Assembly: GCA_015231605.1 (NCBI GenBank)
Contig: JADGBG010000006.1
Location: forward strand, 1 to 63,201
DNA length: 63,201 nucleotides
Source: Alphaproteobacteria bacterium
Lineage (GTDB): Bacteria > Pseudomonadota > Alphaproteobacteria > Rhodospirillales > Magnetovibrionaceae
Direction of reading: 5' to 3'
Part shown: positions 1 to 63,201 of the stretch, piece after piece
Layout: each line of letters opens with the position of its first letter
Numbering within the stretch: the stretch's first letter is position 1
Made by a program: the position numbers and the translations under genes
Notes under the pieces: model-generated
The model's input: only the letters and a program-made list of their open reading frames with translations
Database searches by the model: none
What the model was told of the DNA's origin: nothing

Positions 1-135
1 TTACGGTGACAGTGCACTTAATAGTCTTACTTAAATTTTATCCTTTCGATTTTGGACATATAGAGACGCATTGGGTTCCGTCATGACAAACATCAGTCTC
101 GAACCGTATGTAATCGTCAAGTCCTGGGCTGGAGT
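1..135. other. Intergenic sequence at left edge
   Basis: AT-richer sequence beyond the end of rnfH. I see no coding frame, NifA site or convincing terminator in it. It simply marks the 3' side of the rnf operon. Confidence 0.4.
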
Positions 136-396
136 TCACTGGTCTCGCCGCTCCACCGTTTCCGGATCGGCAATGATGGCGCGGTAGATTTCCACACGGT
201 CTCCGTCCCGAAGCTGGGCGTCCAACCGCGTCACCCGGCCGTGAATGCCAACCTTCTGTTCTTCCAGGTCGATTTCCGGGAATTGTTGCAAGAAACCCGA
301 AAGTTCGATGGCTTGCATGACGGTTGCGTCGTCGGGAACTTCAATGTTGATCCAGGTTTGGCGCGCCGCCTTGGCGTAGACGATGCCGATGTTCAT
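136..396 (-). CDS. rnfH: RnfH family protein
   Basis: An 86-residue ubiquitin-fold protein of the RnfH family, whose biochemical role is not settled. The family pattern is visible: an N-terminal strand (IGIVYAKAARQ), the V-P-A-T-V-x-A-I segment, and the C-terminal DGDRVEIYR strand followed by a short charged tail. It is the last gene of the minus-strand rnf operon, 12 bases after rnfE, matching the rnfABCDGEH order of Rhodobacter capsulatus. Co-transcription with the Rnf complex suggests a role in its assembly or function. That part is inference from position. Confidence 0.85.
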   Translation of the reverse strand: MNIGIVYAKAARQTWINIEVPDDATVMQAIELSGFLQQFPEIDLEEQKVGIHGRVTRLDAQLRDGDRVEIYRAIIADPETVERRDQ

Positions 397-408
397 GTAT
401 GGATCTCC

Positions 409-1104
409 TTATGCCGTGGCCAGGGCCGTATCCCGCTCTTTGCGCTCGGATAATTTTTCGTCCAACACTCTCTTGCCCGCCAACAGGAAGCCCAGCATGA
501 CGAAGCCTCCCGGCGGCAGGGCGAACAGCAGTACGCCGTCGAAGGCGGGAATGTTTATTTCAATGACCTTGAAGGCGTTGCCCAAAAGCAGCGCCGCCCC
601 AGCGAACAAGGTTCCAGCGCCAAGGATTTCCCGCACCACGCCCAGCACCACCAGAGCGGCCGTGAAACCAAGCCCCATCATCAGGCCGTCCAGCGCCGAT
701 GCCCCAATGGGCTGCTTGGATGCAAAGATTTCCGCGCGTCCCAGAATGGCGCAGTTGGTGACGATGAGCGGTATGAAGAGGCCGAGCACCTTGTGCAGTT
801 CGTGCACCCAGGCGTTCATCGCCATGTCGACGATGGTGACCAAAGTGGCGATGACCAGAACGAAGACGGGGATGCGCACGTCTGCGGGAATGAACATTCT
901 CAGCGCCGCGACGGACAGGCCGGACGTCACCAGAACCACTGTTGTCGCCAGTCCCATGCCCAAGCCGTTTGACGCCGTGCCGGTCACGGCCAGCAGGGGG
1001 CACAGCGCCAAGAGCTGTCCGAAGACAACATTGTTGGTCCAGAGACCGTCTCGAGCGATGGCGCGATAATCGATCACGGGCTTTAGCGGGGTGTCGTCAG
1101 TCAT
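409..1104 (-). CDS. rnfE: Rnf electron transport complex subunit E
   Basis: A 231-residue integral membrane subunit of the Rnf ion-translocating oxidoreductase, homologous to RnfA. Hydrophobic segments fill most of the length, with the family motif NNVVFGQLLALCPLLAVT near the N terminus and the NCAILGRAE segment mid-protein. In an nif setting Rnf is thought to use the membrane gradient to drive reverse electron flow to the ferredoxin or flavodoxin that feeds nitrogenase reductase. The start used (MTDDTPLK) has an AAAGGAG ribosome site just upstream. The frame stays open 27 codons further, but that stretch overlaps the end of rnfG and lacks family sequence. Confidence 0.93.
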   Translation of the reverse strand: MTDDTPLKPVIDYRAIARDGLWTNNVVFGQLLALCPLLAVTGTASNGLGMGLATTVVLVTSGLSVAALRMFIPADVRIPVFVLVIATLVTIVDMAMNAWVHELHKVLGLFIPLIVTNCAILGRAEIFASKQPIGASALDGLMMGLGFTAALVVLGVVREILGAGTLFAGAALLLGNAFKVIEINIPAFDGVLLFALPPGGFVMLGFLLAGKRVLDEKLSERKERDTALATA

Positions 1105-1711
1105 GGGCCGCTCCTTTCGCGAACAATGCGTCGTGATGGGCATGAACGAATTCCAGGCCGCGCTTGACCGCGTTGACCACCGCACGCGGCGTGATGGTGG
1201 CGCCGCTAAATTGATCGAACACGCCGCCGTCCTTTTTCACCCTCCACTGGCCGGGGACGAGGGATGCGAAAGACTTTTGGGAGAAGGCGAGAATCCAGTC
1301 GGATTTTCCGGCCTCGATCTTGTCGCCCAGGCCCGGGGTTTCCGCATGCGCCAGGACGCGAACACCCAAAACCGTGCCGGAAACGTCCACGCCCATGATG
1401 ATATCGATGGCCCCGGCATATCCCTGTCCCGTTACCGGCAAGGCCACGGCGACGGGTTCGCCTGCCATCGACGCCTGATAAATCTTCGCCGGAACGCCGT
1501 CCGGCCCGTCCATGGCGAACACGTTTTGGCTTAGGTCATTGTCATGAAGACGATCCGGAATGACCTGGGACAAACTGGCCTTCAAATCCTCGGCTCGCCG
1601 CAGGGCGATGTGCGATCCGGTTGCCATGTCGGCAACAACCAGGAAACTTGCCGAAACCGTCGTGAACACCGTCAAGATGACAGCCAGTTTGAGGGGGGAT
1701 TGGCCGCTCAT
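1097..1711 (-). CDS. rnfG: Rnf electron transport complex subunit G
   Basis: A 204-residue subunit with one N-terminal membrane anchor (about residues 8-28) and a periplasmic FMN-binding domain. The covalent-flavin motif SGATITPRAVV is present about 35 residues from the C terminus, its threonine being the expected FMN attachment site. GYAGAIDIIMGVD and ETPGLGDKI are further family signatures. The gene overlaps rnfD by 4 bases and rnfE by 8, implying translational coupling. It carries electrons across the membrane face of the complex. Confidence 0.93.
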   Translation of the reverse strand: MSGQSPLKLAVILTVFTTVSASFLVVADMATGSHIALRRAEDLKASLSQVIPDRLHDNDLSQNVFAMDGPDGVPAKIYQASMAGEPVAVALPVTGQGYAGAIDIIMGVDVSGTVLGVRVLAHAETPGLGDKIEAGKSDWILAFSQKSFASLVPGQWRVKKDGGVFDQFSGATITPRAVVNAVKRGLEFVHAHHDALFAKGAAHD

Positions 1712-2793
1712 TTTTCACCTCCCCCGTATTCCAGCGGTTTTCCGTTTGTTGTGCGCCCATAGACTCGCGGCTTGATGTAGCGGTCGATCAACGGCGTCGC
1801 GGCGTTCATGATCAGCACCGCGAACGCGATTCCTTCTGGATAACCTCCCCAGGTGCGAATGATGTACGCCAACGCTCCGCACCCCACGCCAAACACGATT
1901 TTGCCCAAAGGAGATGACGGACTGGTGACCAGGTCGGTGGCGATGAAAAACGCGCCCAACACAGTCGCGCCGGACAAAAGGTGCACCCAGGCGTCGGGGT
2001 AGTGAAGCGGGTCTATGACATTGAATAAGCCCGCCATGATGGCGATGGTCCCCATCATGGCCAGAGGAATATGCCAAGTGATGATGCGCATCCCCAAGAG
2101 CAACATTCCACCCAAAATCAAAAGAGGGGCGGAGGTTTCGCCAAGGCTTCCCGGCACGGTCCCGAAAATCATGCCGCGCATCTCGAAGGCTTCCCTGAAC
2201 GCCGTCGACCAAGAAACGCCTTGCCCCAATTCCGTCTTGATATGCCCAAGGATCGACGCGCTGCTCACCGCGTCCACGCCGCTGACGCCGAACCCGAAGG
2301 TGATGGCGAGACCGTCCAGGAATCCCGGCGCCCCCAAGTCCCCAAGGGGAAGTGGCGCGACGAAATAGGTCATCTGCACGGGAAAGGAGATGAGCAAAAT
2401 CACGCGGGCCACCATGGCCGGGTTGAACAAATTCTGCCCCAGTCCGCCGAATACCTGCTTCGCCAGCACGATAGCAAAGAACGATCCCATCACGCCCACC
2501 CACCACGGCGCCCACGGCGGCAGCGTCATGGCCAGCAGCCAACCGGTCAACAGGGCCGATCCGTCCCCGACGGCGGGGAGTAATGGCTGACGGGTGAGTT
2601 TCAGCACGCCCGCCTCGCACAGCCACGCGCTGGCGACGGTGACGACGAATAGATTGATCGCCGGCCAGCCGAATTGATAGAACCCGTAGAGCGTCGCCGG
2701 GGCCAGCGCCACCATCACCAGTCCCATGATGGCGGTGACGCTGGGGCTCTGCTTGAGGTAGGGGCCGCCGACAAGGGGGGGAGGGGTGCTCAT
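1708..2793 (-). CDS. rnfD: Rnf electron transport complex subunit D
   Basis: A 361-residue polytopic membrane protein with about eight to ten hydrophobic segments. Family features include GGPYLKQSPSV at the N terminus, GGLGQNLFNPAMVAR in the middle, and a covalent FMN motif LLSGATVLGAFF in the C-terminal half. It forms the membrane core of Rnf with A, E and G. The start overlaps the stop of rnfC by 4 bases, so the two are probably translationally coupled. Confidence 0.94.
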   Translation of the reverse strand: MSTPPPLVGGPYLKQSPSVTAIMGLVMVALAPATLYGFYQFGWPAINLFVVTVASAWLCEAGVLKLTRQPLLPAVGDGSALLTGWLLAMTLPPWAPWWVGVMGSFFAIVLAKQVFGGLGQNLFNPAMVARVILLISFPVQMTYFVAPLPLGDLGAPGFLDGLAITFGFGVSGVDAVSSASILGHIKTELGQGVSWSTAFREAFEMRGMIFGTVPGSLGETSAPLLILGGMLLLGMRIITWHIPLAMMGTIAIMAGLFNVIDPLHYPDAWVHLLSGATVLGAFFIATDLVTSPSSPLGKIVFGVGCGALAYIIRTWGGYPEGIAFAVLIMNAATPLIDRYIKPRVYGRTTNGKPLEYGGGEK

Positions 2794-4289
2794 GCGCTGA
2801 CCTCTTCACCGTCTTGGTCTTGTTGGGTTTCGGATCGTTCGGGTTTCGTGCGCGTTTGCGCGGCCTTGCGTTGCGCCATGGCTTCACGTTTTTCGCGCTG
2901 AACGCGCTCCATGCGCTCGGTTCGCGCCTCGGCCAGACGCTTGGTTTCCATCTGTTTGTGCTCGGCACGTTGCTGTTTGGTGATCTTGCCCTTGGCGTAG
3001 TTGAAATATTGAACCAAGGGGATCGACGAGGGGCAGACGTATGCGCATGACCCACATCCGATGCAGTCCATCAGGCCCAGATGCGTGGCGCGCGCCATGT
3101 CTTCTTTGCGGATTGCGGCGGACATCTCCAATGGCACCAAGCCGCACGGACATGCATCCACGCAACTGGCGCACCGGATGCATGGGTTTTGCGCCACGGT
3201 TGGGGGAAGGTCGGCAAGCGCCAGGATCCCATTGGTGCCTTTGACGATGGGAGCCTTCATGTCCGCCAAGGGCTGCCCCATCATAGGCCCACCAAGCAAT
3301 AGACGGGCCGGTTCCCCCCTGAGACCGCCGGCGTGATCAATCAGGTGACGGACCGGGGTGCCGATGGGGGTGCGGAAATTCCCGGGGTTGGAGATGCCCT
3401 CGCCGCTGACCGTCACCACGCGGGAAATCAGCGGACGGCCGAAACGCACCGCATCGCGCACCGCCATCGCCGTCGCGACGTTGTGAACCACCACGCCGAT
3501 TTCAGCCGTCAGTCCGCGCGCCGGGGTCTCCTTGCCGATGAGGGTCTGCGTCAGGTGTTTTTCCGATCCCATCGGATAACGTGCGGGAACCTCCTGGATC
3601 ATGATTGTCGAGACGTCCTTGGAAGCATGGGCCAGGGCGCGAATAGCCAGGGGCTTGTTGCCTTCGACGGCGATAACGATGCGTTCCACCCCCAGGGCGT
3701 GAGCCATGATGCGCACGCCATCGACGATTTCGTCCGGGTGTTCGCGCATCAGGCGGTCGTCGCAGGTGAGATAGGGTTCGCATTCCGCGCCGTTGATGAT
3801 CAGGGTGTGCAGATCAAAGCGTCGGCCCAGATCCAGCTTCACGGCGGAAGGAAACGCCGCGCCGCCCATGCCGACGATACCGCTCTCCGCCACCCGTTTG
3901 GCGATGACGCCGGGTTCGCATTCGAACGGGTCCATGGGGCTGGGTAAATCGGCCCAGGCATCCTTGCCGTCGGGACGGATGGTGATGGTCCGCCCCGGCA
4001 GGCCCGAGGGATGCGGGGCGGTGTAGCGGCCGAGCCCGACCACCGTGCCCGACGTCGGGGCATGCACGGGGGCCGAGATGCGTCCCTGTCCGACGGCGAT
4101 GACTTGACCCTTGAGGACAAGGTCACCCTTCTTGACCACCGCTTCCGCAGGCTGACCGGCATGTTGTTGCAAGGGAACATGCAGAAGGTCCGGCAGGGGT
4201 ACATCCCGGATCGGTTGGTCGGCGCTCAACGACTTGCGCCCCTGGGGGTGGACGCCACCGCGAATTCTGAACAATTTCATCATGCCCAT
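2790..4289 (-). CDS. rnfC: Rnf electron transport complex subunit C
   Basis: A 499-residue peripheral subunit. By family knowledge it binds NADH and FMN and passes electrons to its two [4Fe-4S] clusters. The sequence shows an FRIRGGVHPQGRKSL start, a Complex-I 51-kDa-like glycine-rich segment (GIVGMGGAAFPSAVKL), and two C-terminal 4Fe-4S motifs (CIRCASCVDACP and CIGCGSCAYVCP). The C-terminal 80 residues are a charged, alanine/arginine/glutamate-rich helical tail typical of RnfC/RsxC. I start at MGMMKLF because a GAGGTG site lies 7-10 bases upstream; the longer open frame overlaps rnfB. Confidence 0.94.
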   Translation of the reverse strand: MGMMKLFRIRGGVHPQGRKSLSADQPIRDVPLPDLLHVPLQQHAGQPAEAVVKKGDLVLKGQVIAVGQGRISAPVHAPTSGTVVGLGRYTAPHPSGLPGRTITIRPDGKDAWADLPSPMDPFECEPGVIAKRVAESGIVGMGGAAFPSAVKLDLGRRFDLHTLIINGAECEPYLTCDDRLMREHPDEIVDGVRIMAHALGVERIVIAVEGNKPLAIRALAHASKDVSTIMIQEVPARYPMGSEKHLTQTLIGKETPARGLTAEIGVVVHNVATAMAVRDAVRFGRPLISRVVTVSGEGISNPGNFRTPIGTPVRHLIDHAGGLRGEPARLLLGGPMMGQPLADMKAPIVKGTNGILALADLPPTVAQNPCIRCASCVDACPCGLVPLEMSAAIRKEDMARATHLGLMDCIGCGSCAYVCPSSIPLVQYFNYAKGKITKQQRAEHKQMETKRLAEARTERMERVQREKREAMAQRKAAQTRTKPERSETQQDQDGEEVSA

Positions 4290-4299
4290 GGCACGCACC

Positions 4300-4839
4300 T
4301 CATGAGGCAGCAGGAAGCTCTTGCGGCTTCGGCCAATGCCAGCTTTCCAGGGTTTCCGGCTCTTCGCGCAGCTGCACGCTTTCGGTAGGGCACACTTCGA
4401 CACATTTGCCGCATCCGGTGCAGGCGTCTCTGATCACCACATGGATTTGTCGGTTCGCCCCCACCAGGGCGTCCGTGGGGCACCGCTTGAAGCATTTGGT
4501 GCAGCCGATGCAAAGACGTTCGTTGATGAAGGCGACCTTGGGGATGTGTTCTTCCATTCCGCTCAAGTCGGCGCTGACCCCCAATTTGTTGGCCAAGGCC
4601 AGGGCCAGACTCGGCCCGCCGGGGGGGCACAGCGTCACCGGAGCTTGTCCGCCGGCCACGGCTTCCGCCGCGGGTCCGCAGCCGGGAAAACCGCATTGGC
4701 CGCACTGCGAACCCGGAAGCATGTCGGAAATTTCCCGCACCAAGGCGCCGGCTTCGACCTTCAGGTATTTGGATGCAAAGCCCAACATCAGGCCGAGGCC
4801 GAGACCGAGAACGGCAAGGCTGAGAATGGCGATGATCAT
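4300..4839 (-). CDS. rnfB: Rnf electron transport complex subunit B (ferredoxin subunit)
   Basis: A 179-residue iron-sulfur subunit. The start MIIAILSLAV opens a single membrane anchor. It is followed by the CGQCGFPGC 4Fe-4S motif of the family and then two ferredoxin-type clusters (CIGCTKCFKRCP and CTGCGKCVEVCP). RnfB is the likely exit or entry point for ferredoxin electrons. The two-cluster C-terminal domain is the shorter proteobacterial form. It ends 10 bases before rnfC and begins 13 bases after rnfA. Confidence 0.94.
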   Translation of the reverse strand: MIIAILSLAVLGLGLGLMLGFASKYLKVEAGALVREISDMLPGSQCGQCGFPGCGPAAEAVAGGQAPVTLCPPGGPSLALALANKLGVSADLSGMEEHIPKVAFINERLCIGCTKCFKRCPTDALVGANRQIHVVIRDACTGCGKCVEVCPTESVQLREEPETLESWHWPKPQELPAAS

Positions 4840-4852
4840 CGAAGTCGCTCCC

Positions 4853-5428
4853 TCATCCCAAGCCCGCGAAACCCATGAACGCCAGGGACAGAAGGCCGGC
4901 GGTGATGAAGCCGATGGGCGCGCCCGCGAAAGGGGCGGGAACATCGACGTAGGACAGGCGTTCGCGCATGCCGGCGAACAACACCATGACCAAGGTGAAG
5001 CCGACCGCGGAGCCGAAACCGTAAAGCAGGCTTTCGATGAAATTGTGCTTTTCCTGGACGTTCAGGATCGCCACGCCCAGGACCGCGCAGTTGGTGGTGA
5101 TCAATGGGAGAAAAATTCCCAGAACCTGATATAGCGCTGGAGAGGTCTTCTTGATCAACATTTCCGTCAACTGCACCACGGCCGCGATGACCAGGATGAA
5201 GCTGAGGATGCGCAGAAACTCGATGTCGAACGGAACCAGCACGAACGTCTCCAAAGCCCAGCCCGAAACAGAAGCCAAGGTCAGGACGAAGGTGGTCGCG
5301 AGTCCCATGCCGAGTGCGGTGTCGACCTTGTTGGAAACGCCCATGAACGGGCAAAGGCCCAGGAACTTGACCAAGACCACGTTGTTTACCAAGGCCGTGC
5401 CGATCAGGATCAGCAATAATTCTTGCAT
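4853..5428 (-). CDS. rnfA: Rnf electron transport complex subunit A
   Basis: A 191-residue membrane subunit with six predicted helices and the family motif [18 protein letters not shown] at the N terminus. It is paralogous to RnfE, and the two insert in opposite orientation in the membrane. It is the first gene of the seven-gene rnf operon. A candidate sigma-54 promoter lies about 50 bases upstream and a NifA site about 145 bases upstream, so the operon appears to be expressed with nif. Confidence 0.95.
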
Positions 5429-5476
5429 GGGGCCGTGTCCGCAGGGGTTGTTGAAAACGGATTGCGGACGAAGAAA

Positions 5477-5492
5477 TGCAGCTTCCGTACCA
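5477..5492 (-). promoter_or_regulatory. Candidate sigma-54 promoter of rnfABCDGEH
   Basis: On the minus strand the sequence reads TGGTACGGAAGCTGCA, with GG and GC exactly 10 bases apart. It departs from the TGGCAC/TTGCA ideal at two positions, so it is the weakest of the ten promoters here. Predicted transcript start is near 5466, giving a leader of about 38 bases. Confidence 0.6.
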
Positions 5493-5569
5493 GTTGCGAC
5501 GCCCCCTTTGAAGCCCTTCGAATTGTGCGGGTTTGCGCCTTTTGCACAAAAAAGCGGCGGAGGAATGTG

Positions 5570-5585
5570 TGTTTGTCATGCGACA
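5570..5585. promoter_or_regulatory. NifA upstream activator site (rnf side)
   Basis: TGTTTGTCATGCGACA is TGT-N10-ACA. Its centre is 85.5 bp from the rnf -24 box and 92.5 bp from the nifL -24 box, so it could serve either direction. Confidence 0.65.
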
Positions 5586-5610
5586 ACACGTTCGGCGCGT
5601 TTCATGAAAT

Positions 5611-5626
5611 TGTCGGAAACATGACA
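5611..5626. promoter_or_regulatory. NifA upstream activator site (nifL side)
   Basis: TGTCGGAAACATGACA is TGT-N10-ACA. The centre lies 51.5 bp upstream of the nifL -24 box, the same distance as at nifB, nifE and modA. Confidence 0.8.
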
Positions 5627-5669
5627 CAAATCATGGCGTTTGGACGACGATATACAGCTGATGACGAAC

Positions 5670-5685
5670 AGGCACGCCCCTTGCA
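5670..5685 (+). promoter_or_regulatory. Sigma-54 promoter of nifLA
   Basis: AGGCACGCCCCTTGCA has GG and GC 10 bases apart and matches the consensus except for the first base. Predicted start near 5696 leaves a 23-base leader before nifL. With the site at 5611-5626 this implies that NifA activates its own operon. Confidence 0.82.
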
Positions 5686-5718
5686 GAGGATCGGGGGCAA
5701 CTGAGTTCGTGGTGTTAC

Positions 5719-7275
5719 ATGGTCAAGGATCGCACATCCGCAAGCCTTCCCCTCCAACCGGGCGATTGGAACGGTGGCGTGGCGTTGGACGTGTATCGCC
5801 AGGCCATCGAGTTCGTGCCCGTGGCAACGTCGATTACGGATGTCCGGGCTAACATTCTTTATGCCAACTCCGCATTCGAACGTCTCACGGGGTACACAGA
5901 GAGCGAAATCGTGGGTCTGAACGAATCCGTGTTGTCGGATCATGCGACACCACCGGATACCTACCGAAAACTCTGGGCCGCCATTACGTCGGGACGAGAA
6001 TGGAAAGGCCGTCTGGTCAACCGGCGTAAGGACGGAACGCGCTACCTCGCGGATTTGACGGTTGTCCCGATATTGGATGCGCAAGGGAATCCTGAATATT
6101 TTCTTGGCATGCATCGCGATGTAACGGACGTCCATGAATTGGAAAGCAAGCTTAAGAACCAGAATACCCTTTTAAGTTCACTTGTTGAGGCCGCGCCGGC
6201 CCTGATTGCCTTGCTGAACGCCTCTGGCAAGGTGATCTTCTCGAACCCTGCCTTTGAAGACCTACAGCGTGAAATGCCACGGGATGTTTTGGCGCCTCAT
6301 TTCTTACGGGCCTTGAACGAAAGTTTGGGCGTTGATTTGCGTTCGTTATGCGAAAACGGAACGGATTTTTCTGCCGTAGAGGCGCGTATCGAAACGCTAG
6401 ACGGGGAAATCCGGTGGTTCGCCTGTTCCGCAACCCGCGTGCCGGAACAGGATATGAGTGCGGCGGGGTATTTTTCCGTGAATGGCCGGTGCGGACTGTT
6501 GTTGGTGGCAAGCGACATCACCCTCCAGCGACGCCGATTTGAGCAAGCGCGCACCAACGCCGTGCGGGCCGTACTGGCCGAGCAGCAGATGCTTCAAGGC
6601 ATGCGCGAAGTGATCTCGGGTGCGGTCTTCCAACTGCAAGGCCCGCTCAATGTCATGAACGCCGCTCAGCAGATGGCGCTGCGCAAGACCGGCACTGACG
6701 AGCAGACGTCCTTGCCCGTCGCCGAAATGCTGGAAGCTGGATACGCTGCAGTGGAACGGCTCAAGTCCGCCATGCCCCGTTTGGCGCCGGAACCGGTGGA
6801 GCCAGTCAATATCAATGAACTGATCCACGATGTTCTGGATATATCAATCGAAGATCTGTTGCGCGCCGGCGTATTCGTCGATTGGCGTCCGGAAAAACAA
6901 CTGCCCAATGTGCCGGGCCGCGCCAACGCATTGCGTTCGTTGATCAAACACCTGTTGGATAACGCGATCCTGGCGATCAAGGACGGTGGCGGCTTGCGGG
7001 AAATCGTCATCACGAGTTCCGTCACGCCTTCTGGAGACGTGCGCCTGGACGTGCGCGACACGGGGCCGGGCCTGGATGAGAAACTGCGTTTGAAAATTTT
7101 CGAACCCTTCTTTACCGGATGGGTCAAAACCCGCTTCCGCTCGGGAATGGGCCTGGCCCTGGCACGGCGGATCATTATTGAACAGGGAGGAAGTCTGGAA
7201 ATCGCAAATCACATGACGGGTGGGTGCCGGGTTGAGGTCGTCTTCGCCGCCGCCAGCCTGGGTCATGGTCAATAA
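5719..7275 (+). CDS. nifL: NifL, redox-sensing anti-activator of NifA
   Basis: A 518-residue regulator, close to the 519 residues of Azotobacter vinelandii NifL. Residues 25-140 form the flavin-type PAS domain, including [17 protein letters not shown] and LGMHRDVTD, both very like the Azotobacter protein. A second PAS-like domain spans about 150-270. A helical H-box region and a GHKL ATP-binding domain follow, with the N-box around N415, the DTGPGLD box at 447-453 and GMGLALARR at 477-485. The position of the Azotobacter H305 is a phenylalanine here ([11 protein letters not shown]304), so autophosphorylation at that site is impossible. Known NifL proteins inhibit NifA by direct binding, not phosphotransfer. 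It lies 11 bases before nifA. Confidence 0.92.
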
Positions 7276-7286
7276 GGATCGGTGCA

Positions 7287-8861
7287 ATGACGGACGCTCC
7301 CTCGACACACGCGAACATCACGGAGGATATGGAAACCTTGTACAAGGTTAGCCAGGTCCTGAGCCGCACCCCAAACCTACGGGAAACGCTTCAAGAGGTT
7401 CTGGCCCTATTGCACGACATGGACGGTTTCGCCAACGGGATGATTGTCCTTGTGGACACCGACACGGGTGATTTGAGCCTGAGAGTCGCCCACAAGGCGG
7501 GTGTCGCCTCCCTGGACAGCGTCCGTTATCGTCCGGGCGAAGGGGTGGTGGGCGAAATTATGGAAACCTGCGTTCCCGTGATCGTTCCGAAAATCGCCCG
7601 TGAACCGAAATTTCTGGGGCGGACGGGCTTTTACGACAGCCAGCTGCCGTTCATCGGCGTGCCGATCTTTTCCGGGGATACCCCCATGGGTGTTCTCGCC
7701 GCGCAACCGGAAACGGGTACGGACAACCTGGAGGCGCGGGCGCGTTTTCTGGAAATGGTCGCCAACCTCATTGCCCAGACCGTTCGCATGTGGGTGCAGG
7801 TGGAAAACGAAACCCGTGAACTGAAGGAAGAACGGGACACATTGCGCCGCGCCGTGCGCAACGAACATGGGCTGGACAACATCGTCGGCCGTTCGGAAAG
7901 CATGCGCACGGTCTATGAGCAGGTGCGTCTGGTGTCGGCGTGGAACACCACCGTCTTGATCCGCGGCGAAAGCGGCACAGGCAAGGAACTGGTCGCCAAC
8001 GCCATTCATTACAACAGTCCTCGCGTTACGGGACCCTTCGTCAAACTCAACTGTGCGGCGTTGCCGGACAATTTGTTGGAAACGGAATTGTTCGGCCATG
8101 AGAAGGGGGCTTTCACGGGCGCCAACGCGCAACGCAAGGGACGCTTTGAAATGGCTGACGGCGGTACGCTGTTCTTGGACGAGATCGGTGAAATTTCGCC
8201 AGCATTCCAGGCGAAGCTTCTGCGCATATTGCAGGAAGGGGAATTCGAACGCGTCGGTGGAAACAAGACCTTGAGCGTTGACGTGCGCGTCATTGCGGCC
8301 ACCAACCGGGATCTAGAAACGGAAGTGGAAAACGGCGAGTTCCGCGAAGATCTTTACTATCGCCTCAACGTCATGCCCATCAGCATGCCGCCGCTACGCG
8401 AGCGCGCAGAGGACATCCCGGAAATTTCACGGTTTCTGGTGGAGAAGATCGCGGCGCAGCAGAAGCGCAAGCTGACGATCACCGACAGCGCCTTGCGCGT
8501 TCTGTTGCGCCATGGCTGGCCCGGTAACGTGCGCGAGTTGGAAAATATCCTCGAGCGGGCCGCGATCATGAGCGAAAACGGCGTCATCGATCGCGACGTC
8601 ATTGCCTTGTCGGGATTGCGGGAACGCACCGTGTCAACATCACCCGCTTCAGCTTCGCCAGCGGCGCCAGTCCCCAAGGCGCTCACCCCCGCGCCAAAGG
8701 TCGATTTCGATGACCCGGAGGTCGATGAGCGCGAACGCGTCATCGCCGCCCTGGAAGAGGCCGGATGGGTGCAGGCCAAGGCTGCGCGCCTGCTCGACAT
8801 GACGCCGCGCCAAATCAAATACCGCATTCAGACCCTCAATATCAAAGTCCGTCAGATTTGA
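7287..8861 (+). CDS. nifA: NifA, sigma-54-dependent nif activator
   Basis: A 524-residue enhancer-binding protein. Residues 15-175 form a GAF domain. The AAA+ domain has Walker A GESGTGKE (227-234), the sigma-54 contact loop GAFTGA (274-279) and Walker B LFLDEIG (295-301). A proline/alanine-rich linker (about 447-470) precedes a Fis-type helix-turn-helix (about 493-518). The only cysteines are C95 and C256. The cysteine cluster at the end of the central domain and in the linker of oxygen-sensitive rhizobial-type NifA is absent, which fits NifL-dependent oxygen control. Its targets are probably the TGT-N10-ACA sites found throughout the window. Confidence 0.96.
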
Positions 8862-8867
8862 TATCAT

Positions 8868-8883
8868 TGTCGCTTTTGCGACA
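8868..8883. promoter_or_regulatory. NifA upstream activator site of nifB
   Basis: TGTCGCTTTTGCGACA lies within the perfect palindrome TTGTCGC-N4-GCGACAA, the most symmetric activator site in the window. Its centre is 51.5 bp from the nifB -24 box. Confidence 0.9.
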
Positions 8884-8926
8884 ACGGGTTTTGGTGAAAT
8901 CCCAAGAATCCAGGCATTCCCCCCCT

Positions 8927-8942
8927 TGGCATGGACCTTGCG
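8927..8942 (+). promoter_or_regulatory. Sigma-54 promoter of nifB operon
   Basis: TGGCATGGACCTTGCG has GG-N10-GC spacing. Predicted start near 8953 gives a 30-base leader before nifB. Confidence 0.9.
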
Positions 8943-8982
8943 ATGATCCGGCAAAGTCACCTGCACATGGAAGGGAACCGCC

Positions 8983-10476
8983 ATGGAACTTAAGGTCATC
9001 GCTCAAGACAGCCCTGCTCCCACCGGCGGATGCACCTCGGGTGCATGCGGTTCCAGCACGGACGCGATGGCGCACTTGCCGGATCATGTTCGGAAAAAGG
9101 TGCATAACCATCCCTGCTATTCGGAAGAGGCCCATCACCATTACGCTCGCATGCATGTCGCCGTTGCCCCGGCGTGCAATATCCAGTGCCATTACTGCAA
9201 TCGCAAATACGACTGCGCCAATGAAAGCCGTCCGGGCGTTGTGTCCGAATTGTTGACGCCGGAACAGGCGTCGAAGAAGGTTTTGGCCGTCGCCAGCGCG
9301 ATCCCGCAGATGACCGTTCTGGGCGTAGCCGGTCCCGGCGATCCCCTGGCCAACCCGCAGCGCACTTTCGAGACGTTCCGGCGCATCGTCGACAAGGCGC
9401 CTGACATCAAGTTATGCCTGTCCACCAACGGCCTGGCCTTGCCGGAACACATCGACGAGATCGTGGCGCTCAACGTCGACCACGTCACCATCACCATCAA
9501 CTGCGTCGATCCGAAAATCGGCGCGCAAATTTATCCCTGGGTATTCTGGAACCACAAGCGCGTGATGGGCGCGAAGGGCGCGAAGATTCTGATCAAACAG
9601 CAGCAGCGTGGCCTGGAAATGCTGGTGGAGCGCGGCATTCTGGTGAAGGTCAATTCGGTCATGATCCCCGGCGTCAACGATCGTCATCTGGAAGAAGTGT
9701 CGAAGATCGTCAAGACCAAGGGCGCATTTCTGCACAACGTCATGCCCCTTATCGCGGAAGCGGAGCACGGCACGTTCTACGGCGTGATGGGGCAGCGCGG
9801 CCCAACCAAACAGGAACTGTCTGATCTACAAGACGCTTGCGCGGGTGACATGAACATGATGCGCCATTGCCGCCAGTGCCGCGCCGATGCCGTGGGCCTG
9901 TTGGGCGAGGACCGCGGACAGGAATTCACCATGGAGAAGATCGAGGCCATGGAGGTCGACTACAGCGCCGCCATGGAACGGCGCGCGCGCGTTCACGAAG
10001 GCATCGAGGCGCACCGCAAGACCATGGCGCAAGCCGTCCAGCCGACCAAAGAGATGCTTGCGCCCATCGGCACGCCACCCGCGCGCATTGCGGTCACCAC
10101 CAAGGGCAGCGGCGTGGTCAACGAACACTTCGGCCACGCCAAGGAATTTCTGATTTACGAGGCCTCGCCCGAAGGGGTGCGCTTCATCGGCGCGCGCAAG
10201 ATCGCGAACGCCTATTGCGTCGGCCCAGACGTCTGTCCGTCCGGGGACGACAAGGGAACGGTCCTGGATGCCATATTGGCCGCGCTTTTCGACTGTTCGG
10301 CCGTGGTTTCCGCCAAGGTCGGGATCGAGCCGTGGTCGAGGCTGGAGGCAGCGGGCGTGACGCCCAGCGGAACCTACGCCATGGACGACATCGAAACGGC
10401 GGTGCGCGGCATGTATGGCGAATTGATCGAACAGGGATGGGCGGCCAAGGACCTTTCCGTCCAGGCGGCAGGATAA
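8983..10476 (+). CDS. nifB: NifB, nitrogenase cofactor biosynthesis radical SAM protein
   Basis: A 497-residue enzyme that builds NifB-co, the [8Fe-9S-C] precursor of FeMo-co, from two [4Fe-4S] clusters with SAM. The radical-SAM motif is C65-x3-C69-x2-C72 (CNIQCHYC), with VLGVAGPGDPL as the GGE-like segment and additional cluster cysteines such as CRQCRADAVG. The C-terminal 130 residues form a NifX/NafY-like domain starting at ARIAVTTKGSGVVNEHFGHAKEF, so this is the two-domain proteobacterial form. It heads the operon nifB-fdxN-fdx-nifQ-draG. Confidence 0.97.
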   Translation: MELKVIAQDSPAPTGGCTSGACGSSTDAMAHLPDHVRKKVHNHPCYSEEAHHHYARMHVAVAPACNIQCHYCNRKYDCANESRPGVVSELLTPEQASKKVLAVASAIPQMTVLGVAGPGDPLANPQRTFETFRRIVDKAPDIKLCLSTNGLALPEHIDEIVALNVDHVTITINCVDPKIGAQIYPWVFWNHKRVMGAKGAKILIKQQQRGLEMLVERGILVKVNSVMIPGVNDRHLEEVSKIVKTKGAFLHNVMPLIAEAEHGTFYGVMGQRGPTKQELSDLQDACAGDMNMMRHCRQCRADAVGLLGEDRGQEFTMEKIEAMEVDYSAAMERRARVHEGIEAHRKTMAQAVQPTKEMLAPIGTPPARIAVTTKGSGVVNEHFGHAKEFLIYEASPEGVRFIGARKIANAYCVGPDVCPSGDDKGTVLDAILAALFDCSAVVSAKVGIEPWSRLEAAGVTPSGTYAMDDIETAVRGMYGELIEQGWAAKDLSVQAAG

Positions 10477-10487
10477 GGGGAACGGAT

Positions 10488-11053
<566 letters not shown>

Positions 11054-11058
11054 TCGCC

Positions 11059-11634
11059 ATGCGCCACGCCGTCTGGCCTTCGGTGTTTCAGGAACGACCC
11101 CGGCGTCGCATGTTGGCGCGAGCCAGGGGGCACGGGAACGATGCGGCGTTTGCCGCCATGGCGTTGAATGCGCGGAGGGGCGAAAACGCCATGGGAGGAT
11201 GGATGGGATTGGGTGCGGGGCAGTTCCGTCACGTCATGCGGTTGCATTTTCCCCGTGCGCGGGTGCCGGTCGGCGTGCGGACCGCCATCCACCGGCCCAA
11301 AACGCGTTCGATGGAATGGAGCGAACTGCGCAGGCTGCTGCGCCGCCATCGCGCCGGACGAGACGTTTCCGAACTGTTCATGGCGGACATCGTTTGTTCG
11401 GCCTGTCTGGGGTCGGATCATCTTTGGCAGGACTTGGGGCTTTTCAATAGGGGCGAGTTGACGTCCTTGATGCGACGCAATTTCCCCTCGCTCGCAGAAC
11501 GCAATACACGGGACATGAAGTGGAAAAAGTTTCTCTACAAGCAGCTCTGTATCGCGGAAGGCGTCTATGTTTGCCGCGCCCCATCGTGTGAGGAGTGCGC
11601 TGATTATGACGCCTGTTTCGGCCCGGAGTCCTGA
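11059..11634 (+). CDS. nifQ: NifQ, molybdenum donor for FeMo-co synthesis
   Basis: A 191-residue protein with the NifQ signature C-x4-C-x2-C-x5-C close to its C terminus (CRAPSCEECADYDAC), the ligands of the Fe-S-Mo cluster. NifQ gives molybdenum to the NifEN/NifH maturation complex. The ATG used has a GAGGTG site 6 bases upstream; a GTG three codons earlier overlaps the preceding stop. The arginine-rich N terminus is less conserved. The 3' end overlaps the start of draG. Confidence 0.92.
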   Translation: MRHAVWPSVFQERPRRRMLARARGHGNDAAFAAMALNARRGENAMGGWMGLGAGQFRHVMRLHFPRARVPVGVRTAIHRPKTRSMEWSELRRLLRRHRAGRDVSELFMADIVCSACLGSDHLWQDLGLFNRGELTSLMRRNFPSLAERNTRDMKWKKFLYKQLCIAEGVYVCRAPSCEECADYDACFGPES

Positions 11635-12571
11635 ACTCGCCAATAGCGAGCGCGTGGCGATTATGGACCGGGCGCAAGGGGCATATCTGGGTTTGGCCGT
11701 CGGCGATGCGCTGGGATCAACGGTGGAATTCATGACGCCGGGTGAAATCCGGGAAGCTCATGGGATGCACAAGGATTTGATCGGTGGGGGGTGGCTCAGG
11801 CTCAGGCCCGGGCGGGTCACGGACGACACGGAAATGTCTCTGGCTTTGGGACGCGCTATCTTGAGCGAAGAGGGGTTTCGCCCCAGCTCCATCGCCGAAC
11901 AGTTTGACGCATGGTTGAAAAGCAAACCGGTGGACGTTGGTCACACTGTACGCCGGGGCATCATGCGGTTTCGCACACATGGTACGACGCTTTCCCCCAT
12001 GGATCCTTACGATGCGGGCAATGGCGCGGTGATGCGTGTCCTGCCGGTTGCGCTCGCGACCCTGGGTGCGTCGATGGACGAGATCGAACGCGCCGCCTTG
12101 ATGCAGGCCCACGTGACACACAATGCACCGTTGGCCGACGTCGGAATGCTGGCGGTGGTGGAGATGACCCAGCGTGCCCTCAGGGGCGGCGGGGACGCTT
12201 ACCGCGACATGGTGGTCTTGGCGCACCGCCTGAGAGATCAAGCGCCGGAATATGATTTCACGAAGCGTCCGCAAAACAATCCCGGGGGCTTCCTGCCGGA
12301 AACACTACGCGCCGTTATGCAGGCATTTCTGCGCACCGACAATTTTGAAAGCGCCCTTGTCGATGTCGTGAACCGAGGAGGAGACGCCGATACGACCGGC
12401 GCGATTTTGGGCTTCATGGCCGGTGCGCTGCACGGTGCTGCGGCGATCCCGGCCCGCTGGACAAGGGATCTGGACCCAAGCGTCAGAAAGCATTGCGAGA
12501 TGCAGGCGCGGGCGTTGCTTGAAATGTGTCCGTTGCTGAGCGGGCGACCGGTGCGGTTTATTTTAGATTGA
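11606..12571 (+). CDS. draG: DraG, dinitrogenase reductase activating glycohydrolase
   Basis: A 321-residue ADP-ribosylglycohydrolase that removes ADP-ribose from R101 of NifH and so reactivates it. The binuclear Mn ligands fall in DDTEMSLALGR and in GGDADTTGAILG. GLAVGDALGSTVEFMT, WLKSKPVDVGHT and DAGNGAVMR follow the Rhodospirillum DraG sequence closely. The chosen ATG (MTPVSARS) has GAGGAG 8-10 bases upstream and lies inside nifQ; an internal ATG (MDRAQGAY) would give a length nearer R. rubrum DraG. It ends the nifB operon and is not next to draT. Its last 14 bases overlap the convergent hemerythrin gene. Confidence 0.93.
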   Translation: MTPVSARSPELANSERVAIMDRAQGAYLGLAVGDALGSTVEFMTPGEIREAHGMHKDLIGGGWLRLRPGRVTDDTEMSLALGRAILSEEGFRPSSIAEQFDAWLKSKPVDVGHTVRRGIMRFRTHGTTLSPMDPYDAGNGAVMRVLPVALATLGASMDEIERAALMQAHVTHNAPLADVGMLAVVEMTQRALRGGGDAYRDMVVLAHRLRDQAPEYDFTKRPQNNPGGFLPETLRAVMQAFLRTDNFESALVDVVNRGGDADTTGAILGFMAGALHGAAAIPARWTRDLDPSVRKHCEMQARALLEMCPLLSGRPVRFILD

Positions 12572-13004
12572 GCGTCACCTTCAGATGAGCCGCAAGCGCG
12601 CTGTCCATGGTGATCAGGTGTAGCTGGAACCATTCGGGAAGCTGGCTGTTGATGAATTCGCGCGGCAAGACCAAGCTGCCACGTTCGGCACGCATCAACA
12701 TTGCCTTCAATTCACCGAGCAGACGATTGTGCTCCCCTCGATGTTCCCAGAACGCCGGAAAATCCGTTTCTTTCATCAACAGTTCTTCGTGGGCGAAGTG
12801 TTCTTGCGTATGACGTACGAGCTCCTTGAGCAAGGGGGCGAACACGCTTTTGGGGACGAACGTCAGCGCGTTTTGGATGCTGATGAATTCCCTGTGATAT
12901 CCGTCCATCACCCCAACACCTAATGCCAAGTGTTCTTCCGACCACTTCAAAAGAGGAGGAGGGGTGTCGAGGAGCGGGTCTTCGTGGATGTGCGGAGTGC
13001 TCAT
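12558..13004 (-). CDS. Bacteriohemerythrin in the nif regulon
   Basis: A 148-residue single-domain hemerythrin. All seven diiron ligands can be placed: H37, H69 and E73 (HFAHE), H88 and H92 (HRGEH), H129 and D134 (HLITMD). Such proteins bind O2 reversibly at a non-heme diiron site. The gene follows the SIR2-like gene with a 4-base overlap and so shares its NifA/sigma-54 promoter. A function in oxygen buffering, oxygen delivery or oxygen sensing during nitrogen fixation is inferred. It converges on draG with a 14-base overlap. Confidence 0.92.
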   Translation of the reverse strand: MSTPHIHEDPLLDTPPPLLKWSEEHLALGVGVMDGYHREFISIQNALTFVPKSVFAPLLKELVRHTQEHFAHEELLMKETDFPAFWEHRGEHNRLLGELKAMLMRAERGSLVLPREFINSQLPEWFQLHLITMDSALAAHLKVTLNLK

Positions 13005-13861
13005 GATGCGGCTTGCATTTGCTGTTTGGCGATGGACAGGAAATCGTCGATACCCGCATCGACGACGGTAATTCCTTGCATGGAGCAAAAACGTTTTTCC
13101 TTGTCGGTGGCGTTCGGGATCAGCGCCCAACCCTTGTCGACATGGGAATCATGGAGAATGTCGCTCATCACCATGCGTTCCGTGTCGCGCGTCAGACGCA
13201 TTCCCAGCAGGACGTATTTCAGTCCTTTGCGTTTTTCCTTAAGGAAGGAGGGAATGGCGAAGCCGCCCATCAATTCGGTGATGTAGTCCACATAGTCCGC
13301 GTCGGATGCGATATAGGTTGGGTACGGCGTAGGGCTTCCCATGGGTTTGAACAGCACCGGAAGTTTCGGATCAGCTTCTTCGTGTGAGATTTCCCGATAC
13401 TTTTCTCCATCATATTCGTGGATCTGAAACCGGAAGTCCGTGCCGCCGATGCGCGCGGTCCCGCGCACCAGGATATGGGGGGCACCGTTGTAACTGTCCT
13501 GCAACTGGGAGTCGCGGTTGATGTCGATGACGTATTCGGGCTGGAGTGCGGCCAGCCAGTCGTGAACGGCGGCGCGGCTCCATTGCGTTTCGCCGTAGAG
13601 CGTGGTGAGGAAGCGGTTGATGAAACCGCGCCCTTTCTTAAGTTCCAGATTCATCGCGGCGCGGGGGAATTCATACATCAGCTTGGGCGCCATGGGACGG
13701 CCGTTGTTCATGGCGAGGATCAGGGAATGGCTATCCGCGGGCATCGGCGTTCCGTCCGTTACCGACACGCATCCTTCCAACGCGCCAGGCCCCAAATATG
13801 GAACGGCTTGTCCATCCCGAATGTGTTCGGCGATGGTGTAAAGGACGGTGTCTGTGGTCAT
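13001..13861 (-). CDS. SIR2-like (SIR2_2 fold) protein under NifA control
   Basis: A 286-residue protein with a SIR2_2-like Rossmann fold. Visible elements are AVPYLGPGAL (19-28) for the nucleotide-binding G-x-G loop, VIDINRDS (111-118) for the T-N-x-D segment, LFKPMGSP (170-177) at the usual K-L-H-G position, SDADYVDYI (186-194), and LLGMRLTRD (218-226). The histidine needed for catalysis in active family members is M174, so deacylase or NADase activity is doubtful while NAD binding remains possible. Start MTTDTVLY has GGGAG 8 bases upstream; an in-frame ATG lies five codons earlier. It is first in a two-gene unit with the hemerythrin. Confidence 0.8.
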   Translation of the reverse strand: MTTDTVLYTIAEHIRDGQAVPYLGPGALEGCVSVTDGTPMPADSHSLILAMNNGRPMAPKLMYEFPRAAMNLELKKGRGFINRFLTTLYGETQWSRAAVHDWLAALQPEYVIDINRDSQLQDSYNGAPHILVRGTARIGGTDFRFQIHEYDGEKYREISHEEADPKLPVLFKPMGSPTPYPTYIASDADYVDYITELMGGFAIPSFLKEKRKGLKYVLLGMRLTRDTERMVMSDILHDSHVDKGWALIPNATDKEKRFCSMQGITVVDAGIDDFLSIAKQQMQAAS

Positions 13862-13895
13862 GGTGAGGTCTCCCATTGCGTCTTGAGGGAGGTAC

Positions 13896-13911
13896 TGCAA
13901 TTCCCGCACCA
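13896..13911 (-). promoter_or_regulatory. Sigma-54 promoter of the SIR2-like/hemerythrin unit
   Basis: On the minus strand the sequence is TGGTGCGGGAATTGCA with GG-N10-GC. Predicted start near 13885 leaves 24 bases before the SIR2-like ATG. It lies wholly in the gap after draT. Confidence 0.85.
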
Positions 13912-13953
13912 GTTTTGCGACCAGGGAATTTCGGGGATTTGAATGGCCGCCAT

Positions 13954-13969
13954 TGTCGGTCTTGCGACA
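13954..13969. promoter_or_regulatory. NifA upstream activator site of the SIR2-like/hemerythrin unit
   Basis: TGTCGGTCTTGCGACA sits within the extended form TTGTCG-N6-CGACAA. Its centre is 50.5 bp upstream of the -24 box on the minus strand, nearly the same geometry as at nifB and nifE. Confidence 0.88.
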
Positions 13970-13976
13970 ATACGGA

Positions 13977-14810
13977 TTAGAACGTTGCGATTGCGACCTC
14001 ATAGACGCCGCCGAGTACGATGTATTCATTTTCTCCGCTCATGCGCCCCGGAAGCAGTCCGGAAAAGAAGAAGATTTTGGCAAGCGGAACACGGGCGGTG
14101 AGAATGTGGTCTCCGAACTCTCCGGCCGTATCGCGGTCCGTGGTGAACGAATTGACGTTGTTGAGCAGGATCACGGCGTTTCGTTTATCGAGCCTTTGAA
14201 GCACCTCGAAATCGTCCAACCGGTTGACGCCTCGATAAAGGGTCATATGCGTTTCGCCCGGAATGCGGCGTGCCAATTCGTATTGGCAATAGGCCTGCAC
14301 CAGATCCAATTGCGCCTCCAAGGCATTGGTGCTGTATAGGCCGTTGGCGCGGTCCTTGAGAAACAGGGCGTATGCGGGATCGGCCGGGTCGGGCAGCGGC
14401 TTCTTATGGTGACGCACCGTCAGCCCGAAGCGGGACTCCGCCCAGCTTTTCACCACCGCGCCCTCGCGCCCGTCGGTATCGAAAAACCAACCGCGAAGGG
14501 TGCGCAGGTAGTCCGCCTTGACGCGGGCCTCGCGTTTTTCGCCTCCCGCGTCCTCCGGCGCATAAAGACGAAACTGCACCGCCATGTAGTCCTGGAATTT
14601 TTCCGCGCGTGCTTGTGGATCGGACAGTCCGTCCAGATCGGCGAACAAATCGGCATGGAAGGACGCGACGCCATCCAGTTCCAAGGGCTGGGGATACCGC
14701 TGGAACGTCAATCCGCCCAGGATTACCGGTGGGACATTGCAGCGGTTCAGCGCAAGCCGCGCCTGTCGGGGCAGGGTCGTCGCATCCGTGTTCAAGCGTC
14801 CCGTCGTCAT
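13977..14810 (-). CDS. draT: DraT, NAD-dependent dinitrogenase reductase ADP-ribosyltransferase
   Basis: A 277-residue ADP-ribosyltransferase that modifies R101 of NifH with ADP-ribose from NAD when ammonium or darkness/energy limitation is sensed. It shows the R-S-E pattern of arginine-specific ARTs: LYRGVN, then NSFTTDRDTAGEFG, and a late ENEYIVLG. GLYSTNALEAQLDL is a further DraT family stretch. It diverges from nifH, with its start 211 bases from the nifH start, and ends just before the NifA site of the SIR2-like unit. I found no sigma-54 box for draT itself, so it may be expressed constitutively at low level. Confidence 0.93.
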   Translation of the reverse strand: MTTGRLNTDATTLPRQARLALNRCNVPPVILGGLTFQRYPQPLELDGVASFHADLFADLDGLSDPQARAEKFQDYMAVQFRLYAPEDAGGEKREARVKADYLRTLRGWFFDTDGREGAVVKSWAESRFGLTVRHHKKPLPDPADPAYALFLKDRANGLYSTNALEAQLDLVQAYCQYELARRIPGETHMTLYRGVNRLDDFEVLQRLDKRNAVILLNNVNSFTTDRDTAGEFGDHILTARVPLAKIFFFSGLLPGRMSGENEYIVLGGVYEVAIATF

Positions 14811-14812
14811 CC

Positions 14813-14828
14813 TGTCGGTAACCTTACA
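14813..14828. promoter_or_regulatory. Canonical NifA site in the draT-nifH gap
   Basis: TGTCGGTAACCTTACA is TGT-N10-ACA. It is 115.5 bp from the nifH -24 box, further than elsewhere in the window, and directly abuts the draT start. Confidence 0.6.
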
Positions 14829-14886
14829 AAAACTGTGTCTTTGTCGTGTCGCAGACCTGATGGTCGGTCAGACGAAGTTCGGTAAG

Positions 14887-14903
14887 TGTCTCAAATAATC
14901 ACA
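14887..14903. promoter_or_regulatory. Degenerate NifA-like half-site pair near nifH
   Basis: TGT and ACA are separated by 11 bases (TGT-N11-ACA), one more than consensus. It lies about 41 bp from the nifH -24 box, near where a canonical site would be expected. A second near-match, TGT-N10-ACC, lies at 14842-14857. Binding at either is uncertain. Confidence 0.4.
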
Positions 14904-14935
14904 TTGAATCAGTGTCATGTAGCGTTTTTTCGGAC

Positions 14936-14951
14936 TGGCATGCCTTTTGCG
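14936..14951 (+). promoter_or_regulatory. Sigma-54 promoter of nifHDK operon
   Basis: TGGCATGCCTTTTGCG has GG-N10-GC and a T-rich -12 side. Predicted start near 14962 gives a 60-base leader, the longest of the nif leaders here. Confidence 0.9.
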
Positions 14952-14994
14952 GTGATGGGGTCGACTAGCCATTCACGGCGCCTTGCGCCACTGA

Positions 14995-15912
<918 letters not shown>

Positions 15913-15990
15913 GAGCTGTGAACGGACCGCGTCCCGCCATTGGCGCGGTCTGTTCCCGGCCCACCAAACATTCTGGAGAGGAAACCTGAC

Positions 15991-17466
15991 ATGCCAGATT
16001 TGACGCGTGAGGAGACCCAGGGCCTGATCGAAGAGGTTCTCGAGGTTTATCCCGAAAAAGCAAAGAAGATCCGTGAAAAGCACCTTACGGTGAACGATCA
16101 CGCCATCGATCAGTCCAAGAGCTGCATCAAGTCCAACCGCAAATCGGTGCCGGGCGCAATGACCATCCGTGGTTGCGCTTACGCCGGTTCCAAGGGGGTG
16201 GTGTGGGGTCCGATCAAGGACATGATCCACATTTCCCATGGTCCCGTCGGTTGCGGTCAGTATTCCCGCGCCGGCCGTCGAAACTACTACGTCGGAACCA
16301 CCGGCGTGAACACCTTCGGCACCATGAACTTCACCTCGGATTTCCAGGAAAAAGACATCGTGTTCGGCGGCGATAAGAAGCTGGCGAAGTTGATCGACGA
16401 AATTGAAACGCTGTTCCCTCTGAACAAAGGCATCACGGTGCAGTCCGAATGCCCCATCGGCTTGATCGGCGACGACATCGAAGCCGTGTCCAAAGCCAAG
16501 GGGAAGGAATACGAGAAGACCATCGTGCCCGTGCGGTGCGAAGGTTTCCGTGGCGTTTCCCAGTCGCTGGGCCACCACATCGCCAACGACGCGGTGCGCG
16601 ATTGGGCGCTGGACAAGCGTGATGGCGACAACAGCTTTGAAACCACGCCTTATGACGTCGCCATCCTGGGCGATTACAACATTGGCGGCGACGCTTGGGC
16701 ATCTCGCATCCTGCTCGAAGAAATGGGCCTGCGGGTGGTCGCCCAGTGGTCGGGCGACGGATCCATCTCCGAAATGGAATTGACGCCGAAGGTGAAGCTG
16801 AATCTGCTGCACTGTTATCGCTCGATGAACTACATCTCGCGCCACATGGAAGAGAAGTACGGCATTCCTTGGATGGAATACAACTTCTTTGGCCCGACCA
16901 AAATCGAAGAAAGCCTGCGCAAGATCGCCGAGTTCTTTGACGACACCATCAAGGAAGGCGCAGAGCGCGTGATCGCCAAGTACAAGGCGGAATACCAGGC
17001 GGTGATCGACAAATACCGTCCGCGCCTCGAAGGCAAGAAGGTCATGCTCTATGTCGGCGGTCTGCGTCCGCGCCACGTCATCGGCGCATACGAAGATCTC
17101 GGCATGGAAGTGGTGGGTACCGGCTATGAATTCGCCCACAACGATGACTACGACCGCACCATCAAGGAAATGGGCGACGCCACGCTGATCTATGACGACG
17201 TCACCGGCTACGAGTTCGAGGAATTCGTCAAGAAGGTGAAGCCCGACCTGATCGGCTCCGGCATCAAGGAAAAGTACATCTTCCAGAAGATGGGCATTCC
17301 CTTCCGCCAAATGCACTCGTGGGATTATTCGGGTCCGTATCACGGCTACGACGGATTCGCCATCTTCGCCCGGGACATGGACATGACGCTGAACAACCCG
17401 TGTTGGGACAAGCTGACCCCGCCGTGGAAGCAAGCCGCTGGCAGCGAGGCCCTCGCCGCCGAATAA
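15991..17466 (+). CDS. nifD: Nitrogenase molybdenum-iron protein alpha chain
   Basis: A 491-residue subunit. P-cluster ligands fall at C62, C88 and C154, and FeMo-co ligands at C275 and H442, exactly the Azotobacter numbering. This confirms the start MPDLTREE, which has a GGAGAGG site upstream; the frame extends 17 codons further without family sequence. Q191, H195 and R359 regions (GVSQSLGHH and GGLRPRH) are present. This is a Mo-type enzyme. Confidence 0.99.
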
Positions 17467-17568
17467 CGTTCCCCGGGGCCGTGCTTCGTTTCCGTACTTT
17501 GGAGTGCGGCCCCACCCATCACCCTTAACCCGAAGGTTCACGGATTGGTGACCCGGGAGGAGGAAAAA

Positions 17569-19140
17569 ATGTCACAAGCAGTCGAAAATATCAAGCCGAG
17601 CTACCCGCTGTTCCGCGACGAGGACTACAAGGCGAGCCTCAAGAACAAGCAGGACATGTTCGAAGAACGTCATTCACCGGAAAAGGTCCGGGAAATCTTC
17701 GAATGGACCACCAGCCAGGAATATCAGGACCTCAACTTCCAGCGCGAAGCGCTCACCATCAACCCCGCCAAGGCCTGCCAGCCTTTGGGGTCCGTTCTGT
17801 GCGCCCTGGGGTTTGAAAAAACCCTGCCGTACGTTCACGGGTCGCAGGGGTGCGTGGCGTACTTCCGCACCTACTTCAACCGCCATTTCAAGGAACCGGT
17901 GGCGTGCGTTTCGGACTCCATGACCGAAGATGCGGCGGTGTTCGGCGGGCAGAAGAACATGTTCGACGGCCTGGAAAACGCCAAGGCGTTGTACAAGCCG
18001 GAGATGATCGCGGTGTCAACCACCTGCATGGCGGAAGTGATTGGCGACGACCTGAACGCCTTCATCGGCAACGCCAAGAAAGAGGGCCACGTTCCGGAGG
18101 AATTCCCGACGCCCTTCGCACATACGCCGAGCTTCGTGGGTTCCCACACCACCGGCTGGGATAACATGTTTGAAGGCATGCAGCGCTACTTCACGCTGAA
18201 CCACATGGACGACAAGGTGGTCGGTTCCAACGGCAAGATCAACCTTGTCGCCGGCTTCGAAACCTATCTCGGCAACTTCCGGGTGCTGCGGCGCATGATG
18301 GAGGAAATGGGCGTTCCCCATTCCCTACTGTCCGATCCGTCGGAAGTTCTCGACACTCCTGCTGATGGTCAGTACCGCATGTACGAGGGCGGCACCACCC
18401 AGGACGAAATGAAGGACGCCCCCAACGCCATCGATACGCTGCTTTTGCAGCCGTGGCAGCTGGTCAAGACCAAGAAATTCGTCAAGGACACCTGGAACCA
18501 GCCCGGTACCGAACTCTCCATCCCCATCGGTTTGAAGGCCACCGACGAGTTCCTTATGGCGGTTTCCAGGCTGACCGGCAAGGAAGTCCCGGCCAGCCTG
18601 GAGAAGGAGCGTGGCCGTCTGGTCGATATGATGACGGACAGCCATGCCTGGCTGCATGGCAAGAAGTTCGGCCTCTATGGCGACGCGGACTTCGTCATGG
18701 GCATGACGGCGTTCCTTCTGGAACTGGGGGCCGAGCCGACCCACATCCTGTGCAACCACGCCAACAAGCGCTGGAAAAAGGCCATGGACGCCATGCTGGA
18801 AGGAAGCCCCTATGGCGCGAATTGCGAAGTGCATATCGGCAAAGACCTGTGGCACTTCCGTTCGCTGATGTTCACCAACAAGCCGGACTTCATGATCGGC
18901 AACAGCTACGGCAAGTTCATCCAGCGCGACACTCTGGCCAAGGGCAAGGAGTTCGAGGTGCCTTTGATCCGCATCGGCTTCCCGATCTTTGATCGTCACC
19001 ACCTGCACCGCATGACAACGTGGGGCTACGAAGGCGCCATGTACATCCTCACCACCTTGGTGAACGCGGTGCTGGAACGCCTCGACGAAGAAACGCGGGG
19101 CATGGGCACCACGGACTACAACCACGACCTGGTCCGCTAA
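17569..19140 (+). CDS. nifK: Nitrogenase molybdenum-iron protein beta chain
   Basis: A 523-residue subunit pairing with NifD. P-cluster cysteines are at C70, C95 and C153, again matching the Azotobacter numbering with the start MSQAVENI. A GGGAGGAGG ribosome site lies a few bases upstream. The N-terminal extension that wraps the alpha subunit is full length. It is followed by a stem-loop and then nifT. Confidence 0.99.
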   Translation: MSQAVENIKPSYPLFRDEDYKASLKNKQDMFEERHSPEKVREIFEWTTSQEYQDLNFQREALTINPAKACQPLGSVLCALGFEKTLPYVHGSQGCVAYFRTYFNRHFKEPVACVSDSMTEDAAVFGGQKNMFDGLENAKALYKPEMIAVSTTCMAEVIGDDLNAFIGNAKKEGHVPEEFPTPFAHTPSFVGSHTTGWDNMFEGMQRYFTLNHMDDKVVGSNGKINLVAGFETYLGNFRVLRRMMEEMGVPHSLLSDPSEVLDTPADGQYRMYEGGTTQDEMKDAPNAIDTLLLQPWQLVKTKKFVKDTWNQPGTELSIPIGLKATDEFLMAVSRLTGKEVPASLEKERGRLVDMMTDSHAWLHGKKFGLYGDADFVMGMTAFLLELGAEPTHILCNHANKRWKKAMDAMLEGSPYGANCEVHIGKDLWHFRSLMFTNKPDFMIGNSYGKFIQRDTLAKGKEFEVPLIRIGFPIFDRHHLHRMTTWGYEGAMYILTTLVNAVLERLDEETRGMGTTDYNHDLVR

Positions 19141-19147
19141 ATAGGTT

Positions 19148-19175
19148 CGGGGACGGTTTCCCTAGACCGTCCCCG
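19148..19175 (+). other. Stem-loop after nifK
   Basis: CGGGGACGGT and ACCGTCCCCG form a perfect 10-bp stem with an 8-base loop. There is no following T-run, so it is more likely an mRNA-stabilising or attenuating hairpin that lets nifHDK exceed the downstream genes. Confidence 0.6.
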
Positions 19176-19205
19176 TCCTACGCTACTGGGAGAAAGGAGT
19201 CCTCC

Positions 19206-19418
19206 ATGCCCAGCGTGATGATCCGCAAAAATGAAAACGGCGAGTTGCTGTTTTACGTCGCCAAGAAAGACTTGGAGGACGTCGTCGTTTCCGTCGAAAC
19301 CGACACCCCGGATGCATGGGGAGGTACGGTTGAAATCGGCGACGGTTCCACTTGGTACATCGATCCCATTAGCCCTCCCCCGACATTTCCAACCACGTTG
19401 CGATTCAAGCGCGCGTGA
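19206..19418 (+). CDS. nifT: NifT/FixU family protein
   Basis: A 70-residue protein of the NifT family, normally found just after nifK. The motif MIRKNENGELLFYVAKKDLE and the C-terminal W-Y-I-D segment are characteristic. Its biochemical role is unknown, and in other organisms deletion has little effect on diazotrophy. AAAGGAG lies upstream. Confidence 0.9.
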   Translation: MPSVMIRKNENGELLFYVAKKDLEDVVVSVETDTPDAWGGTVEIGDGSTWYIDPISPPPTFPTTLRFKRA

Positions 19419-19439
19419 CCCGAACAAGGAGCACCCATC

Positions 19440-19637
19440 ATGGCCGTTCAAATTGAAGCCAGCATCTGCACCGCCTGCGGCGATTGCGAGCCGGTTTGCC
19501 CGACCAAGTCCATCGTGCCGCACAAGGGCCTCTATACGGTGAAGACCGAGACCTGCACGGAATGCGACGGCGAAGCCGATATGCCCCAGTGCATCGACGT
19601 TTGCATGGAAGAAGGCTGCATCGTTTTCGTTGACTGA
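19440..19637 (+). CDS. 2[4Fe-4S] ferredoxin
   Basis: A 65-residue bacterial-type ferredoxin with CTACGDCEPVCP and a second cluster motif C-x2-C-x8-C-x3-C (CTEC to CIDVC). It lacks the proline after the last cysteine and has CMEEGC following it. It is shorter than the FdxN-type protein at 10488-10766 and belongs to the nifHDK operon, so it is a candidate nitrogenase electron donor or cofactor-maturation donor. Assignment to a named fdx gene is not possible from sequence alone. Confidence 0.87.
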   Translation: MAVQIEASICTACGDCEPVCPTKSIVPHKGLYTVKTETCTECDGEADMPQCIDVCMEEGCIVFVD

Positions 19638-19645
19638 CAATGTGC

Positions 19646-19672
19646 GGGGCCGCCCCATACGGGGCGGTCCCC
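19646..19672 (+). other. Hairpin between ferredoxin and nifY
   Basis: GGGGCCGCCCC and GGGGCGGTCCCC pair as a stem with one unpaired base and a 4-base loop. Weak T-run follows. Probably partial attenuation or transcript stabilisation inside the operon. Confidence 0.45.
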
Positions 19673-19704
19673 TTCATTGCAAGCAGAGATTGGGAGTGAA
19701 CGTG

Positions 19705-20403
19705 ATGAGCCAGGACGAACTGCCCAGAAACATGGCATTGCGCATCGGTCTCGCCGCCAGAGAACTATCCGGCTTCGGGCCGGCTGATCTTTTGGAGGTC
19801 TTGGGTGATACCGTTGGCTTGCCGCCAAGCGAAAAAAAACTCGCGGGTCTCAGTATTGATAAGCTGCGCAGCGGCGCCGATGGAAAATTTTTCGCCATCG
19901 ACCGCGATATTTTGAAAAAGGCGCTGTCCACCCTCAAAGGTCATGACGGAGCCGACGAAGCCGACACGCCGGAGGCCGAGGCGTACGCCGACGGCGACAT
20001 GCCGGGATCCATCCGTGTCGCAGTGGCGTCCAATGGCGGCGAGGATCTGGATGGACATTTCGGCACGTGCAAGAGATTTCTGGTTTACCAGGTGTCACCC
20101 GACGAGGTGAGGTTGATCGATGTTCGCTCGACCCTTGACGACATGGATGCCGAGGACAAGAACAAGTTCCGGGCCGAGCTCATTTCCGACTGCCAGGTTC
20201 TGTTCGTGGTATCCATCGGCGGGCCGGCCGCAGCCAAGGTGGTGCGTGCCGATATCCATCCCATCAAAAAGCCACAGGGCGGGGCGGCGCGGGAAATTCT
20301 CGCCGAGGTGTCCGGCGTCATCGCCGTCAACCCGCCGCCGTGGCTTGCCAAGGCAATGGGCCGGGAGGCCGAGGAGCGCGTGCGCTTCCGGGAATCGTCA
20401 TGA
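19705..20403 (+). CDS. nifY: NifY/NafY-type nitrogenase cofactor-binding protein
   Basis: A 232-residue protein. Residues 1-90 are a helical sterile-alpha-like domain, then an acidic linker. A NifX-type cofactor-binding domain starts at IRVAVASNGGEDLDGHFGTCKRFLVYQ. The His in GHFG is the cofactor contact in this family. NifY/NafY holds FeMo-co and apo-NifDK during insertion. The start has GGGAG upstream. The stop overlaps the next ATG. Confidence 0.85.
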   Translation: MSQDELPRNMALRIGLAARELSGFGPADLLEVLGDTVGLPPSEKKLAGLSIDKLRSGADGKFFAIDRDILKKALSTLKGHDGADEADTPEAEAYADGDMPGSIRVAVASNGGEDLDGHFGTCKRFLVYQVSPDEVRLIDVRSTLDDMDAEDKNKFRAELISDCQVLFVVSIGGPAAAKVVRADIHPIKKPQGGAAREILAEVSGVIAVNPPPWLAKAMGREAEERVRFRESS

Positions 20404-20657
20404 TTTCCCCTGAGGTCATAGACAAGGTTTTCGCCCTGGCCGAGGCCGGTGGAGGCTCCGCGGACGTGTTGGGCGGGCTTCGTCAGCTCTGGCCCCACAT
20501 CCATTTCACCCATTGCTTGGAGGACGAACTGTGTCTGGAAAAGCCGGTTCGTGAAGGCACTGTGGCCAACGTCTATCTGGTCAATGGAAACAACCATTGC
20601 GCGGTGATCACCGATCATGAGCCATCCGCCACCGGCTTCTTGATCGCGGAGTTGTAA
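20400..20657 (+). CDS. Small nif-linked protein, possibly DUF6129
   Basis: An 85-residue protein starting MISPEVIDKVF, overlapping nifY by 4 bases (ATGA). It has no cysteine cluster or membrane segment; the two cysteines are in HCLEDELCL. Small proteins of this kind recur after nifY in proteobacterial nif clusters, and I believe this is the DUF6129 group, but that is memory and not shown here. Function unknown. Confidence 0.6.
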   Translation: MISPEVIDKVFALAEAGGGSADVLGGLRQLWPHIHFTHCLEDELCLEKPVREGTVANVYLVNGNNHCAVITDHEPSATGFLIAEL

Positions 20658-20659
20658 CC

Positions 20660-21613
20660 ATGAACGCGCAGTTGATCGCCAAGGGCATGGAGCGTTTGGT
20701 GTACGTGGTGGAGGGGACTGCGCCCAAGCCGGGCCACGGACCACTGATTTCCGCCCTGAACGAGTGCCTTGCAGACTTGGACTTGAAGTTGGTTTTTTCG
20801 CGCAAGGGCTGGCATCGTCCGGGGGGCGTGATCGACGGACATGGCCACCGTATCGCCGAAAATATCGGGGATTGGCTGGCGGATGCCACGAGCGGCGATC
20901 TGATGGATTTGTTCATTTCATACGAGGACGCGGGACTGCTCGCCACGCGTCTGTGCGGGGTTACCCATTACCTAACCGCCAGAACCGGTTCGGGCCCGTG
21001 GGACTTTTTGCAAGTCGAGGTGAATGAGCTCCGGGAGGTCACTGACCGGTTGATTTTTTCGCCCGGCATCCCCCCCGACGGGCCCGAGGACATAGTGGAG
21101 CCCGACAGTCCAGTTAAAGTCGACCCCACTCCTCTTGGGCCATCGTTCTATCGTTTGCGCAAGGCTCGCGACATTGGCGAAGCTTACCGAAAATTATTAG
21201 CCAACAGTTCCGCGGATACTTTGTTGGTGTTGCGGTTTTTCGATGAATGGCTTGCCAGCAGTGCCGCACAGACGACGTTTTGTCGCCGCTTCGTCTTGCG
21301 CGTGATCGATTACAAGGACCGCTTCGGCGACACCCGCCTACAGGCAACTCCGGTATCTACCCATGACACCGTATTGCCGCCGTTTCCTAGCGCGATTGAA
21401 CGCGGCTTGGATTTGGCGCGCTTCCTGGCGGCGTTCGATCGCGCCGCGGGCTATCCCATGGCGTGGTATTTCCTGATGGTTGCCGGCGCCCACCCGGATC
21501 TGGAACGCATTGCGCATGCCGTTCACGAAGATGTCAGTGGCGTGTACGACTATCTTCCCGAGCGCGATATCAAGGTGCTGAGCGCCTGGATTCAGAATCC
21601 ATACCGCTTCTGA
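20660..21613 (+). CDS. Uncharacterised nif operon protein
   Basis: A 317-residue soluble protein that I do not recognise. It has two apparent halves: about 1-150 with mixed beta/alpha character (LVYVVEGTA, DLKLVFSRKGWHRPGG), then a short proline-rich linker, then about 165-317 mostly helical (YRLRKARDIGEAYRKLL, ERGLDLARFLAAFDRAAGYPMAW). No signal peptide, cofactor motif or cysteine cluster. It is the last gene of the nifHDK unit, 2 bases after the preceding stop, and so should be co-expressed with nitrogenase. Confidence 0.75.
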   Translation: MNAQLIAKGMERLVYVVEGTAPKPGHGPLISALNECLADLDLKLVFSRKGWHRPGGVIDGHGHRIAENIGDWLADATSGDLMDLFISYEDAGLLATRLCGVTHYLTARTGSGPWDFLQVEVNELREVTDRLIFSPGIPPDGPEDIVEPDSPVKVDPTPLGPSFYRLRKARDIGEAYRKLLANSSADTLLVLRFFDEWLASSAAQTTFCRRFVLRVIDYKDRFGDTRLQATPVSTHDTVLPPFPSAIERGLDLARFLAAFDRAAGYPMAWYFLMVAGAHPDLERIAHAVHEDVSGVYDYLPERDIKVLSAWIQNPYRF

Positions 21614-21622
21614 TGTCGGCTT

Positions 21623-21638
21623 TGTCGCAAACCCGACA
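21623..21638. promoter_or_regulatory. NifA upstream activator site of nifEN
   Basis: TGTCGCAAACCCGACA within the extended form TTGTCG-N6-CGACAA. Centre is 51.5 bp from the nifE -24 box. Confidence 0.9.
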
Positions 21639-21681
21639 ATGGTGCGTCATTCGAACGCCATATTTTTCAATGTGTTGGTGT

Positions 21682-21697
21682 TGGCATGGGTGTTGCG
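21682..21697 (+). promoter_or_regulatory. Sigma-54 promoter of nifEN operon
   Basis: TGGCATGGGTGTTGCG with GG-N10-GC. Predicted start near 21708, leader of about 24 bases. Confidence 0.9.
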
Positions 21698-21731
21698 ATG
21701 ACTGTGGTGTTCATAACGAAGCGTGGTCGCC

Positions 21732-23111
21732 ATGAAACCCCAAGACATCGCTCAGTTGCTCGACGAACCTGCCTGCGGGCACAACCAGAAATCCAAGTCC
21801 GGATGTGCCCGGCCCAAGCCCGGCGCAACGGCGGGGGGGTGTTCGTTCGACGGCGCGCAAATCGCGCTGTTGCCGATCGCGGACGTGGCGCACATCGTCC
21901 ACGGGCCCATCGCATGCGCTGGGTCCAGTTGGGACAACCGCGGCACGCGTTCATCCGGACCGAAGCTGTGGCGCATCGGCATGACCACGGATCTGACCGA
22001 GCAGGACGTGATCATGGGACGTGGCGCAAAGCGCCTGTTTCATTCCATTAAACAAGCCGTGGCCGACTACCGCCCGGCGGCCGTGTTTGTCTACAACACC
22101 TGCGTTCCGGCGCTGATCGGCGACGACGTCGACGCGGTGTGCAAGGACGCGGAGAAGCGCTGGGGCATTCCCGTGGTTCCGGTGGACGCCGCAGGGTTCT
22201 ACGGAACCAAGAATTTGGGCAACCGCATCGCCGGCGAGGCTATGGTCAAGCACGTCATCGGCACCCGCGAACCTAATCCGGTTCCGGACCATCTCCAACG
22301 TCCCGGCATCACCGTGCACGACATCGCGTTGATCGGCGAATACAACATCGCGGGTGAATTGTGGCATGTGCTGCCGCTGTTGGATGAACTGGGCTTGCGC
22401 GTATTGGGTTCGCTGTCGGGCGATACGCGGTTTCGCGAGGTGCAGACCATGCACCGCTCAGAAGTCAACATGATGGTTTGCTCCAAAGCCATGATCAACG
22501 TGGCGCGCAAGCTAGAGGAGAAATACCGAACCCCCTGGTTCGAGGGCAGCTTTTACGGCGCGTCCGACATGGATCATGCGTTGCGCGCGTTCGCCAAGAT
22601 TATCGGCGACCCCGGACTTGTGCAACGAACCGAGGAGTTGATCCAACGGGAAAACCTGCACCTGAACGAACAACTGGATCCCTGGCGTGGTCGCCTGCGT
22701 GGCAAGCGTGTGCTTCTGTACACCGGGGGCGTGAAGTCATGGTCGGTGGTGGCGGCGCTTCACGACCTGGGGCTTGATGTGGTCGCTACCGGCACCAAGA
22801 AATCGACCGAGGAGGACAAGGCCCGTATCCGCGAATTGATGGGCGACGACGCCGTGATGATCGAGGACGGCAATCCACGCGCCTTGCTGGACATGGTCGC
22901 CAACCTGAAAGCGGACATCCTGATCGCGGGGGGACGAAACATGTACACGGCGCTCAAGGCGCGCGTGCCGTTCCTCGACATCAATCAGGAACGGGAATTC
23001 GCCTACGCCGGATATACGGGCATGGTGGAATTGGCGCGCCAACTCGCCCTGTCTTTGGAAAGTCCGGTGTGGAGCGCGGTGCGCAAGCCCGCTCCCTGGG
23101 ATGAGGGCTAA
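21732..23111 (+). CDS. nifE: NifE, FeMo-co scaffold alpha subunit
   Basis: A 459-residue NifD paralogue that with NifN forms the scaffold where NifB-co is converted to FeMo-co. Conserved cysteines lie in [17 protein letters not shown] and [35 protein letters not shown] is a family stretch. An in-frame GTG lies three codons upstream, but ATG is preferred for its position after the leader. Separated from nifN by 3 bases. Confidence 0.96.
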
Positions 23112-23114
23112 GAC

Positions 23115-24518
23115 ATGGTAGAGATCGTCAAGCGCGCCAAGGCGCTGTCCGTCAACCCGCTGAAGTCCAGCCAGACCATCGGCGCGGCGCTGGCGTTTTT
23201 GGGAGTCGCGCGCGCCATTCCCATGTTACATGGCTCTCAGGGCTGCACCGCGTTCGGCAAGGTGTTCTTCGTACGCCATTTCCGCGAGCCCATTCCGCTA
23301 CAGACCACGGCCATGGACCAGGTGTCTACCGTCATGGGCGCGGGCGACAGCGTGGTGGAGGGGTTGGCGACAATTTGTTCCAAGTCTTCACCCGCCTTCA
23401 TCGGCATCCCCACCACGGGCCTTTCGGAAACCCAGGGGGCCGATGTGCGCATGGCGGTGAAGGAGTTCCGCGCCAAGCATCCGGAATTTATCACGACCGA
23501 AGTGGTGCCGGTGAATACACCCGACTACACGGGGTGTTTGGAAACCGGGTTCGCCAAGGCCGTAACGGAAATAATCGAAAAGCTGGTCGAGGCCGCCCCC
23601 CGTGCTGTTGATGCGGATCGCGTCAACATTCTGTCCGGTGCGCACCTGACGCCGGGCGACGTCGAGGCTGTCAAGGACATGGTGGAAATGTTCGGCCTAC
23701 GCCCCGTCGTCATTCCCGATCTGTCGGGCAGCCTGGATGGGCATTTGCCGGATAACGACTTCAACCCGCTGACCACCGGCGGCGTGAGCGTCGATGACAT
23801 TCGTACCGCGGGCGCGGCGCGCGCGACGCTGGTCATCGGGCGGCATCTCGATACCGCCGCAGACGGGTTGAAGTCCATTACGGGTGTCACGGATTGGCGT
23901 TTCGATCACCTGTTCGGTCTCGATGCCGTGGATGCGTTCGTGAAAACGCTCACTGAGATCAGCGGCCGATCCGTGCCGGCGCGGGTGAAACGCCAACGCG
24001 CCCAGTTGCAGGACGCCATGCTGGACAGCCATTTCATGATAGGTCAGACGCGGCTGGCCCTGGCGGGTGATCCCGAAGTGATAAAAATGTTTGCCGACCT
24101 CGGCGTGTCCATGGGCGCCGAGGTCGTCGCGTGCGTCGCACCGACGCGTTCCCCCGTGCTGGAGGACTTGCCTCTGGATGCCGTGAAGATCGGCGATCTT
24201 GAAGACTTGGAGAAACTGGCGAAAGACGCCGGGGCGGAATTGCTGATCGGCAACTCGCACTGCGTCCAGTCGGCGGCCCGCCTGGGCGTGCCGGTTCTGC
24301 GGGCCGGCTTTCCGCAATTCGACGTGCTGGGGGGCTTCCGCAGAACCTGGATGGGGTATGCCGGAACGCGTGACGCACTGTTCGAGATCGCAAACCTGAT
24401 GCTGTCCGTAGAGAAGGGGGAAGTGGAGCCTTATGCCTCCATTTACGCCCAAAGACCGGGTGAGGAGGACGCGCATGGCCATCGATCGCCATCTTCGCAT
24501 TCTGGATTGCGCCATTGA
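23115..24518 (+). CDS. nifN: NifN, FeMo-co scaffold beta subunit
   Basis: A 467-residue NifK paralogue. NPLKSSQTIGAALAFLG and LHGSQGCTAFGKVFFVRHFREP correspond to the P-cluster region of NifK, with fewer cysteine ligands, as expected for NifN. GFPQFDVLGG near the C terminus is also typical. The C terminus reads through into the nifX start, and the two genes overlap by 44 bases. Confidence 0.96.
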   Translation: MVEIVKRAKALSVNPLKSSQTIGAALAFLGVARAIPMLHGSQGCTAFGKVFFVRHFREPIPLQTTAMDQVSTVMGAGDSVVEGLATICSKSSPAFIGIPTTGLSETQGADVRMAVKEFRAKHPEFITTEVVPVNTPDYTGCLETGFAKAVTEIIEKLVEAAPRAVDADRVNILSGAHLTPGDVEAVKDMVEMFGLRPVVIPDLSGSLDGHLPDNDFNPLTTGGVSVDDIRTAGAARATLVIGRHLDTAADGLKSITGVTDWRFDHLFGLDAVDAFVKTLTEISGRSVPARVKRQRAQLQDAMLDSHFMIGQTRLALAGDPEVIKMFADLGVSMGAEVVACVAPTRSPVLEDLPLDAVKIGDLEDLEKLAKDAGAELLIGNSHCVQSAARLGVPVLRAGFPQFDVLGGFRRTWMGYAGTRDALFEIANLMLSVEKGEVEPYASIYAQRPGEEDAHGHRSPSSHSGLRH

Positions 24519-24954
24519 GGAGGGACGAATGCCCCAAGGGTTGAAAGTCGCCTTTGCGTCCACGGACATGCGTCATGTTGACCAGCATTTCGGTTCGGCG
24601 AAGGCTTTCGTCATGTACGAGGTTGACCCGGAAAACGCCGCTATGACGGACGTAGTCGCATTCGGCGAGTTGGATCAGGATGGAAACGAGGACAAGCTCG
24701 ACGCCAAGATGCAGGCTTTGGCCGACTGCGCCGCTGTATACGTCCAGGCCATCGGCGGGTCCGCCGTTTCCAAGTTGACGCGCATCGGCGTGCAACCTGT
24801 GAAAGTGCAGACGGGGGTCGCCATCTCGCGTCTGGTTGCCGAACTGCAAACGGAATTACGCATGGGGCCCAGCGCCTGGATCGTCCGCGCTTTGAACGCG
24901 GAACGTGGCGGTGCGTGTTACGACGACATGGATGCCGAGGGCTGGCATGAGTGA
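24475..24954 (+). CDS. nifX: NifX, FeMo-co/NifB-co carrier
   Basis: A 159-residue single-domain NifX. LKVAFASTDMRHVDQHFGSAKAFVMYEV is the characteristic segment, with the His of QHFG. It shuttles NifB-co and a later precursor between NifB and NifEN. The start MAIDRHL has GAGGAGG immediately upstream inside nifN. Its stop overlaps the next gene start (ATGAGTGA). Confidence 0.93.
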   Translation: MAIDRHLRILDCAIEEGRMPQGLKVAFASTDMRHVDQHFGSAKAFVMYEVDPENAAMTDVVAFGELDQDGNEDKLDAKMQALADCAAVYVQAIGGSAVSKLTRIGVQPVKVQTGVAISRLVAELQTELRMGPSAWIVRALNAERGGACYDDMDAEGWHE

Positions 24955-25375
24955 AAGTGGGAACATCATCGCCACGGGCCGCGTGATGCGCGATCGCAAG
25001 GGGCGAACCTGGGTCGGCGTGCCACGGCGCTCAGCTTGTAAATCCTGTGGGCAGGGTGACCGGTGCGGCATGTCCGTTCTGGGTGGCTTGGGCGGAGACC
25101 AGACGCTCAGATTGCCCCTGGACGGCGTGGATTACCAGGTGGGCGATGTCGTGAACGTCTCGTGCCCACGCGATGGCCTGTTAGCCGCCGCGATGCTGGC
25201 TTACGGCCTGCCTGCATTGGGACTGATGGGCGGCGCGGTGTGCGCGGTCGCCTTTCAGGTGAAGGATGAGTACCAAGCCTTGGGCGCCCTGACCGGGTTG
25301 ATCCTGGGGCTGATGATAACCCGGTGGGCGGCCGCGCGTGCCGGCCTTCCCAACATGAACGTAGCCAAGGAGTGA
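24947..25375 (+). CDS. RseC/MucC-like membrane protein in the nif operon
   Basis: A 142-residue protein with the RseC pattern: an N-terminal soluble domain with a cysteine motif (C31-x2-C34-x5-C40, ACKSCGQGDRCG), then two hydrophobic helices (about 82-104 and 112-130). In Escherichia coli rseC is tied to the RsxABCDGE/Rnf complex in SoxR reduction, and it has been linked to nitrogen fixation in Rhodobacter-type organisms. With a complete rnf operon 20 kb away under the same control, a role in Rnf assembly or electron transfer is the most economical reading. That is inference. Confidence 0.75.
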   Translation: MSESGNIIATGRVMRDRKGRTWVGVPRRSACKSCGQGDRCGMSVLGGLGGDQTLRLPLDGVDYQVGDVVNVSCPRDGLLAAAMLAYGLPALGLMGGAVCAVAFQVKDEYQALGALTGLILGLMITRWAAARAGLPNMNVAKE

Positions 25376-25378
25376 CCC

Positions 25379-25849
25379 ATGACCACTGACGCGGTGATCG
25401 ACCCGAACGATCCTGTCCTGCAATCGGACTTTATCAAGGAGATGGTGCGCCAAATCCGCGCCATCGATTCCTACGGCGTGTATGACACGGTGTCCGACGC
25501 CGAGGTGTTGGATCCCTTGGTGCTGACCAAGGAACGTAAGCGCGCGATTCCCGTGGTCGGAGATCCTGACGAGGAAACGCTGGCGCGGGTGAAGGCGTTC
25601 TACAACGCCATCGCCGCACAGACGGAAGCCGAATGCGGCAAGATGGCCATGCCGATGATCAACATTTCCCACGAAGGATTCGGTCGCGCCATCATCACGG
25701 TCGGTAAGCTTGTGGTGATGGACCGATCTTTGCGCGACGTTCATCGTTTCGGTTTTCCGAGCCTTTCGAAAATGAAGGATGAAGCCGACAAGCTGCTGTC
25801 CGTCGCGACCAGCATCATCGGCGAACATCCTGACGCGGCGGGGATGTGA
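25379..25849 (+). CDS. NifX-associated nitrogen fixation protein (DUF269)
   Basis: A 156-residue protein of the DUF269/NifX-associated family. Characteristic strings are DPFIKEMVRQIRA-like (here DFIKEMVRQIRAIDSYGVYD), PLVLTKERKRAIPVVGDPD and the late GKLVVMDRSLRDVHRFGF. No known cofactor motif. It always neighbours nifX and is assumed to act in FeMo-co assembly. Confidence 0.9.
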   Translation: MTTDAVIDPNDPVLQSDFIKEMVRQIRAIDSYGVYDTVSDAEVLDPLVLTKERKRAIPVVGDPDEETLARVKAFYNAIAAQTEAECGKMAMPMINISHEGFGRAIITVGKLVVMDRSLRDVHRFGFPSLSKMKDEADKLLSVATSIIGEHPDAAGM

Positions 25850-25851
25850 TC

Positions 25852-26061
25852 ATGACCGATGACGAACTCAAGGCCTTGCAGAAGGCCGAACGCAAGGCCA
25901 AGCGGATCGCCTCCGAAAAAGCCATGGAACTGCATGACCTGGTGGAGGATCGCTTGCCCAGCGGGTTCGATGACCTGCCCCGGATCGCCCAGGACACCTA
26001 CGACGCCTGTAAGGCTTGGGCGGACGCCAACGCCGCCCTGAAGACCGCTGAACAAGCATGA
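25852..26061 (+). CDS. DUF683/CCE_0567 family small nif protein
   Basis: A 69-residue, strongly charged helical protein (MTDDELKALQKAERKAKRIASE) with LHDLVEDRLP and an acidic/alanine-rich C-terminal helix. Proteins of this type form Rop-like helical hairpins and accompany DUF269 genes in nif clusters. An in-frame GTG two codons upstream overlaps the preceding stop. Function not established. Confidence 0.8.
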   Translation: MTDDELKALQKAERKAKRIASEKAMELHDLVEDRLPSGFDDLPRIAQDTYDACKAWADANAALKTAEQA

Positions 26062-26071
26062 GGAACAAGAC

Positions 26072-26386
26072 ATGAGCACCATCATAGGCATCACCCGGAG
26101 CGGCAAGGAATATGTCCCCGAATTCATCGAAACCCTGGATCAGACCAAGTGCATCGGCTGCGGACGCTGTTTCAAGACCTGCCCGCGCGACGTGTTCGAT
26201 TTGGTGGATCGCGACGATCTGGATCTCGGCGATTTCGACGACGACGATTGGAGCGACGACGGTTTTTCCGACGATGCCGCCATGGTCATGAGCCTCAAGG
26301 ACCCCATGGATTGCATTGGTTGTCAGGCGTGTTTTAAGGTTTGCCCTAAGGCCTGCATGACCCACGCGCCCCAGCCCGCCCCTTGA
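26072..26386 (+). CDS. fdxB: Nif-specific ferredoxin III (FdxB)
   Basis: A 104-residue ferredoxin with two 4Fe-4S motifs, CIGCGRCFKTCP and CIGCQACFKVCP. Between them is an insert that is extremely acidic (DDLDLGDFDDDDWSDDGFSDD, roughly half Asp). FdxB proteins carry such inserts, but this one is particularly dense. It follows nifX-DUF269-DUF683 in the usual order. Electron donor to nitrogenase or to cofactor maturation. Confidence 0.9.
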   Translation: MSTIIGITRSGKEYVPEFIETLDQTKCIGCGRCFKTCPRDVFDLVDRDDLDLGDFDDDDWSDDGFSDDAAMVMSLKDPMDCIGCQACFKVCPKACMTHAPQPAP

Positions 26387-26419
26387 TGTAACGAGAGAAG
26401 CAAGAAAAGGAGTGACGGC

Positions 26420-26743
26420 ATGCCCCGTCCCAGCAAACATGTTTTCGTCTGCACCCAGCATCGGCCCGAGGGGCATCCGCGCGGATCGTGCGCTCAGGTC
26501 AACTCTCCGGCCGTCATGGAAGCTTTCCTGGCGGCGTTTCAGGAACACGACCTGTGGGGTGTGCACAAGCTGGCGCAAACCAGTTGCATCGGCCCTTGCG
26601 CCAACGGCCCCAGCGTCCTGGTGTATCCCGAAAGCACCATGTACGTCGGCGTGAAGCCCGAGGACGTTCGGGAAATCGTTGAAAAGCACCTGAAGGGCGG
26701 CGAAGTCGTGGAACGCTTGAAGGCTCCGGCCGATCTGTGGTGA
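26420..26743 (+). CDS. Thioredoxin-like [2Fe-2S] ferredoxin (FeSI/Shethna I type)
   Basis: A 107-residue thioredoxin-fold [2Fe-2S] protein. Ligands C11, C24, C56 and C60 have the same spacing as in Azotobacter FeSI and Aquifex Fd1. FVCTQHRPEGHP at the N terminus and TSCIGPCANGPSVLVYPE in the middle are diagnostic. In Azotobacter the FeSI gene is also nif-linked. Its redox partner is not known. Confidence 0.9.
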   Translation: MPRPSKHVFVCTQHRPEGHPRGSCAQVNSPAVMEAFLAAFQEHDLWGVHKLAQTSCIGPCANGPSVLVYPESTMYVGVKPEDVREIVEKHLKGGEVVERLKAPADLW

Positions 26744-26750
26744 GGTGATC

Positions 26751-27170
26751 GTGTCGGCTCGCCTCATCTTGGTGCATAAACAGCCGGTCAGCGCGCGCAC
26801 GCGCTTCCTTCGTTACGAACACGGCGTCATCGCCCCGGAGCCGCTTCCCGCGCTGTCCCAGGTGCTGGAGGAAGATGAGTTGGCCGGGAGCGCCGTGGTT
26901 CTGGAGCACCCGGCCATGCTGATCAACCGGGTGACTGAGGGCCTGGGCCTGGCGGCGTCGGATCTCAAACTGGAGAACGAGTTCCGCGCCTTCGTCGATA
27001 CGCCAGGGGGTGTTGTGCCCATTTACCTGGCGCGCATCGTCACGATCGATCCGCCATTCACCGTGGCTGACAAGCTCGGCGCGCGTTTCATCGATATCAC
27101 CGAGGCCCGCGATTTGGGTCCCGCCGAACTGGACCTTCTGCGTAGGGCGTACCTGTGTGTCATGGAGTAG
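26751..27170 (+). CDS. Uncharacterised nif operon protein
   Basis: A 139-residue soluble protein without cysteine clusters or membrane segments (one Cys near the C terminus). It begins SARLILVHKQPVSARTRFLRYEHG and has a compact beta-rich central part (NEFRAFVDTPGGVVPIYLARI). The GTG start at 26751 has GAGGTG 4 bases upstream; another GTG two codons earlier overlaps the preceding gene. It is the last gene of the nifEN unit. I do not recognise the family. Confidence 0.7.
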   Translation: MSARLILVHKQPVSARTRFLRYEHGVIAPEPLPALSQVLEEDELAGSAVVLEHPAMLINRVTEGLGLAASDLKLENEFRAFVDTPGGVVPIYLARIVTIDPPFTVADKLGARFIDITEARDLGPAELDLLRRAYLCVME

Positions 27171-27174
27171 GGAA

Positions 27175-27190
27175 TGTCGCATTTGCGACA
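27175..27190. promoter_or_regulatory. NifA upstream activator site of modABC
   Basis: TGTCGCATTTGCGACA, symmetric except at the centre. Its centre is 51.5 bp from the mod -24 box. Confidence 0.9.
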
Positions 27191-27233
27191 ACCGCACCGG
27201 TGGATTAAGGTCTGAAATCCGCGGTTTCCGAGT

Positions 27234-27249
27234 TGGCACGCGCCTTGCT
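27234..27249 (+). promoter_or_regulatory. Sigma-54 promoter of modABC
   Basis: TGGCACGCGCCTTGCT, the best -24/-12 match in the window. Predicted start is at 27260, one base before the modA ATG, so the transcript would be essentially leaderless. Confidence 0.92.
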
Positions 27250-27260
27250 GGTTATCCGGC

Positions 27261-28025
27261 ATGATCATACGGTTCATCCTCGCCGCGCTGCTTGCTTCCC
27301 TGCTGTCATCATGGGGAGGCGTGGCGTTCGCGGGCGAGGTCCGTCTTGCGGTCGCCAGCAACTTCATCGAACCGGTGAATGCGTTGGCGCGACGTTTTCA
27401 GGACGAGACCGGCCATCACGTCGTGGTCAGCACGGGATCCACTGGGAAGCTTTATGCACAGATCACCAACGGCGCGCCGTTCGACGTATTCCTGGCCGCG
27501 AACGAACGAGAGCCGCAACGCCTTGAGCAGGATGGTCTGGCCGCGCCGGGATCACGCTTCACCTATGCTCTTGGCCGGTTGGCGCTATGGTGCCGTGAGG
27601 CCGATGGCCCCGAGACGGCAAAGCGTTGCCTGAATATCAATACCACCCGCCTTGCCATCGCCAATCCACGTTTGGCGCCATACGGTCAGGCGGCGCGCCA
27701 GGTGTTGGCTGCCTTGTCGCTGCAGGATGCGTTACAGGGCCGGATCGTGAGTGGCGAAAACATTTCCCAAACTTATCAGATGGTGTGGTCTGGCAACGTC
27801 CCCGTGGGGTTTGTTGCGTTGAGCCAAGTCCTGGGGCAGGACGAATTGATGGGGGCCTATTGGCCTGTGCCGCCTCAGCTGCATGCCCCGATCGCGCAAC
27901 AGGCGATTCTTCTCTCCCGCGCGAAGGGCGATGCGGCGGCCGAGGCCTTCATGGCCTTTTTGCAAGGGCCTGACGCCGACGCCGTGATCCGGGGGTTCGG
28001 CTACGACCGGGCAGGGGGCGAATGA
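27261..28025 (+). CDS. modA: ModA, periplasmic molybdate-binding protein
   Basis: A 254-residue solute-binding protein. Residues 1-24 are a signal peptide (hydrophobic core FILAALLASLLSS, then AFAG). The mature part starts EVRLAVASNFIEPVNALA and has STGSTGKLYAQITNGAPFDVFLAANE, the ModA anion-binding region. It brings molybdate to ModBC. No ribosome site can exist if transcription starts where the sigma-54 box predicts. No later in-frame start would keep the signal peptide. Confidence 0.92.
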   Translation: MIIRFILAALLASLLSSWGGVAFAGEVRLAVASNFIEPVNALARRFQDETGHHVVVSTGSTGKLYAQITNGAPFDVFLAANEREPQRLEQDGLAAPGSRFTYALGRLALWCREADGPETAKRCLNINTTRLAIANPRLAPYGQAARQVLAALSLQDALQGRIVSGENISQTYQMVWSGNVPVGFVALSQVLGQDELMGAYWPVPPQLHAPIAQQAILLSRAKGDAAAEAFMAFLQGPDADAVIRGFGYDRAGGE

Positions 28026-28026
28026 C

Positions 28027-28707
28027 ATGATCGACATGGCGCCGTTCACGTTGTCGATACAATTGGCCGCCGTGACGTTGGCGGTGCTGCTGATTATCGG
28101 AACGCCGCTGGCTTGGTGGTTGGCGATGACGCGTACTCCATTCAAGCCGGTCGTGGAGACCGTCACCGCGCTGCCGCTGGTGTTACCGCCGACCGTGCTG
28201 GGTTTTTATCTGCTGGTGTTCCTGGGACCGCAAGGCTGGGCGGGCGGAATGTGGAACGCCTTTTTTGGTCGTCCGCTGACATTCACCTTTGCAGGGTTGG
28301 TGGTGGCGTCCTGCGTCTATTCCTTGCCGTTCGTGGTGCAACCCCTGCAAGGCGCGTTCGAGAGATTGGACAGACGCACGGTCGAGGCCGCTCTGACGCT
28401 CGGTGCGTCCTGGCCGCGCACTTTCGTGCAGGTGGTGCTGCCCCAAGTCCGTCATGGCCTGCTGACCGCTTCGGTGCTGGGATTCGCGCACACCATCGGG
28501 GAATTCGGCGTGGTTTTGATGGTCGGGGGCAACATCCCCGGCGAAACCCAGGTTCTGTCCATCGCCATCTACGAACACGTGGAAGCCCTGGATTACGCAG
28601 CCGCCGGGACGCTCTCGTCGATCTTGGTCGCGGCATCGTTCGTGGGGCTTCTGCCGTTGTATTCACAAGCGCGCAAGCGCCGCAAATGGCGGGAGGTTTC
28701 CGCATGA
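28027..28707 (+). CDS. modB: ModB, molybdate ABC transporter permease
   Basis: A 226-residue inner membrane permease with five to six helices. PLVLPPTVLGFYLL and the cytoplasmic EAA-type loop EAALTLGASWPRTFVQVVLP are family features, and GFAHTIGEFGVVLMVGGNIPGETQ is typical of ModB. It follows modA by 1 base and overlaps modC by 4. Confidence 0.95.
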   Translation: MIDMAPFTLSIQLAAVTLAVLLIIGTPLAWWLAMTRTPFKPVVETVTALPLVLPPTVLGFYLLVFLGPQGWAGGMWNAFFGRPLTFTFAGLVVASCVYSLPFVVQPLQGAFERLDRRTVEAALTLGASWPRTFVQVVLPQVRHGLLTASVLGFAHTIGEFGVVLMVGGNIPGETQVLSIAIYEHVEALDYAAAGTLSSILVAASFVGLLPLYSQARKRRKWREVSA

Positions 28708-29795
28708 CCGGAATCTGCATCCAGGCTACGCACCGCCGTGGCGGGTTCGACCTTGATGTCCAGGCCGGATTTTCCGACGGTCGCGTGACGGCGATCCTAG
28801 GTGGGTCGGGTGCGGGGAAAAGCACCCTGTTGCGTCTCGTGGCCGGACTGGAAAGCCTGAAGACCGGGCGCATCCATGTCGGAGGGCGGACCTGGGCGGA
28901 CGCCGCGGCCGGGCTGCATTTGCCGCCCCAGAAGCGTTCCGTTGGATATGTGTTTCAGGACTATGCCCTGTTCGACCACATGAGCGTGGCGGGGAATATC
29001 GCGTTCGGCATCAAGGGATCGCGCAAGGAGCGTGGTCGCGAAGCCTCGCGATGGTGTGAACGCATGCACCTTGACGGTTTAGCCGAACGTACCCCCGACA
29101 CGTTATCGGGTGGCCAACGTCAACGCGTCGCCCTGGCCCGGGCGCTGGCGCCGGACCCGGATATCTTGTTGCTGGACGAGCCATTTTCCGCCATCGACAC
29201 GCATCTCAAGCGCAAGCTGACCGACGATTTGAAGGACGTTCTGCGCGATAGGCCGCGCGCCGTCCTGATGGTCACCCATGCCCTGGAAGAGGCGCGCACC
29301 GTGGCGGACGACATCGCCGTCATGGCTGGCGGGCGCGTCATGCGCCTGGGGACCGCAAGCGACGTCACTGACGATCCCCGTGCCCATGAGGTTGCGGTCC
29401 TTACCGGGTGGCGGAATCTTCTGGCCGTGGGATGGATGTCGGGGAACCGCATGGGCGGCGCCTGGGGCGCGGTCGATCTGGACCACCCCGCCCCGGTGGA
29501 TGCGGCGTGGATCGGCATCCGGCCCGAACGCATCCGCATCGAATCCCAGCCCGGCGCCGGACTTCCCGCCATCATCAAGTCCGTGCGCGATTTCGGTCCC
29601 GTGCGCGAAGCCGAATGCGTTTTGGGCTGCGGCGCGACGTTGACCGTTCACAAAGCGTGGGACACCCCCCTCCCGGCGCCGGGCACGCGCGTCGGACTGG
29701 TATTGCCGGGCGAGCACGTCCGGCCGCTCACAGAGGGGCGCGCCATGGCGGCGGTCGACCGCTGCGATGCTCGTGGACGCCAGGCGAGAGCCTGA
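28704..29795 (+). CDS. modC: ModC, molybdate ABC transporter ATPase
   Basis: A 363-residue ATPase. Walker A is GGSGAGKST, the signature LSGGQRQRVALARAL, and Walker B DILLLDEPFS. The C-terminal third contains a TOBE/MOP-type molybdate-binding region (LPAIIKSVRDFGPVREAECVL). With ModAB it supplies Mo for FeMo-co. The start overlaps modB with GGGAGG upstream. Confidence 0.94.
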   Translation: MTGICIQATHRRGGFDLDVQAGFSDGRVTAILGGSGAGKSTLLRLVAGLESLKTGRIHVGGRTWADAAAGLHLPPQKRSVGYVFQDYALFDHMSVAGNIAFGIKGSRKERGREASRWCERMHLDGLAERTPDTLSGGQRQRVALARALAPDPDILLLDEPFSAIDTHLKRKLTDDLKDVLRDRPRAVLMVTHALEEARTVADDIAVMAGGRVMRLGTASDVTDDPRAHEVAVLTGWRNLLAVGWMSGNRMGGAWGAVDLDHPAPVDAAWIGIRPERIRIESQPGAGLPAIIKSVRDFGPVREAECVLGCGATLTVHKAWDTPLPAPGTRVGLVLPGEHVRPLTEGRAMAAVDRCDARGRQARA

Positions 29796-29799
29796 GAAG

Positions 29800-29815
29800 T
29801 GTCACAAAGCTGACA
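29800..29815. promoter_or_regulatory. NifA upstream activator site of iscA-nifUS
   Basis: TGTCACAAAGCTGACA (GTGTCA...TGACAC palindrome), TGT-N10-ACA. Centre is 52.5 bp from the -24 box. Confidence 0.85.
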
Positions 29816-29859
29816 CGGACGGTTGTTTCCAAGCTACTGAAAAAGCATAAAAAATTGTC

Positions 29860-29875
29860 TGGCATGCTCCTTGCG
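29860..29875 (+). promoter_or_regulatory. Sigma-54 promoter of iscA-nifUS
   Basis: TGGCATGCTCCTTGCG with GG-N10-GC. Predicted start near 29886, leader 35 bases with an AAAGGAG ribosome site. Confidence 0.9.
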
Positions 29876-29920
29876 AAATGCTTTCTGCGATTTGCTCTCG
29901 CACAAACCAAAGGAGCCGTC

Positions 29921-30241
29921 ATGCTGACCATCACCGACAAGGCCAAGGCCGCCATCGCAAACGTGATCGAAAACGCGGGCAAACCCATCGCCGGTTTGCG
30001 CATCCAGGTCTCGAGCGGCGGGTGCTCCGGATTGCAGTACGCCCTCAGCCTCGAGGCGTTCGCGCCCGATGGCGACGACGTGGTGGCGTTGGGCGGTCTG
30101 GACATTTTCGTTCCTCCCACCAGCGCGCTCTATCTCACCGGCGTCACCGTCGATTTCGCCGAGACGGTGGAAGGCGCGGGCTTCACCTTCGACAACCCCA
30201 ACGCCAAGTCGTCCTGCGGCTGCGGCAAATCCTTTTGTTGA
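29921..30241 (+). CDS. Nif-type IscA/HesB iron-sulfur carrier
   Basis: A 106-residue A-type carrier. Conserved cysteines are C35 (SSGGCSGLQY) and C99/C101 (CGCGK), plus a terminal C106. It likely transfers Fe-S clusters assembled by NifU to nif apoproteins. It is first in the iscA-nifU-nifS unit, the order seen in Azotobacter. Confidence 0.92.
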   Translation: MLTITDKAKAAIANVIENAGKPIAGLRIQVSSGGCSGLQYALSLEAFAPDGDDVVALGGLDIFVPPTSALYLTGVTVDFAETVEGAGFTFDNPNAKSSCGCGKSFC

Positions 30242-30259
30242 TCCAGGGAGACAGAACCC

Positions 30260-31162
30260 ATGTGGGATTATTCCGAAACCGTCAAGGATCACTTCTACAA
30301 TCCCCGCAATGCCGGGTCCGTGGATGCGGCCAATGCAACCGGCGACGTCGGCTCGATTTCGTGCGGCGACGCCTTGCGCCTGCAATTGAAGGTCAATCCC
30401 GAGACGGAAGTCATCGAGGATGCGGGCTTCCAGACGTTCGGCTGCGGCTCGGCCATCGCGTCAAGCTCGGCGCTGACCGAAATCATCAAGGGCATGACTC
30501 TGGATCAGGCGCTCAAGGTCACCAATCAGGACATCGCGGACTACCTTGACGGATTGCCGCCGGAAAAGATGCACTGCTCCGTCATGGGGCGCGAGGCGCT
30601 CCAGGCCGCCGTCGCGGACTACCGGGGCGAAACGTGGAAGGACGATCACGAGGAAGGCCAACTGATCTGCAAGTGTTTCGCCATCGACGCGGTGATGATC
30701 GAAGACACCATCCGCGCCAACAACCTGCGAACCGTGGAAGACGTCACCAACTACACCAAGGCCGGCGGCGGCTGTTCCTCGTGCCACGAAGGGATCGAGG
30801 AAATCCTCGCCAAGGTGTTGGCGGAACAAGGTATGGAATTCGACCCCGAAGCCAACTCCTGGCCGACGCCGATCCCAACCGAAACCATTCCCGCCCCAAC
30901 GGCGGGGAAGCTGACCAATCTGCAACGCATCAAAAAGATCGAGGACGTCATCGATCAGGTGCGCCCGGCCCTTCAGGCGGATCGGGGCGACATCGAACTC
31001 ATCGACGTGCAGGGAAACCAGGTTCTGGTGCATCTGGTTGGCGCGTGCTCGGGTTGCCAGATGGCGGGGATGACCCTGGGCGGTGTGCAACAGCAGTTGA
31101 TGGAAGCGCTGGGCGAATTCATCCACGTCGTTCCCGTGCAGAGAAAAGCGGTGGGGGGCTGA
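30260..31162 (+). CDS. nifU: NifU, Fe-S cluster scaffold for nitrogenase
   Basis: A 300-residue three-domain NifU. The N-terminal IscU-type domain has C35, C62 and C106. The central permanent [2Fe-2S] domain has C137, C139, C172 and C175. A proline-rich linker (about 200-216) leads to the C-terminal Nfu domain with C263-x2-C266. Positions match Azotobacter NifU. Clusters are built from sulfur delivered by NifS, whose gene starts 3 bases later. Confidence 0.97.
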
Positions 31163-31165
31163 ACC

Positions 31166-32374
31166 ATGACCGGAATCTATCTCGACAACAATGCCACCAC
31201 CCAGGTCGCGTCGGAAGTGCTCAACGCCATGCTACCGTACTTCACCGAACAGTTCGGCAATCCGTCCTCCTTGCATCAGTTCGGCAACAAGGTCGGCTTT
31301 GCGATCAAGACGGCCCGCGAACAGGTGCAGTCCCTGTTGGGCGCGGAGCTGGATAGCGAAATCATCTTCACTTCATGTGGCACGGAATCCGATTCAACCG
31401 CCATCCTTTCGGCGCTCAAGGCCTACCCCAAGCGCAAGGAAATCATCACCACCACCGTCGAGCATCCGGCCATTTTGGAATTGTGCAAGAGCTTGGAAAA
31501 AGACGACTACACGGTCCATTACCTGAAGGTCGACGGCAAGGGACGTTTGAACCTCGACGATTACCGCAAGGTTCTGTCACCGCAAGTCGCCATCGTTTCC
31601 GTAATGTGGGCCAATAATGAAACCGGCACGCTGTTCCCGGTGGAACGCATGGCCGAAATGGCGCACGAAGCGGGCGTCTTGTTTCATACCGATGCCGTGC
31701 AGGCGGTGGGTAAGGTCCCCATCGATCTGAAAGCCAGCAAGATCGACATGTTGTCGCTGTCCGGACACAAGCTGCACGCGCCCAAAGGCATTGGTGTTCT
31801 GTATCTAAAGCGCGGCACACGGTTCCGTCCGCTGTTGCGAGGCGGCCATCAGGAACGTGGACGTAGGGCCGGCACGGAGAACGCGGCCGCGATCGTCGGC
31901 TTGGGCGTCGCATGCGAACTGGCGGGTCGGCATTTGGGCTATGAAAACAGCACGGTCATGAGGCTTCGCGACCGGCTGCAAGACGGCATCCTGGCCGCCG
32001 TGCCCAACGCCTTCGTGACGGGCGATGTTCTCAACCGTTTGCCCAACACCCTTAACATCGCGTTCGAATATATCGAGGGCGAAGCGATCCTCATGCTGTT
32101 GAACAAGGAAGGCATCGCCGCGTCCAGCGGGTCGGCATGTACGTCGGGATCGCTGGAACCGTCCCACGTGATGCGCGCCATGAACATCCCGTTCACCGCC
32201 GCCCATGGGACCGTGCGGTTTTCCCTGTCGCGCTACAACACACCTGAAGAAATCGAGCGGGTCATCGCCGCGGTCCCCGGCATCGTGGCCAAGTTGCGTA
32301 AGCTTTCCCCGTACTGGGGTGACAACGGTCCGCTGGAAAACCCGGAGGCGATGTTCGCTCCGGCCTACGCCTAG
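31166..32374 (+). CDS. nifS: NifS, cysteine desulfurase
   Basis: A 402-residue PLP enzyme that makes a persulfide from cysteine for NifU. The PLP lysine is K202 (SLSGHKLHAPKG) and the catalytic Cys is C325 (ASSGSACTSGS), the same residue numbers as in Azotobacter NifS. An intrinsic terminator follows about 30 bases after the stop. Confidence 0.97.
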   Translation: MTGIYLDNNATTQVASEVLNAMLPYFTEQFGNPSSLHQFGNKVGFAIKTAREQVQSLLGAELDSEIIFTSCGTESDSTAILSALKAYPKRKEIITTTVEHPAILELCKSLEKDDYTVHYLKVDGKGRLNLDDYRKVLSPQVAIVSVMWANNETGTLFPVERMAEMAHEAGVLFHTDAVQAVGKVPIDLKASKIDMLSLSGHKLHAPKGIGVLYLKRGTRFRPLLRGGHQERGRRAGTENAAAIVGLGVACELAGRHLGYENSTVMRLRDRLQDGILAAVPNAFVTGDVLNRLPNTLNIAFEYIEGEAILMLLNKEGIAASSGSACTSGSLEPSHVMRAMNIPFTAAHGTVRFSLSRYNTPEEIERVIAAVPGIVAKLRKLSPYWGDNGPLENPEAMFAPAYA

Positions 32375-32405
32375 ATCACTCTTCAAGCTTTCCCTGAGAA
32401 CTTGG

Positions 32406-32434
32406 CGGCGGGGCTACCCCGCCGTCCTTTTTTG
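32406..32434 (+). terminator. Intrinsic terminator after nifS
   Basis: A perfect 8-bp stem, CGGCGGGG and CCCCGCCG, with loop CTA, is followed by TCC and a run of seven T. The T-run merges into the NifA site of nifV. Confidence 0.88.
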
Positions 32435-32448
32435 TCGGGTTTGCGACA
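32433..32448. promoter_or_regulatory. NifA upstream activator site of nifV
   Basis: TGTCGGGTTTGCGACA in the extended form TTGTCG-N6-CGACAA. Centre is 58.5 bp from the -24 box, 7 bp further than the common spacing. Confidence 0.87.
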
Positions 32449-32498
32449 AACAAGCCGAGGCGATCCTATAACGCGCTGAATTAACAGGCAAAAATAAT

Positions 32499-32514
32499 TG
32501 GCACATGGGTTGCT
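32499..32514 (+). promoter_or_regulatory. Sigma-54 promoter of nifV operon
   Basis: TGGCACATGGGTTGCT with GG-N10-GC. Predicted start near 32525, leader 23 bases. Confidence 0.9.
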
Positions 32515-32547
32515 TAGGTTTCGTTGTAAGTCATGGAGGTCCGTCTC

Positions 32548-33708
32548 ATGGACACGAAACCGCAAACCCCGACAACCGTCGTCATCGACGACACCACTTT
32601 GCGCGATGGAGAGCAATCCGCAGGGGTGGCGTTTTCATTGGCAGAAAAGCTGGCCATCGCGCGCCATCTCGACGCCATCGGGGTGCCCGAAGCCGAAATC
32701 GGCATCCCCGCCATGGGTGATGTGGAACGTGAAGCCATCCGCGCCATCGCGTCCAATAATCTGTCCATGAAACTGGTGGTGTGGTGCCGGATGCGTGACG
32801 ATGATCTGGCGTCATGCAGGGGGCTGGGCGTCGATATCGTAGACCTATCCATGCCTGTCTCTGATCAGCATCTGGCCCACAAATTGGGTCGCGATCGCGA
32901 ATGGGCGCTCGGCGAAATCGCCCGCCTAGTGCCGATGGCGCGGGACATGGGCCTGGACGTGATCGTCGGTGGCGAGGATGCCTCAAGGGCCGATCCGGAT
33001 TTTCTGGCCCGTGTTCTGGACGTGGCTGAGGCTGCGGGCGCACGGCGCTTCCGGTTCGCCGACACGGTCGGGATAAACGAGCCCTTCGCCATGCGCAGCA
33101 CCTTCGAGGCCATGCGTCGGCGCACGGATCTGGAATTGGAAGTTCATGCCCACGACGATCTGGGGCTGGCGACCGCCAACACCCTGGCGGCCATCTTGGG
33201 GGGCGCGACCCACGCCAACACCACGGTGCATGGCTTGGGCGAACGCGCGGGCAACGCGCCGCTCGAAGAAGTTGTGATGGGACTGAAGCATCTTCACGCC
33301 ATCGACACCGGGATCGATCTGCGCGCCATCGGTGACTTGTCCGCCCTGGTGGCGAGCGCATCGGGACGGCCGGTGCCTTGGCACAAAAGCCTTCTGGGAG
33401 ACGGCGTGTTCACCCACGAAGCCGGCATTCATGTCGACGGGTTGCTCAAGAACCCGCTGAATTATCAAGGTGTGGATCCGGCGGAAGTCGGCCGCGCGCA
33501 CCGCATCATTCTGGGCAAGCATTCCGGAACCCGCGCCGTCGCGGTCGCCTACGGCGAGCTGGGCATGCGGGTCGATGCCGTTCAGGCCGCCGGTATATTG
33601 CTACGCTTGCGCCAGTTCGCCACGATCGTGAAACGCCCGCCCGAAGCCATCGATTTGTTGCGGTTCTATCAAGAGACTTCCGGGATGGAGGGCATGGGAC
33701 ATGCCTGA
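32548..33708 (+). CDS. nifV: NifV, homocitrate synthase
   Basis: A 386-residue enzyme condensing acetyl-CoA and 2-oxoglutarate to (R)-homocitrate, the organic ligand of FeMo-co. [18 protein letters not shown] is the catalytic N-terminal motif. [15 protein letters not shown] gives the metal-binding H-x-H, and [14 protein letters not shown] is the family loop. The ATG chosen has GGAGGTC 5-10 bases upstream; an earlier ATG includes that ribosome site within its coding sequence. Confidence 0.94.
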
Positions 33709-34474
33709 CCACAATGGCTTTGGACTGTTCGCACAAATCAGAGAGGACGTGGCCTGCGTCTTCGATCGCGATCCCGCCGCGCGCAACCGGCTGGAAGTCA
33801 TGACCACCTATCCCGGCGTGCATGCGCTGATCGCGCACCGGCTGGCACATGGTCTGTGGCGCAGGGAGTGGCGCTATCCGGCCCGCTTGCTGGCGTTCCT
33901 GTCGCGCATGTTCACCGGCATCGAGATTCACCCAGGCGCGACCATCGGGAGGCGGTTCTTCATCGACCACGGCACCGGAGTCGTGATCGGCGAGACGGCT
34001 GAAGTTGGCGACGATGTTACGCTGTACCATGGCGTCACCTTGGGCGGTACATCCTGGAGCCGCGGCAAACGCCACCCCACGGTCGAAAACGGCGTCGTTA
34101 TCGGCGGGGGGGCGATGGTCTTGGGTCCCATCACCGTGGGCGCGAATGCGAAAGTTGGTGCGAATTCCGTGGTTATCGACGACGTTCCCGCCGGACGCAC
34201 CGTGGTGGGCATTCCCGGCCGCGTGGTGCGCACGCAAAAGACGGGGCATCTCAATCCGTCGGGCGTGGATCTGAACCATCATCTGATACCCGATCCCGTG
34301 GCCGATGCGATGGCGTGCGTGTTTGACCGTCTCGCGGTCCTGGAAAACCGCCTGGGCGTCGGCGAAGGCAGTTGCGTCGAATGCGAGGGCGATTCCATGT
34401 GTGACGCCGCCGGCGAAGACGCGCGTCGCCGCGGCCGCGGCCACATTCCTATCAAGACGGCAATGGGAGACTGA
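33701..34474 (+). CDS. cysE: Nif-linked serine O-acetyltransferase
   Basis: A 257-residue left-handed beta-helix acetyltransferase. [44 protein letters not shown] holds the hexapeptide repeats and catalytic H-D pair. It makes O-acetylserine for cysteine, the sulfur source of NifS. The C terminus has an unusual cysteine-containing tail ([12 protein letters not shown]) ending in a basic stretch. Overlaps nifV by 8 bases, as cysE1 follows nifV in Azotobacter. Confidence 0.93.
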
Positions 34475-34476
34475 TC

Positions 34477-34983
34477 ATGGATCTCTTGGATTTCGAACCC
34501 ACGGACATGTATTTCGCAGAGCCCCTGGACCCGGTGGCCGAGGCGCTGATCAACGAGGCCGCCGAACTTTACGGCCAGCCGGATGCCGAAGCAAAACTTC
34601 GGGCGGCGGAGAGTATCCAGCCCCGCCATCCCAGCGTTCTGGTGGCGCTGTATCGCTACCACTTCTACCGCCATGAACACGCCCGGGCCTTGGCTGTCGC
34701 CGAACGGGCCATGGGCGTGACCGCGCGGCGTCTGGAATTTCCCGAGCAATGGCGGGATGTCGGAGAAACGGACGTTCGCCGCGCCACACGCATGCAACCC
34801 GAACGCACACGGTTTTTCCTGCATGCCTTAAAGGGAGCGGGGTATCTGCACCTGCGCCTGGGAAACCATGAGGAAGGATTGGCGCGCCTGGATCACGTGG
34901 CGTCCTTGGACGCCATGGATCGGCTGGGAGCGAAGGCTCTCGCCGATGTCGTCCGACAGTCGCTGTTCGCCGATGCGGCGTAA
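34477..34983 (+). CDS. Helical TPR-like protein in nifV operon
   Basis: A 168-residue helical protein that I do not assign to a known family. The pattern of paired amphipathic helices (AEALINEAAELYGQPDAEAKLRAAESIQP, LYRYHFYRHEHARALAVAERAM, GYLHLRLGNHEEGLARLDHVASLD) resembles tetratricopeptide repeats. No cysteines. It lies 2 bases after cysE and 13 before nifW, hence a nif operon member, perhaps a chaperone or assembly adaptor (inference). Confidence 0.75.
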   Translation: MDLLDFEPTDMYFAEPLDPVAEALINEAAELYGQPDAEAKLRAAESIQPRHPSVLVALYRYHFYRHEHARALAVAERAMGVTARRLEFPEQWRDVGETDVRRATRMQPERTRFFLHALKGAGYLHLRLGNHEEGLARLDHVASLDAMDRLGAKALADVVRQSLFADAA

Positions 34984-34996
34984 AAGGAGAGATGAA

Positions 34997-35329
34997 ATGT
35001 TTGAATTCGAATCCCAATTGGAAGAGGACCTGATGGAATTGGAAGGCGCGGAGGATTTCCTCAATTATTTCGCCATTCCCTTCGATCCGTCCGTGGTGCA
35101 TGTGAACCGTCTGCACATCCTGCAACGCTTTCACGACCTTATCCTCAATGCCGAGGACATTCCCGACGAGGATGACGTGCGCAGAACGTTCTATGCAAGC
35201 CTGCTGACCAAAGCCTATGGCGACTTCGTCGGTTCTGATGCGCGGGAACAAAAGGTTCTGCAAGTCTACAAGGCGCAGGATCGGAACGCTGAACCGGCCT
35301 TCGTGCCCATGTCGCAACTGCTGAATTGA
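34997..35329 (+). CDS. nifW: NifW, nitrogenase stabilising/protective protein
   Basis: A 110-residue NifW. AEDFLNYFAIPFDPSVVHVNRLHILQRFHD is the diagnostic stretch, and FVPMSQLL occurs near the end. NifW binds NifDK and is thought to help P-cluster maturation or protect it from oxygen. The start MFEFESQ has AAGGAGAG upstream. Confidence 0.93.
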   Translation: MFEFESQLEEDLMELEGAEDFLNYFAIPFDPSVVHVNRLHILQRFHDLILNAEDIPDEDDVRRTFYASLLTKAYGDFVGSDAREQKVLQVYKAQDRNAEPAFVPMSQLLN

Positions 35330-35339
35330 GGTTGGTGGC

Positions 35340-35804
35340 GTGCTGGCGGAATTCGAAATCGGCGACGAGGTGCGGGTCATCCGCAACGTCCGCAACGATG
35401 GAACCTTTCCAGGGCTGGACAAGGGCGCGCTGATCATGCGGCGGGGCACGGTCGGCACGGTGGTGGACCGCGGCACGTTCCTGCAAGATCAGATCATCTA
35501 CACCGTACACTTTCTGGGCGACGACCGGGTGGTCGGATGCCGAGAGGAGGAGTTGATCCCCGCGTCCGATCCCTGGGTGCCGTCCCGGTTCGAAACCCGA
35601 GACCGGGTGGTGGCGCTCAAGAGTTTCGCCGTGGATGGCGAGGTGGTGGCGGCGGTGGGAAGCCAGGGGGACATCCTCAAAGTCCTGCGCGATGCGCCTG
35701 GAGGGATCGCCTACCACGTGAATTTTCAAGGCCGGGTGCTGGCGATCCCCGAGACCAATCTGGATTGGGCGGAACCCAGAGCGAAAGGGGATGATGGCGC
35801 ATGA
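35340..35804 (+). CDS. nifZ: NifZ, P-cluster maturation protein
   Basis: A 154-residue NifZ with two similar beta-rich halves: FEIGDEVRVIRNVRNDGTFPG with RGTVGTVVDRGTFLQDQIIYTVHFL, then FETRDRVVALKSF with VGSQGDILKVLRD. NifZ assists formation of the second P-cluster of NifDK. The start codon is GTG with GAGGTTGGTGGC upstream. It overlaps nifM by 4 bases. Confidence 0.93.
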   Translation: MLAEFEIGDEVRVIRNVRNDGTFPGLDKGALIMRRGTVGTVVDRGTFLQDQIIYTVHFLGDDRVVGCREEELIPASDPWVPSRFETRDRVVALKSFAVDGEVVAAVGSQGDILKVLRDAPGGIAYHVNFQGRVLAIPETNLDWAEPRAKGDDGA

Positions 35805-36640
35805 CGGAGCAGGATCCGGGGCTGTTTGCATATCATGTCTTGCGCGTGGCCGTGGAGGTTTACGGCAAGCAGCCCTCCGAACTGACCGCAGAGCAATTGA
35901 AGATCGCCCATGCCCAGGCCGGGAAGACCCGGAAACTGGAAGACCGTGTGTTGGCGTCCCCGGAGGGAACACGCATGGCGGTCCCCGACGTTGCCATTGA
36001 CGCCGCCGTGCGGCAGATCAAGAGCCGCTACGAAAACGAGGCAGGCTTCGTCGCCGCCATGGCGGAAAGTGGCCTGTGCGAAACCGATCTGCGCCGTGCG
36101 CTGTGGCGGGAACTGGCGTTCGACGCCGTGATGAGCCTGGCCGGTAACGGCACGGACCCGATCACGGACGCCGAGGTGGAAGCCTTCTACGCCGACCATC
36201 CCGAACGTTTCGAGCGGCCAGAACTGCGCACGGCGCGCCATATTCTCATCACCGTCAATCCGGAATTTCCCGAAAACACGCCCGAAGTGGCGCACAAGCG
36301 CATCGCCGAAATTCATGCCCAGGCCGAGGCCTCGCCCGAGACTTTCGGGGAACTGGCGACGCAACATTCCGAATGTCCCAGCGCCTTGGAGGGAGGGCTT
36401 CTGGGGGAAGTGCCGCCCGGCAAGCTCTATCCCAACCTGGATGCGGCGCTGTTTCACTTGGCCGAAGGCGAAATCAGCCGGCCTCTGGAAACCGAGGCCG
36501 GGCTGCACATCGTCAAGTGCGAAGCCATCCGGCCCGGCGCCCATCTGAGCCTGGATCAAGTCAGGGGCAAGATCCGGGAACAGATGAGCGCCTTGCGGCG
36601 CAAGGCAAAGCAAAAGGCGTGGATCGCCAGCTTGCCTTAG
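35801..36640 (+). CDS. nifM: NifM, NifH-maturation peptidyl-prolyl isomerase
   Basis: A 279-residue protein. An N-terminal helical domain (about 1-135) is followed by a PpiC/parvulin domain (TARHILITVNP, FGELATQHSECPSALEGGLLGEVPPGKLYPNLDAALF, LETEAGLHIVKCEAI). NifM is needed for folding and activation of NifH in Azotobacter and Klebsiella. It is the last gene of the nifV unit. The presence of nifM in an alphaproteobacterial cluster parallels the presence of nifL. Confidence 0.9.
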   Translation: MTEQDPGLFAYHVLRVAVEVYGKQPSELTAEQLKIAHAQAGKTRKLEDRVLASPEGTRMAVPDVAIDAAVRQIKSRYENEAGFVAAMAESGLCETDLRRALWRELAFDAVMSLAGNGTDPITDAEVEAFYADHPERFERPELRTARHILITVNPEFPENTPEVAHKRIAEIHAQAEASPETFGELATQHSECPSALEGGLLGEVPPGKLYPNLDAALFHLAEGEISRPLETEAGLHIVKCEAIRPGAHLSLDQVRGKIREQMSALRRKAKQKAWIASLP

Positions 36641-36656
36641 TGTCGCGTTCGCGACG
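36641..36656. promoter_or_regulatory. NifA-like site 1 of the FeSII gene
   Basis: TGTCGCGTTCGCGACG is TGT-N10-ACG, symmetric but with one mismatch in the ACA half. It directly follows the nifM stop and is 80.5 bp from the -24 box. Confidence 0.6.
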
Positions 36657-36657
36657 T

Positions 36658-36673
36658 TGTCGGGATGAAAACA
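36658..36673. promoter_or_regulatory. NifA-like site 2 of the FeSII gene
   Basis: TGTCGGGATGAAAACA is TGT-N10-ACA, one base after the first site and 63.5 bp from the -24 box. The tandem arrangement is unique in the window. Confidence 0.6.
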
Positions 36674-36728
36674 TGACAATGGCGATGGCTCGTCACGACA
36701 ATTCCTTGGAAATCAATACCCATGACGC

Positions 36729-36744
36729 TGGCATGGGAATTGCT
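36729..36744 (+). promoter_or_regulatory. Sigma-54 promoter of the FeSII gene
   Basis: TGGCATGGGAATTGCT with GG-N10-GC. Predicted start near 36755, leader about 35 bases. Confidence 0.87.
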
Positions 36745-36789
36745 TTGTAGGCGGTAACGACATTCACCTTTTGACGATGGAGACAGTCC

Positions 36790-37158
36790 ATGGCGAACGT
36801 ATATTTCAGCTCCCGCATCATGAAGAAGAACAAGAAGGTTGAGGCCGTCGCTGGTTCGCGCGACACCATCCTCAAGCTTGCGCAAAAGAACGGCGTCAAA
36901 ATCCCCCACGAATGCGAAGACGGCCAGTGCGGATCGTGCCTCGTCAAGGTAATCCACCTGGACGGCGAGCGCATCAAGGGCGTCATGCTGACGGACAAGG
37001 AGCGCTCCGTCCTGCAATCCATCGGCAAGCTGTCCTCGAAGGATATCGAACGCGCCGACGTGCACGACATTCCGCCGGTCTATCGTTTGGCATGTCAGTG
37101 CGTCGTCACCGACGAAGACTTGCTGGTGCAGTTTACGGGCGAGCCGGGCGGAGCGTGA
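36790..37158 (+). CDS. FeSII (Shethna II) nitrogenase-protective ferredoxin
   Basis: A 122-residue [2Fe-2S] protein, the same length as Azotobacter FeSII. Ligands are C42, C47, C50 and C102 ([10 protein letters not shown] and LACQC). [29 protein letters not shown] and [15 protein letters not shown] match the Azotobacter protein closely. FeSII forms a reversible inactive complex with oxidised nitrogenase components, protecting them from O2 (conformational protection). It has its own NifA-dependent promoter. Confidence 0.93.
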
Positions 37159-37182
37159 TCCCGCTATCCCCAGCGGGGGATC
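37157..37182. terminator. Shared hairpin between FeSII and Anbu genes
   Basis: GATCCCGCT and AGCGGGGGATC form an imperfect stem that includes the FeSII stop and the last codons of the convergent Anbu gene. No long T-run, so termination efficiency is uncertain. Confidence 0.4.
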
Positions 37183-37910
37183 GGCAGCTCCTGGTAGGCC
37201 TTGCGCAAAGCGTTTGACCAGCCTCTGGACAAGTCCTGGAAATAGGGATCGCTTTCTTCGATGCGGATCTTCAGACCGATTTTCAACGCGTCTTTTCGAT
37301 AGATGACCAAGTCCAGGGGGAAGCCCACGGACAGGTTCGAACGGACCGTTGAATCCATGGACAACAGTGCCAGCTTGACCCCATCCATGATCTTGGTTTC
37401 ATGGAAGGTCAGGGCGCGGTCCAGGATCGGCTTGCCGTACTTGTGTTCGCCGATTTGCAGGAAGGGCGTATCCGGCGTGGCGTTGATGAAGTTGCCGGCC
37501 GAATAAATCTCGAACAGGCGCATGGTGCGGTCCTTGAACTGACCGCCCAACAGGAACGACGCGGAAAATGGCGCGTCCTGGGCCCTCATGGCCTCGGCGT
37601 CATCCTTGTAGACTTGACGGACGGCGCGCCCCACCAGGCGGGCGGCTTGATACATCGTGGAGACCGTGAACATCGTTTCCACGCCATTGCCGTCGTCGTC
37701 GTCCCGTGGCAAACCTTCTTCCAGAATGTTGACCACGGACTGAGTCACGCCCAAATTGCCCGCCGTCATCAAGACGATGGCGCGGTCGCCTTCCTGTTCC
37801 CAAGTGTAGGTCTTGGAATAGGTGGAAATGTTGTCCACCCCCGCGTTGGTTCGCGTGTCAGCAAGCATCACCAGGCCTTCGTCCAAGAACAACCCGACGC
37901 AATATGTCAT
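37164..37910 (-). CDS. Anbu, proteasome-like peptidase
   Basis: A 248-residue homologue of proteasome beta subunits. It begins TYCVGLFLDEGLVMLADTRTNAGVDN after Met, giving the N-terminal Thr nucleophile region and the Asp (LADTRTN) of the family. Anbu forms open helical oligomers; its substrate is unknown. The gene is last in a minus-strand set with transglutaminase-like, alpha-E and circularly permuted ATP-grasp genes, the known Anbu genomic neighbourhood, suggested to make and degrade a peptide-like product. Confidence 0.9.
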   Translation of the reverse strand: MTYCVGLFLDEGLVMLADTRTNAGVDNISTYSKTYTWEQEGDRAIVLMTAGNLGVTQSVVNILEEGLPRDDDDGNGVETMFTVSTMYQAARLVGRAVRQVYKDDAEAMRAQDAPFSASFLLGGQFKDRTMRLFEIYSAGNFINATPDTPFLQIGEHKYGKPILDRALTFHETKIMDGVKLALLSMDSTVRSNLSVGFPLDLVIYRKDALKIGLKIRIEESDPYFQDLSRGWSNALRKAYQELPIPRWG

Positions 37911-37965
37911 TTCCCGATTTTTCCTTTTTCGTTAATGTCTGCGTGCCGTTTGGCGGCAAGGCCTT

Positions 37966-38790
37966 TTATTGCTGGCTTCCCCCGGACTGCATGACACGAA
38001 CGGAGACGGCCAGTTCTTCCTCGCCGCCGCCGCGCCGCACGCCGCGCACGGGCGAGGCTTCCTGATAATCCAACCCGACGCCCACGCGCACATAGCGGTC
38101 CGTCGCCGAAACCCGGTTGGCGACATCAAAGGATACCCATCCCAATTCGTCAATCAGGGCCTCCGCCCACGCATGAGAGGCTTCACTTTCTTCGCCGTCG
38201 TCGGAATGCAGAAGATATCCGGAAACGTATCGCGCTGGAATGCCGATGGACCGCGCCGCCGCGATGAAGACATGGGCGTGATCCTGGCAGACCCCCTTGC
38301 CGTTCGCCAGTGCCTCAATGGCCGAGGACATGGCGTGCGTTTCGCCGGTTTGGTAGTCGATTGCGTTGCGGATGGAATTCATCAGATTGTGAAGGGTGTT
38401 CAGGACGCTGCCGTCGCTGTTGTCTTTGGCCGTGCGCGCCAAGGCGCGGATTGCACCGTCGGGTCTGGTTTGGGCGGTTTCGCGCAGATAGAACGTCGGT
38501 GGAAACGGTTCCGCAGTACCGGTGACCACGCCGTTCGCATCAACCGTGTCGACCACGCCTTTGACCCGGATGCGGATTTCCTGGTGGGGCTTGTCGATCA
38601 CGAGGGTGTGGGTAATGTTGCCGAAGCTGTCGGAAAAGGCGTGCAGGGCTCCCGCGCCCGGCGCCTCTACGGACCATGATCGAACGACCTGGCCGTCGAA
38701 CGGCTGTGGCGTGAGGCGAAGGCTCTGGATCGAGTAACTCACCGGTTCGTCGTAGGTGTAGACCGTTTCATGGTCGATGGCGATAAGCAT
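37966..38790 (-). CDS. Transglutaminase-like cysteine peptidase (Anbu cluster)
   Basis: A 274-residue protein. The N-terminal half is beta-rich (HETVYTYDEPVSYSIQSLRLTPQP). The C-terminal half is a transglutaminase-like domain with the triad C (GKGVCQDHAH), H (SHAWAEA) and D (FDVANR). Start MLIAIDHE has GAGGCGG 8 bases upstream; the frame runs 79 codons further back into the alpha-E gene. It is predicted to hydrolyse or transfer amide bonds of the product of the neighbouring ATP-grasp enzyme. Confidence 0.9.
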   Translation of the reverse strand: MLIAIDHETVYTYDEPVSYSIQSLRLTPQPFDGQVVRSWSVEAPGAGALHAFSDSFGNITHTLVIDKPHQEIRIRVKGVVDTVDANGVVTGTAEPFPPTFYLRETAQTRPDGAIRALARTAKDNSDGSVLNTLHNLMNSIRNAIDYQTGETHAMSSAIEALANGKGVCQDHAHVFIAAARSIGIPARYVSGYLLHSDDGEESEASHAWAEALIDELGWVSFDVANRVSATDRYVRVGVGLDYQEASPVRGVRRGGGEEELAVSVRVMQSGGSQQ

Positions 38791-38800
38791 GCGTCCGCCT

Positions 38801-39751
38801 CTACAGATAAAAATGGAAATTTTCGGAAATTTCGGCACCAAGGGCGTTGTTTCTCGCCAGAAACGCATCCAGGTATTCATGAAGCCCGGTTTGATAAATG
38901 TCTTCGATCTTTGCGTAATCCAGTTCTGAAAACATCTTTCCGGCGAGGCGCTGGCAATCGTATCGTTGGCCGTGGGTTTGCGAGATATCTCCCAGCAAAC
39001 GGTCGACCTGGCTGAGCGTGTAGACAAGCGAACGGGGCATCTCTTTTTTCAGGATCAGCAACTCCGCAACCTTCCAAGGCTGAATCGCATCCCGATAGAC
39101 CCAGTGATACGATCCCAGGGCCGATACGGAGCGCAACACCGTCGCCCATTGGTAATAGTCGATCGACCCGCCGATGCGCTGGTCTTGCGGAAGCAGAACG
39201 TGGAACTTCACGTCCAGAATGCGCGCGGTGTTGTCGGTACGCTCAAGGAAGCCGCCGACGTTGATGAAGGCGAACGCCTCGTCGCGCAGCATCGTTCCCG
39301 ACATGGCGCCGCGAAACAGGGTGGTACGGGTTTTGACCCAATCGAGAAAGGCCAGAACGTTATGTTTGTTCAGCGACTTGAGCCATTGACCGTTGAATTC
39401 CATCCAGGTGTCGTTGAGGCATTCCCACATCTCGCTGGTCAAGGCCGTGCGCACGGCGCGTGCATTGGTGCGCGCGATCTTCAGACAGGAATGAATGGAT
39501 GAGGGATTGTCCTCGTCCAGGGCGATGTAACTGATCGCCGTGTTGAGATTGGCTTCGCCATGCTTATCCAGCAATCCCGTCTCACACGCGGCGGCCACGG
39601 CGCTCGACGCCCATTCGTTGCGGATTCCTTCATTCTTGGCCACGGGCATCTGGCTCATGCGGTAGCCGACTTCAAGGATGCGCGCCAGGTTTTCCGCGCG
39701 TTCCACATATCGTCCCATCCAATACAGGCTTGCAGAGGTGCGGCTCAGCAT
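38801..39751 (-). CDS. Alpha-E domain protein (Anbu cluster)
   Basis: A 316-residue all-helical protein of the alpha-E family: MLSRTSASLYWMGRYVERAENLARILEVG at the N terminus and FLERTDNTARILDVKFHVLLP in the middle. Family members always accompany circularly permuted ATP-grasp enzymes, and their role is not known. It overlaps the ATP-grasp gene by 7 bases. Confidence 0.92.
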   Translation of the reverse strand: MLSRTSASLYWMGRYVERAENLARILEVGYRMSQMPVAKNEGIRNEWASSAVAAACETGLLDKHGEANLNTAISYIALDEDNPSSIHSCLKIARTNARAVRTALTSEMWECLNDTWMEFNGQWLKSLNKHNVLAFLDWVKTRTTLFRGAMSGTMLRDEAFAFINVGGFLERTDNTARILDVKFHVLLPQDQRIGGSIDYYQWATVLRSVSALGSYHWVYRDAIQPWKVAELLILKKEMPRSLVYTLSQVDRLLGDISQTHGQRYDCQRLAGKMFSELDYAKIEDIYQTGLHEYLDAFLARNNALGAEISENFHFYL

Positions 39752-41187
39752 GGCGCGTCCTCATCTTCCAGAACCCATGTGTCCTTGGTGCCGCCGCCTT
39801 GTGAAGAGTTCACCACCAAGGACCCCGCGCGCATGGCGACACGGGTCAAGCCGCCCGGCACCAGGCGGATCTTGTCGGCACCCGTCAGGACGAAAGGACG
39901 TAGGTCAACGTGACGGGGCGCATAACCGTTATCCACGAACGTTGGGGTGGTCGACAGCGCCAAGGTCGGTTGGGCGATAAATTCGCCAGGATTGGCCTTG
40001 ATGCGCTCCTTGTAGGCGTCGCGTTCCTCCCGCGTGGAGGCCGGGCCCACCAACATGCCGTACCCACCCGATCCGGCGACCTCCTTGACCACCAATTCAT
40101 CCAGGTGATCCTGGACGTATTTGTAATCATCGTCCCGCGCGCACCAATACGTGGGCACGTTCTTGAGTATGGGCTCCTCGCCGAAATAAAACCGGATCAT
40201 GTCTGGCACGTACATATAGATGGCTTTGTCGTCCGCGATGCCGCCCCCCACCGCGTTGGCCAGGGTTACGCCGCCCGAGCGATAGACGTTCATGATGCCA
40301 GGCACGCCCAACGTACTGTCAGAGCGGAACGCCAGAGGGTCGAGGAAGTCGTCGTCGATGCGTCGATAGATGACGTCGACACGTTGCGGGCCGTGGGTGG
40401 TGCGCATGTAGACGGCGTTGTCCTTGACGAACAGATCCTGCCCTTCAACCAGCTCGACTCCCATCTTGTCCGCAAGGAAAGTATGCTCGTAGTAGGCCGA
40501 GTTGTAGAGACCTGGGGACAGCACCACGACCGTGGGATCGTCTTCGCAGGACGGTGGAGCGACCGACTGCAGACTCGCCAGCAATTCGTCGGGATAGCGT
40601 TCCACCGGGGCGACTTGGTGGTGGCTGAACAGATCCGGGAACAGGCGCATCATGACTTCGCGGTTTTGCAACATGTAAGAGACGCCGGACGGGGTGCGGG
40701 TGTTGTCTTCGAGGACGTAAAAGTCTTGCTCCCCGGTGCGGACCAGGTCGATGCCGGCGATGTGGGTGTAGACGCCGCCGGGAACGGACACGCCCTGCAT
40801 TTCCGGTAGGAAGGCTTTGTTTCTCAGGGCCAGATGTTCGGGCACGTGGCCCGCGCGGATGATGTCGCGATCGTGATAGACGTCATGCAGAAACATGTTG
40901 AGCGCTCTGACCCGCTGTTCCAGTCCCCGGGTGAGGAATGCCCATTCTTTTGCCAATAAGATCCGTGGGATGATGTCGAAGGGAATGAGCCTCTCCGGAT
41001 CCCCCCCTTCTCCGTATACGGCGAACGTGATACCGATCCGCCGGAACAGGGCCTCGGCCTCGGTCTGGCGAACCTTGAGCATGTCGCGTGACGCCGTGAC
41101 CATCCAATCCGCCAATTGCTTTTTGCCGGCCCGCGCGCTGCCGTCTGGCTGAATCAGTTCATCGAAGAAATCCATAAGACCCGTCAT
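39745..41187 (-). CDS. Circularly permuted type 2 ATP-grasp protein (Anbu cluster)
   Basis: A 480-residue ATP-grasp enzyme. PGGVYTHIAGIDLVRTGEQDFYVLEDNTRTPSGVSYML, YNSAYYEHTFLADKMGVELVEGQDL and VVKEVAGSGGYGML are family segments; the last is the nucleotide loop. Such enzymes form carboxylate-amine bonds. The start MTGLMDFF has GGAG 5 bases upstream; the frame is open nine codons further. First gene of the minus-strand Anbu set. Confidence 0.9.
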   Translation of the reverse strand: MTGLMDFFDELIQPDGSARAGKKQLADWMVTASRDMLKVRQTEAEALFRRIGITFAVYGEGGDPERLIPFDIIPRILLAKEWAFLTRGLEQRVRALNMFLHDVYHDRDIIRAGHVPEHLALRNKAFLPEMQGVSVPGGVYTHIAGIDLVRTGEQDFYVLEDNTRTPSGVSYMLQNREVMMRLFPDLFSHHQVAPVERYPDELLASLQSVAPPSCEDDPTVVVLSPGLYNSAYYEHTFLADKMGVELVEGQDLFVKDNAVYMRTTHGPQRVDVIYRRIDDDFLDPLAFRSDSTLGVPGIMNVYRSGGVTLANAVGGGIADDKAIYMYVPDMIRFYFGEEPILKNVPTYWCARDDDYKYVQDHLDELVVKEVAGSGGYGMLVGPASTREERDAYKERIKANPGEFIAQPTLALSTTPTFVDNGYAPRHVDLRPFVLTGADKIRLVPGGLTRVAMRAGSLVVNSSQGGGTKDTWVLEDEDAPC

Positions 41188-41670
41188 GTTCTCCGCCGTA
41201 CAGTGCCACGCCAATTGTCCGAAACGGAATCACACAAGCAAGTTCGATGCCAAACCCAGAAGCTGGATAAGTGGGGGGGTGGCGTGGTTGTTTGAAGCCA
41301 CATAACGCACTGAGTAAAAACGGAAAATTAACGGGTTTGCCCGTCGTTTCGCGCGTCGCGGGACAACGCGCACATTCCGCGCTGCGAACACGGATACTCG
41401 CGCCATGCCTATTTTGTGCGCATGTATGTTTTTGTGATTATTTTCTGTGCGCCAATGATCGTGCGGTGTTCGATGAGGTTCGCGAGGCACTGACGAGCAC
41501 CAGCGCCGGCCTGGGCGGTAAAATGGGTTTGCTGCGGTGCTGGCCGGATGCTTGCGGAGAGCTCGCGTCCTGAGACATTGAATTTGTTGTATGGTTTATC
41601 CTAGAATTGAGGTTCCAGGTCCCCCAGACAAACAAAAACAAGCAATCCCAATTGGTTGCAGGTTTTTTCG
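41188..41670. other. Intergenic region between the ATP-grasp and potC genes
   Basis: About 480 bases with AT-rich patches (around 41400-41460 and 41600-41650). It must contain the promoter of the minus-strand Anbu set on its left side. The only defined element is a terminator-like hairpin at its right end. I see no coding frame with family resemblance, no NifA site and no RNA gene. Confidence 0.5.
41625..41659 (-). terminator. Probable terminator of potFABC operon
   Basis: On the minus strand GCAACC and GGATTGC pair with one bulged base around an AATTG loop, followed by TTGTTTTTGTTTG. It lies 12 bases after the potC stop. Confidence 0.55.
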
Positions 41671-42471
41671 TTAGTTCCGGGTGGTGCGGATCAGGCGGTT
41701 GGCGATCCACACGCTGGCCACGACCAGCAGCAGCAGAATTGTGGCGAGCGCGTTGATTTGCGGATTGACGCCCAGGCGGACGGACGAAAAGACGACCATC
41801 GGCAACGTGGTCGAGCCGGGGCCGGACGTGAAGCTTGCGATCACCAAATCGTCGAGCGACAGGGTGAAGGCCAAAAGCCACCCCGACACCAGGGCCGGCG
41901 CGATCAGGGGCAAGGTGATTTGCACGAAAACCTGCAAGGGACGCGCGCCGAGATCCAACGCGGCTTCTTCGAGGGAACGGTCGAACGCCCTCAACCGGGA
42001 TTGGACGACGACGAAGACGTAGGCGACCGAAAACGTGATGTGGGCGATGGATATGGTCAGAAGACCGCGCGCATCCGGCCAGCCGATCACCTGGTCCATG
42101 GCCACGAACAACATCAGCATGGTGATGCCCAACAACACCTCGGGCATCACCAAGGGCGCGGCCAGAACCCCTTGCAGGATGCTGCGTCCGAAGAACGGGC
42201 CGAACCGCACGATGGCGACGGAAGCCAGCGTGCCGAGGATCAGCGACACGCTCGCCGACAGCGCCGCGACCTTGAGGCTTTGCAGGGCGGCATGGATCAA
42301 GGTCTCGTTCTGAAACATTTCCCCATACCATTTGGTGGAGAAGCCGCCCCACACCGTGACCAGCTTCGATTCGTTGAACGAATAGGCCACCAGCGAAAGG
42401 ATGGGCAAATAGAGAAACGCGTAGCCAAAGGCCATGGCGCTGAACACGAAACCGAACCGCGTCTTGGTCAT
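41671..42471 (-). CDS. potC: Polyamine ABC transporter permease (PotC/PotI type)
   Basis: A 266-residue permease with six predicted helices (FLYLPILSLVAYSFNESK at the N terminus). The cytoplasmic coupling loop EEAALDLGARPLQVFVQITLP is typical of the class. It starts within the stop of the upstream permease (4-base overlap). Works with PotB, PotA and the binding protein. Confidence 0.92.
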   Translation of the reverse strand: MTKTRFGFVFSAMAFGYAFLYLPILSLVAYSFNESKLVTVWGGFSTKWYGEMFQNETLIHAALQSLKVAALSASVSLILGTLASVAIVRFGPFFGRSILQGVLAAPLVMPEVLLGITMLMLFVAMDQVIGWPDARGLLTISIAHITFSVAYVFVVVQSRLRAFDRSLEEAALDLGARPLQVFVQITLPLIAPALVSGWLLAFTLSLDDLVIASFTSGPGSTTLPMVVFSSVRLGVNPQINALATILLLLVVASVWIANRLIRTTRN

Positions 42472-43379
42472 CCCTGCTTCTCCTCCATGATCTGCTGATG
42501 GCGTTGCCACCAGACCAGGGGGGCGATGAGCAGGACCAACATGACGACCGCCACCGCCGAGGCCAGGGGCCAGTCGCGGTTCAGGAAAAACTCGTTCCAC
42601 AACACCTTTCCGATCATCAGGGTCGAAGGGCCGCCCAACAGATCGGGAATCACGAATTCGCCGATCGCCGGGATGAACACCAACATGGAGCCGGCGACGA
42701 TGCCGGGGAAGGATTGCGGCAGGGTGATGGACAGAAACGCGCGCGCGGGCCGCGCGCCGAGGTCGGCGGCGGCCTCCAACAGGGCGTGATCCATGCGTTC
42801 CAGCGTGGCGTAAAGCGGCAGAACCATGAACGGAAGGTAGGAGTACGTGATTCCCAGGTAGACCGCGAACGGGGTGTGCAGCAATTCCAGCGGCTGGTCG
42901 ATGATGCCCGCCCATTGCAGGACGGCATTGATCAGTCCCTCGTTCTTCAGCAGGCCGATCCAGGCGTAAACGCGGATGAGGAAAGACGTCCAAAACGGCA
43001 AAATCACCAGGACCAACAGAAAGTTCCGTGTCCGCCCCACGGTTCGGCTGATGCCCAACGCCATGGGATAGCCGATCAGGAGACAGATCAGGGTGGACAG
43101 GGCCGCGATCTTGATGGAGTTCAGATAGGCGTCGAGATACAACGTGTCGGAAATCAAAAAGCTGTAGTTGGCGAGAGACCCCTTGATGTGGAAGGCCAAC
43201 CCTCCGACCCATTCGAAAATCTCCGTGTAGGGGGGGACGCCGACCCGCACTTCGGAAATGCTGATCTTCACCAAGATGAAAAAAGGCAAGACGAAGAACA
43301 GCGACATCCAGAACGCCGGGATAAGCAGAACGCCGATCCGTCCCAGCCTGCCGCCGATCGTGGACAGTGGCTTTTTCAT
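42468..43379 (-). CDS. potB: Polyamine ABC transporter permease (PotB/PotH type)
   Basis: A 303-residue permease. NSIKIAALSTLICLLIGYPMALGI and the coupling loop LLEAAADLGARPARAFLSITLP are characteristic, with six hydrophobic segments. The start MKKPLSTI overlaps the PotA stop (ATGA); an upstream Met eleven codons earlier lies inside potA. Confidence 0.92.
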   Translation of the reverse strand: MKKPLSTIGGRLGRIGVLLIPAFWMSLFFVLPFFILVKISISEVRVGVPPYTEIFEWVGGLAFHIKGSLANYSFLISDTLYLDAYLNSIKIAALSTLICLLIGYPMALGISRTVGRTRNFLLVLVILPFWTSFLIRVYAWIGLLKNEGLINAVLQWAGIIDQPLELLHTPFAVYLGITYSYLPFMVLPLYATLERMDHALLEAAADLGARPARAFLSITLPQSFPGIVAGSMLVFIPAIGEFVIPDLLGGPSTLMIGKVLWNEFFLNRDWPLASAVAVVMLVLLIAPLVWWQRHQQIMEEKQG

Positions 43380-44485
43380 TGCGCCAACACCACCGCGTTG
43401 TCCGGGTGCCAATACAGAACCACTTGATCCTCCCAGGTTATCTTCCGCTCGGCGGTATGCTGAAAGTTCAATTGGCTGGCCTGGATCACCCGCCCGCTGT
43501 TCAACTGCACATGGTAAATCGACATGTCGCCTAGGTAGGCGATGTCCTTGACGATTCCCTGGACCCGGTTCATCGCGGCGTCGTCGGGTTCGGTCAGGCT
43601 GATGCGCATTTTTTCGGGCCGGACCATGACGCTGACCGGCGCGTCGCTCTCGGCCATGTCGTGCCGGGTGATCATGATTTTCTCACCCAATTCGGAACAT
43701 TCCACATGGGCGGCGCCGCTGTCCTCCCTGCGCAAAACGCCGTCGAACATGTTGGCCGCGCCGATGAAGTCGGCGATGTAGCGGCTGCTCGGATATTCAT
43801 AGATTTGCGTCGGCGTGCCCACCTGTTGCAACGCGCCGGCCTTCATCACGCCGATGCGGTTCGACATGGTCATGGCTTCTTCCTGGTCGTGGGTCACCAT
43901 GATGAAGGTGATGCCGGTCAGTTCCTGCAAATTGACCAGCTCGAACTGGGTGCGTTGGCGCAGTTTCTTGTCGAGCGCGGCGAGCGGTTCGTCAAGCAAC
44001 AGCACCTTGGGCAGTTTCACCAGGGCACGGGCCAGGGCGACCCGCTGGCGTTGGCCGCCGGAAATCTGGTGCGGCTTGCGCGTGGTGAAACCTTCCAGTT
44101 CGACCAGCTTCAGCATCGCGGCGACGCGGTCGTGGATTTCCGATTTTGCGATCTTTTCCTGCCGCAAGCCGAACGCGACGTTTTGTTCGACGGTCATGTG
44201 GGGAAAGAGGGCGTAGGATTGGAACACCATGTTGACCGGACGCTCGTATGGCGGGATATCGGTCATGTCGATGCCGTCGATCAGGATCCGTCCCGCGTTC
44301 GGCTTTTCGAATCCCGCGATCATGCGCAGCAACGTGGTTTTTCCGCATCCCGAGGCACCGAGCAGGGAGAACAGTTCGTTTTGGTAGATGGTCAACGAAA
44401 GATCGTTGACGACGACGTCGCCGGAAAACGTTTTGGTGACGTTTTCGATCCGGATAAATGGCTTTTTGTCTCCGCCGTCTTCCAT
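43376..44485 (-). CDS. potA: Polyamine ABC transporter ATPase (PotA/PotG)
   Basis: A 369-residue ATPase: Walker A GASGCGKTT, signature ISGGQRQRVALARAL, Walker B VLLLDEPLAALD. It has a C-terminal TOBE domain (VQGIVKDIAYLGDMSIYHVQL). It energises uptake through PotBC. A stem-loop precedes it after the binding-protein gene. Confidence 0.94.
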   Translation of the reverse strand: MEDGGDKKPFIRIENVTKTFSGDVVVNDLSLTIYQNELFSLLGASGCGKTTLLRMIAGFEKPNAGRILIDGIDMTDIPPYERPVNMVFQSYALFPHMTVEQNVAFGLRQEKIAKSEIHDRVAAMLKLVELEGFTTRKPHQISGGQRQRVALARALVKLPKVLLLDEPLAALDKKLRQRTQFELVNLQELTGITFIMVTHDQEEAMTMSNRIGVMKAGALQQVGTPTQIYEYPSSRYIADFIGAANMFDGVLRREDSGAAHVECSELGEKIMITRHDMAESDAPVSVMVRPEKMRISLTEPDDAAMNRVQGIVKDIAYLGDMSIYHVQLNSGRVIQASQLNFQHTAERKITWEDQVVLYWHPDNAVVLAQ

Positions 44486-44508
44486 TCTTTCACCCTTCTG
44501 CGAACGGA

Positions 44509-44546
44509 ACGAAGACGAAAGCCATGGGCCTGGCTTTCGTCTTCGT
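44509..44546 (-). other. 15-bp inverted repeat between binding-protein and potA genes
   Basis: ACGAAGACGAAAGCC and its exact complement GGCTTTCGTCTTCGT flank an 8-base loop. No T-run follows on the minus strand, so it likely protects the binding-protein transcript or attenuates read-through into potABC. Confidence 0.7.
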
Positions 44547-44572
44547 CGTATACCAAATCCGTAAGAACGCCC

Positions 44573-45676
44573 TCAGCGGTTGGTTTTCAAGCGCGTCCAT
44601 TCCCTGGTCATGAGCCGTGTATACCCCGGCGACTTGGGCGGAAGGGCGAAGAAATTCTTTTTCGTCTCTTCCGAAGGGAAGATCACCGTGTCGGTGCGCC
44701 GGTCTTCGGAAACGTAGGCGTCCGCACCCTTGACGGCGTTGGCGTAGCCGACCGCTTCGGTGATCGGACCGACCACGTCGGCGCGCATCATGAAGTCGAT
44801 GAACGCATGGGCGTTTTCCGGGTGCGGCGCGTCCGCCGGGATGGCCATGACGTCGATCACCACGTTGGCGCCCTCCTTGGGCAGATAGACCTGCAAATCG
44901 ACGCCGTTCTTGGCTTCGGCGGCGCGGTCGCGGGCCTGGATCAGGTCTCCGCCGTAGCCGTGGGCCACGCACAAGTCGCCGTTGGCCAGGTCGTTGATGT
45001 AGGTGGAGGAATGAAAATAGCGGATGTTCGGGCGCGCGCGCTCGATCACCGCGCTGGCCGCCTTCAGGTCGTCCGGGCTTTCCGAATTGGGATCCTTGCC
45101 CAGCCACACCAGGGCGGCGGCGAAGACTTCGGTGGGATCGTCCAACAGGGAAATCCCGCAGTCCTTCAATTTTCCGGACCACTCGGGATCGAAAATCAAC
45201 GACCAACTGTCCGTCGGCGCGCCGGGGGCCAGCGCCTCGATCTTGGCCTTGTTGTAGGCCGCGCCCGTCGCGGCGACCATATAGGGAACCGAGAACTTGA
45301 GGATTTCCGCGTCGGCCTTGTTCAGGCTGGCGGTGACGCCCTCTTCCAAGTTGGCGATGTTGCCCAGCTTGGCCTTGTCCAGAGGACGATAAATCCCCGC
45401 CTTGACCTGGTTGGCCAAAAAGGGAAGGGCGGACGGAAACACCACGTCATAACCGGAATTGCCGGCCATCAGCTTCGCTTCCACCATTTCGTTGGAATCG
45501 TATACGTCGTAGTTGACCTTGATTCCCGTTTCCGCGGTGAAGCGACTTATGGTGTCGCTGGCGATGTAGTCGCTCCAGTTATAGACGTTGAGGGATTTTT
45601 CCTCTTCGCCGGCAAAAGCCTGGACGGCAAGGGTGGTTGATGCGGCGACGGCCGCAACGGCAAGAAACTTCAGCAT
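44573..45676 (-). CDS. potF: Polyamine-binding periplasmic protein (PotF/PotD type)
   Basis: A 367-residue solute-binding protein with a signal peptide (residues 1-22, VQAFAG). The mature start SLNVYNWSDYIASDTISRFTAETGIKVNYDVYDSNE is typical for putrescine-binding PotF. GYDVVFPSALPFLA and SLLDDPTEVFAAAL are further family segments. It is first in the operon and upstream of the inverted repeat. Confidence 0.93.
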   Translation of the reverse strand: MLKFLAVAAVAASTTLAVQAFAGEEEKSLNVYNWSDYIASDTISRFTAETGIKVNYDVYDSNEMVEAKLMAGNSGYDVVFPSALPFLANQVKAGIYRPLDKAKLGNIANLEEGVTASLNKADAEILKFSVPYMVAATGAAYNKAKIEALAPGAPTDSWSLIFDPEWSGKLKDCGISLLDDPTEVFAAALVWLGKDPNSESPDDLKAASAVIERARPNIRYFHSSTYINDLANGDLCVAHGYGGDLIQARDRAAEAKNGVDLQVYLPKEGANVVIDVMAIPADAPHPENAHAFIDFMMRADVVGPITEAVGYANAVKGADAYVSEDRRTDTVIFPSEETKKNFFALPPKSPGYTRLMTREWTRLKTNR

Positions 45677-45813
45677 GTGAAATGAAAGCTCCGAAACATT
45701 CCCCTGATTGCTGTTCGGGGAATCAAGAAGACCACCGGTTCAACGGGCACGGAATACCGCATTCCAGTAAAATCCAAGAAGAGAGTCAAACGAATAGTTT
45801 GGGTCTGGCAAAG

Positions 45814-45825
45814 GGGGCGTGCCCC
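45814..45825 (-). terminator. Weak hairpin after methylmalonyl-CoA mutase gene
   Basis: GGGGCACGCCCC on the minus strand followed by CTTTG, directly after the mutase stop. Short stem and poor T-run make this a weak candidate. Confidence 0.35.
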
Positions 45826-45827
45826 AA

Positions 45828-47981
45828 TCAATTGGCGGGCCAGGACGACGGTTTGGCGTCGACCATTCCCAGCACTTCGCGCGCGGCCGTGGGGATGTGG
45901 GTGCCGGGTTCGTAGACGGCGGCCACGCCGGCGGCCTTGAGCGCGTCGTGGTCGCGCGCCGGGACGACGCCGCCGACCACGACCTTGACGGCGCCGCCGT
46001 CGCGGGTTTTCAGCTCATCGATCAGCTCCGGGACCAGCGTCTTGTGACCGCCCGCCTGGGTCGATACGCCCACCACGTCCGCGCCGGTTTCCATGGCCAG
46101 TTGCGCGGCTTCCGCCGGGGTCTGGAACAGGGGGCCGACGTGGACTTCGAAGCCCAGATCGGAAAACGCGGTGGCGATCACCTTGGCGCCCCGGTCGTGA
46201 CCGTCCTGGCCCATCTTGACCACCAACAGGCGCGGCGCGCGCCCTGCGGCCTTGACGAAGGTTTCGACGTCCTTGCGCCCGGCGTCGAACGCCGCGTCGT
46301 GTTTCAAAGCCTCGCCATAGACGCCGCGAATGGCGCTGGCGTCGACCTGATAGCGGGAATAGACGTCCGCCAAAGCCTCGGAAATTTCGCCCACCGTGGC
46401 GCGCGCCCGCGCGGCCTTGACCGACAGATCCAGAAGGTTCCCCGTGCCGTTGGCCGCCGCGTCGCGTAGCGCGTTCAGGGACGCGATCACCGCGTCTCCG
46501 TCGCGGGTGGCGCGGATGCGCTTCAGCCGCGCGATCTGCGCCGCGCGCACGGCGGCGTTGTCGACTTCCAAAAGGTCGATATCGTCCTCGCGCTCCAACG
46601 CATACTTGTTGACGCCCACCACCACGTCCGCGCCGGAATCAAGGCGCGCCTGCTTGCGCGCGGCGGATTCCTCGATCCGCGTCTTGGGCAGACCGTCCTG
46701 CACGGCGCGGGTCATGCCGCCGCGTTCCTCTACCTCGCGGATCAGCTTGCGCGCCTCTTCGGCGACGGCGGCGGTGAGGCTTTCCACGTAGTAGCTGCCG
46801 CCCAGCGGATCGACCACCTTGGTGACGCCGGTTTCTTCCTGCAAGATCAGCTGCGTGTTGCGCGCGATGCGCGCGGAAAAAGGGGTGGGCAGCGCCAGCG
46901 CCTCGTCCAGCGAATTGGTGTGCAGGCTCTGCGTGCCGCCCAACACGGCGGCCAGCGCCTCGATCGCGGTGCGCACCACGTTGTTGTACGGATCCTTCGC
47001 CGCCAGCGACACGCCCGATGTCTGGCAGTGGGTGCGCAACATCTTGGATCGCGGATCACGGGGCGAGAATTCTTCCATCAGTTCCGACCACAACAAGCGT
47101 GCGGCGCGCAGTTTGGCGACTTCCATGAAAAAGTTCATGCCGATGGCGAAGAAGAACGACAATCTTGGCGCAAACGTATCCACGTCCATGCCCGCGTTCA
47201 CCGCGGCGCGCACGTACTCCACGCCGTCGGCCAGCGTATAGGCCAGTTCCTGCACCGCCGTCGCGCCGGCTTCGTGCATGTGGTAGCCGGAAATGGAAAT
47301 GGTGTTGAAACGCGGCATGTGATCGGAAGCGTAGGCGATGATGTCGGACACCACCCGCATGCTGGGTTCCGGCGGGTAGATGTAGGTGTTGCGCACCATG
47401 AATTCCTTGAGGATGTCGTTCTGGATGGTGCCGGACAGCTTTTCCGGCCCGACGCCCTGTTCCTCGGCGGCGACGATGTAGCCCGCCATCACCGGCAGCA
47501 CCGCGCCGTTCATGGTCATCGACACGCTCATCTCGTCCAGCGGGATGCCGTCGAACAGGATCTTCATGTCCTCCACGCTGTCGATGGCGACACCGGCCTT
47601 GCCCACGTCGCCGGCCACGCGCGGATGGTCGGAATCGTAGCCCCGGTGCGTCGCCAGGTCGAACGCGACCGACAGGCCCTTTTGTCCGGCCTTGAGATTG
47701 GCGCGGTAGAAGGCGTTGGACTCCTCGGCGGTCGAAAAGCCCGCGTACTGGCGAATGGTCCAGGGCCGGCCCGTATACATGGTGGCGCGGGGACCACGCA
47801 TGAACGGGTCCAGCCCGGGCAGGGTGGCGACATGCTCCAAAGCCTCCAGATCGCGCGTCGTGTACAGCGGCTTGACCGCGATGCCTTCGGGAGTGTTCCA
47901 GGTCAATTCGTCCGGAGAGCGGCCCTTGAGGTCCTTGGACGCCAGCCGTGTCCAATCCTCCAGATTCGGCGTTTTGTTCAT
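45828..47981 (-). CDS. Methylmalonyl-CoA mutase
   Basis: A 717-residue single-chain B12 enzyme interconverting methylmalonyl-CoA and succinyl-CoA. The catalytic barrel includes [30 protein letters not shown] and [23 protein letters not shown]. The C-terminal cobalamin domain has the lower-ligand motif [11 protein letters not shown] (D-x-H-x-x-G) and GVSTQAGGH. Start [10 protein letters not shown] with AAGGGG upstream; the frame is open ten codons earlier. Used in propionyl-CoA or polyhydroxyalkanoate-linked metabolism. Confidence 0.96.
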
Positions 47982-48255
47982 GATGCAGCCCCTTGCAGTG
48001 CGCCTCGGCAAGCCAGTATAACCATGCCTGGGGGCGCGCCCAAGGGTTTCCGCGTCCCGGTGCGGGGATGGCTACGACCCCTGGCGTTTCAACCCAGTTA
48101 TCCACAAGATATTGTGCCTTTGAGGATGTCTTTTTTCGAAATGTTGTTATGATGCGGGACGCGGACCTCAAGGACGCGACGCAATACAAGAAGGGGCAAC
48201 GCCCGTGCAGACGCGTCTATCGGCGCTGACGGGCAAAAGATAATCGGAGTGACGC

Positions 48256-48717
48256 ATGAGTGCCGTTGAATGGACGCCGGATCGTATTAAGGTCTTGATG
48301 GCTCTGTGGGAGGAAGGCCTGGCCACCAGTGAAATCGGCCGCCGGTTGGGCGTGACTAAGAACGCCGTCGTTGGCAAGGTGCACCGTCTGGGCCTCAAGA
48401 AGCGCCAGTCGCCGATCCGCCAGGCCACCCCGGCCCCCGCCGCCGCCCAGCCGAAGAAGGCGAAGGCCGCCGCGCCCGCCAGCAAGCCCGAACACCCCGC
48501 CCCGAAACCGGTCATGCCGACCGGCGAAGTGGTGCGCCTCGAAGCGCTGACCGCCGCCATGTGCAGTTGGCCCGAGGGCGAGCCCGGCACGCCGGAATTC
48601 CATTTCTGCGGCCAGCCTGCGGCGGAAGGCAAACCCTATTGCGAAGCGCACTGCGCGCGCGCCTACGTCAAAGTGTCCAAGGACAAAAGGAAAACGGTGG
48701 CCGGCGGAGATTACTGA
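48256..48717 (+). CDS. gcrA: GcrA cell-cycle regulator
   Basis: A 153-residue GcrA protein. The N-terminal helix-turn-helix is WTPDRIKVLMALWEEGLATSEIGRRLGVTKNAVVGKVHRLGL, followed by an alanine/proline/lysine-rich linker. The C-terminal domain (CSWPEGEPGTPEFHFCGQPAAEGKPYCEAHC) has zinc-type cysteines. GcrA works with sigma-70 at methylated promoters and is restricted to alphaproteobacteria, which supports the taxonomic reading. Confidence 0.95.
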   Translation: MSAVEWTPDRIKVLMALWEEGLATSEIGRRLGVTKNAVVGKVHRLGLKKRQSPIRQATPAPAAAQPKKAKAAAPASKPEHPAPKPVMPTGEVVRLEALTAAMCSWPEGEPGTPEFHFCGQPAAEGKPYCEAHCARAYVKVSKDKRKTVAGGDY

Positions 48718-48743
48718 GCATCCCTCGCCGCCAGCGATCGTGA

Positions 48744-48795
48744 AGCCCCCGGAACGCCCGCATCGGGACCGTTCCGGGGGCTTTGCGTTTTTGCG
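48744..48795 (+). terminator. Intrinsic terminator of gcrA
   Basis: AGCCCCCGGAACG and CGTTCCGGGGGCT form a 13-bp stem, then TTGCGTTTTTGCG. Confidence 0.85.
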
Positions 48796-48944
48796 TTTAG
48801 GGTGCGCCTTAATTCTGAGGCGCGCCGCTACGGCGAGCATTGAGCGAGCGGCCAAGCCGCCGGAGGCGGCGTCCGGCGAGGGCAAACAAAATTCTTTCGG
48901 GCATCGCGCGTCATATGTGACGCACGACGCCCTAACGGAGGCGG

Positions 48945-49403
48945 TCAGTCGGCCTGTCCGAACGCGCCCTCGTGGGCCAGTTGATTGGCCACCTGGAGGA
49001 TGCGGTGCAGGGCGTCTTCCTGGGCGTCGGCGGGGATCTCGCCGTCATGGAAGCGGTATTGCAGGTCCTCGGCCAGCATGGTGTGTTTGTGCTGGCTCAT
49101 GTTGGCGAACAGGGTGGCGTGAAGGTCCTGGTCGTCCCCGGTAAGCTTGAGAAGGAGCAGCAAGTCATCGTCGCGCACGCTCATCAAGAAGCGCTGCAAT
49201 CCGGGCGGCGAGGCGGATTTGAGCCGCTCGCCCAGTTCACGCGCCTCGTCGTCGGGGCTGATGGTGGGAACCGCGCCTGGGCTCAGGGCTTTCACCGCCG
49301 CCATCAGCATGCGTTTCAGTTCCGATGTGGTCAGGGTGTGGGCGACGTCGTCGAATGCGACGCTGAAAATGCCGTGTTGGGTTTGCTTGACGCTGATCTT
49401 CAT
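48945..49403 (-). CDS. Stand-alone FliG C-terminal-like protein
   Basis: A 152-residue protein. The last 80 residues resemble the FliG C-terminal torque-generation domain: RDDDLLLLLKLTGDDQDLHATLFANMSQHKHTMLAEDLQ, where FliG has a similar N-M-S-x(5-7)-L-x-E-D pattern. The first about 70 residues (MKISVKQTQHGIFSVAFDD) are not FliG-like. Starts upstream at GTG or ATG are also possible. It follows CheY, CheR and DHH phosphoesterase genes on the same strand. It may act on motility or be a flagellar paralogue with another role. Confidence 0.6.
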   Translation of the reverse strand: MKISVKQTQHGIFSVAFDDVAHTLTTSELKRMLMAAVKALSPGAVPTISPDDEARELGERLKSASPPGLQRFLMSVRDDDLLLLLKLTGDDQDLHATLFANMSQHKHTMLAEDLQYRFHDGEIPADAQEDALHRILQVANQLAHEGAFGQAD

Positions 49404-49480
49404 GCCGTTTCGGTTCCCCATGTCCCCCCGAGAAAACACTGACACGGGAGGCCCGGATGCGCAAGGCCGGCCTGTCCCAA

Positions 49481-49509
49481 AGGAAAGGGCGGGTTCCAGG
49501 AACCCGCCC
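49481..49509 (-). terminator. Intrinsic terminator after DHH phosphoesterase gene
   Basis: GGGCGGGTT and AACCCGCCC form a perfect 9-bp stem with a 5-base loop. On the minus strand it is followed by TTTCCTTT. Confidence 0.75.
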
Positions 49510-49533
49510 CACGATCCGTTTCGCGGCTTTTTC

Positions 49534-50457
49534 CTAAGCCAGCCGCGCGAGAATGTCCTTCAACACGTCGTCCACGCGTCCCGGTTCGATCTGGCAGGTC
49601 CCCGCGGCAGCGTGTCCGCCACCGCCGTATTCCAGCAGGATGGAGCCGATGTTGGCGGTGTTGGTGCGGTTCAAGATGGACTTGCCCACCGCCAGGATCA
49701 CCTTCTTGCCGTCCTTGGTCTTGGTCATCTGGACCGACACGTTGCAGTCCGGATAGATGGCGTAGATGGTGAAGCGGTTGCCGGCATAGATAATGTCTTC
49801 GTTGCGAAGATCGATCACCACGGCCTTGCCGTGAACCGTGGAACAATCGCGCAGTTGCAATTCGAACTTTTCTTCGTGTTCCATGTAGAGATGGACGCGT
49901 TCTTCCACGTCCGGGATGGTGAGGATTTCCTCGACCGGGTGGTGACGCACGTAGACCATCATGTCCTTCATCAGCTGTTCATGGCTGATCTCGAAGTTTT
50001 CAAACCGAGCCAGGCCTGTGCGCGGATCGAGGATGAAGTTCAGAAGCGTCCATGGGCCCGGGGCCAGGATGTCCTCGGCGCTGTATTGCGCGCTGTCGGC
50101 TTGATCCACCGCCACCATCAGGTCTTCGGGAATGGCCGAGAACTTGTCCTTGCCGCCGAAGTGGTTGTACACGACGCGGGCCGCGGACGGGGCGCCGGCC
50201 TCGATGACGTGGTTGTCGTGCTTGCCGACGCGTTCGGTTTCACTGATGTGGTGGTCGAAGCACAAGTGCACGCCGTCCACGTAGGGCAGGTTGGTGGTGA
50301 TGTCGTTGGACGTGATCTCCACCAGACCGTCCTGCATGGCCTTGGGTTCGGCGAACAGCACGTCGTCGATCAGGCCCAGTTCGATCAGCAGGCCGCCGGC
50401 GACGACGCCATCGAAGTCGGCCCGGGTCACCAATCGGTATTTTTTGTCGTCAGACAT
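49534..50457 (-). CDS. DHH family phosphoesterase
   Basis: A 307-residue phosphoesterase. Metal-binding motifs are DFDG (14-17), DHH (68-70) and VAVDQADSAQ. A DHHA1 domain ends in YGGGGHAAAGTCQI. Such enzymes hydrolyse exopolyphosphate, nanoRNA or cyclic dinucleotides; the sequence does not tell which. Separated from cheR by about 40 bases. Confidence 0.88.
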   Translation of the reverse strand: MSDDKKYRLVTRADFDGVVAGGLLIELGLIDDVLFAEPKAMQDGLVEITSNDITTNLPYVDGVHLCFDHHISETERVGKHDNHVIEAGAPSAARVVYNHFGGKDKFSAIPEDLMVAVDQADSAQYSAEDILAPGPWTLLNFILDPRTGLARFENFEISHEQLMKDMMVYVRHHPVEEILTIPDVEERVHLYMEHEEKFELQLRDCSTVHGKAVVIDLRNEDIIYAGNRFTIYAIYPDCNVSVQMTKTKDGKKVILAVGKSILNRTNTANIGSILLEYGGGGHAAAGTCQIEPGRVDDVLKDILARLA

Positions 50458-50498
50458 GGCGGTCGTTCTCTACGGCAAAGGATGTCAGGAAAGGGACC

Positions 50499-51308
50499 TC
50501 AAGCGTGGGAGTAGACACCCCGCTGTCCGGCAACGGGTTTGAACTTGTCGGTGACGCCCAGGACGGTTTCCGCCCCGCCCAGAAACAGCATGCCGTCTTC
50601 CGGCATCATGCGGGCGATGGTCTCCAGGACCTTGCCCTTCGTTTGCGCGTCGAAATAGATCAGCACGTTGCGGCAGAACACGATGTCAAAATTGCCGAGC
50701 GGCTTGGGATCGTCCAGGAGGTTCCAGTATCTGTACTGGACCATCTTGCGGATGTCCTCCTTGATACACCAGTTTTCGTCCTTCTTTTCGAAGTACTTCA
50801 ACAGCATCTGGATGGGCATGCCGCGTTGCACCTCGAATTGGGAATAGGCTCCGGCGGTGGCCTTTTTGAGGATGTCGTGGGAAATGTCGGTGCCCACGAT
50901 GTCGATCTTCCAGCCGGCCAGCTTGGCGGCCATTTCCTTGAGGATGATCGCGATGGAATAGGGTTCCTGGCCCGAGGACGCAGCGGCGCACCAGATGCGC
51001 AATGTCTTCTTGGCGGCGCGTTTTTCCAGGATCGGCGGCAACACCTCGTCGCGCAGCAGGTCGAACGGCTTGGTGTCGCGGAAGAAAAAGGATTCGTTGG
51101 TGGTCATCGCCTCGGTAACTTCGACGATGAGCGCCTCTTCCTTGCGGGCGCGCAACGTGCCGACCAACTCGTCCAGGCCCTTCAGGCCATGTTTGCGAGC
51201 CACCGGCATGAGACGGCTTTCCAGGAGATAGGACTTATCCGGCGTCAGCACCAAGCCGGAACGGCTTTTGATCAGCGTGCTGATGTATGTGAAATCATCG
51301 GGTGTCAC
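50499..51308 (-). CDS. cheR: CheR chemoreceptor methyltransferase
   Basis: A 269-residue SAM-dependent glutamate methyltransferase. The helical N-terminal domain covers about 1-75. The catalytic domain includes NESFFFRDTKPFDLL, IWCAAASSGQEPYSIAI (SAM binding) and FDIVFCRNVLIYFD. It methylates chemoreceptors. Adjacent CheY on the same strand suggests a small chemotaxis unit. Confidence 0.95.
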   Translation of the reverse strand: MTPDDFTYISTLIKSRSGLVLTPDKSYLLESRLMPVARKHGLKGLDELVGTLRARKEEALIVEVTEAMTTNESFFFRDTKPFDLLRDEVLPPILEKRAAKKTLRIWCAAASSGQEPYSIAIILKEMAAKLAGWKIDIVGTDISHDILKKATAGAYSQFEVQRGMPIQMLLKYFEKKDENWCIKEDIRKMVQYRYWNLLDDPKPLGNFDIVFCRNVLIYFDAQTKGKVLETIARMMPEDGMLFLGGAETVLGVTDKFKPVAGQRGVYSHA

Positions 51309-51339
51309 GCGAGATACTCCGTCACGGGGGATACAGGAA

Positions 51340-51705
51340 TCAGAGCAAGCCCACTTGCTGGAACTTCGCCTGGATAATGTCGGAGTCGAACGGCTTCATG
51401 ATGTATTCGTTCGCGCCGGCGGTCATGGCTTCCTGGATGTGGTCCAAGTCGTTTTCCGTGGTGCAGAAAATGACGATCGGCGCGTCCCCGCCCGGCGTCT
51501 GGCGCAGTTCCCGCAGGAACGTGATGCCGTCCATGACGGGCATGTTCCAGTCCAACAGGACCGCTTCGGGCATCTTGGCCTTGCAGGCGTTCAGAGCCTC
51601 TTGGCCGTCCGCCGCTTCCTCGGTCGCAAATTCCAATTCCTGCAAAATCTTGCGCGCGACCATGCGGATCACTTTGGAATCGTCAACAATGAGACAGGTT
51701 TTCAT
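51340..51705 (-). CDS. cheY: CheY-like response regulator
   Basis: A 121-residue receiver domain with no output domain. Acidic pocket DD (residues 9-10, VDDSK), phospho-acceptor D in LLDWNMPVMDG, T in IFCTTEN and K in YIMKPFD are all present. Start MKTCLIVDDS is chosen; the longer frame lacks receiver sequence. It is likely co-transcribed with cheR. Confidence 0.93.
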   Translation of the reverse strand: MKTCLIVDDSKVIRMVARKILQELEFATEEAADGQEALNACKAKMPEAVLLDWNMPVMDGITFLRELRQTPGGDAPIVIFCTTENDLDHIQEAMTAGANEYIMKPFDSDIIQAKFQQVGLL

Positions 51706-51904
51706 TGTGCTTGCATCTTCTTTCCTGGGGTTCCCGTGGGGCCAATGACGAAACGGCGCCCGCGCGCCGCTCGGCCAATAACCGGTCATCCCTATCGGAA
51801 CGACCAGCAGCGCGAGCCCTGGGACAAATAAAAGCCATCCCTAATTTAATGGCAAGCTGAATCTGAACACGATGGCGCACAATTCGCGGGAAAAGTTCGA
51901 ATAA

Positions 51905-52777
51905 TCATACCAATTCCGTCATTTCCGCCATCGCGCGGACCGTCGCGGGGTGGAGCCCCTCGGCGCGCAAGGCGCGCAGGGTTTTGGCTTTGTCCCGCTT
52001 GGCCAGACGCCGACCGTCCGGTCCCGTCAAGAGGCCATGATGCCGGTATTGCGGGGTATTCAGCCCCAACAGGGCCTGCAGAAGACGGTGGACATGGGTG
52101 GCGGGGAACAAATCCTCGCCGCGCGTCACCAGGGTGACGCCCTGGATATGGTCGTCCACGGTGACGCACAAATGATAGCTGGCGGGCGTGTCCTTGCGCG
52201 CCAGCACCACGTCGCCGAAAATCCGTGGCTCGGCGCGGATCTCGCCCCGGTCGCGGTCTTGCCAGTGAAGCGGTCCGGCCAGGGCGGCCGCGCGCGCCAT
52301 GTCGATTCGCAACGCGAACGGTTCGCCCGCCTGGGCGCGGGATTCGCGCTCGCCGTCGCTCAAGGCGCGGCACGTTCCCGGATACAGCGGCCCGTCCGGT
52401 CCGTGCGCCACCAGATGCGGCGCGCCATGGGCGGCGGCGATCTCGGCCTGGATTTCCGCGCGGGTGCAGAAGCACGGATACAGCACGCCCAGGCGGTTCA
52501 GGCGGTCCAGCGCGGCCTCGAAATCGTCCATGCAGTCCGATTGGCGGCGTGCCGGCCGTTCCCAATCCAGCCCCAGCCACTCCAGGTCCTCGTAAATGGC
52601 GGCTTCGAATTCGGGACGGCAGCGGCCGGGATCGATATCTTCGATGCGCAGCAGGAACCGCCCGTTCGCCTCGCGCGCGCAACGGTGGGCGAACAGAGCT
52701 GCATAGGCATGGCCCAGATGCAAATATCCCGTGGGGCTGGGGGCGAAGCGGGTCACGACGGTGTCGGTGTCGGTCAT
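51905..52777 (-). CDS. gluQ: Glutamyl-Q tRNA(Asp) synthetase
   Basis: A 290-residue paralogue of GluRS lacking the anticodon-binding domain. It attaches glutamate to queuosine in tRNA-Asp. HIGH-type motif PSPTGYLHLGHA, KMSKS-type motif RRLAKRDKAKTL, and a zinc site (CFCTRAEI ... YPGTC) are present. The start MTDTDTVV fits the family; the frame is open twelve codons earlier. Confidence 0.92.
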   Translation of the reverse strand: MTDTDTVVTRFAPSPTGYLHLGHAYAALFAHRCAREANGRFLLRIEDIDPGRCRPEFEAAIYEDLEWLGLDWERPARRQSDCMDDFEAALDRLNRLGVLYPCFCTRAEIQAEIAAAHGAPHLVAHGPDGPLYPGTCRALSDGERESRAQAGEPFALRIDMARAAALAGPLHWQDRDRGEIRAEPRIFGDVVLARKDTPASYHLCVTVDDHIQGVTLVTRGEDLFPATHVHRLLQALLGLNTPQYRHHGLLTGPDGRRLAKRDKAKTLRALRAEGLHPATVRAMAEMTELV

Positions 52778-53034
52778 GGCGGACAGGATGGGCGGAAATC
52801 GGCGCACCGGCAAGGGGCGTAATCAAATCGTAAGGTCTAGACCCTAATATCAAGCGCGAATCGAGACCATGGGGAACACGCGATGCGAACATCTTGGCCC
52901 TGGAACCGATCCGCCAGACCCGCCGGCCCCCAAGCCCGGCAGGCCAGCCGTCGTTCGTGCGAACGCGTTCGCCGCACCCCCCCAACCCGCCCCACAGGCG
53001 GGTTTTTTCGCGACCGGCGAAAGGGGGGCAGGAC
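52778..53034 (+). ncRNA. Candidate small RNA or leader ending in an orphan terminator
   Basis: This gap between divergent gluQ and the HNH gene holds a strong intrinsic terminator (52984-53008) that serves no upstream plus-strand gene. A GTCTAGAC palindrome with a TAATAT-like box lies near 52835-52850, and a CGTTCG/CGAACG hairpin near 52945-52965. Transcript boundaries are not determined. It may be a small RNA or an attenuated leader of the HNH gene. Confidence 0.35.
52984..53008 (+). terminator. Orphan intrinsic terminator upstream of HNH gene
   Basis: AACCCGCC and GGCGGGTT form a perfect 8-bp stem with loop CCACA, then a T-run. It lies about 27 bases before the HNH start. Confidence 0.8.
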
Positions 53035-53583
53035 ATGAGCGGTTTGCAGACCCTGGTGCTCAACGCGGACTACCGACCGCTCAGCTACCATCCTTTGTCG
53101 TTGTGGTCGTGGCAGGACGCGCTCAGCGCCCTATTGTCGGGGCGGGTGAATCTGGTGGCCAATTACGACCGCAAGGCCCGTTCGCCGAGCCGGGTCCTGC
53201 CGATACCCAGCGTGGTGGCGTTGAAGCGTTACGTGGCCTTCGACGGGCGCGCGGCGTTCACGCGCTATAACATCTACCTTCGCGACGACTTCGCCTGCCA
53301 GTATTGCGGCGGGACCTTTGCCGCCTCCGATCTGACCTTCGACCACGTTCATCCGCGCTCGCGCGGCGGGCTCACCACCTGGGACAACGTGGTGGCGGCC
53401 TGCGCGCCGTGCAATTCGCGCAAGGCCGACCGGACGCCGGGCCAGGCGGGGATGCCGCTGATCCGCCCGCCCGTCGCGCCCACCATCCGCCAACTCGACC
53501 GCCTGGCGATGCGCCGTCCTCCGGCGTCCTTGCATCACGGCTGGATCGACTACCTGTATTGGGACAGCGAACTGGAACGCTAG
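53035..53583 (+). CDS. HNH endonuclease family protein
   Basis: A 182-residue HNH protein. The nuclease core is [25 protein letters not shown] followed by W-D-N-V-V-A-A-C-x2-C-N, giving zinc-binding C-x2-C pairs and the DH motif. Widely conserved single-copy HNH proteins of this type in proteobacteria have no settled function. Start [10 protein letters not shown] has AAGGGGGG upstream. It directly precedes the rpsD promoter. Confidence 0.88.
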
Positions 53584-53610
53584 GTCCCCATCAAGGCATC
53601 CCGAAACCCC

Positions 53611-53638
53611 TTGCGCATGGCCGATTTTTGCGTATAGT
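53611..53638 (+). promoter_or_regulatory. Sigma-70-type promoter of rpsD
   Basis: TTGCGC and TATAGT boxes separated by 16 bases. The transcript would have a leader of about 130 bases before rpsD. Confidence 0.55.
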
Positions 53639-53777
53639 GCGCGCTTCGCGACCTTCCGGGAATGCGGATGGCGCCCTTCGTTGGCGTGCTTCCCGCCCTT
53701 GTTCTCGCCGTGTATGGGCGGTCTCAAGGGACTACCGGAACAACAAACAACATGCTGAAGTCAAAGGTAGAATTACC

Positions 53778-54392
53778 ATGTCGAAGCGCATTCGCTCGAA
53801 GTACAAGATCAATCGCCGCCTGGGCGTCAACCTGTGGGGCCGTCCGAAGTCTCCGGTCAATTCCCGTGAATACGGTCCGGGGCAGCACGGCCGCCTGCGC
53901 GGCAAGCCGACCGACTACGGTACCCAGCTGATGGCGAAACAGAAGCTCAAGGGCTACTACGGCAACATCTCGGAAAAGCAGTTCCGCAAATATTACGCCG
54001 AAGCCATCCGCCGCAAGGGCGACACCTCGGAAAACCTCATCGCCATTCTCGAGTCCCGCCTGGACGCCGTGATCTACCGCATGAAGTTCGTGCCGACCGT
54101 GTTTGCGTCGCGCCAGTTCGTCAACCACGGCCACGTCACGGTCAACGGCACGCGCGTCAACATCCCGTCCTACATGGTCAAGGCCGGCGACGTGATCGAG
54201 GTCAAGGGCAAGTCCCTCAACATCCCGATGGTGATCGAAGCGATGAACTCTTCGGAGCGTGAAATCCCCGATTACATGGACGTCGACAGCCAGAAGGGCA
54301 AGGGCACCTTCGTGCGCGTGCCGAAGTTGGAAGACGTGCCGTACCCGGTCCAGATGGAACCGAATCTGGTTATCGAATTCTATTCGCGTTAA
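53778..54392 (+). CDS. rpsD: 30S ribosomal protein S4
   Basis: A 204-residue S4 with start [16 protein letters not shown]. The S4 RNA-binding domain is [40 protein letters not shown]. It is an isolated gene, as usual in alphaproteobacteria, not in the alpha operon. Its N terminus has no zinc-type cysteines. A perfect terminator hairpin follows. Confidence 0.97.
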
Positions 54393-54436
54393 TCCGGATA
54401 CCCCCATTCAGCGGCGCCATGCCGTGGTGTTGCTTC

Positions 54437-54471
54437 CAAAAGCCGTTCAGTTCCGTGCTGAACGGCTTTTG
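54437..54471 (+). terminator. Terminator of rpsD
   Basis: CAAAAGCCGTTCAG and CTGAACGGCTTTTG form a perfect 14-bp inverted repeat around TTCCGTG. The T-run is inside the stem, so it can act in both directions. Confidence 0.85.
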
Positions 54472-54497
54472 ATTGATTGCTGTTGGAGAAACAGGCG

Positions 54498-54848
54498 GTG
54501 TTCGTGACAACGGAACATGGGATCAATTTGAAGCGTGCCGCCGCGATTTTTTACCGCGAGCTGTTCCGGAGATTTCCGGAGATCGCCCACCACTTCGGCG
54601 ACAAAAACAAGCAGATGGTGATGTTCAGCGCTGCGCTCAGCATCATCAACAGCTCGCAACGCGAACGGATCATCTTCAAGTCGTTTGCCGACAACTTGGC
54701 GAAAAAGCACAAGAGCTATGGCCTGACGGCGGCGCACATGCAAGGCGGCCGGGAAGCCTTCGCGGCCGCGCTCGTGGATCTGCAGCCCGAGCGCAGGCAA
54801 CATTTCTTGGACGCCTACGGCATCATGGTCAAGGCGATGGGGTTCTGA
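54498..54848 (+). CDS. Single-domain globin
   Basis: A 116-residue globin. FYRELFRRFPEIAHHFGDKNKQMVMFSAALSIIN is the B-E helix region and FADNLAKKHKSYGL the F helix with proximal His in KKHKSYG. It probably binds heme and O2 or NO. The GTG start has GGAG 9 bases upstream; a later GTG (VTTEHG) is also possible. The start lies only 27 bases beyond the rpsD terminator, so expression may depend on read-through. Confidence 0.75.
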   Translation: MFVTTEHGINLKRAAAIFYRELFRRFPEIAHHFGDKNKQMVMFSAALSIINSSQRERIIFKSFADNLAKKHKSYGLTAAHMQGGREAFAAALVDLQPERRQHFLDAYGIMVKAMGF

Positions 54849-54891
54849 CGGAGCGGCAGGGTCCTCGCTTCTTCCCGAAATCCGGGCAAAA

Positions 54892-54919
54892 AGAAAGGGC
54901 GGCCGAGGCCGCCCTTTCT
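54892..54919. terminator. Bidirectional terminator between globin and gap
   Basis: AGAAAGGGCGGC and GCCGCCCTTTCT form a perfect 12-bp stem with loop CGAG, shared by the convergent genes. Confidence 0.8.
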
Positions 54920-54938
54920 CCGTTCGGCGCGAACAGGC

Positions 54939-56345
<1,407 letters not shown>

Positions 56346-56609
56346 GTGAGCGGCACGGATCATGACATGCAAAAACGCTTATCCGCCGCCGGCGAACGCT
56401 TGGCGCGCGCCGTGGTGCGCCTGGAATCCGCCTTGGAAAGCAACCCGCCACGCGGGCGCGGGGAGCAGGTGAGCGGCCAGGCCGACATCCTGGCCCAGCA
56501 GCTGGAGCGCATGCGCGGGGAAAACGTGAAGCTGCGCAAGCTGATCCAGGGGTCGGCGGAACGCCTCGACGACGCCATCGTCGAGTTCAAGATATTGCTG
56601 GCGGAGTAG
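56346..56609 (+). CDS. Small coiled-coil protein upstream of zapA
   Basis: An 87-residue helical protein (KRLSAAGERLARAVVRLESALES, then ILAQQLERMRGENVKLRKLIQGSAERLDDAIVEFKILL). It is found before zapA in many alphaproteobacteria and may belong to the DUF4164-type group; possibly a ZapB-like partner. GTG start with AAGGTCT upstream; an ATG seven codons later is an alternative. 4 bases before zapA. Confidence 0.65.
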   Translation: MSGTDHDMQKRLSAAGERLARAVVRLESALESNPPRGRGEQVSGQADILAQQLERMRGENVKLRKLIQGSAERLDDAIVEFKILLAE

Positions 56610-56613
56610 GGCG

Positions 56614-56988
56614 ATGGCGCGGGTATCGATTCTGGTCAACGGCCGGTCCTATGAAATTTCCTGCGGCGACGGGGAAGAGGAAAACATCTTCGCGCTTGCC
56701 GAAATCCTCGATTCCAAGGTCGCCGAACTGGTGGGCGCGGTGGGGCAGGTGGGCGAGTCGCGCCTGCTGGCCATGGCGGGGCTGTTGTTGGCCGACGAGG
56801 TGCGCGAACTGCGCGCGGCTACGGTCGGCGCGCTTGAAAACGGGGCGGTGGACGAGGAAATCTTCGTCGCCGAACCCGCGCCGGAGACGGATGCCGTGTC
56901 CGGGGTCGACGTCGACGCCGTGATCGAAATCATGGAAACCTTGGCCATACGCATCGAAACCATTGCAGAGCACATCGAGGAAGCCTAA
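56614..56988 (+). CDS. zapA: ZapA, FtsZ-ring associated protein
   Basis: A 124-residue ZapA: VSILVNGRSYEISCGDGEEENIFALAEILDSKVAELVG is the N-terminal dimerisation domain and LAMAGLLLADEVRELR the following helix. The C-terminal acidic helix is longer than in enterobacteria. ZapA bundles FtsZ filaments at the division site. It precedes the 6S RNA locus. Confidence 0.9.
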   Translation: MARVSILVNGRSYEISCGDGEEENIFALAEILDSKVAELVGAVGQVGESRLLAMAGLLLADEVRELRAATVGALENGAVDEEIFVAEPAPETDAVSGVDVDAVIEIMETLAIRIETIAEHIEEA

Positions 56989-56998
56989 ATACAGCATT

Positions 56999-57160
56999 GG
57001 ACGGTGGCTGACTGGTACGTGAGGCATCGACATTCCCTGGGGCTATAAGTCCACCTCGGGAGCTGTCCCTGTCGGACTCGTGGGTCCGGCACACGGCGCC
57101 CACCTGCATGAGCAGGCCACAGAGGAACGCAAAACGCCCACGGCCGGCGTGGCGCCGTCC
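56999..57160 (+). ncRNA. ssrS: 6S RNA
   Basis: The gap between zapA and the 5-formyl-THF cyclo-ligase gene is the standard location of 6S RNA in proteobacteria. GGACGG (56999-57004) and CCGTCC (57155-57160) can close a terminal stem around about 150 bases, and the internal sequence offers further long-range pairing, leaving a central bubble region as in 6S RNA. 6S RNA binds sigma-70 RNA polymerase. Exact ends are approximate. Confidence 0.75.
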
Positions 57161-57183
57161 ACCCTATCTGATCAAGGCCCACG

Positions 57184-57777
57184 ATGATCCATTCCCTCGA
57201 CAAGCATAGGCTCCGCGTCCGCGCCAAGACCGTGCGCGACGAGGCCGCGCGGGAACTTGGCGAGGACGCACTCAAGGCCTTTCTGGAAAATTTGATCCGC
57301 GCGTGGTCGCGGGTGCGCGAAGGCTTCGCGGGCGCGTCCCCCATCGTCGCGGGCTATTGGCCCATCGGTTCGGAAATGGACGTCCGTCCCGCCCTGGTGG
57401 CGTTGGACCGCGTCGGAGTTCTGATCACGCTGCCCGAGGTGGCCGCCAAGGACCGCCCATTGCGCTTTCGCGCCTGGCGGCCGGACGAACCGCTTGAGGA
57501 AGGCGATCACGGCACCGTTCACCCCCTGCGGACCGCCCCCCTGATGCGCCCCGACGTGGTGCTGACGCCGATGCTGGCGTTCGACCGCGGCGGATACCGC
57601 GTCGGCTGGGGTGGGGGATACTTCGACCGCACCCTCGAGATCCTGCGCAAGACCGGACCGTGCGTCGCCGTGGGCGTGGCCTACGGCGCGCAAGAGGTGG
57701 ACAGCGTGCCCCGGGACGCGTATGACCAACGCCTCGATTGGATCGTGACGGACCGGGAAGTGATCGAAATCCGATGA
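57184..57777 (+). CDS. 5-formyltetrahydrofolate cyclo-ligase
   Basis: A 197-residue enzyme converting 5-formyl-THF to 5,10-methenyl-THF with ATP. VAGYWPIGSEMDVRPAL and LTPMLAFDRGGYRVGWGGGYFDRTL (substrate/ATP loop) are diagnostic. It follows the 6S RNA and overlaps the next gene by 4 bases. Confidence 0.94.
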   Translation: MIHSLDKHRLRVRAKTVRDEAARELGEDALKAFLENLIRAWSRVREGFAGASPIVAGYWPIGSEMDVRPALVALDRVGVLITLPEVAAKDRPLRFRAWRPDEPLEEGDHGTVHPLRTAPLMRPDVVLTPMLAFDRGGYRVGWGGGYFDRTLEILRKTGPCVAVGVAYGAQEVDSVPRDAYDQRLDWIVTDREVIEIR

Positions 57778-58589
57778 AGCTGCTTTATATCGGCGACGTG
57801 GTGGGCAAGTCCGGGCGCAAGGCGGTGGCCGACCACCTGCCGCGCCTGCAAGACGAGCTGTCCCCCGATTTCGTGGTGGTGAACGCGGAAAACGCGGCCC
57901 ACGGCTTCGGCGTCACGGGGGCGATTTGCGAGTCCCTGTTCGAGATGGGCGTCGACGTCGTCACCACCGGCAACCACGCCTGGGACCAGAAAGAAGTCAT
58001 CCCCTATTTCGAAAACCAACCGCGCCTGCTGCGTCCGGTGAACTATCCCGAAGGCACGCCCGGCCACGGCTTCGGCGTCTACGAGGCGCGAAACGGCCAA
58101 AAGGTTTGCGTGATCCAGGCCATGGGGCGGCTGTTCATGAACCCGTTGGACGATCCCTTCATGGCGGTGCAAAAGGCGCTGCTCAACAAGCGGATCGGGG
58201 AAACCGTGGATTTCGTGATGATCGACGTCCACGCCGAGGCCACCTCCGAAAAGATGGCCATGGCCCAGAACTTCGACGGCCGCGCCACCTTGGTGGCCGG
58301 GACCCACAGCCACATTCCCACGGCGGACGCGCAGATTCTCGACGGCGGCACGGCCTACATCACCGACGTCGGCATGACCGGCGATTACAATTCCGTGATC
58401 GGCATGACTCCGGGCCCCGCCATCGCGCGCTTCACCGCCCAGGTCCCCGGCCCCCGGCTGGAGCCGGCGACCGGCGAAGGGACGCTGTGCGCCGTGTTCG
58501 TCGAAAGCGACGACGCCACCGGCAAGGCCGTTTTCGTCAGCCCCGTGCGCCTCGGCGGACGGCTGCGTGAAGTGATGCCGGAAATCTAA
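57774..58589 (+). CDS. YmdB-type metallophosphoesterase
   Basis: A 271-residue calcineurin-like phosphoesterase of the TIGR00282/YmdB family. LLYIGDVVGKSGRKAV and VNAENAAHGFGVT, TTGNHAWDQKE and the late GTHSHIPTADAQIL are the metal-binding blocks. In Bacillus YmdB hydrolyses cyclic AMP and affects biofilm; here the role is unknown. Converges on the PagL-like gene with a 4-base overlap. Confidence 0.92.
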   Translation: MKLLYIGDVVGKSGRKAVADHLPRLQDELSPDFVVVNAENAAHGFGVTGAICESLFEMGVDVVTTGNHAWDQKEVIPYFENQPRLLRPVNYPEGTPGHGFGVYEARNGQKVCVIQAMGRLFMNPLDDPFMAVQKALLNKRIGETVDFVMIDVHAEATSEKMAMAQNFDGRATLVAGTHSHIPTADAQILDGGTAYITDVGMTGDYNSVIGMTPGPAIARFTAQVPGPRLEPATGEGTLCAVFVESDDATGKAVFVSPVRLGGRLREVMPEI

Positions 58590-59137
58590 AACTTGATGCC
58601 GAAGCGCAGGCCCAGCGTGTCCATGCCTTCGTTGGGGCTGGCCATCCAGGCGTTGGAGACGTGGTCGAAGAACAGCGACACGCTGTAGGTGTCGTCGATG
58701 CGATATCCTGCTTCGATGGGGAAGTAGAACAGCACGCGCGAGCCGAGCGCCTTGCGATCCCTCCGCACCAACTTTTCCTCGCCGTCGTGAACGGCCCCGC
58801 CGATTCCCAACGCGAAGAAGCCCCGGCCCAGGACCTCGGTTTCCCAACGCGCCGCGGCATAGAGCTTGGAGGTGTCGCCCGCCGAATTGGCGCTCACGCC
58901 CAAGGCCGGGCGTACTTCGCCGCCGAGCAGGTCGTATTTCGGCGCAAAAATGAATTCGGCGTTGGTGTCCATGCCGCTTTCGCGCGACGAACCGCTCCAC
59001 AAATTGTCCACGTCGTGGGCCAACAGGCCCAGCTTGACCTCGTGGAGGATGTCTTGCGCCGCCGCGATGGAGGAAAACACAGCGGCGGCGATCAATGCCG
59101 GAAAAAAACAACGCAGGCGTTTGCGGATCATGTCCAT
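58586..59137 (-). CDS. PagL-like lipid A deacylase
   Basis: A 183-residue outer-membrane protein with a signal peptide (residues 1-27, SSIAAAQ) and alternating beta-barrel strands. The catalytic region FFDHVSNAWMASPNEGMDTLGLRFGIKF holds the His-Ser pair and ends in Phe as outer-membrane barrels do. PagL removes the 3-O-acyl chain from lipid A. Confidence 0.78.
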   Translation of the reverse strand: MDMIRKRLRCFFPALIAAAVFSSIAAAQDILHEVKLGLLAHDVDNLWSGSSRESGMDTNAEFIFAPKYDLLGGEVRPALGVSANSAGDTSKLYAAARWETEVLGRGFFALGIGGAVHDGEEKLVRRDRKALGSRVLFYFPIEAGYRIDDTYSVSLFFDHVSNAWMASPNEGMDTLGLRFGIKF

Positions 59138-59242
59138 GTCCCGTTCGGATGTTGCGCTGGGGTCGAAGATATGAGCTTAGCCCCTTCCCCTTTCTATCAT
59201 GGACTGGTTTAATTTTCCCCCAACAGTCAGGGAGGCGAAGCG

Positions 59243-59824
59243 ATGGGTGTCGGGTCGGTTGTGTTGATCGTTCTGGGCGTATTGGTCGGTCTGGCGGCGT
59301 TGATCGTGGTGTGGGGCGTGGCGCTGTACAACAGCCTGGTGCGCAACAAGACCATGGTCGAGGAAGGGTGGAGCGGCATCGACGTTCAGTTGAAGCGCCG
59401 CGCCAACCTGATCCCCAATCTGGTGGAAACCGTCAAGGGCTACATGGACCACGAAAGCGACGTGTTGAAAAGCGTCACCGAGTTCCGTTCGCAAAGCCTC
59501 AACGCCACTCACCCCGCCGAACAGGGCGTGGCCGAGGGATTGCTGGGCGCGGCACTGGGCCGTCTGTTCGCGGTGGCGGAGAACTACCCTCAACTCAAGG
59601 CCAACGAGAACTTCACCAGCCTGCACCAAAGCCTGGACGAGATCGAGGATCAGATCCAGCTGTCGCGGCGTTATTACAACGGCGCGGTGCGCAACCACAA
59701 CATCCTGGTGGAGCAGTTCCCGTCCAACATCGTCGCGGGGATGTTCCGCTTCCAGAAGGCGGAATTCTTCGAAATCGAAAGCCCTGACGACCGCGCGGTT
59801 CCCCGGGTCTCGTTCGGGGACTGA
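59243..59824 (+). CDS. LemA family protein
   Basis: A 193-residue protein with one N-terminal membrane helix (about 4-28), then YNSLVRNKTMVEEGWSGIDVQLKRRANLIPNLVETVKGY and SLDEIEDQIQLSRRYYNGAVRNHNI. LemA forms helical bundles at the membrane; function unknown. It is 4 bases before the DUF2207 gene, a common pairing. Confidence 0.92.
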   Translation: MGVGSVVLIVLGVLVGLAALIVVWGVALYNSLVRNKTMVEEGWSGIDVQLKRRANLIPNLVETVKGYMDHESDVLKSVTEFRSQSLNATHPAEQGVAEGLLGAALGRLFAVAENYPQLKANENFTSLHQSLDEIEDQIQLSRRYYNGAVRNHNILVEQFPSNIVAGMFRFQKAEFFEIESPDDRAVPRVSFGD

Positions 59825-59828
59825 GGGG

Positions 59829-61709
59829 ATGTGGGCGCGGCTCGCCTTTCTGTTCGTCTTCGCCCTGTCCTTCGCGGCGCGCGCGGACGAGGCCATCCTG
59901 TCGTTCGACAGCCGCATCGCCGTGGACAAGGACGCCGGCATCACGATCACGGAAACCATCCAGGTGCGCGCCGAGGGGCGCGAAATCAAGCGCGGAATCT
60001 ATCGCGACCTGCCCACCGTGTCCAAGACCGCGGACGACGGCACGCGGCGCACCGTCTATCACATTGATCGCGTGCTGCGCGACGGCGCGCCCATCGCCAC
60101 CTTCGAAACCGGCGAGGGCGGGGGCAGACGCATCCATTTCGGGTCCAAGGACATTTATATCGACCCCGGCGTCTACACCTACACCTTCGTCTACCGGGTT
60201 CCGCATCAAGTGGCGTTCCTGGCCGACGTCGAGGGGATCTATTGGAACGTCACCGGAAACGCCTGGGCGTTCCCCATTCTGTCCGCCAGCGCCACGGTGG
60301 AAGCGCCGCCGGGGGCGGAGATCGTCCAGCACAGCGCCTACACCGGGCGTCATGGCGAGGCGGGCGCGGATTTCACCGCCGGGGTGTCCACGCCCTCGAC
60401 CCTGCAAGTCGCCACCACCCGCGCGCTGCGGCCCGGCGAGGGACTCACCGTCGCCGTGGGTTGGCCGCCGGGCGCGGTGACGCAACCGGACGCGGGCGCG
60501 CGGGCCGGGGCGGTGCTGTTCGACAATCTGCACGTCGTGGTGGGCGTGGTCGGCACGCTTCTGGTCCTGGCCTACTACCTGTTCGCCTGGGACCGTGTGG
60601 GGCGCGATCCCGCCGCCGGTCCGGTGGCCCCCCTGTTCGACCCGCCCAAGGGCTATTCCCCGGCCATGGCGCGGGCGCTCATGAAGATGAAGGTCGACGA
60701 CAAGGCGTTCTCGGCGGCCATCGTCAGCCTGGCGGTCAAGGGCGCGGTGCGCATCGAGGAGGACGGCGGCGACTTCACCCTGATTCGCCAGCCGTTCTCC
60801 GGGTCCGCCCAACTGTCCAAGGGCGAAAAGGGCATCCTCGACAGTCTGCTGAGGAGCTCGCCGTCGATCCGCCTGCACAAGGACAACCACGCCAAGATTT
60901 CGTCGGCCATCGAGGTGTTCAAGACCCATCTGAAATCCGAGTTGGAGGCCACCCATTACAACACCAACGCCGCCTACCTGATCCCGGCGGCGCTGCTGTC
61001 GCTCGCCGCGGTGGGCGGCATGGTGCTCGCGGGCGGCGGGGGCGGGGACCCGCACGCCGCTGCCTTTCTCACCATCTGGCTGTCGATCTGGACCTTCGCC
61101 TGTTTCGTGCTGGTGAGAAACGTCTATCGGGCGTTCCGTGCGGGCGGGATTGCCAAGCCGCTGCTTCAGGGGCTGTTCGTTCTGCCGTTTTTGGGGGGCG
61201 AGGTCATGGGGGCGGGATTCCTGATCCAGGTGGGATCGGCCGGGCATGTCGCCTTTCTGCTGTTGCACGCGGGCCTGTTCGGCTTGTTCCTTCACCTGCT
61301 CAAGGCCCCAACGCTGAGGGGGCGGCGGGTGATGGACAAGGTTGAAGGCTTCCGCATGTTCCTCGACGTGGCGGAAAAGCACCGCCTGGAAGCCTTTCAT
61401 CCGCCGCACGTCACGCCCGAGGTGTTCGAAAGCTATCTGCCCTACGCCTTGGCGCTGGACGTCGAGCACGGCTGGTCGCGACGCTTTTCCCGGATGCTGG
61501 CCGACGCGGGGATGGAACGTAGCTACCATCCCCACTGGTACCACGGCGCGCACTGGGACGCGGGCGACGTCGGCGGCTTCGCCAACCATCTGGGCGGCGG
61601 CTTCACGTCCTCGGTTACATCTTCGGCCCAATCCCCCAGCTCCGGAGGCTTCGGCGGCGGCGGATCATCCGGCGGCGGCGGGGGTGGTGGTGGGGGCGGC
61701 GGTTTCTAG
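59829..61709 (+). CDS. DUF2207 membrane protein
   Basis: A 626-residue protein: signal peptide (1-20), an extracytoplasmic beta-rich DUF2207 domain (about 25-225), a membrane helix near 235, a soluble part, and two further hydrophobic blocks near 385-430 and 450-500. The C terminus is a low-complexity glycine/serine tail (FGGGGSSGGGGGGGG). LemA-DUF2207 pairs are widespread and uncharacterised. Confidence 0.85.
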   Translation: MWARLAFLFVFALSFAARADEAILSFDSRIAVDKDAGITITETIQVRAEGREIKRGIYRDLPTVSKTADDGTRRTVYHIDRVLRDGAPIATFETGEGGGRRIHFGSKDIYIDPGVYTYTFVYRVPHQVAFLADVEGIYWNVTGNAWAFPILSASATVEAPPGAEIVQHSAYTGRHGEAGADFTAGVSTPSTLQVATTRALRPGEGLTVAVGWPPGAVTQPDAGARAGAVLFDNLHVVVGVVGTLLVLAYYLFAWDRVGRDPAAGPVAPLFDPPKGYSPAMARALMKMKVDDKAFSAAIVSLAVKGAVRIEEDGGDFTLIRQPFSGSAQLSKGEKGILDSLLRSSPSIRLHKDNHAKISSAIEVFKTHLKSELEATHYNTNAAYLIPAALLSLAAVGGMVLAGGGGGDPHAAAFLTIWLSIWTFACFVLVRNVYRAFRAGGIAKPLLQGLFVLPFLGGEVMGAGFLIQVGSAGHVAFLLLHAGLFGLFLHLLKAPTLRGRRVMDKVEGFRMFLDVAEKHRLEAFHPPHVTPEVFESYLPYALALDVEHGWSRRFSRMLADAGMERSYHPHWYHGAHWDAGDVGGFANHLGGGFTSSVTSSAQSPSSGGFGGGGSSGGGGGGGGGGGF

Positions 61710-61839
61710 CCCCCTTGCCACCAACCGTTTCCCCCCGTAAAACCCCGGTAACGCTTTGTTTGCGGGGGTGTGGTATACAGTCCGCACCGATTCGCGGGGC
61801 GCGAGTCCGCACCTTTAACCTTGAGACGCAGTGATACCC

Positions 61840-62586
61840 ATGGCAGGCCATTCCAAATTCAAGAACATCATGCACCGCAAGGGCGCGCAGGACAAAAAGC
61901 GCGCCAAGGTTTTCGCCAAGCACGCCCGCTTGATTTACGTGGCGGCGAAGTCCGGCATGCCGGACCCGGACAAGAACCCGCGCCTGCGCACCGCCATTCT
62001 GGCCGCGCGCGCGGACAACACGCCCAAGGACAACATCGATCGCGCCATCAAGAAGGCCGAGGGCGGCGAGGAAGAAAACTACGACGAAGTGCGCTACGAG
62101 GGCTACGGCCCGGGCGGCGTCGCCGTGATCGTCGAGGCGCTGACCGACAACCGCAACCGCACCGCGTCGGAAGTGCGCGCCGCATTCACCAAGCACGGTG
62201 GGAACCTGGGCGAAACCGGTTCGGTCGGCTTCATGTTCGAACGCAAGGGCTATCTGGAATACACGGCCTCGGTGGCGGACGCCGACACCATGTTCGAAGC
62301 GGCGCTGGAAGCGGGCGCATCGGACGTGTCGTCGGACGGCGACGGTCACGCGATCTATTGCGAACCCGACGACTTCGCCAGCGTGCGCGATGCGCTGGCG
62401 GAACGGTTCGGCGACCCGGAAGAGGCGCGCCTGGACTGGAAGCCCACCACCACTACCGATCTCGACGAGCAGCAGGCGACGACCATGCTCAAGATGATCG
62501 ACGTTCTGGAAGACAACGACGACGTGCAAAGCGTGTCGTCCAACTTCGAAATTTCCGACGAAATCATGGAGAAGCTCGGCGCGTAA
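61840..62586 (+). CDS. YebC/PmpR family protein
   Basis: A 248-residue protein: [32 protein letters not shown] and [57 protein letters not shown] are the conserved blocks. YebC homologues have been described as transcription factors and, more recently, as translation factors for proline stretches. It lies just before ruvC, as in most proteobacteria. A GTG three codons upstream is in frame. Confidence 0.95.
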
Positions 62587-62614
62587 GGCACGCAGGCCAC
62601 GGGGAAGGGGGCGC

Positions 62615-63115
62615 ATGCGCATCATCGGCATCGATCCGGGATTGCAACGCACCGGCTGGGGCGTTCTTGACGCCCGCGGCAACCGGCTTTCCTTCGTGGC
62701 CGAGGGCACGGTGACGTCGAACGCCAAGACCCCGCTGGCCGAACGGCTGGTGGAACTCTACGACGGCCTCAAAACCGTCATCGAAACCTGGGGGCCGGAT
62801 GAGGCCGCTGTGGAGGAAACCTTCGTCAACAAGAATCCGACCTCGACGCTGAAGCTCGGCCAGGCGCGCGCCATCGCGCTGCTGGTCCCGGCGCGTCTCG
62901 GCCTGGGGGTGGGCGAATACCCGCCCAACCTGGTGAAAAAGACCGTGGTCGGCGCGGGCCACGCGGCCAAGGAACAGGTGCAGATGATGGTCAAGACCCT
63001 GCTGCCCGGCTCCGGCCACGCGGGCGCCGACGCCGCCGACGCGCTGGCCGTCGCCATCTGCCACGCGCATCACCGCGAAACCAACGCGCGGATTCTGGCG
63101 GGGGTGGCGCGATGA
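62615..63115 (+). CDS. ruvC: RuvC Holliday junction resolvase
   Basis: A 166-residue endonuclease. Catalytic acidic residues are D7 ([13 protein letters not shown]), E in [13 protein letters not shown], and the two Asp of [16 protein letters not shown]. It resolves four-way junctions with RuvAB. yebC-ruvC is the expected order, but the next 86 bases do not look like ruvA. Confidence 0.95.
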
Positions 63116-63201
63116 ACAATCGCCCAGCCCTCACCCTCCCTCCGCTGGCGCGGCGGGCCCCTCCCTCTCCCAAGGGGAGAGGGGACCTGCGCCTCGCCCC
63201 A
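63112..63201. repeat. Probable dispersed intergenic repeat at right edge
   Basis: Low-complexity C/T then G/A sequence with the inverted repeat CCCTCTCCC (63163-63171) and GGGAGAGGG (63175-63183). A frame beginning ATGAACAATCGC runs open to the window end, but its proline/arginine composition is typical of translated intergenic repeats, so I do not call a gene. Confidence 0.5.

Follow-up and report, generated by a model that had tools for sequence, protein, structure and literature searches.

The question raised by this locus is what a SIR2-like protein and a hemerythrin, encoded together between draT and draG in a nif island, contribute to a nitrogen-fixing cell. The first-pass annotation proposed that the pair senses NAD and O2 and thereby tunes the DraT/DraG switch on NifH. 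Following analysis of the window (the whole stretch of 63,201 nucleotides) and of related loci, we favour a different reading, to which we assign a probability of roughly 0.55: the SIR2-like protein is the PnfA of its nif island, joined to a hemerythrin in a unit controlled by NifA and sigma-54, and helps nitrogenase during respiration.

The locus and its predicted promoter

The features on which the argument draws are as follows.

11567..12571, plus strand: draG, a neighbour convergent with the pair (TIGR02662, 379.6 bits, cut-off 337.05)
12558..13004, minus strand: gene for a nif-type hemerythrin (HHE) of 148 aa, with stop codon 12560-12558 included
13001..13004, minus strand: ATGA overlap of the SIR2 stop and hemerythrin start, four bases shared
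13001..13861, minus strand: SIR2-like gene (pseudo-sirtuin, probable pnfA), 286 aa, stop codon 13003-13001 included
13896..13911, minus strand: predicted sigma-54 (-24/-12) promoter TGGTGCGGGAATTGCA, upstream of the SIR2 gene, with a like site in orthologues
13954..13969, minus strand: predicted NifA upstream site TGTCGCAAGACCGACA, upstream of the SIR2 gene
13977..14810, minus strand: draT, the same-strand neighbour immediately upstream of the pair (Pfam DRAT, 330 bits)
15022..15912, plus strand: nifH, a neighbour divergent from draT and the SIR2 and hemerythrin genes

The overlapping genes and the NifA and sigma-54 sites of the first-pass annotation were all present when their coordinates were re-read. 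The SIR2 gene is transcribed away from nifH, with draT in between, and the true start of draG probably lies further in, since the TIGR02662 model matches from residue 32. The four-base overlap, which possibly reflects translational coupling, is also found in the related loci L039, L040, L042, L043 and L044, and with GTG in L059.

For a NifA/sigma-54 pair we required a TGT-N10-ACA motif ahead of a GG-N10-GC promoter, the two separated by a set spacing. The spacing at the SIR2 promoter is 58, like that at the other nif promoters of the window, in which seven pairs occur at spacings of 50-70 (58, 59, 59, 59, 59, 60 and 66), compared to 0.17 pairs per shuffled window (maximum 2, 100 shuffles). For comparison across genomes we used 80 SIR2 loci, the best 80 of at least 581 confirmed matches, with distant matches outside these counts; L059, L060 and L063, which duplicate L041, L043 and L044, are included in the 80-locus counts and excluded from the SIR2 tree. 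Among the 79 close relatives from this best-80 set with at least 200 bases upstream, a sigma-54-like site precedes 75 (13% in shuffles), a NifA site 65 (6%), and an ordered pair 57 (0.3%), while the corresponding counts are 18, 15 and 12 for the 19 relatives of the best 80 whose visible surroundings contain neither a nif nor a dra gene. Thus, the control by NifA and sigma-54 originally attributed to the pair, as predicted from sequence, is upheld both by spacing in the window and by recurrence among these relatives.

A SIR2 fold with an incomplete catalytic site

The window protein matches Pfam SIR2_2 at 20.3 bits (E 6.4e-4), below the cut-off of 24.5, and an NCBIfam search of it returned no family. 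Its predicted structure (pLDDT 95.0, pTM 0.93) settles, at the level of a model, the Rossmann-type SIR2 fold that had been claimed for it. The nearest folds are the NADases ThsA, DSR2 and KomC (Z 15-20 in the rows shown), with BcThsA (8btp_A) at VIA Z 19.8, rmsd 3.2 and 244 aligned, against Z 12.8 for the first classical Sir2 row. The catalytic Asn of the TxNxD motif is present, N115 aligning to the TTNYD of ThsA, and N115, R116 and D117 are kept in 81 of 81 close-relative sequences. The column of the catalytic His (K-x-H-G) corresponds to position 174, which is M174 in the window protein, and in the same 81 close-relative sequences is Met in 62, Leu in 18, Thr in 1 and His in none, such that a K-P-(M/L/T)-G motif replaces the K-x-H-G of the NADases. 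A mixed profile places the N-R-D and position-174 columns on the TTNYD and KLHG of ThsA, the second motif at 0.6-2.0 bits; a profile from close relatives alone, searched against the PDB, recovered no SIR2 protein and one chance match.

The window protein contains two Cys only and so no Cys4 zinc module, and lacks both features by which a sirtuin deacylase is recognised, namely that module and the catalytic His. Judged from its residues, it is a pseudo-sirtuin in which part of the catalytic site has been lost. In ThsA, N112A and H152A abolish NAD cleavage, and H152A additionally abolishes NAD binding and the oligomer (PMC7272460, in the portion drawn on here); consequently, NAD binding by a His-less relative may also be absent.

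Probable identity with PnfA

Gene order beside nifH, SIR2 annotation and published subfamilies indicate that the window protein is very probably PnfA, its family being on this reading already known and partly characterised. According to the sections of PMC2820453 used here, pnfA (PST1325) of Pseudomonas stutzeri A1501 is divergent from nifH, has NifA and RpoN consensus sequences upstream, and is induced 9.68-fold in a manner dependent on nifA and rpoN. Its mutant has 23% nitrogenase activity at 0.5% O2 with unaltered nifH transcription (complementation is given as "data not shown"), and is normal under argon without nitrate and defective under anaerobic nitrate respiration. The same sections describe PnfA homologues as restricted to diazotrophs, with a first subfamily of 49-92% identity and a second, distant one of 20% identity, and our SIR2 tree likewise splits into two subfamilies. 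The BH72 homologue is 55% identical to A1501 PnfA (PMC2820453), the window protein shares 59% identity with an Azonexus relative (L131), and PST_1325 is annotated as SIR2 family in PMC11332353.

The likeness to A1501 PnfA extends to position and opposite orientation beside nifH, the NifA and RpoN consensus, the SIR2 label, and a diazotroph-confined family with a second distant subfamily. The differences are that A1501 is reported to lack DraT/DraG, that no hemerythrin is named at its pnfA locus in Table 1 of PMC2820453, and that the excerpted text of those authors does not recognise SIR2, likening residues 176-240 instead to UspA/ETF proteins and proposing electron transfer or O2 protection. 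The name pnfA does not appear in the excerpted portions of PMC11332353 and PMC6053447. The first-pass annotation knew of no characterised function for such a pair; this holds for the pair within the literature surveyed, but not for its SIR2 partner if this is PnfA, since a mutant has been described. The recurrent hemerythrin partner and the pseudo-sirtuin nature of the protein are new additions of the present analysis.

The hemerythrin partner

The hemerythrin scores 65.6 bits on TIGR02481 (cut-off 51.75) and 31.7 on Pfam (cut-off 25.3), and 69.5 on NF033749, below the cut-off of 84. With bacteriohemerythrins (TIGR02481, NF033749) it shares the seven-ligand di-iron site, whose completeness had been read correctly: H37, H69, E73, H88, H92, H129 and D134 (5 His, 1 Glu, 1 Asp) are conserved in all 25 hemerythrin rows selected from SIR2 loci, one of them the window's own. 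It differs in the DSALAAHLK-type C-terminus conserved in nif-type hemerythrins and in belonging to a clade of its own, since 28 of 30 sequences form one nif clade (100/100) apart from eight other hemerythrins of the window genome; the two outside it (L125 and L099) are not directly beside SIR2. Close hemerythrin types are also found with no nif gene in view. Of 16 close copies away from SIR2, three lie in nif surroundings, and two, neither of them among those three, have a NifA-like site within 400 bases.

The claimed two-gene unit recurs, with a hemerythrin directly downstream of SIR2 in 18 of 74 loci from the best 80 of at least 581 matches. Such adjacency, with short or overlapping junctions, is found in alpha-, beta- and gammaproteobacteria, although some gaps exceed 190 bases.

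Linkage to nitrogen fixation and related systems

Among the best 80 of at least 581 matches, 59 SIR2 loci carry at least one nif gene, nifQ counted among them, within the stretch that was fetched; in 42, nifH lies upstream on the opposite strand, at a distance within 2.5 kb in 39 cases. Of the 55 genomes of the order that score over the nifH cut-off, 39 have SIR2, versus 2 of 144 others, both of which carry nifH fragments. Homologues unlinked to nif in nearly all genomes, which would have spoken against the first-pass annotation, are thus not what is seen, since 39 of the 41 SIR2-positive genomes of the order lie over that cut-off. No SIR2 match was found in 16 of the 55 order genomes over the nifH cut-off, or in 24 of 38 such genomes of a phylum sample.

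A similar arrangement exists in Azoarcus olearius BH72, in which draT is followed by azo0536 and dcrH1 (PMC8467165), DcrH being listed as a hemerythrin protein. N2-fixing conditions induce azo0536 and dcrH1 but not draT, and a secondary promoter is suspected to drive the two induced genes (PMC8467165). From gene order in Rhodocyclales/beta loci (L080, L104), we infer that azo0536 is the BH72 PnfA homologue. Neither gene of the pair is named in the excerpted part of an Azoarcus Tn-Seq paper (PMC9769520), and a paper on the alphaproteobacterial NifA regulon (PMC4999443) contains 0 mentions of SIR2 and 0 of hemerythrin.

Other SIR2 genes are likewise nif-linked, including Rcc03262 of R. capsulatus, listed as NF in a nifA mutant in the excerpted source, ZMO1821 of Z. 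mobilis, reported as induced under N2 fixation, and a Rhodovulum SIR2-like gene; their position or label would place all three in a nifT-linked group. The fetched members of this group are homologous to the window SIR2 over most of its length (22-32% identity). They differ in forming a separate group on the tree (SH-aLRT 100, long branches) and in that all 13 have Trp in place of the catalytic Asn, 11 of the 13 retaining the His; no hemerythrin was found beside them.

Alternative explanations

Tuning of the DraT/DraG switch by NAD and O2 sensing would fit the location of the pair, which is flanked by draT and draG both in the window and in seven hemerythrin-bearing near relatives (L039-L045), as well as the presence of DRAT in 40 of 41 SIR2 genomes of the order. 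Additionally, across 61 loci with 4.5 kb downstream (from the best 80 of at least 581 matches), draG is nearby in 13 of 16 with an adjacent hemerythrin versus 6 of 45 without (p 1.6e-6, kinship ignored). However, a DRAT match is missing from 11 of 36 SIR2-bearing genomes, leaving this reading unsupported, and these 11 include Cohaesibacter (L101), which has an adjacent pair. Moreover, the strain in which the pnfA phenotype was described is reported to have no DraT/DraG (PMC2820453), and distant nif SIR2 genes are located after nifT, with Z. mobilis, the carrier of ZMO1821, lacking draT/draG. Consequently, we reject such tuning as the core role and regard it as improbable: DraT and DraG are neighbours of the pair, not obligatory partners, and the SIR2 protein and hemerythrin probably support nitrogenase during respiration instead. 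A more plausible possibility, although still an unlikely one, is that the two have separate functions in the nif regulon and share only a promoter, PnfA serving nitrogenase and the hemerythrin scavenging O2. Indeed, among loci from the best 80 of at least 581 matches, most SIR2 genes (56 of 74) have no hemerythrin directly beside them, Mangrovimicrobium, Oceanobacter and Azonexus have a same-clade hemerythrin elsewhere within the same nif region, and the pairing state changes at least 14 times on the SIR2 tree (15 in a fuller count, of which well-supported branches force 5); against this stands the recurrence of close adjacency in three proteobacterial classes, with the wider gaps noted above.

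Catalytically active alternatives fare worse. An active sirtuin deacylase deacetylating nitrogenase proteins, as proposed for ZMO1821, is suggested by the SIR2 fold and by the finding that nitrogenase proteins are acetylated in Z. mobilis (PMC8600466), but the lost His, the two Cys and the lower Z for classical Sir2 lead us to reject it as very improbable, and the His-less state argues against the published deacetylase idea for the distant cousin ZMO1821. That the gene encodes an active NADase or phage-defence protein, present in the nif island by accident, is a reading we likewise reject, and to which we give almost no credence. The nearest folds are indeed the defence NADases ThsA, DSR2 and KomC, yet the window protein shares with these the fold, whereas its catalytic His is replaced, it is a single domain without sensor or partner domains, and it belongs to the nif regulon with a conserved NifA-type promoter; a PADLOC search of it found no family at E 0.1.

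Proposed role and implications

Under the preferred reading, that PnfA and its hemerythrin help nitrogenase during respiration, the SIR2 protein would act after transcription as a binding protein without NAD cleavage, by way of either the pocket it has retained (G24, N115, D117) or its surface, and would keep nitrogenase supplied or protected in the respiring cell. The hemerythrin beside it may buffer or sense O2, or perhaps NO. Pure O2 protection is disfavoured, given that the nitrate-respiration defect of the pnfA mutant arises without O2. A more specific and rather doubtful extension is that PnfA is a catalysis-free gauge of NAD(H) or ADP-ribose and the hemerythrin a gauge of O2 or NO, together providing a layer of nitrogenase control independent of DraT/DraG, in which PnfA would keep electrons flowing to nitrogenase during O2 or nitrate respiration. 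If so, two nif SIR2 groups would have become pseudo-enzymes by loss of different catalytic residues.

The potential importance of the SIR2 gene is apparent from its probable orthologue, since three quarters of nitrogenase activity is gone at 0.5% O2 when pnfA is broken (PMC2820453, as excerpted). With the protein read as a His-less SIR2, NAD-linked redox becomes a mechanism open to testing and in keeping with the dependence on respiration of the published phenotype, and the hemerythrin that recurs beside it suggests O2 or NO. Helpers such as PnfA may consequently be overlooked when minimal nif gene sets are transferred to new hosts.

Organization of the SIR2-hemerythrin unit

The window is the nif island of an alphaproteobacterium, and the features discussed here are as follows.

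5719-7272, plus: nifL, preceding nifA (NCBIfam TIGR02938, 492.6 bits against a cut-off of 242.45)
11050-11634, plus: nifQ (PF04891, 183.8 bits), overlapping the longest draG reading frame
11567-12571, plus: longest draG reading frame, on the far side of the pair from draT
13004-12558, minus: hemerythrin gene
13861-13001, minus: SIR2-like gene
13911-13896, minus: sigma-54 site, inside the draT-SIR2 gap
13969-13954, minus: NifA site, inside the same gap
14810-13977, minus: draT, adjoining the SIR2-like gene on its upstream side
20660-21610, plus: 317-aa gene, conserved in relatives
26745-27167, plus: 141-aa gene, conserved in relatives

The SIR2-hemerythrin unit that the first-pass annotation placed between draT and draG stands, and is broader than first reported. 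Both genes lie on the minus strand and are joined by an ATGA overlap, while the gap of 115 bases between draT and the SIR2-like gene holds the sigma-54 and NifA sites. Seven NifA/sigma-54 pairs at a spacing of 50-70 occur in the window (vs 0.17 per shuffled window), six of them at 58-60, and the SIR2 pair is spaced at 58. The start of draG probably lies near 11660.

NifL is cited as absent from Alphaproteobacteria (PMC4999443), and its presence here, together with a NifH up to 94% identical to that of a gammaproteobacterial locus (L072), suggests a transferred island. A NifA/sigma-54 pair also stands before nifL, at 5611/5670. Neither the 317-aa nor the 141-aa gene has a Pfam or NCBIfam match; the latter also occurs near SIR2 in several Methylococcaceae loci.

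Distribution and linkage to nif

A scan of named genomes yielded at least 581 confirmed relatives (E up to 1e-3), of which the best 80 (57-71% identity) were studied as loci; these come from Chromatiales, Methylococcaceae, Rhodocyclaceae, Thiothrix, marine gammaproteobacteria and a few alphaproteobacteria. Among these best 80, the fetched stretch holds a nif gene in 59, draG only in one and neither in 20, several of these stretches being short; nifH lies upstream on the opposite strand in 42, within 2.5 kb in 39 of those. Counting the window's own genome, SIR2 was found in 6/289 genomes of the class search and 41/199 of the order search. In the latter, 39 of the 41 pass the nifH cut-off, the remaining two (G353, G464) hold nifH fragments, and a further 16 genomes pass the cut-off with no SIR2 match. 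In the phylum sample, SIR2 occurs in 18 of 398 genomes and 38 pass the nifH cut-off, with an overlap of 14; two SIR2 genomes under the cut-off (G553, G750) have nifA-nifB-nifZ-nifT stretches, in another (G576), whose stretch shows SIR2 plus a hemerythrin, no nif gene is visible, and the SIR2 match of G612 is weak.

Of the best 80 loci, 79 offered enough sequence upstream of the gene for scanning. NifA sites precede 65 (6% in shuffles), sigma-54-like sites 75 (13%) and pairs spaced by 40-150 bases 57 (0.3%); under a stricter score, 38 retain a sigma-54 site and an ordered pair remains in 28 (shuffles 3% and 0.2%). Among 19 loci with no nif or dra gene in view, the counts for NifA site, sigma-54-like site and pair are 15, 18 and 12. 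For the window and ten close order-search relatives, the scan places a sigma-54-like site 50-75 bases before the start in 9/11 (it was read by eye in L047 and L048) and an exact NifA site in 7/11, finding none in L039, L041, L042 and L045. Three Thiocapsa loci (L083, L088, L090) have NifA-like and sigma-54-like sites upstream of SIR2 with no nif gene in view; the neighbours in L083 and L076 appear, by eye, purE/purK-like and helicase-like.

Hemerythrin directly follows SIR2 in the window, in seven order-search relatives (L039-L045, of which three reappear in the best 80) and in 18 of the 74 named loci from the best 80 that show 700 bases or more. All seven ligands are retained in 25/25 chosen rows. 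In a tree of 30 hemerythrins of this kind and eight others from the window's genome (which has 25 hemerythrin-domain matches in 3.18 Mb), 28 of the 30 group together as a single clade (100/100), to which copies from other parts of the nif region in L077, L127 and L131 (Azonexus) also belong. This hemerythrin type is not confined to nif: L205-L207 hold strong profile matches where no nif gene is visible. A NifA-like site lies within 400 bases of only 2/16 fetched copies away from SIR2, and of none of the three among these 16 in nif surroundings (L200, L203, L204). The tree requires at least 14 changes in the SIR2-hemerythrin pairing; in the fuller count of 15, well-supported branches alone force 5.

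Fold and catalytic residues

The SIR2-like protein has a weak Pfam SIR2_2 match (20.3 bits, under the cut-off) and no NCBIfam match. Its AlphaFold2 model (54 input sequences; pLDDT 95.0, pTM 0.93) groups by Foldseek and VIA with NADase-type SIR2 domains (VIA Z: BcThsA 19.8, SeThsA 19.1, DSR2 19.0, KomBC chain 18.8), a classical Sir2 trailing in VIA at 12.8, and a profile built from 24 relatives finds SeThsA by sequence at E 1.1e-5. The profile alignment sets D113-I-N115-R116-D117 opposite T-T-N-Y-D of SeThsA and, weakly (0.6 bits, 2.0 in ThsA 6lhx, the motif itself being plain), K172-P173-M174-G175 opposite K-L-H-G. Across the protein and 80 relatives, N115, R116 and D117 are invariant (81/81), G24 (81/81) and G26 (78/81) are kept, and position 174 is Met in 62, Leu in 18 and Thr in one. 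NAD cleavage is reported lost in ThsA N112A and H152A, as is NAD binding, H152A also being without oligomer (PMC7272460). Because of the replacement at 174 and these mutant results, NAD hydrolysis by the SIR2-like protein is unlikely. It has only two cysteines, and therefore no sirtuin zinc module.

Two groups of nif-associated SIR2 genes emerge from the aligned rows. The close group, 45-73% identical to the window protein, occupies nifH/draT surroundings; the distant group (22-28%) lies, in fetched loci, mostly directly after nifT, an order also drawn in Rhodovulum (nifZ-nifT-SIR2; PMC9412634, figure legend). A branch with SH-aLRT 100 separates the 13 distant rows from the rest, long branches here calling for caution. 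In the alignment, the catalytic Asn reads as Trp in 13/13 and the catalytic His is retained in 11/13, so that each group lacks one of the two catalytic residues, except for two distant rows lacking both. One genome (G418) carries two distant-type copies, in two nif loci (L050, L052).

Relation to PnfA and to DraT/DraG

Among the open-licence papers listed, none has a title or abstract that describes SIR2 plus hemerythrin as a nif pair; one legend draws a nif cluster with a hemerythrin (PMC11208148). The SIR2 partner very probably corresponds to PnfA, a helper of the nif regulon that already has a name. In Pseudomonas stutzeri A1501, pnfA (PST1325) is transcribed away from nifHDK, is preceded by a -24/-12 promoter and TGT-N10-ACA, and is induced 9.68-fold, and its authors concluded from quantitative RT-PCR in nifA and rpoN mutants that it is NifA-sigma-54-dependent (PMC2820453). 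They list five close homologues, in diazotrophs only (identities: A. vinelandii 72%, Azoarcus BH72 55%, Dechloromonas 54%, Halorhodospira 49%, P. azotifigens 92%); the second subfamily they describe stands at 20% (PMC2820453). PST_1325 is elsewhere labelled a SIR2 family protein (PMC11332353). Label, place and subfamily structure all agree with the window gene. Elsewhere in print, Rcc03262 of Rhodobacter capsulatus (SIR2 family) is entered as NF in a nifA mutant (PMC6925177), and ZMO1821 of Zymomonas is induced alongside nif proteins and has been proposed as a deacetylase (PMC8600466, PMC8594446).

The first-pass annotation had suggested that the pair could tune nitrogenase or the DraT/DraG switch. 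Nearby draG is found in 13/16 loci with an adjacent hemerythrin vs 6/45 without (uncorrected for kinship). In Azoarcus draT-azo0536-dcrH1 the downstream genes, not draT, are reported as induced, a secondary promoter being suspected (PMC8467165). Within the order, DRAT is present in 40/41 SIR2 genomes, and the order alone could therefore mislead. Among 36 SIR2-bearing genomes chosen from the best 80, mostly with long stretches, 11 have no DRAT match. Some of these 11 are metagenome bins of unstated completeness, but Cohaesibacter marisflavi, which carries the adjacent pair, is titled as a strain, as are Mangrovimicrobium, Methylobacter psychrophilus and Oceanobacter. Moreover, DraT and DraG are described as not found in A1501 (PMC2820453), and draT/draG as absent from Zymomonas (PMC8600466, PMC8594446). 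The unit's likely role would thus be independent of them.

At 0.5% O2, the nitrogenase activity of a non-polar pnfA mutant is reported to fall to 23% of the wild-type level; its nifH transcript is normal and its activity under argon resembles that of the wild type, and the authors proposed electron transfer or O2 protection (PMC2820453). O2 protection alone is insufficient, because nitrogen fixation is also lost during anaerobic nitrate respiration (PMC2820453); a redox or electron-supply role while respiring fits this result better, and would match a SIR2-type nucleotide pocket. Most likely, the unit supports nitrogenase during respiration, and in some lineages the hemerythrin would in addition buffer or sense O2 (or NO).
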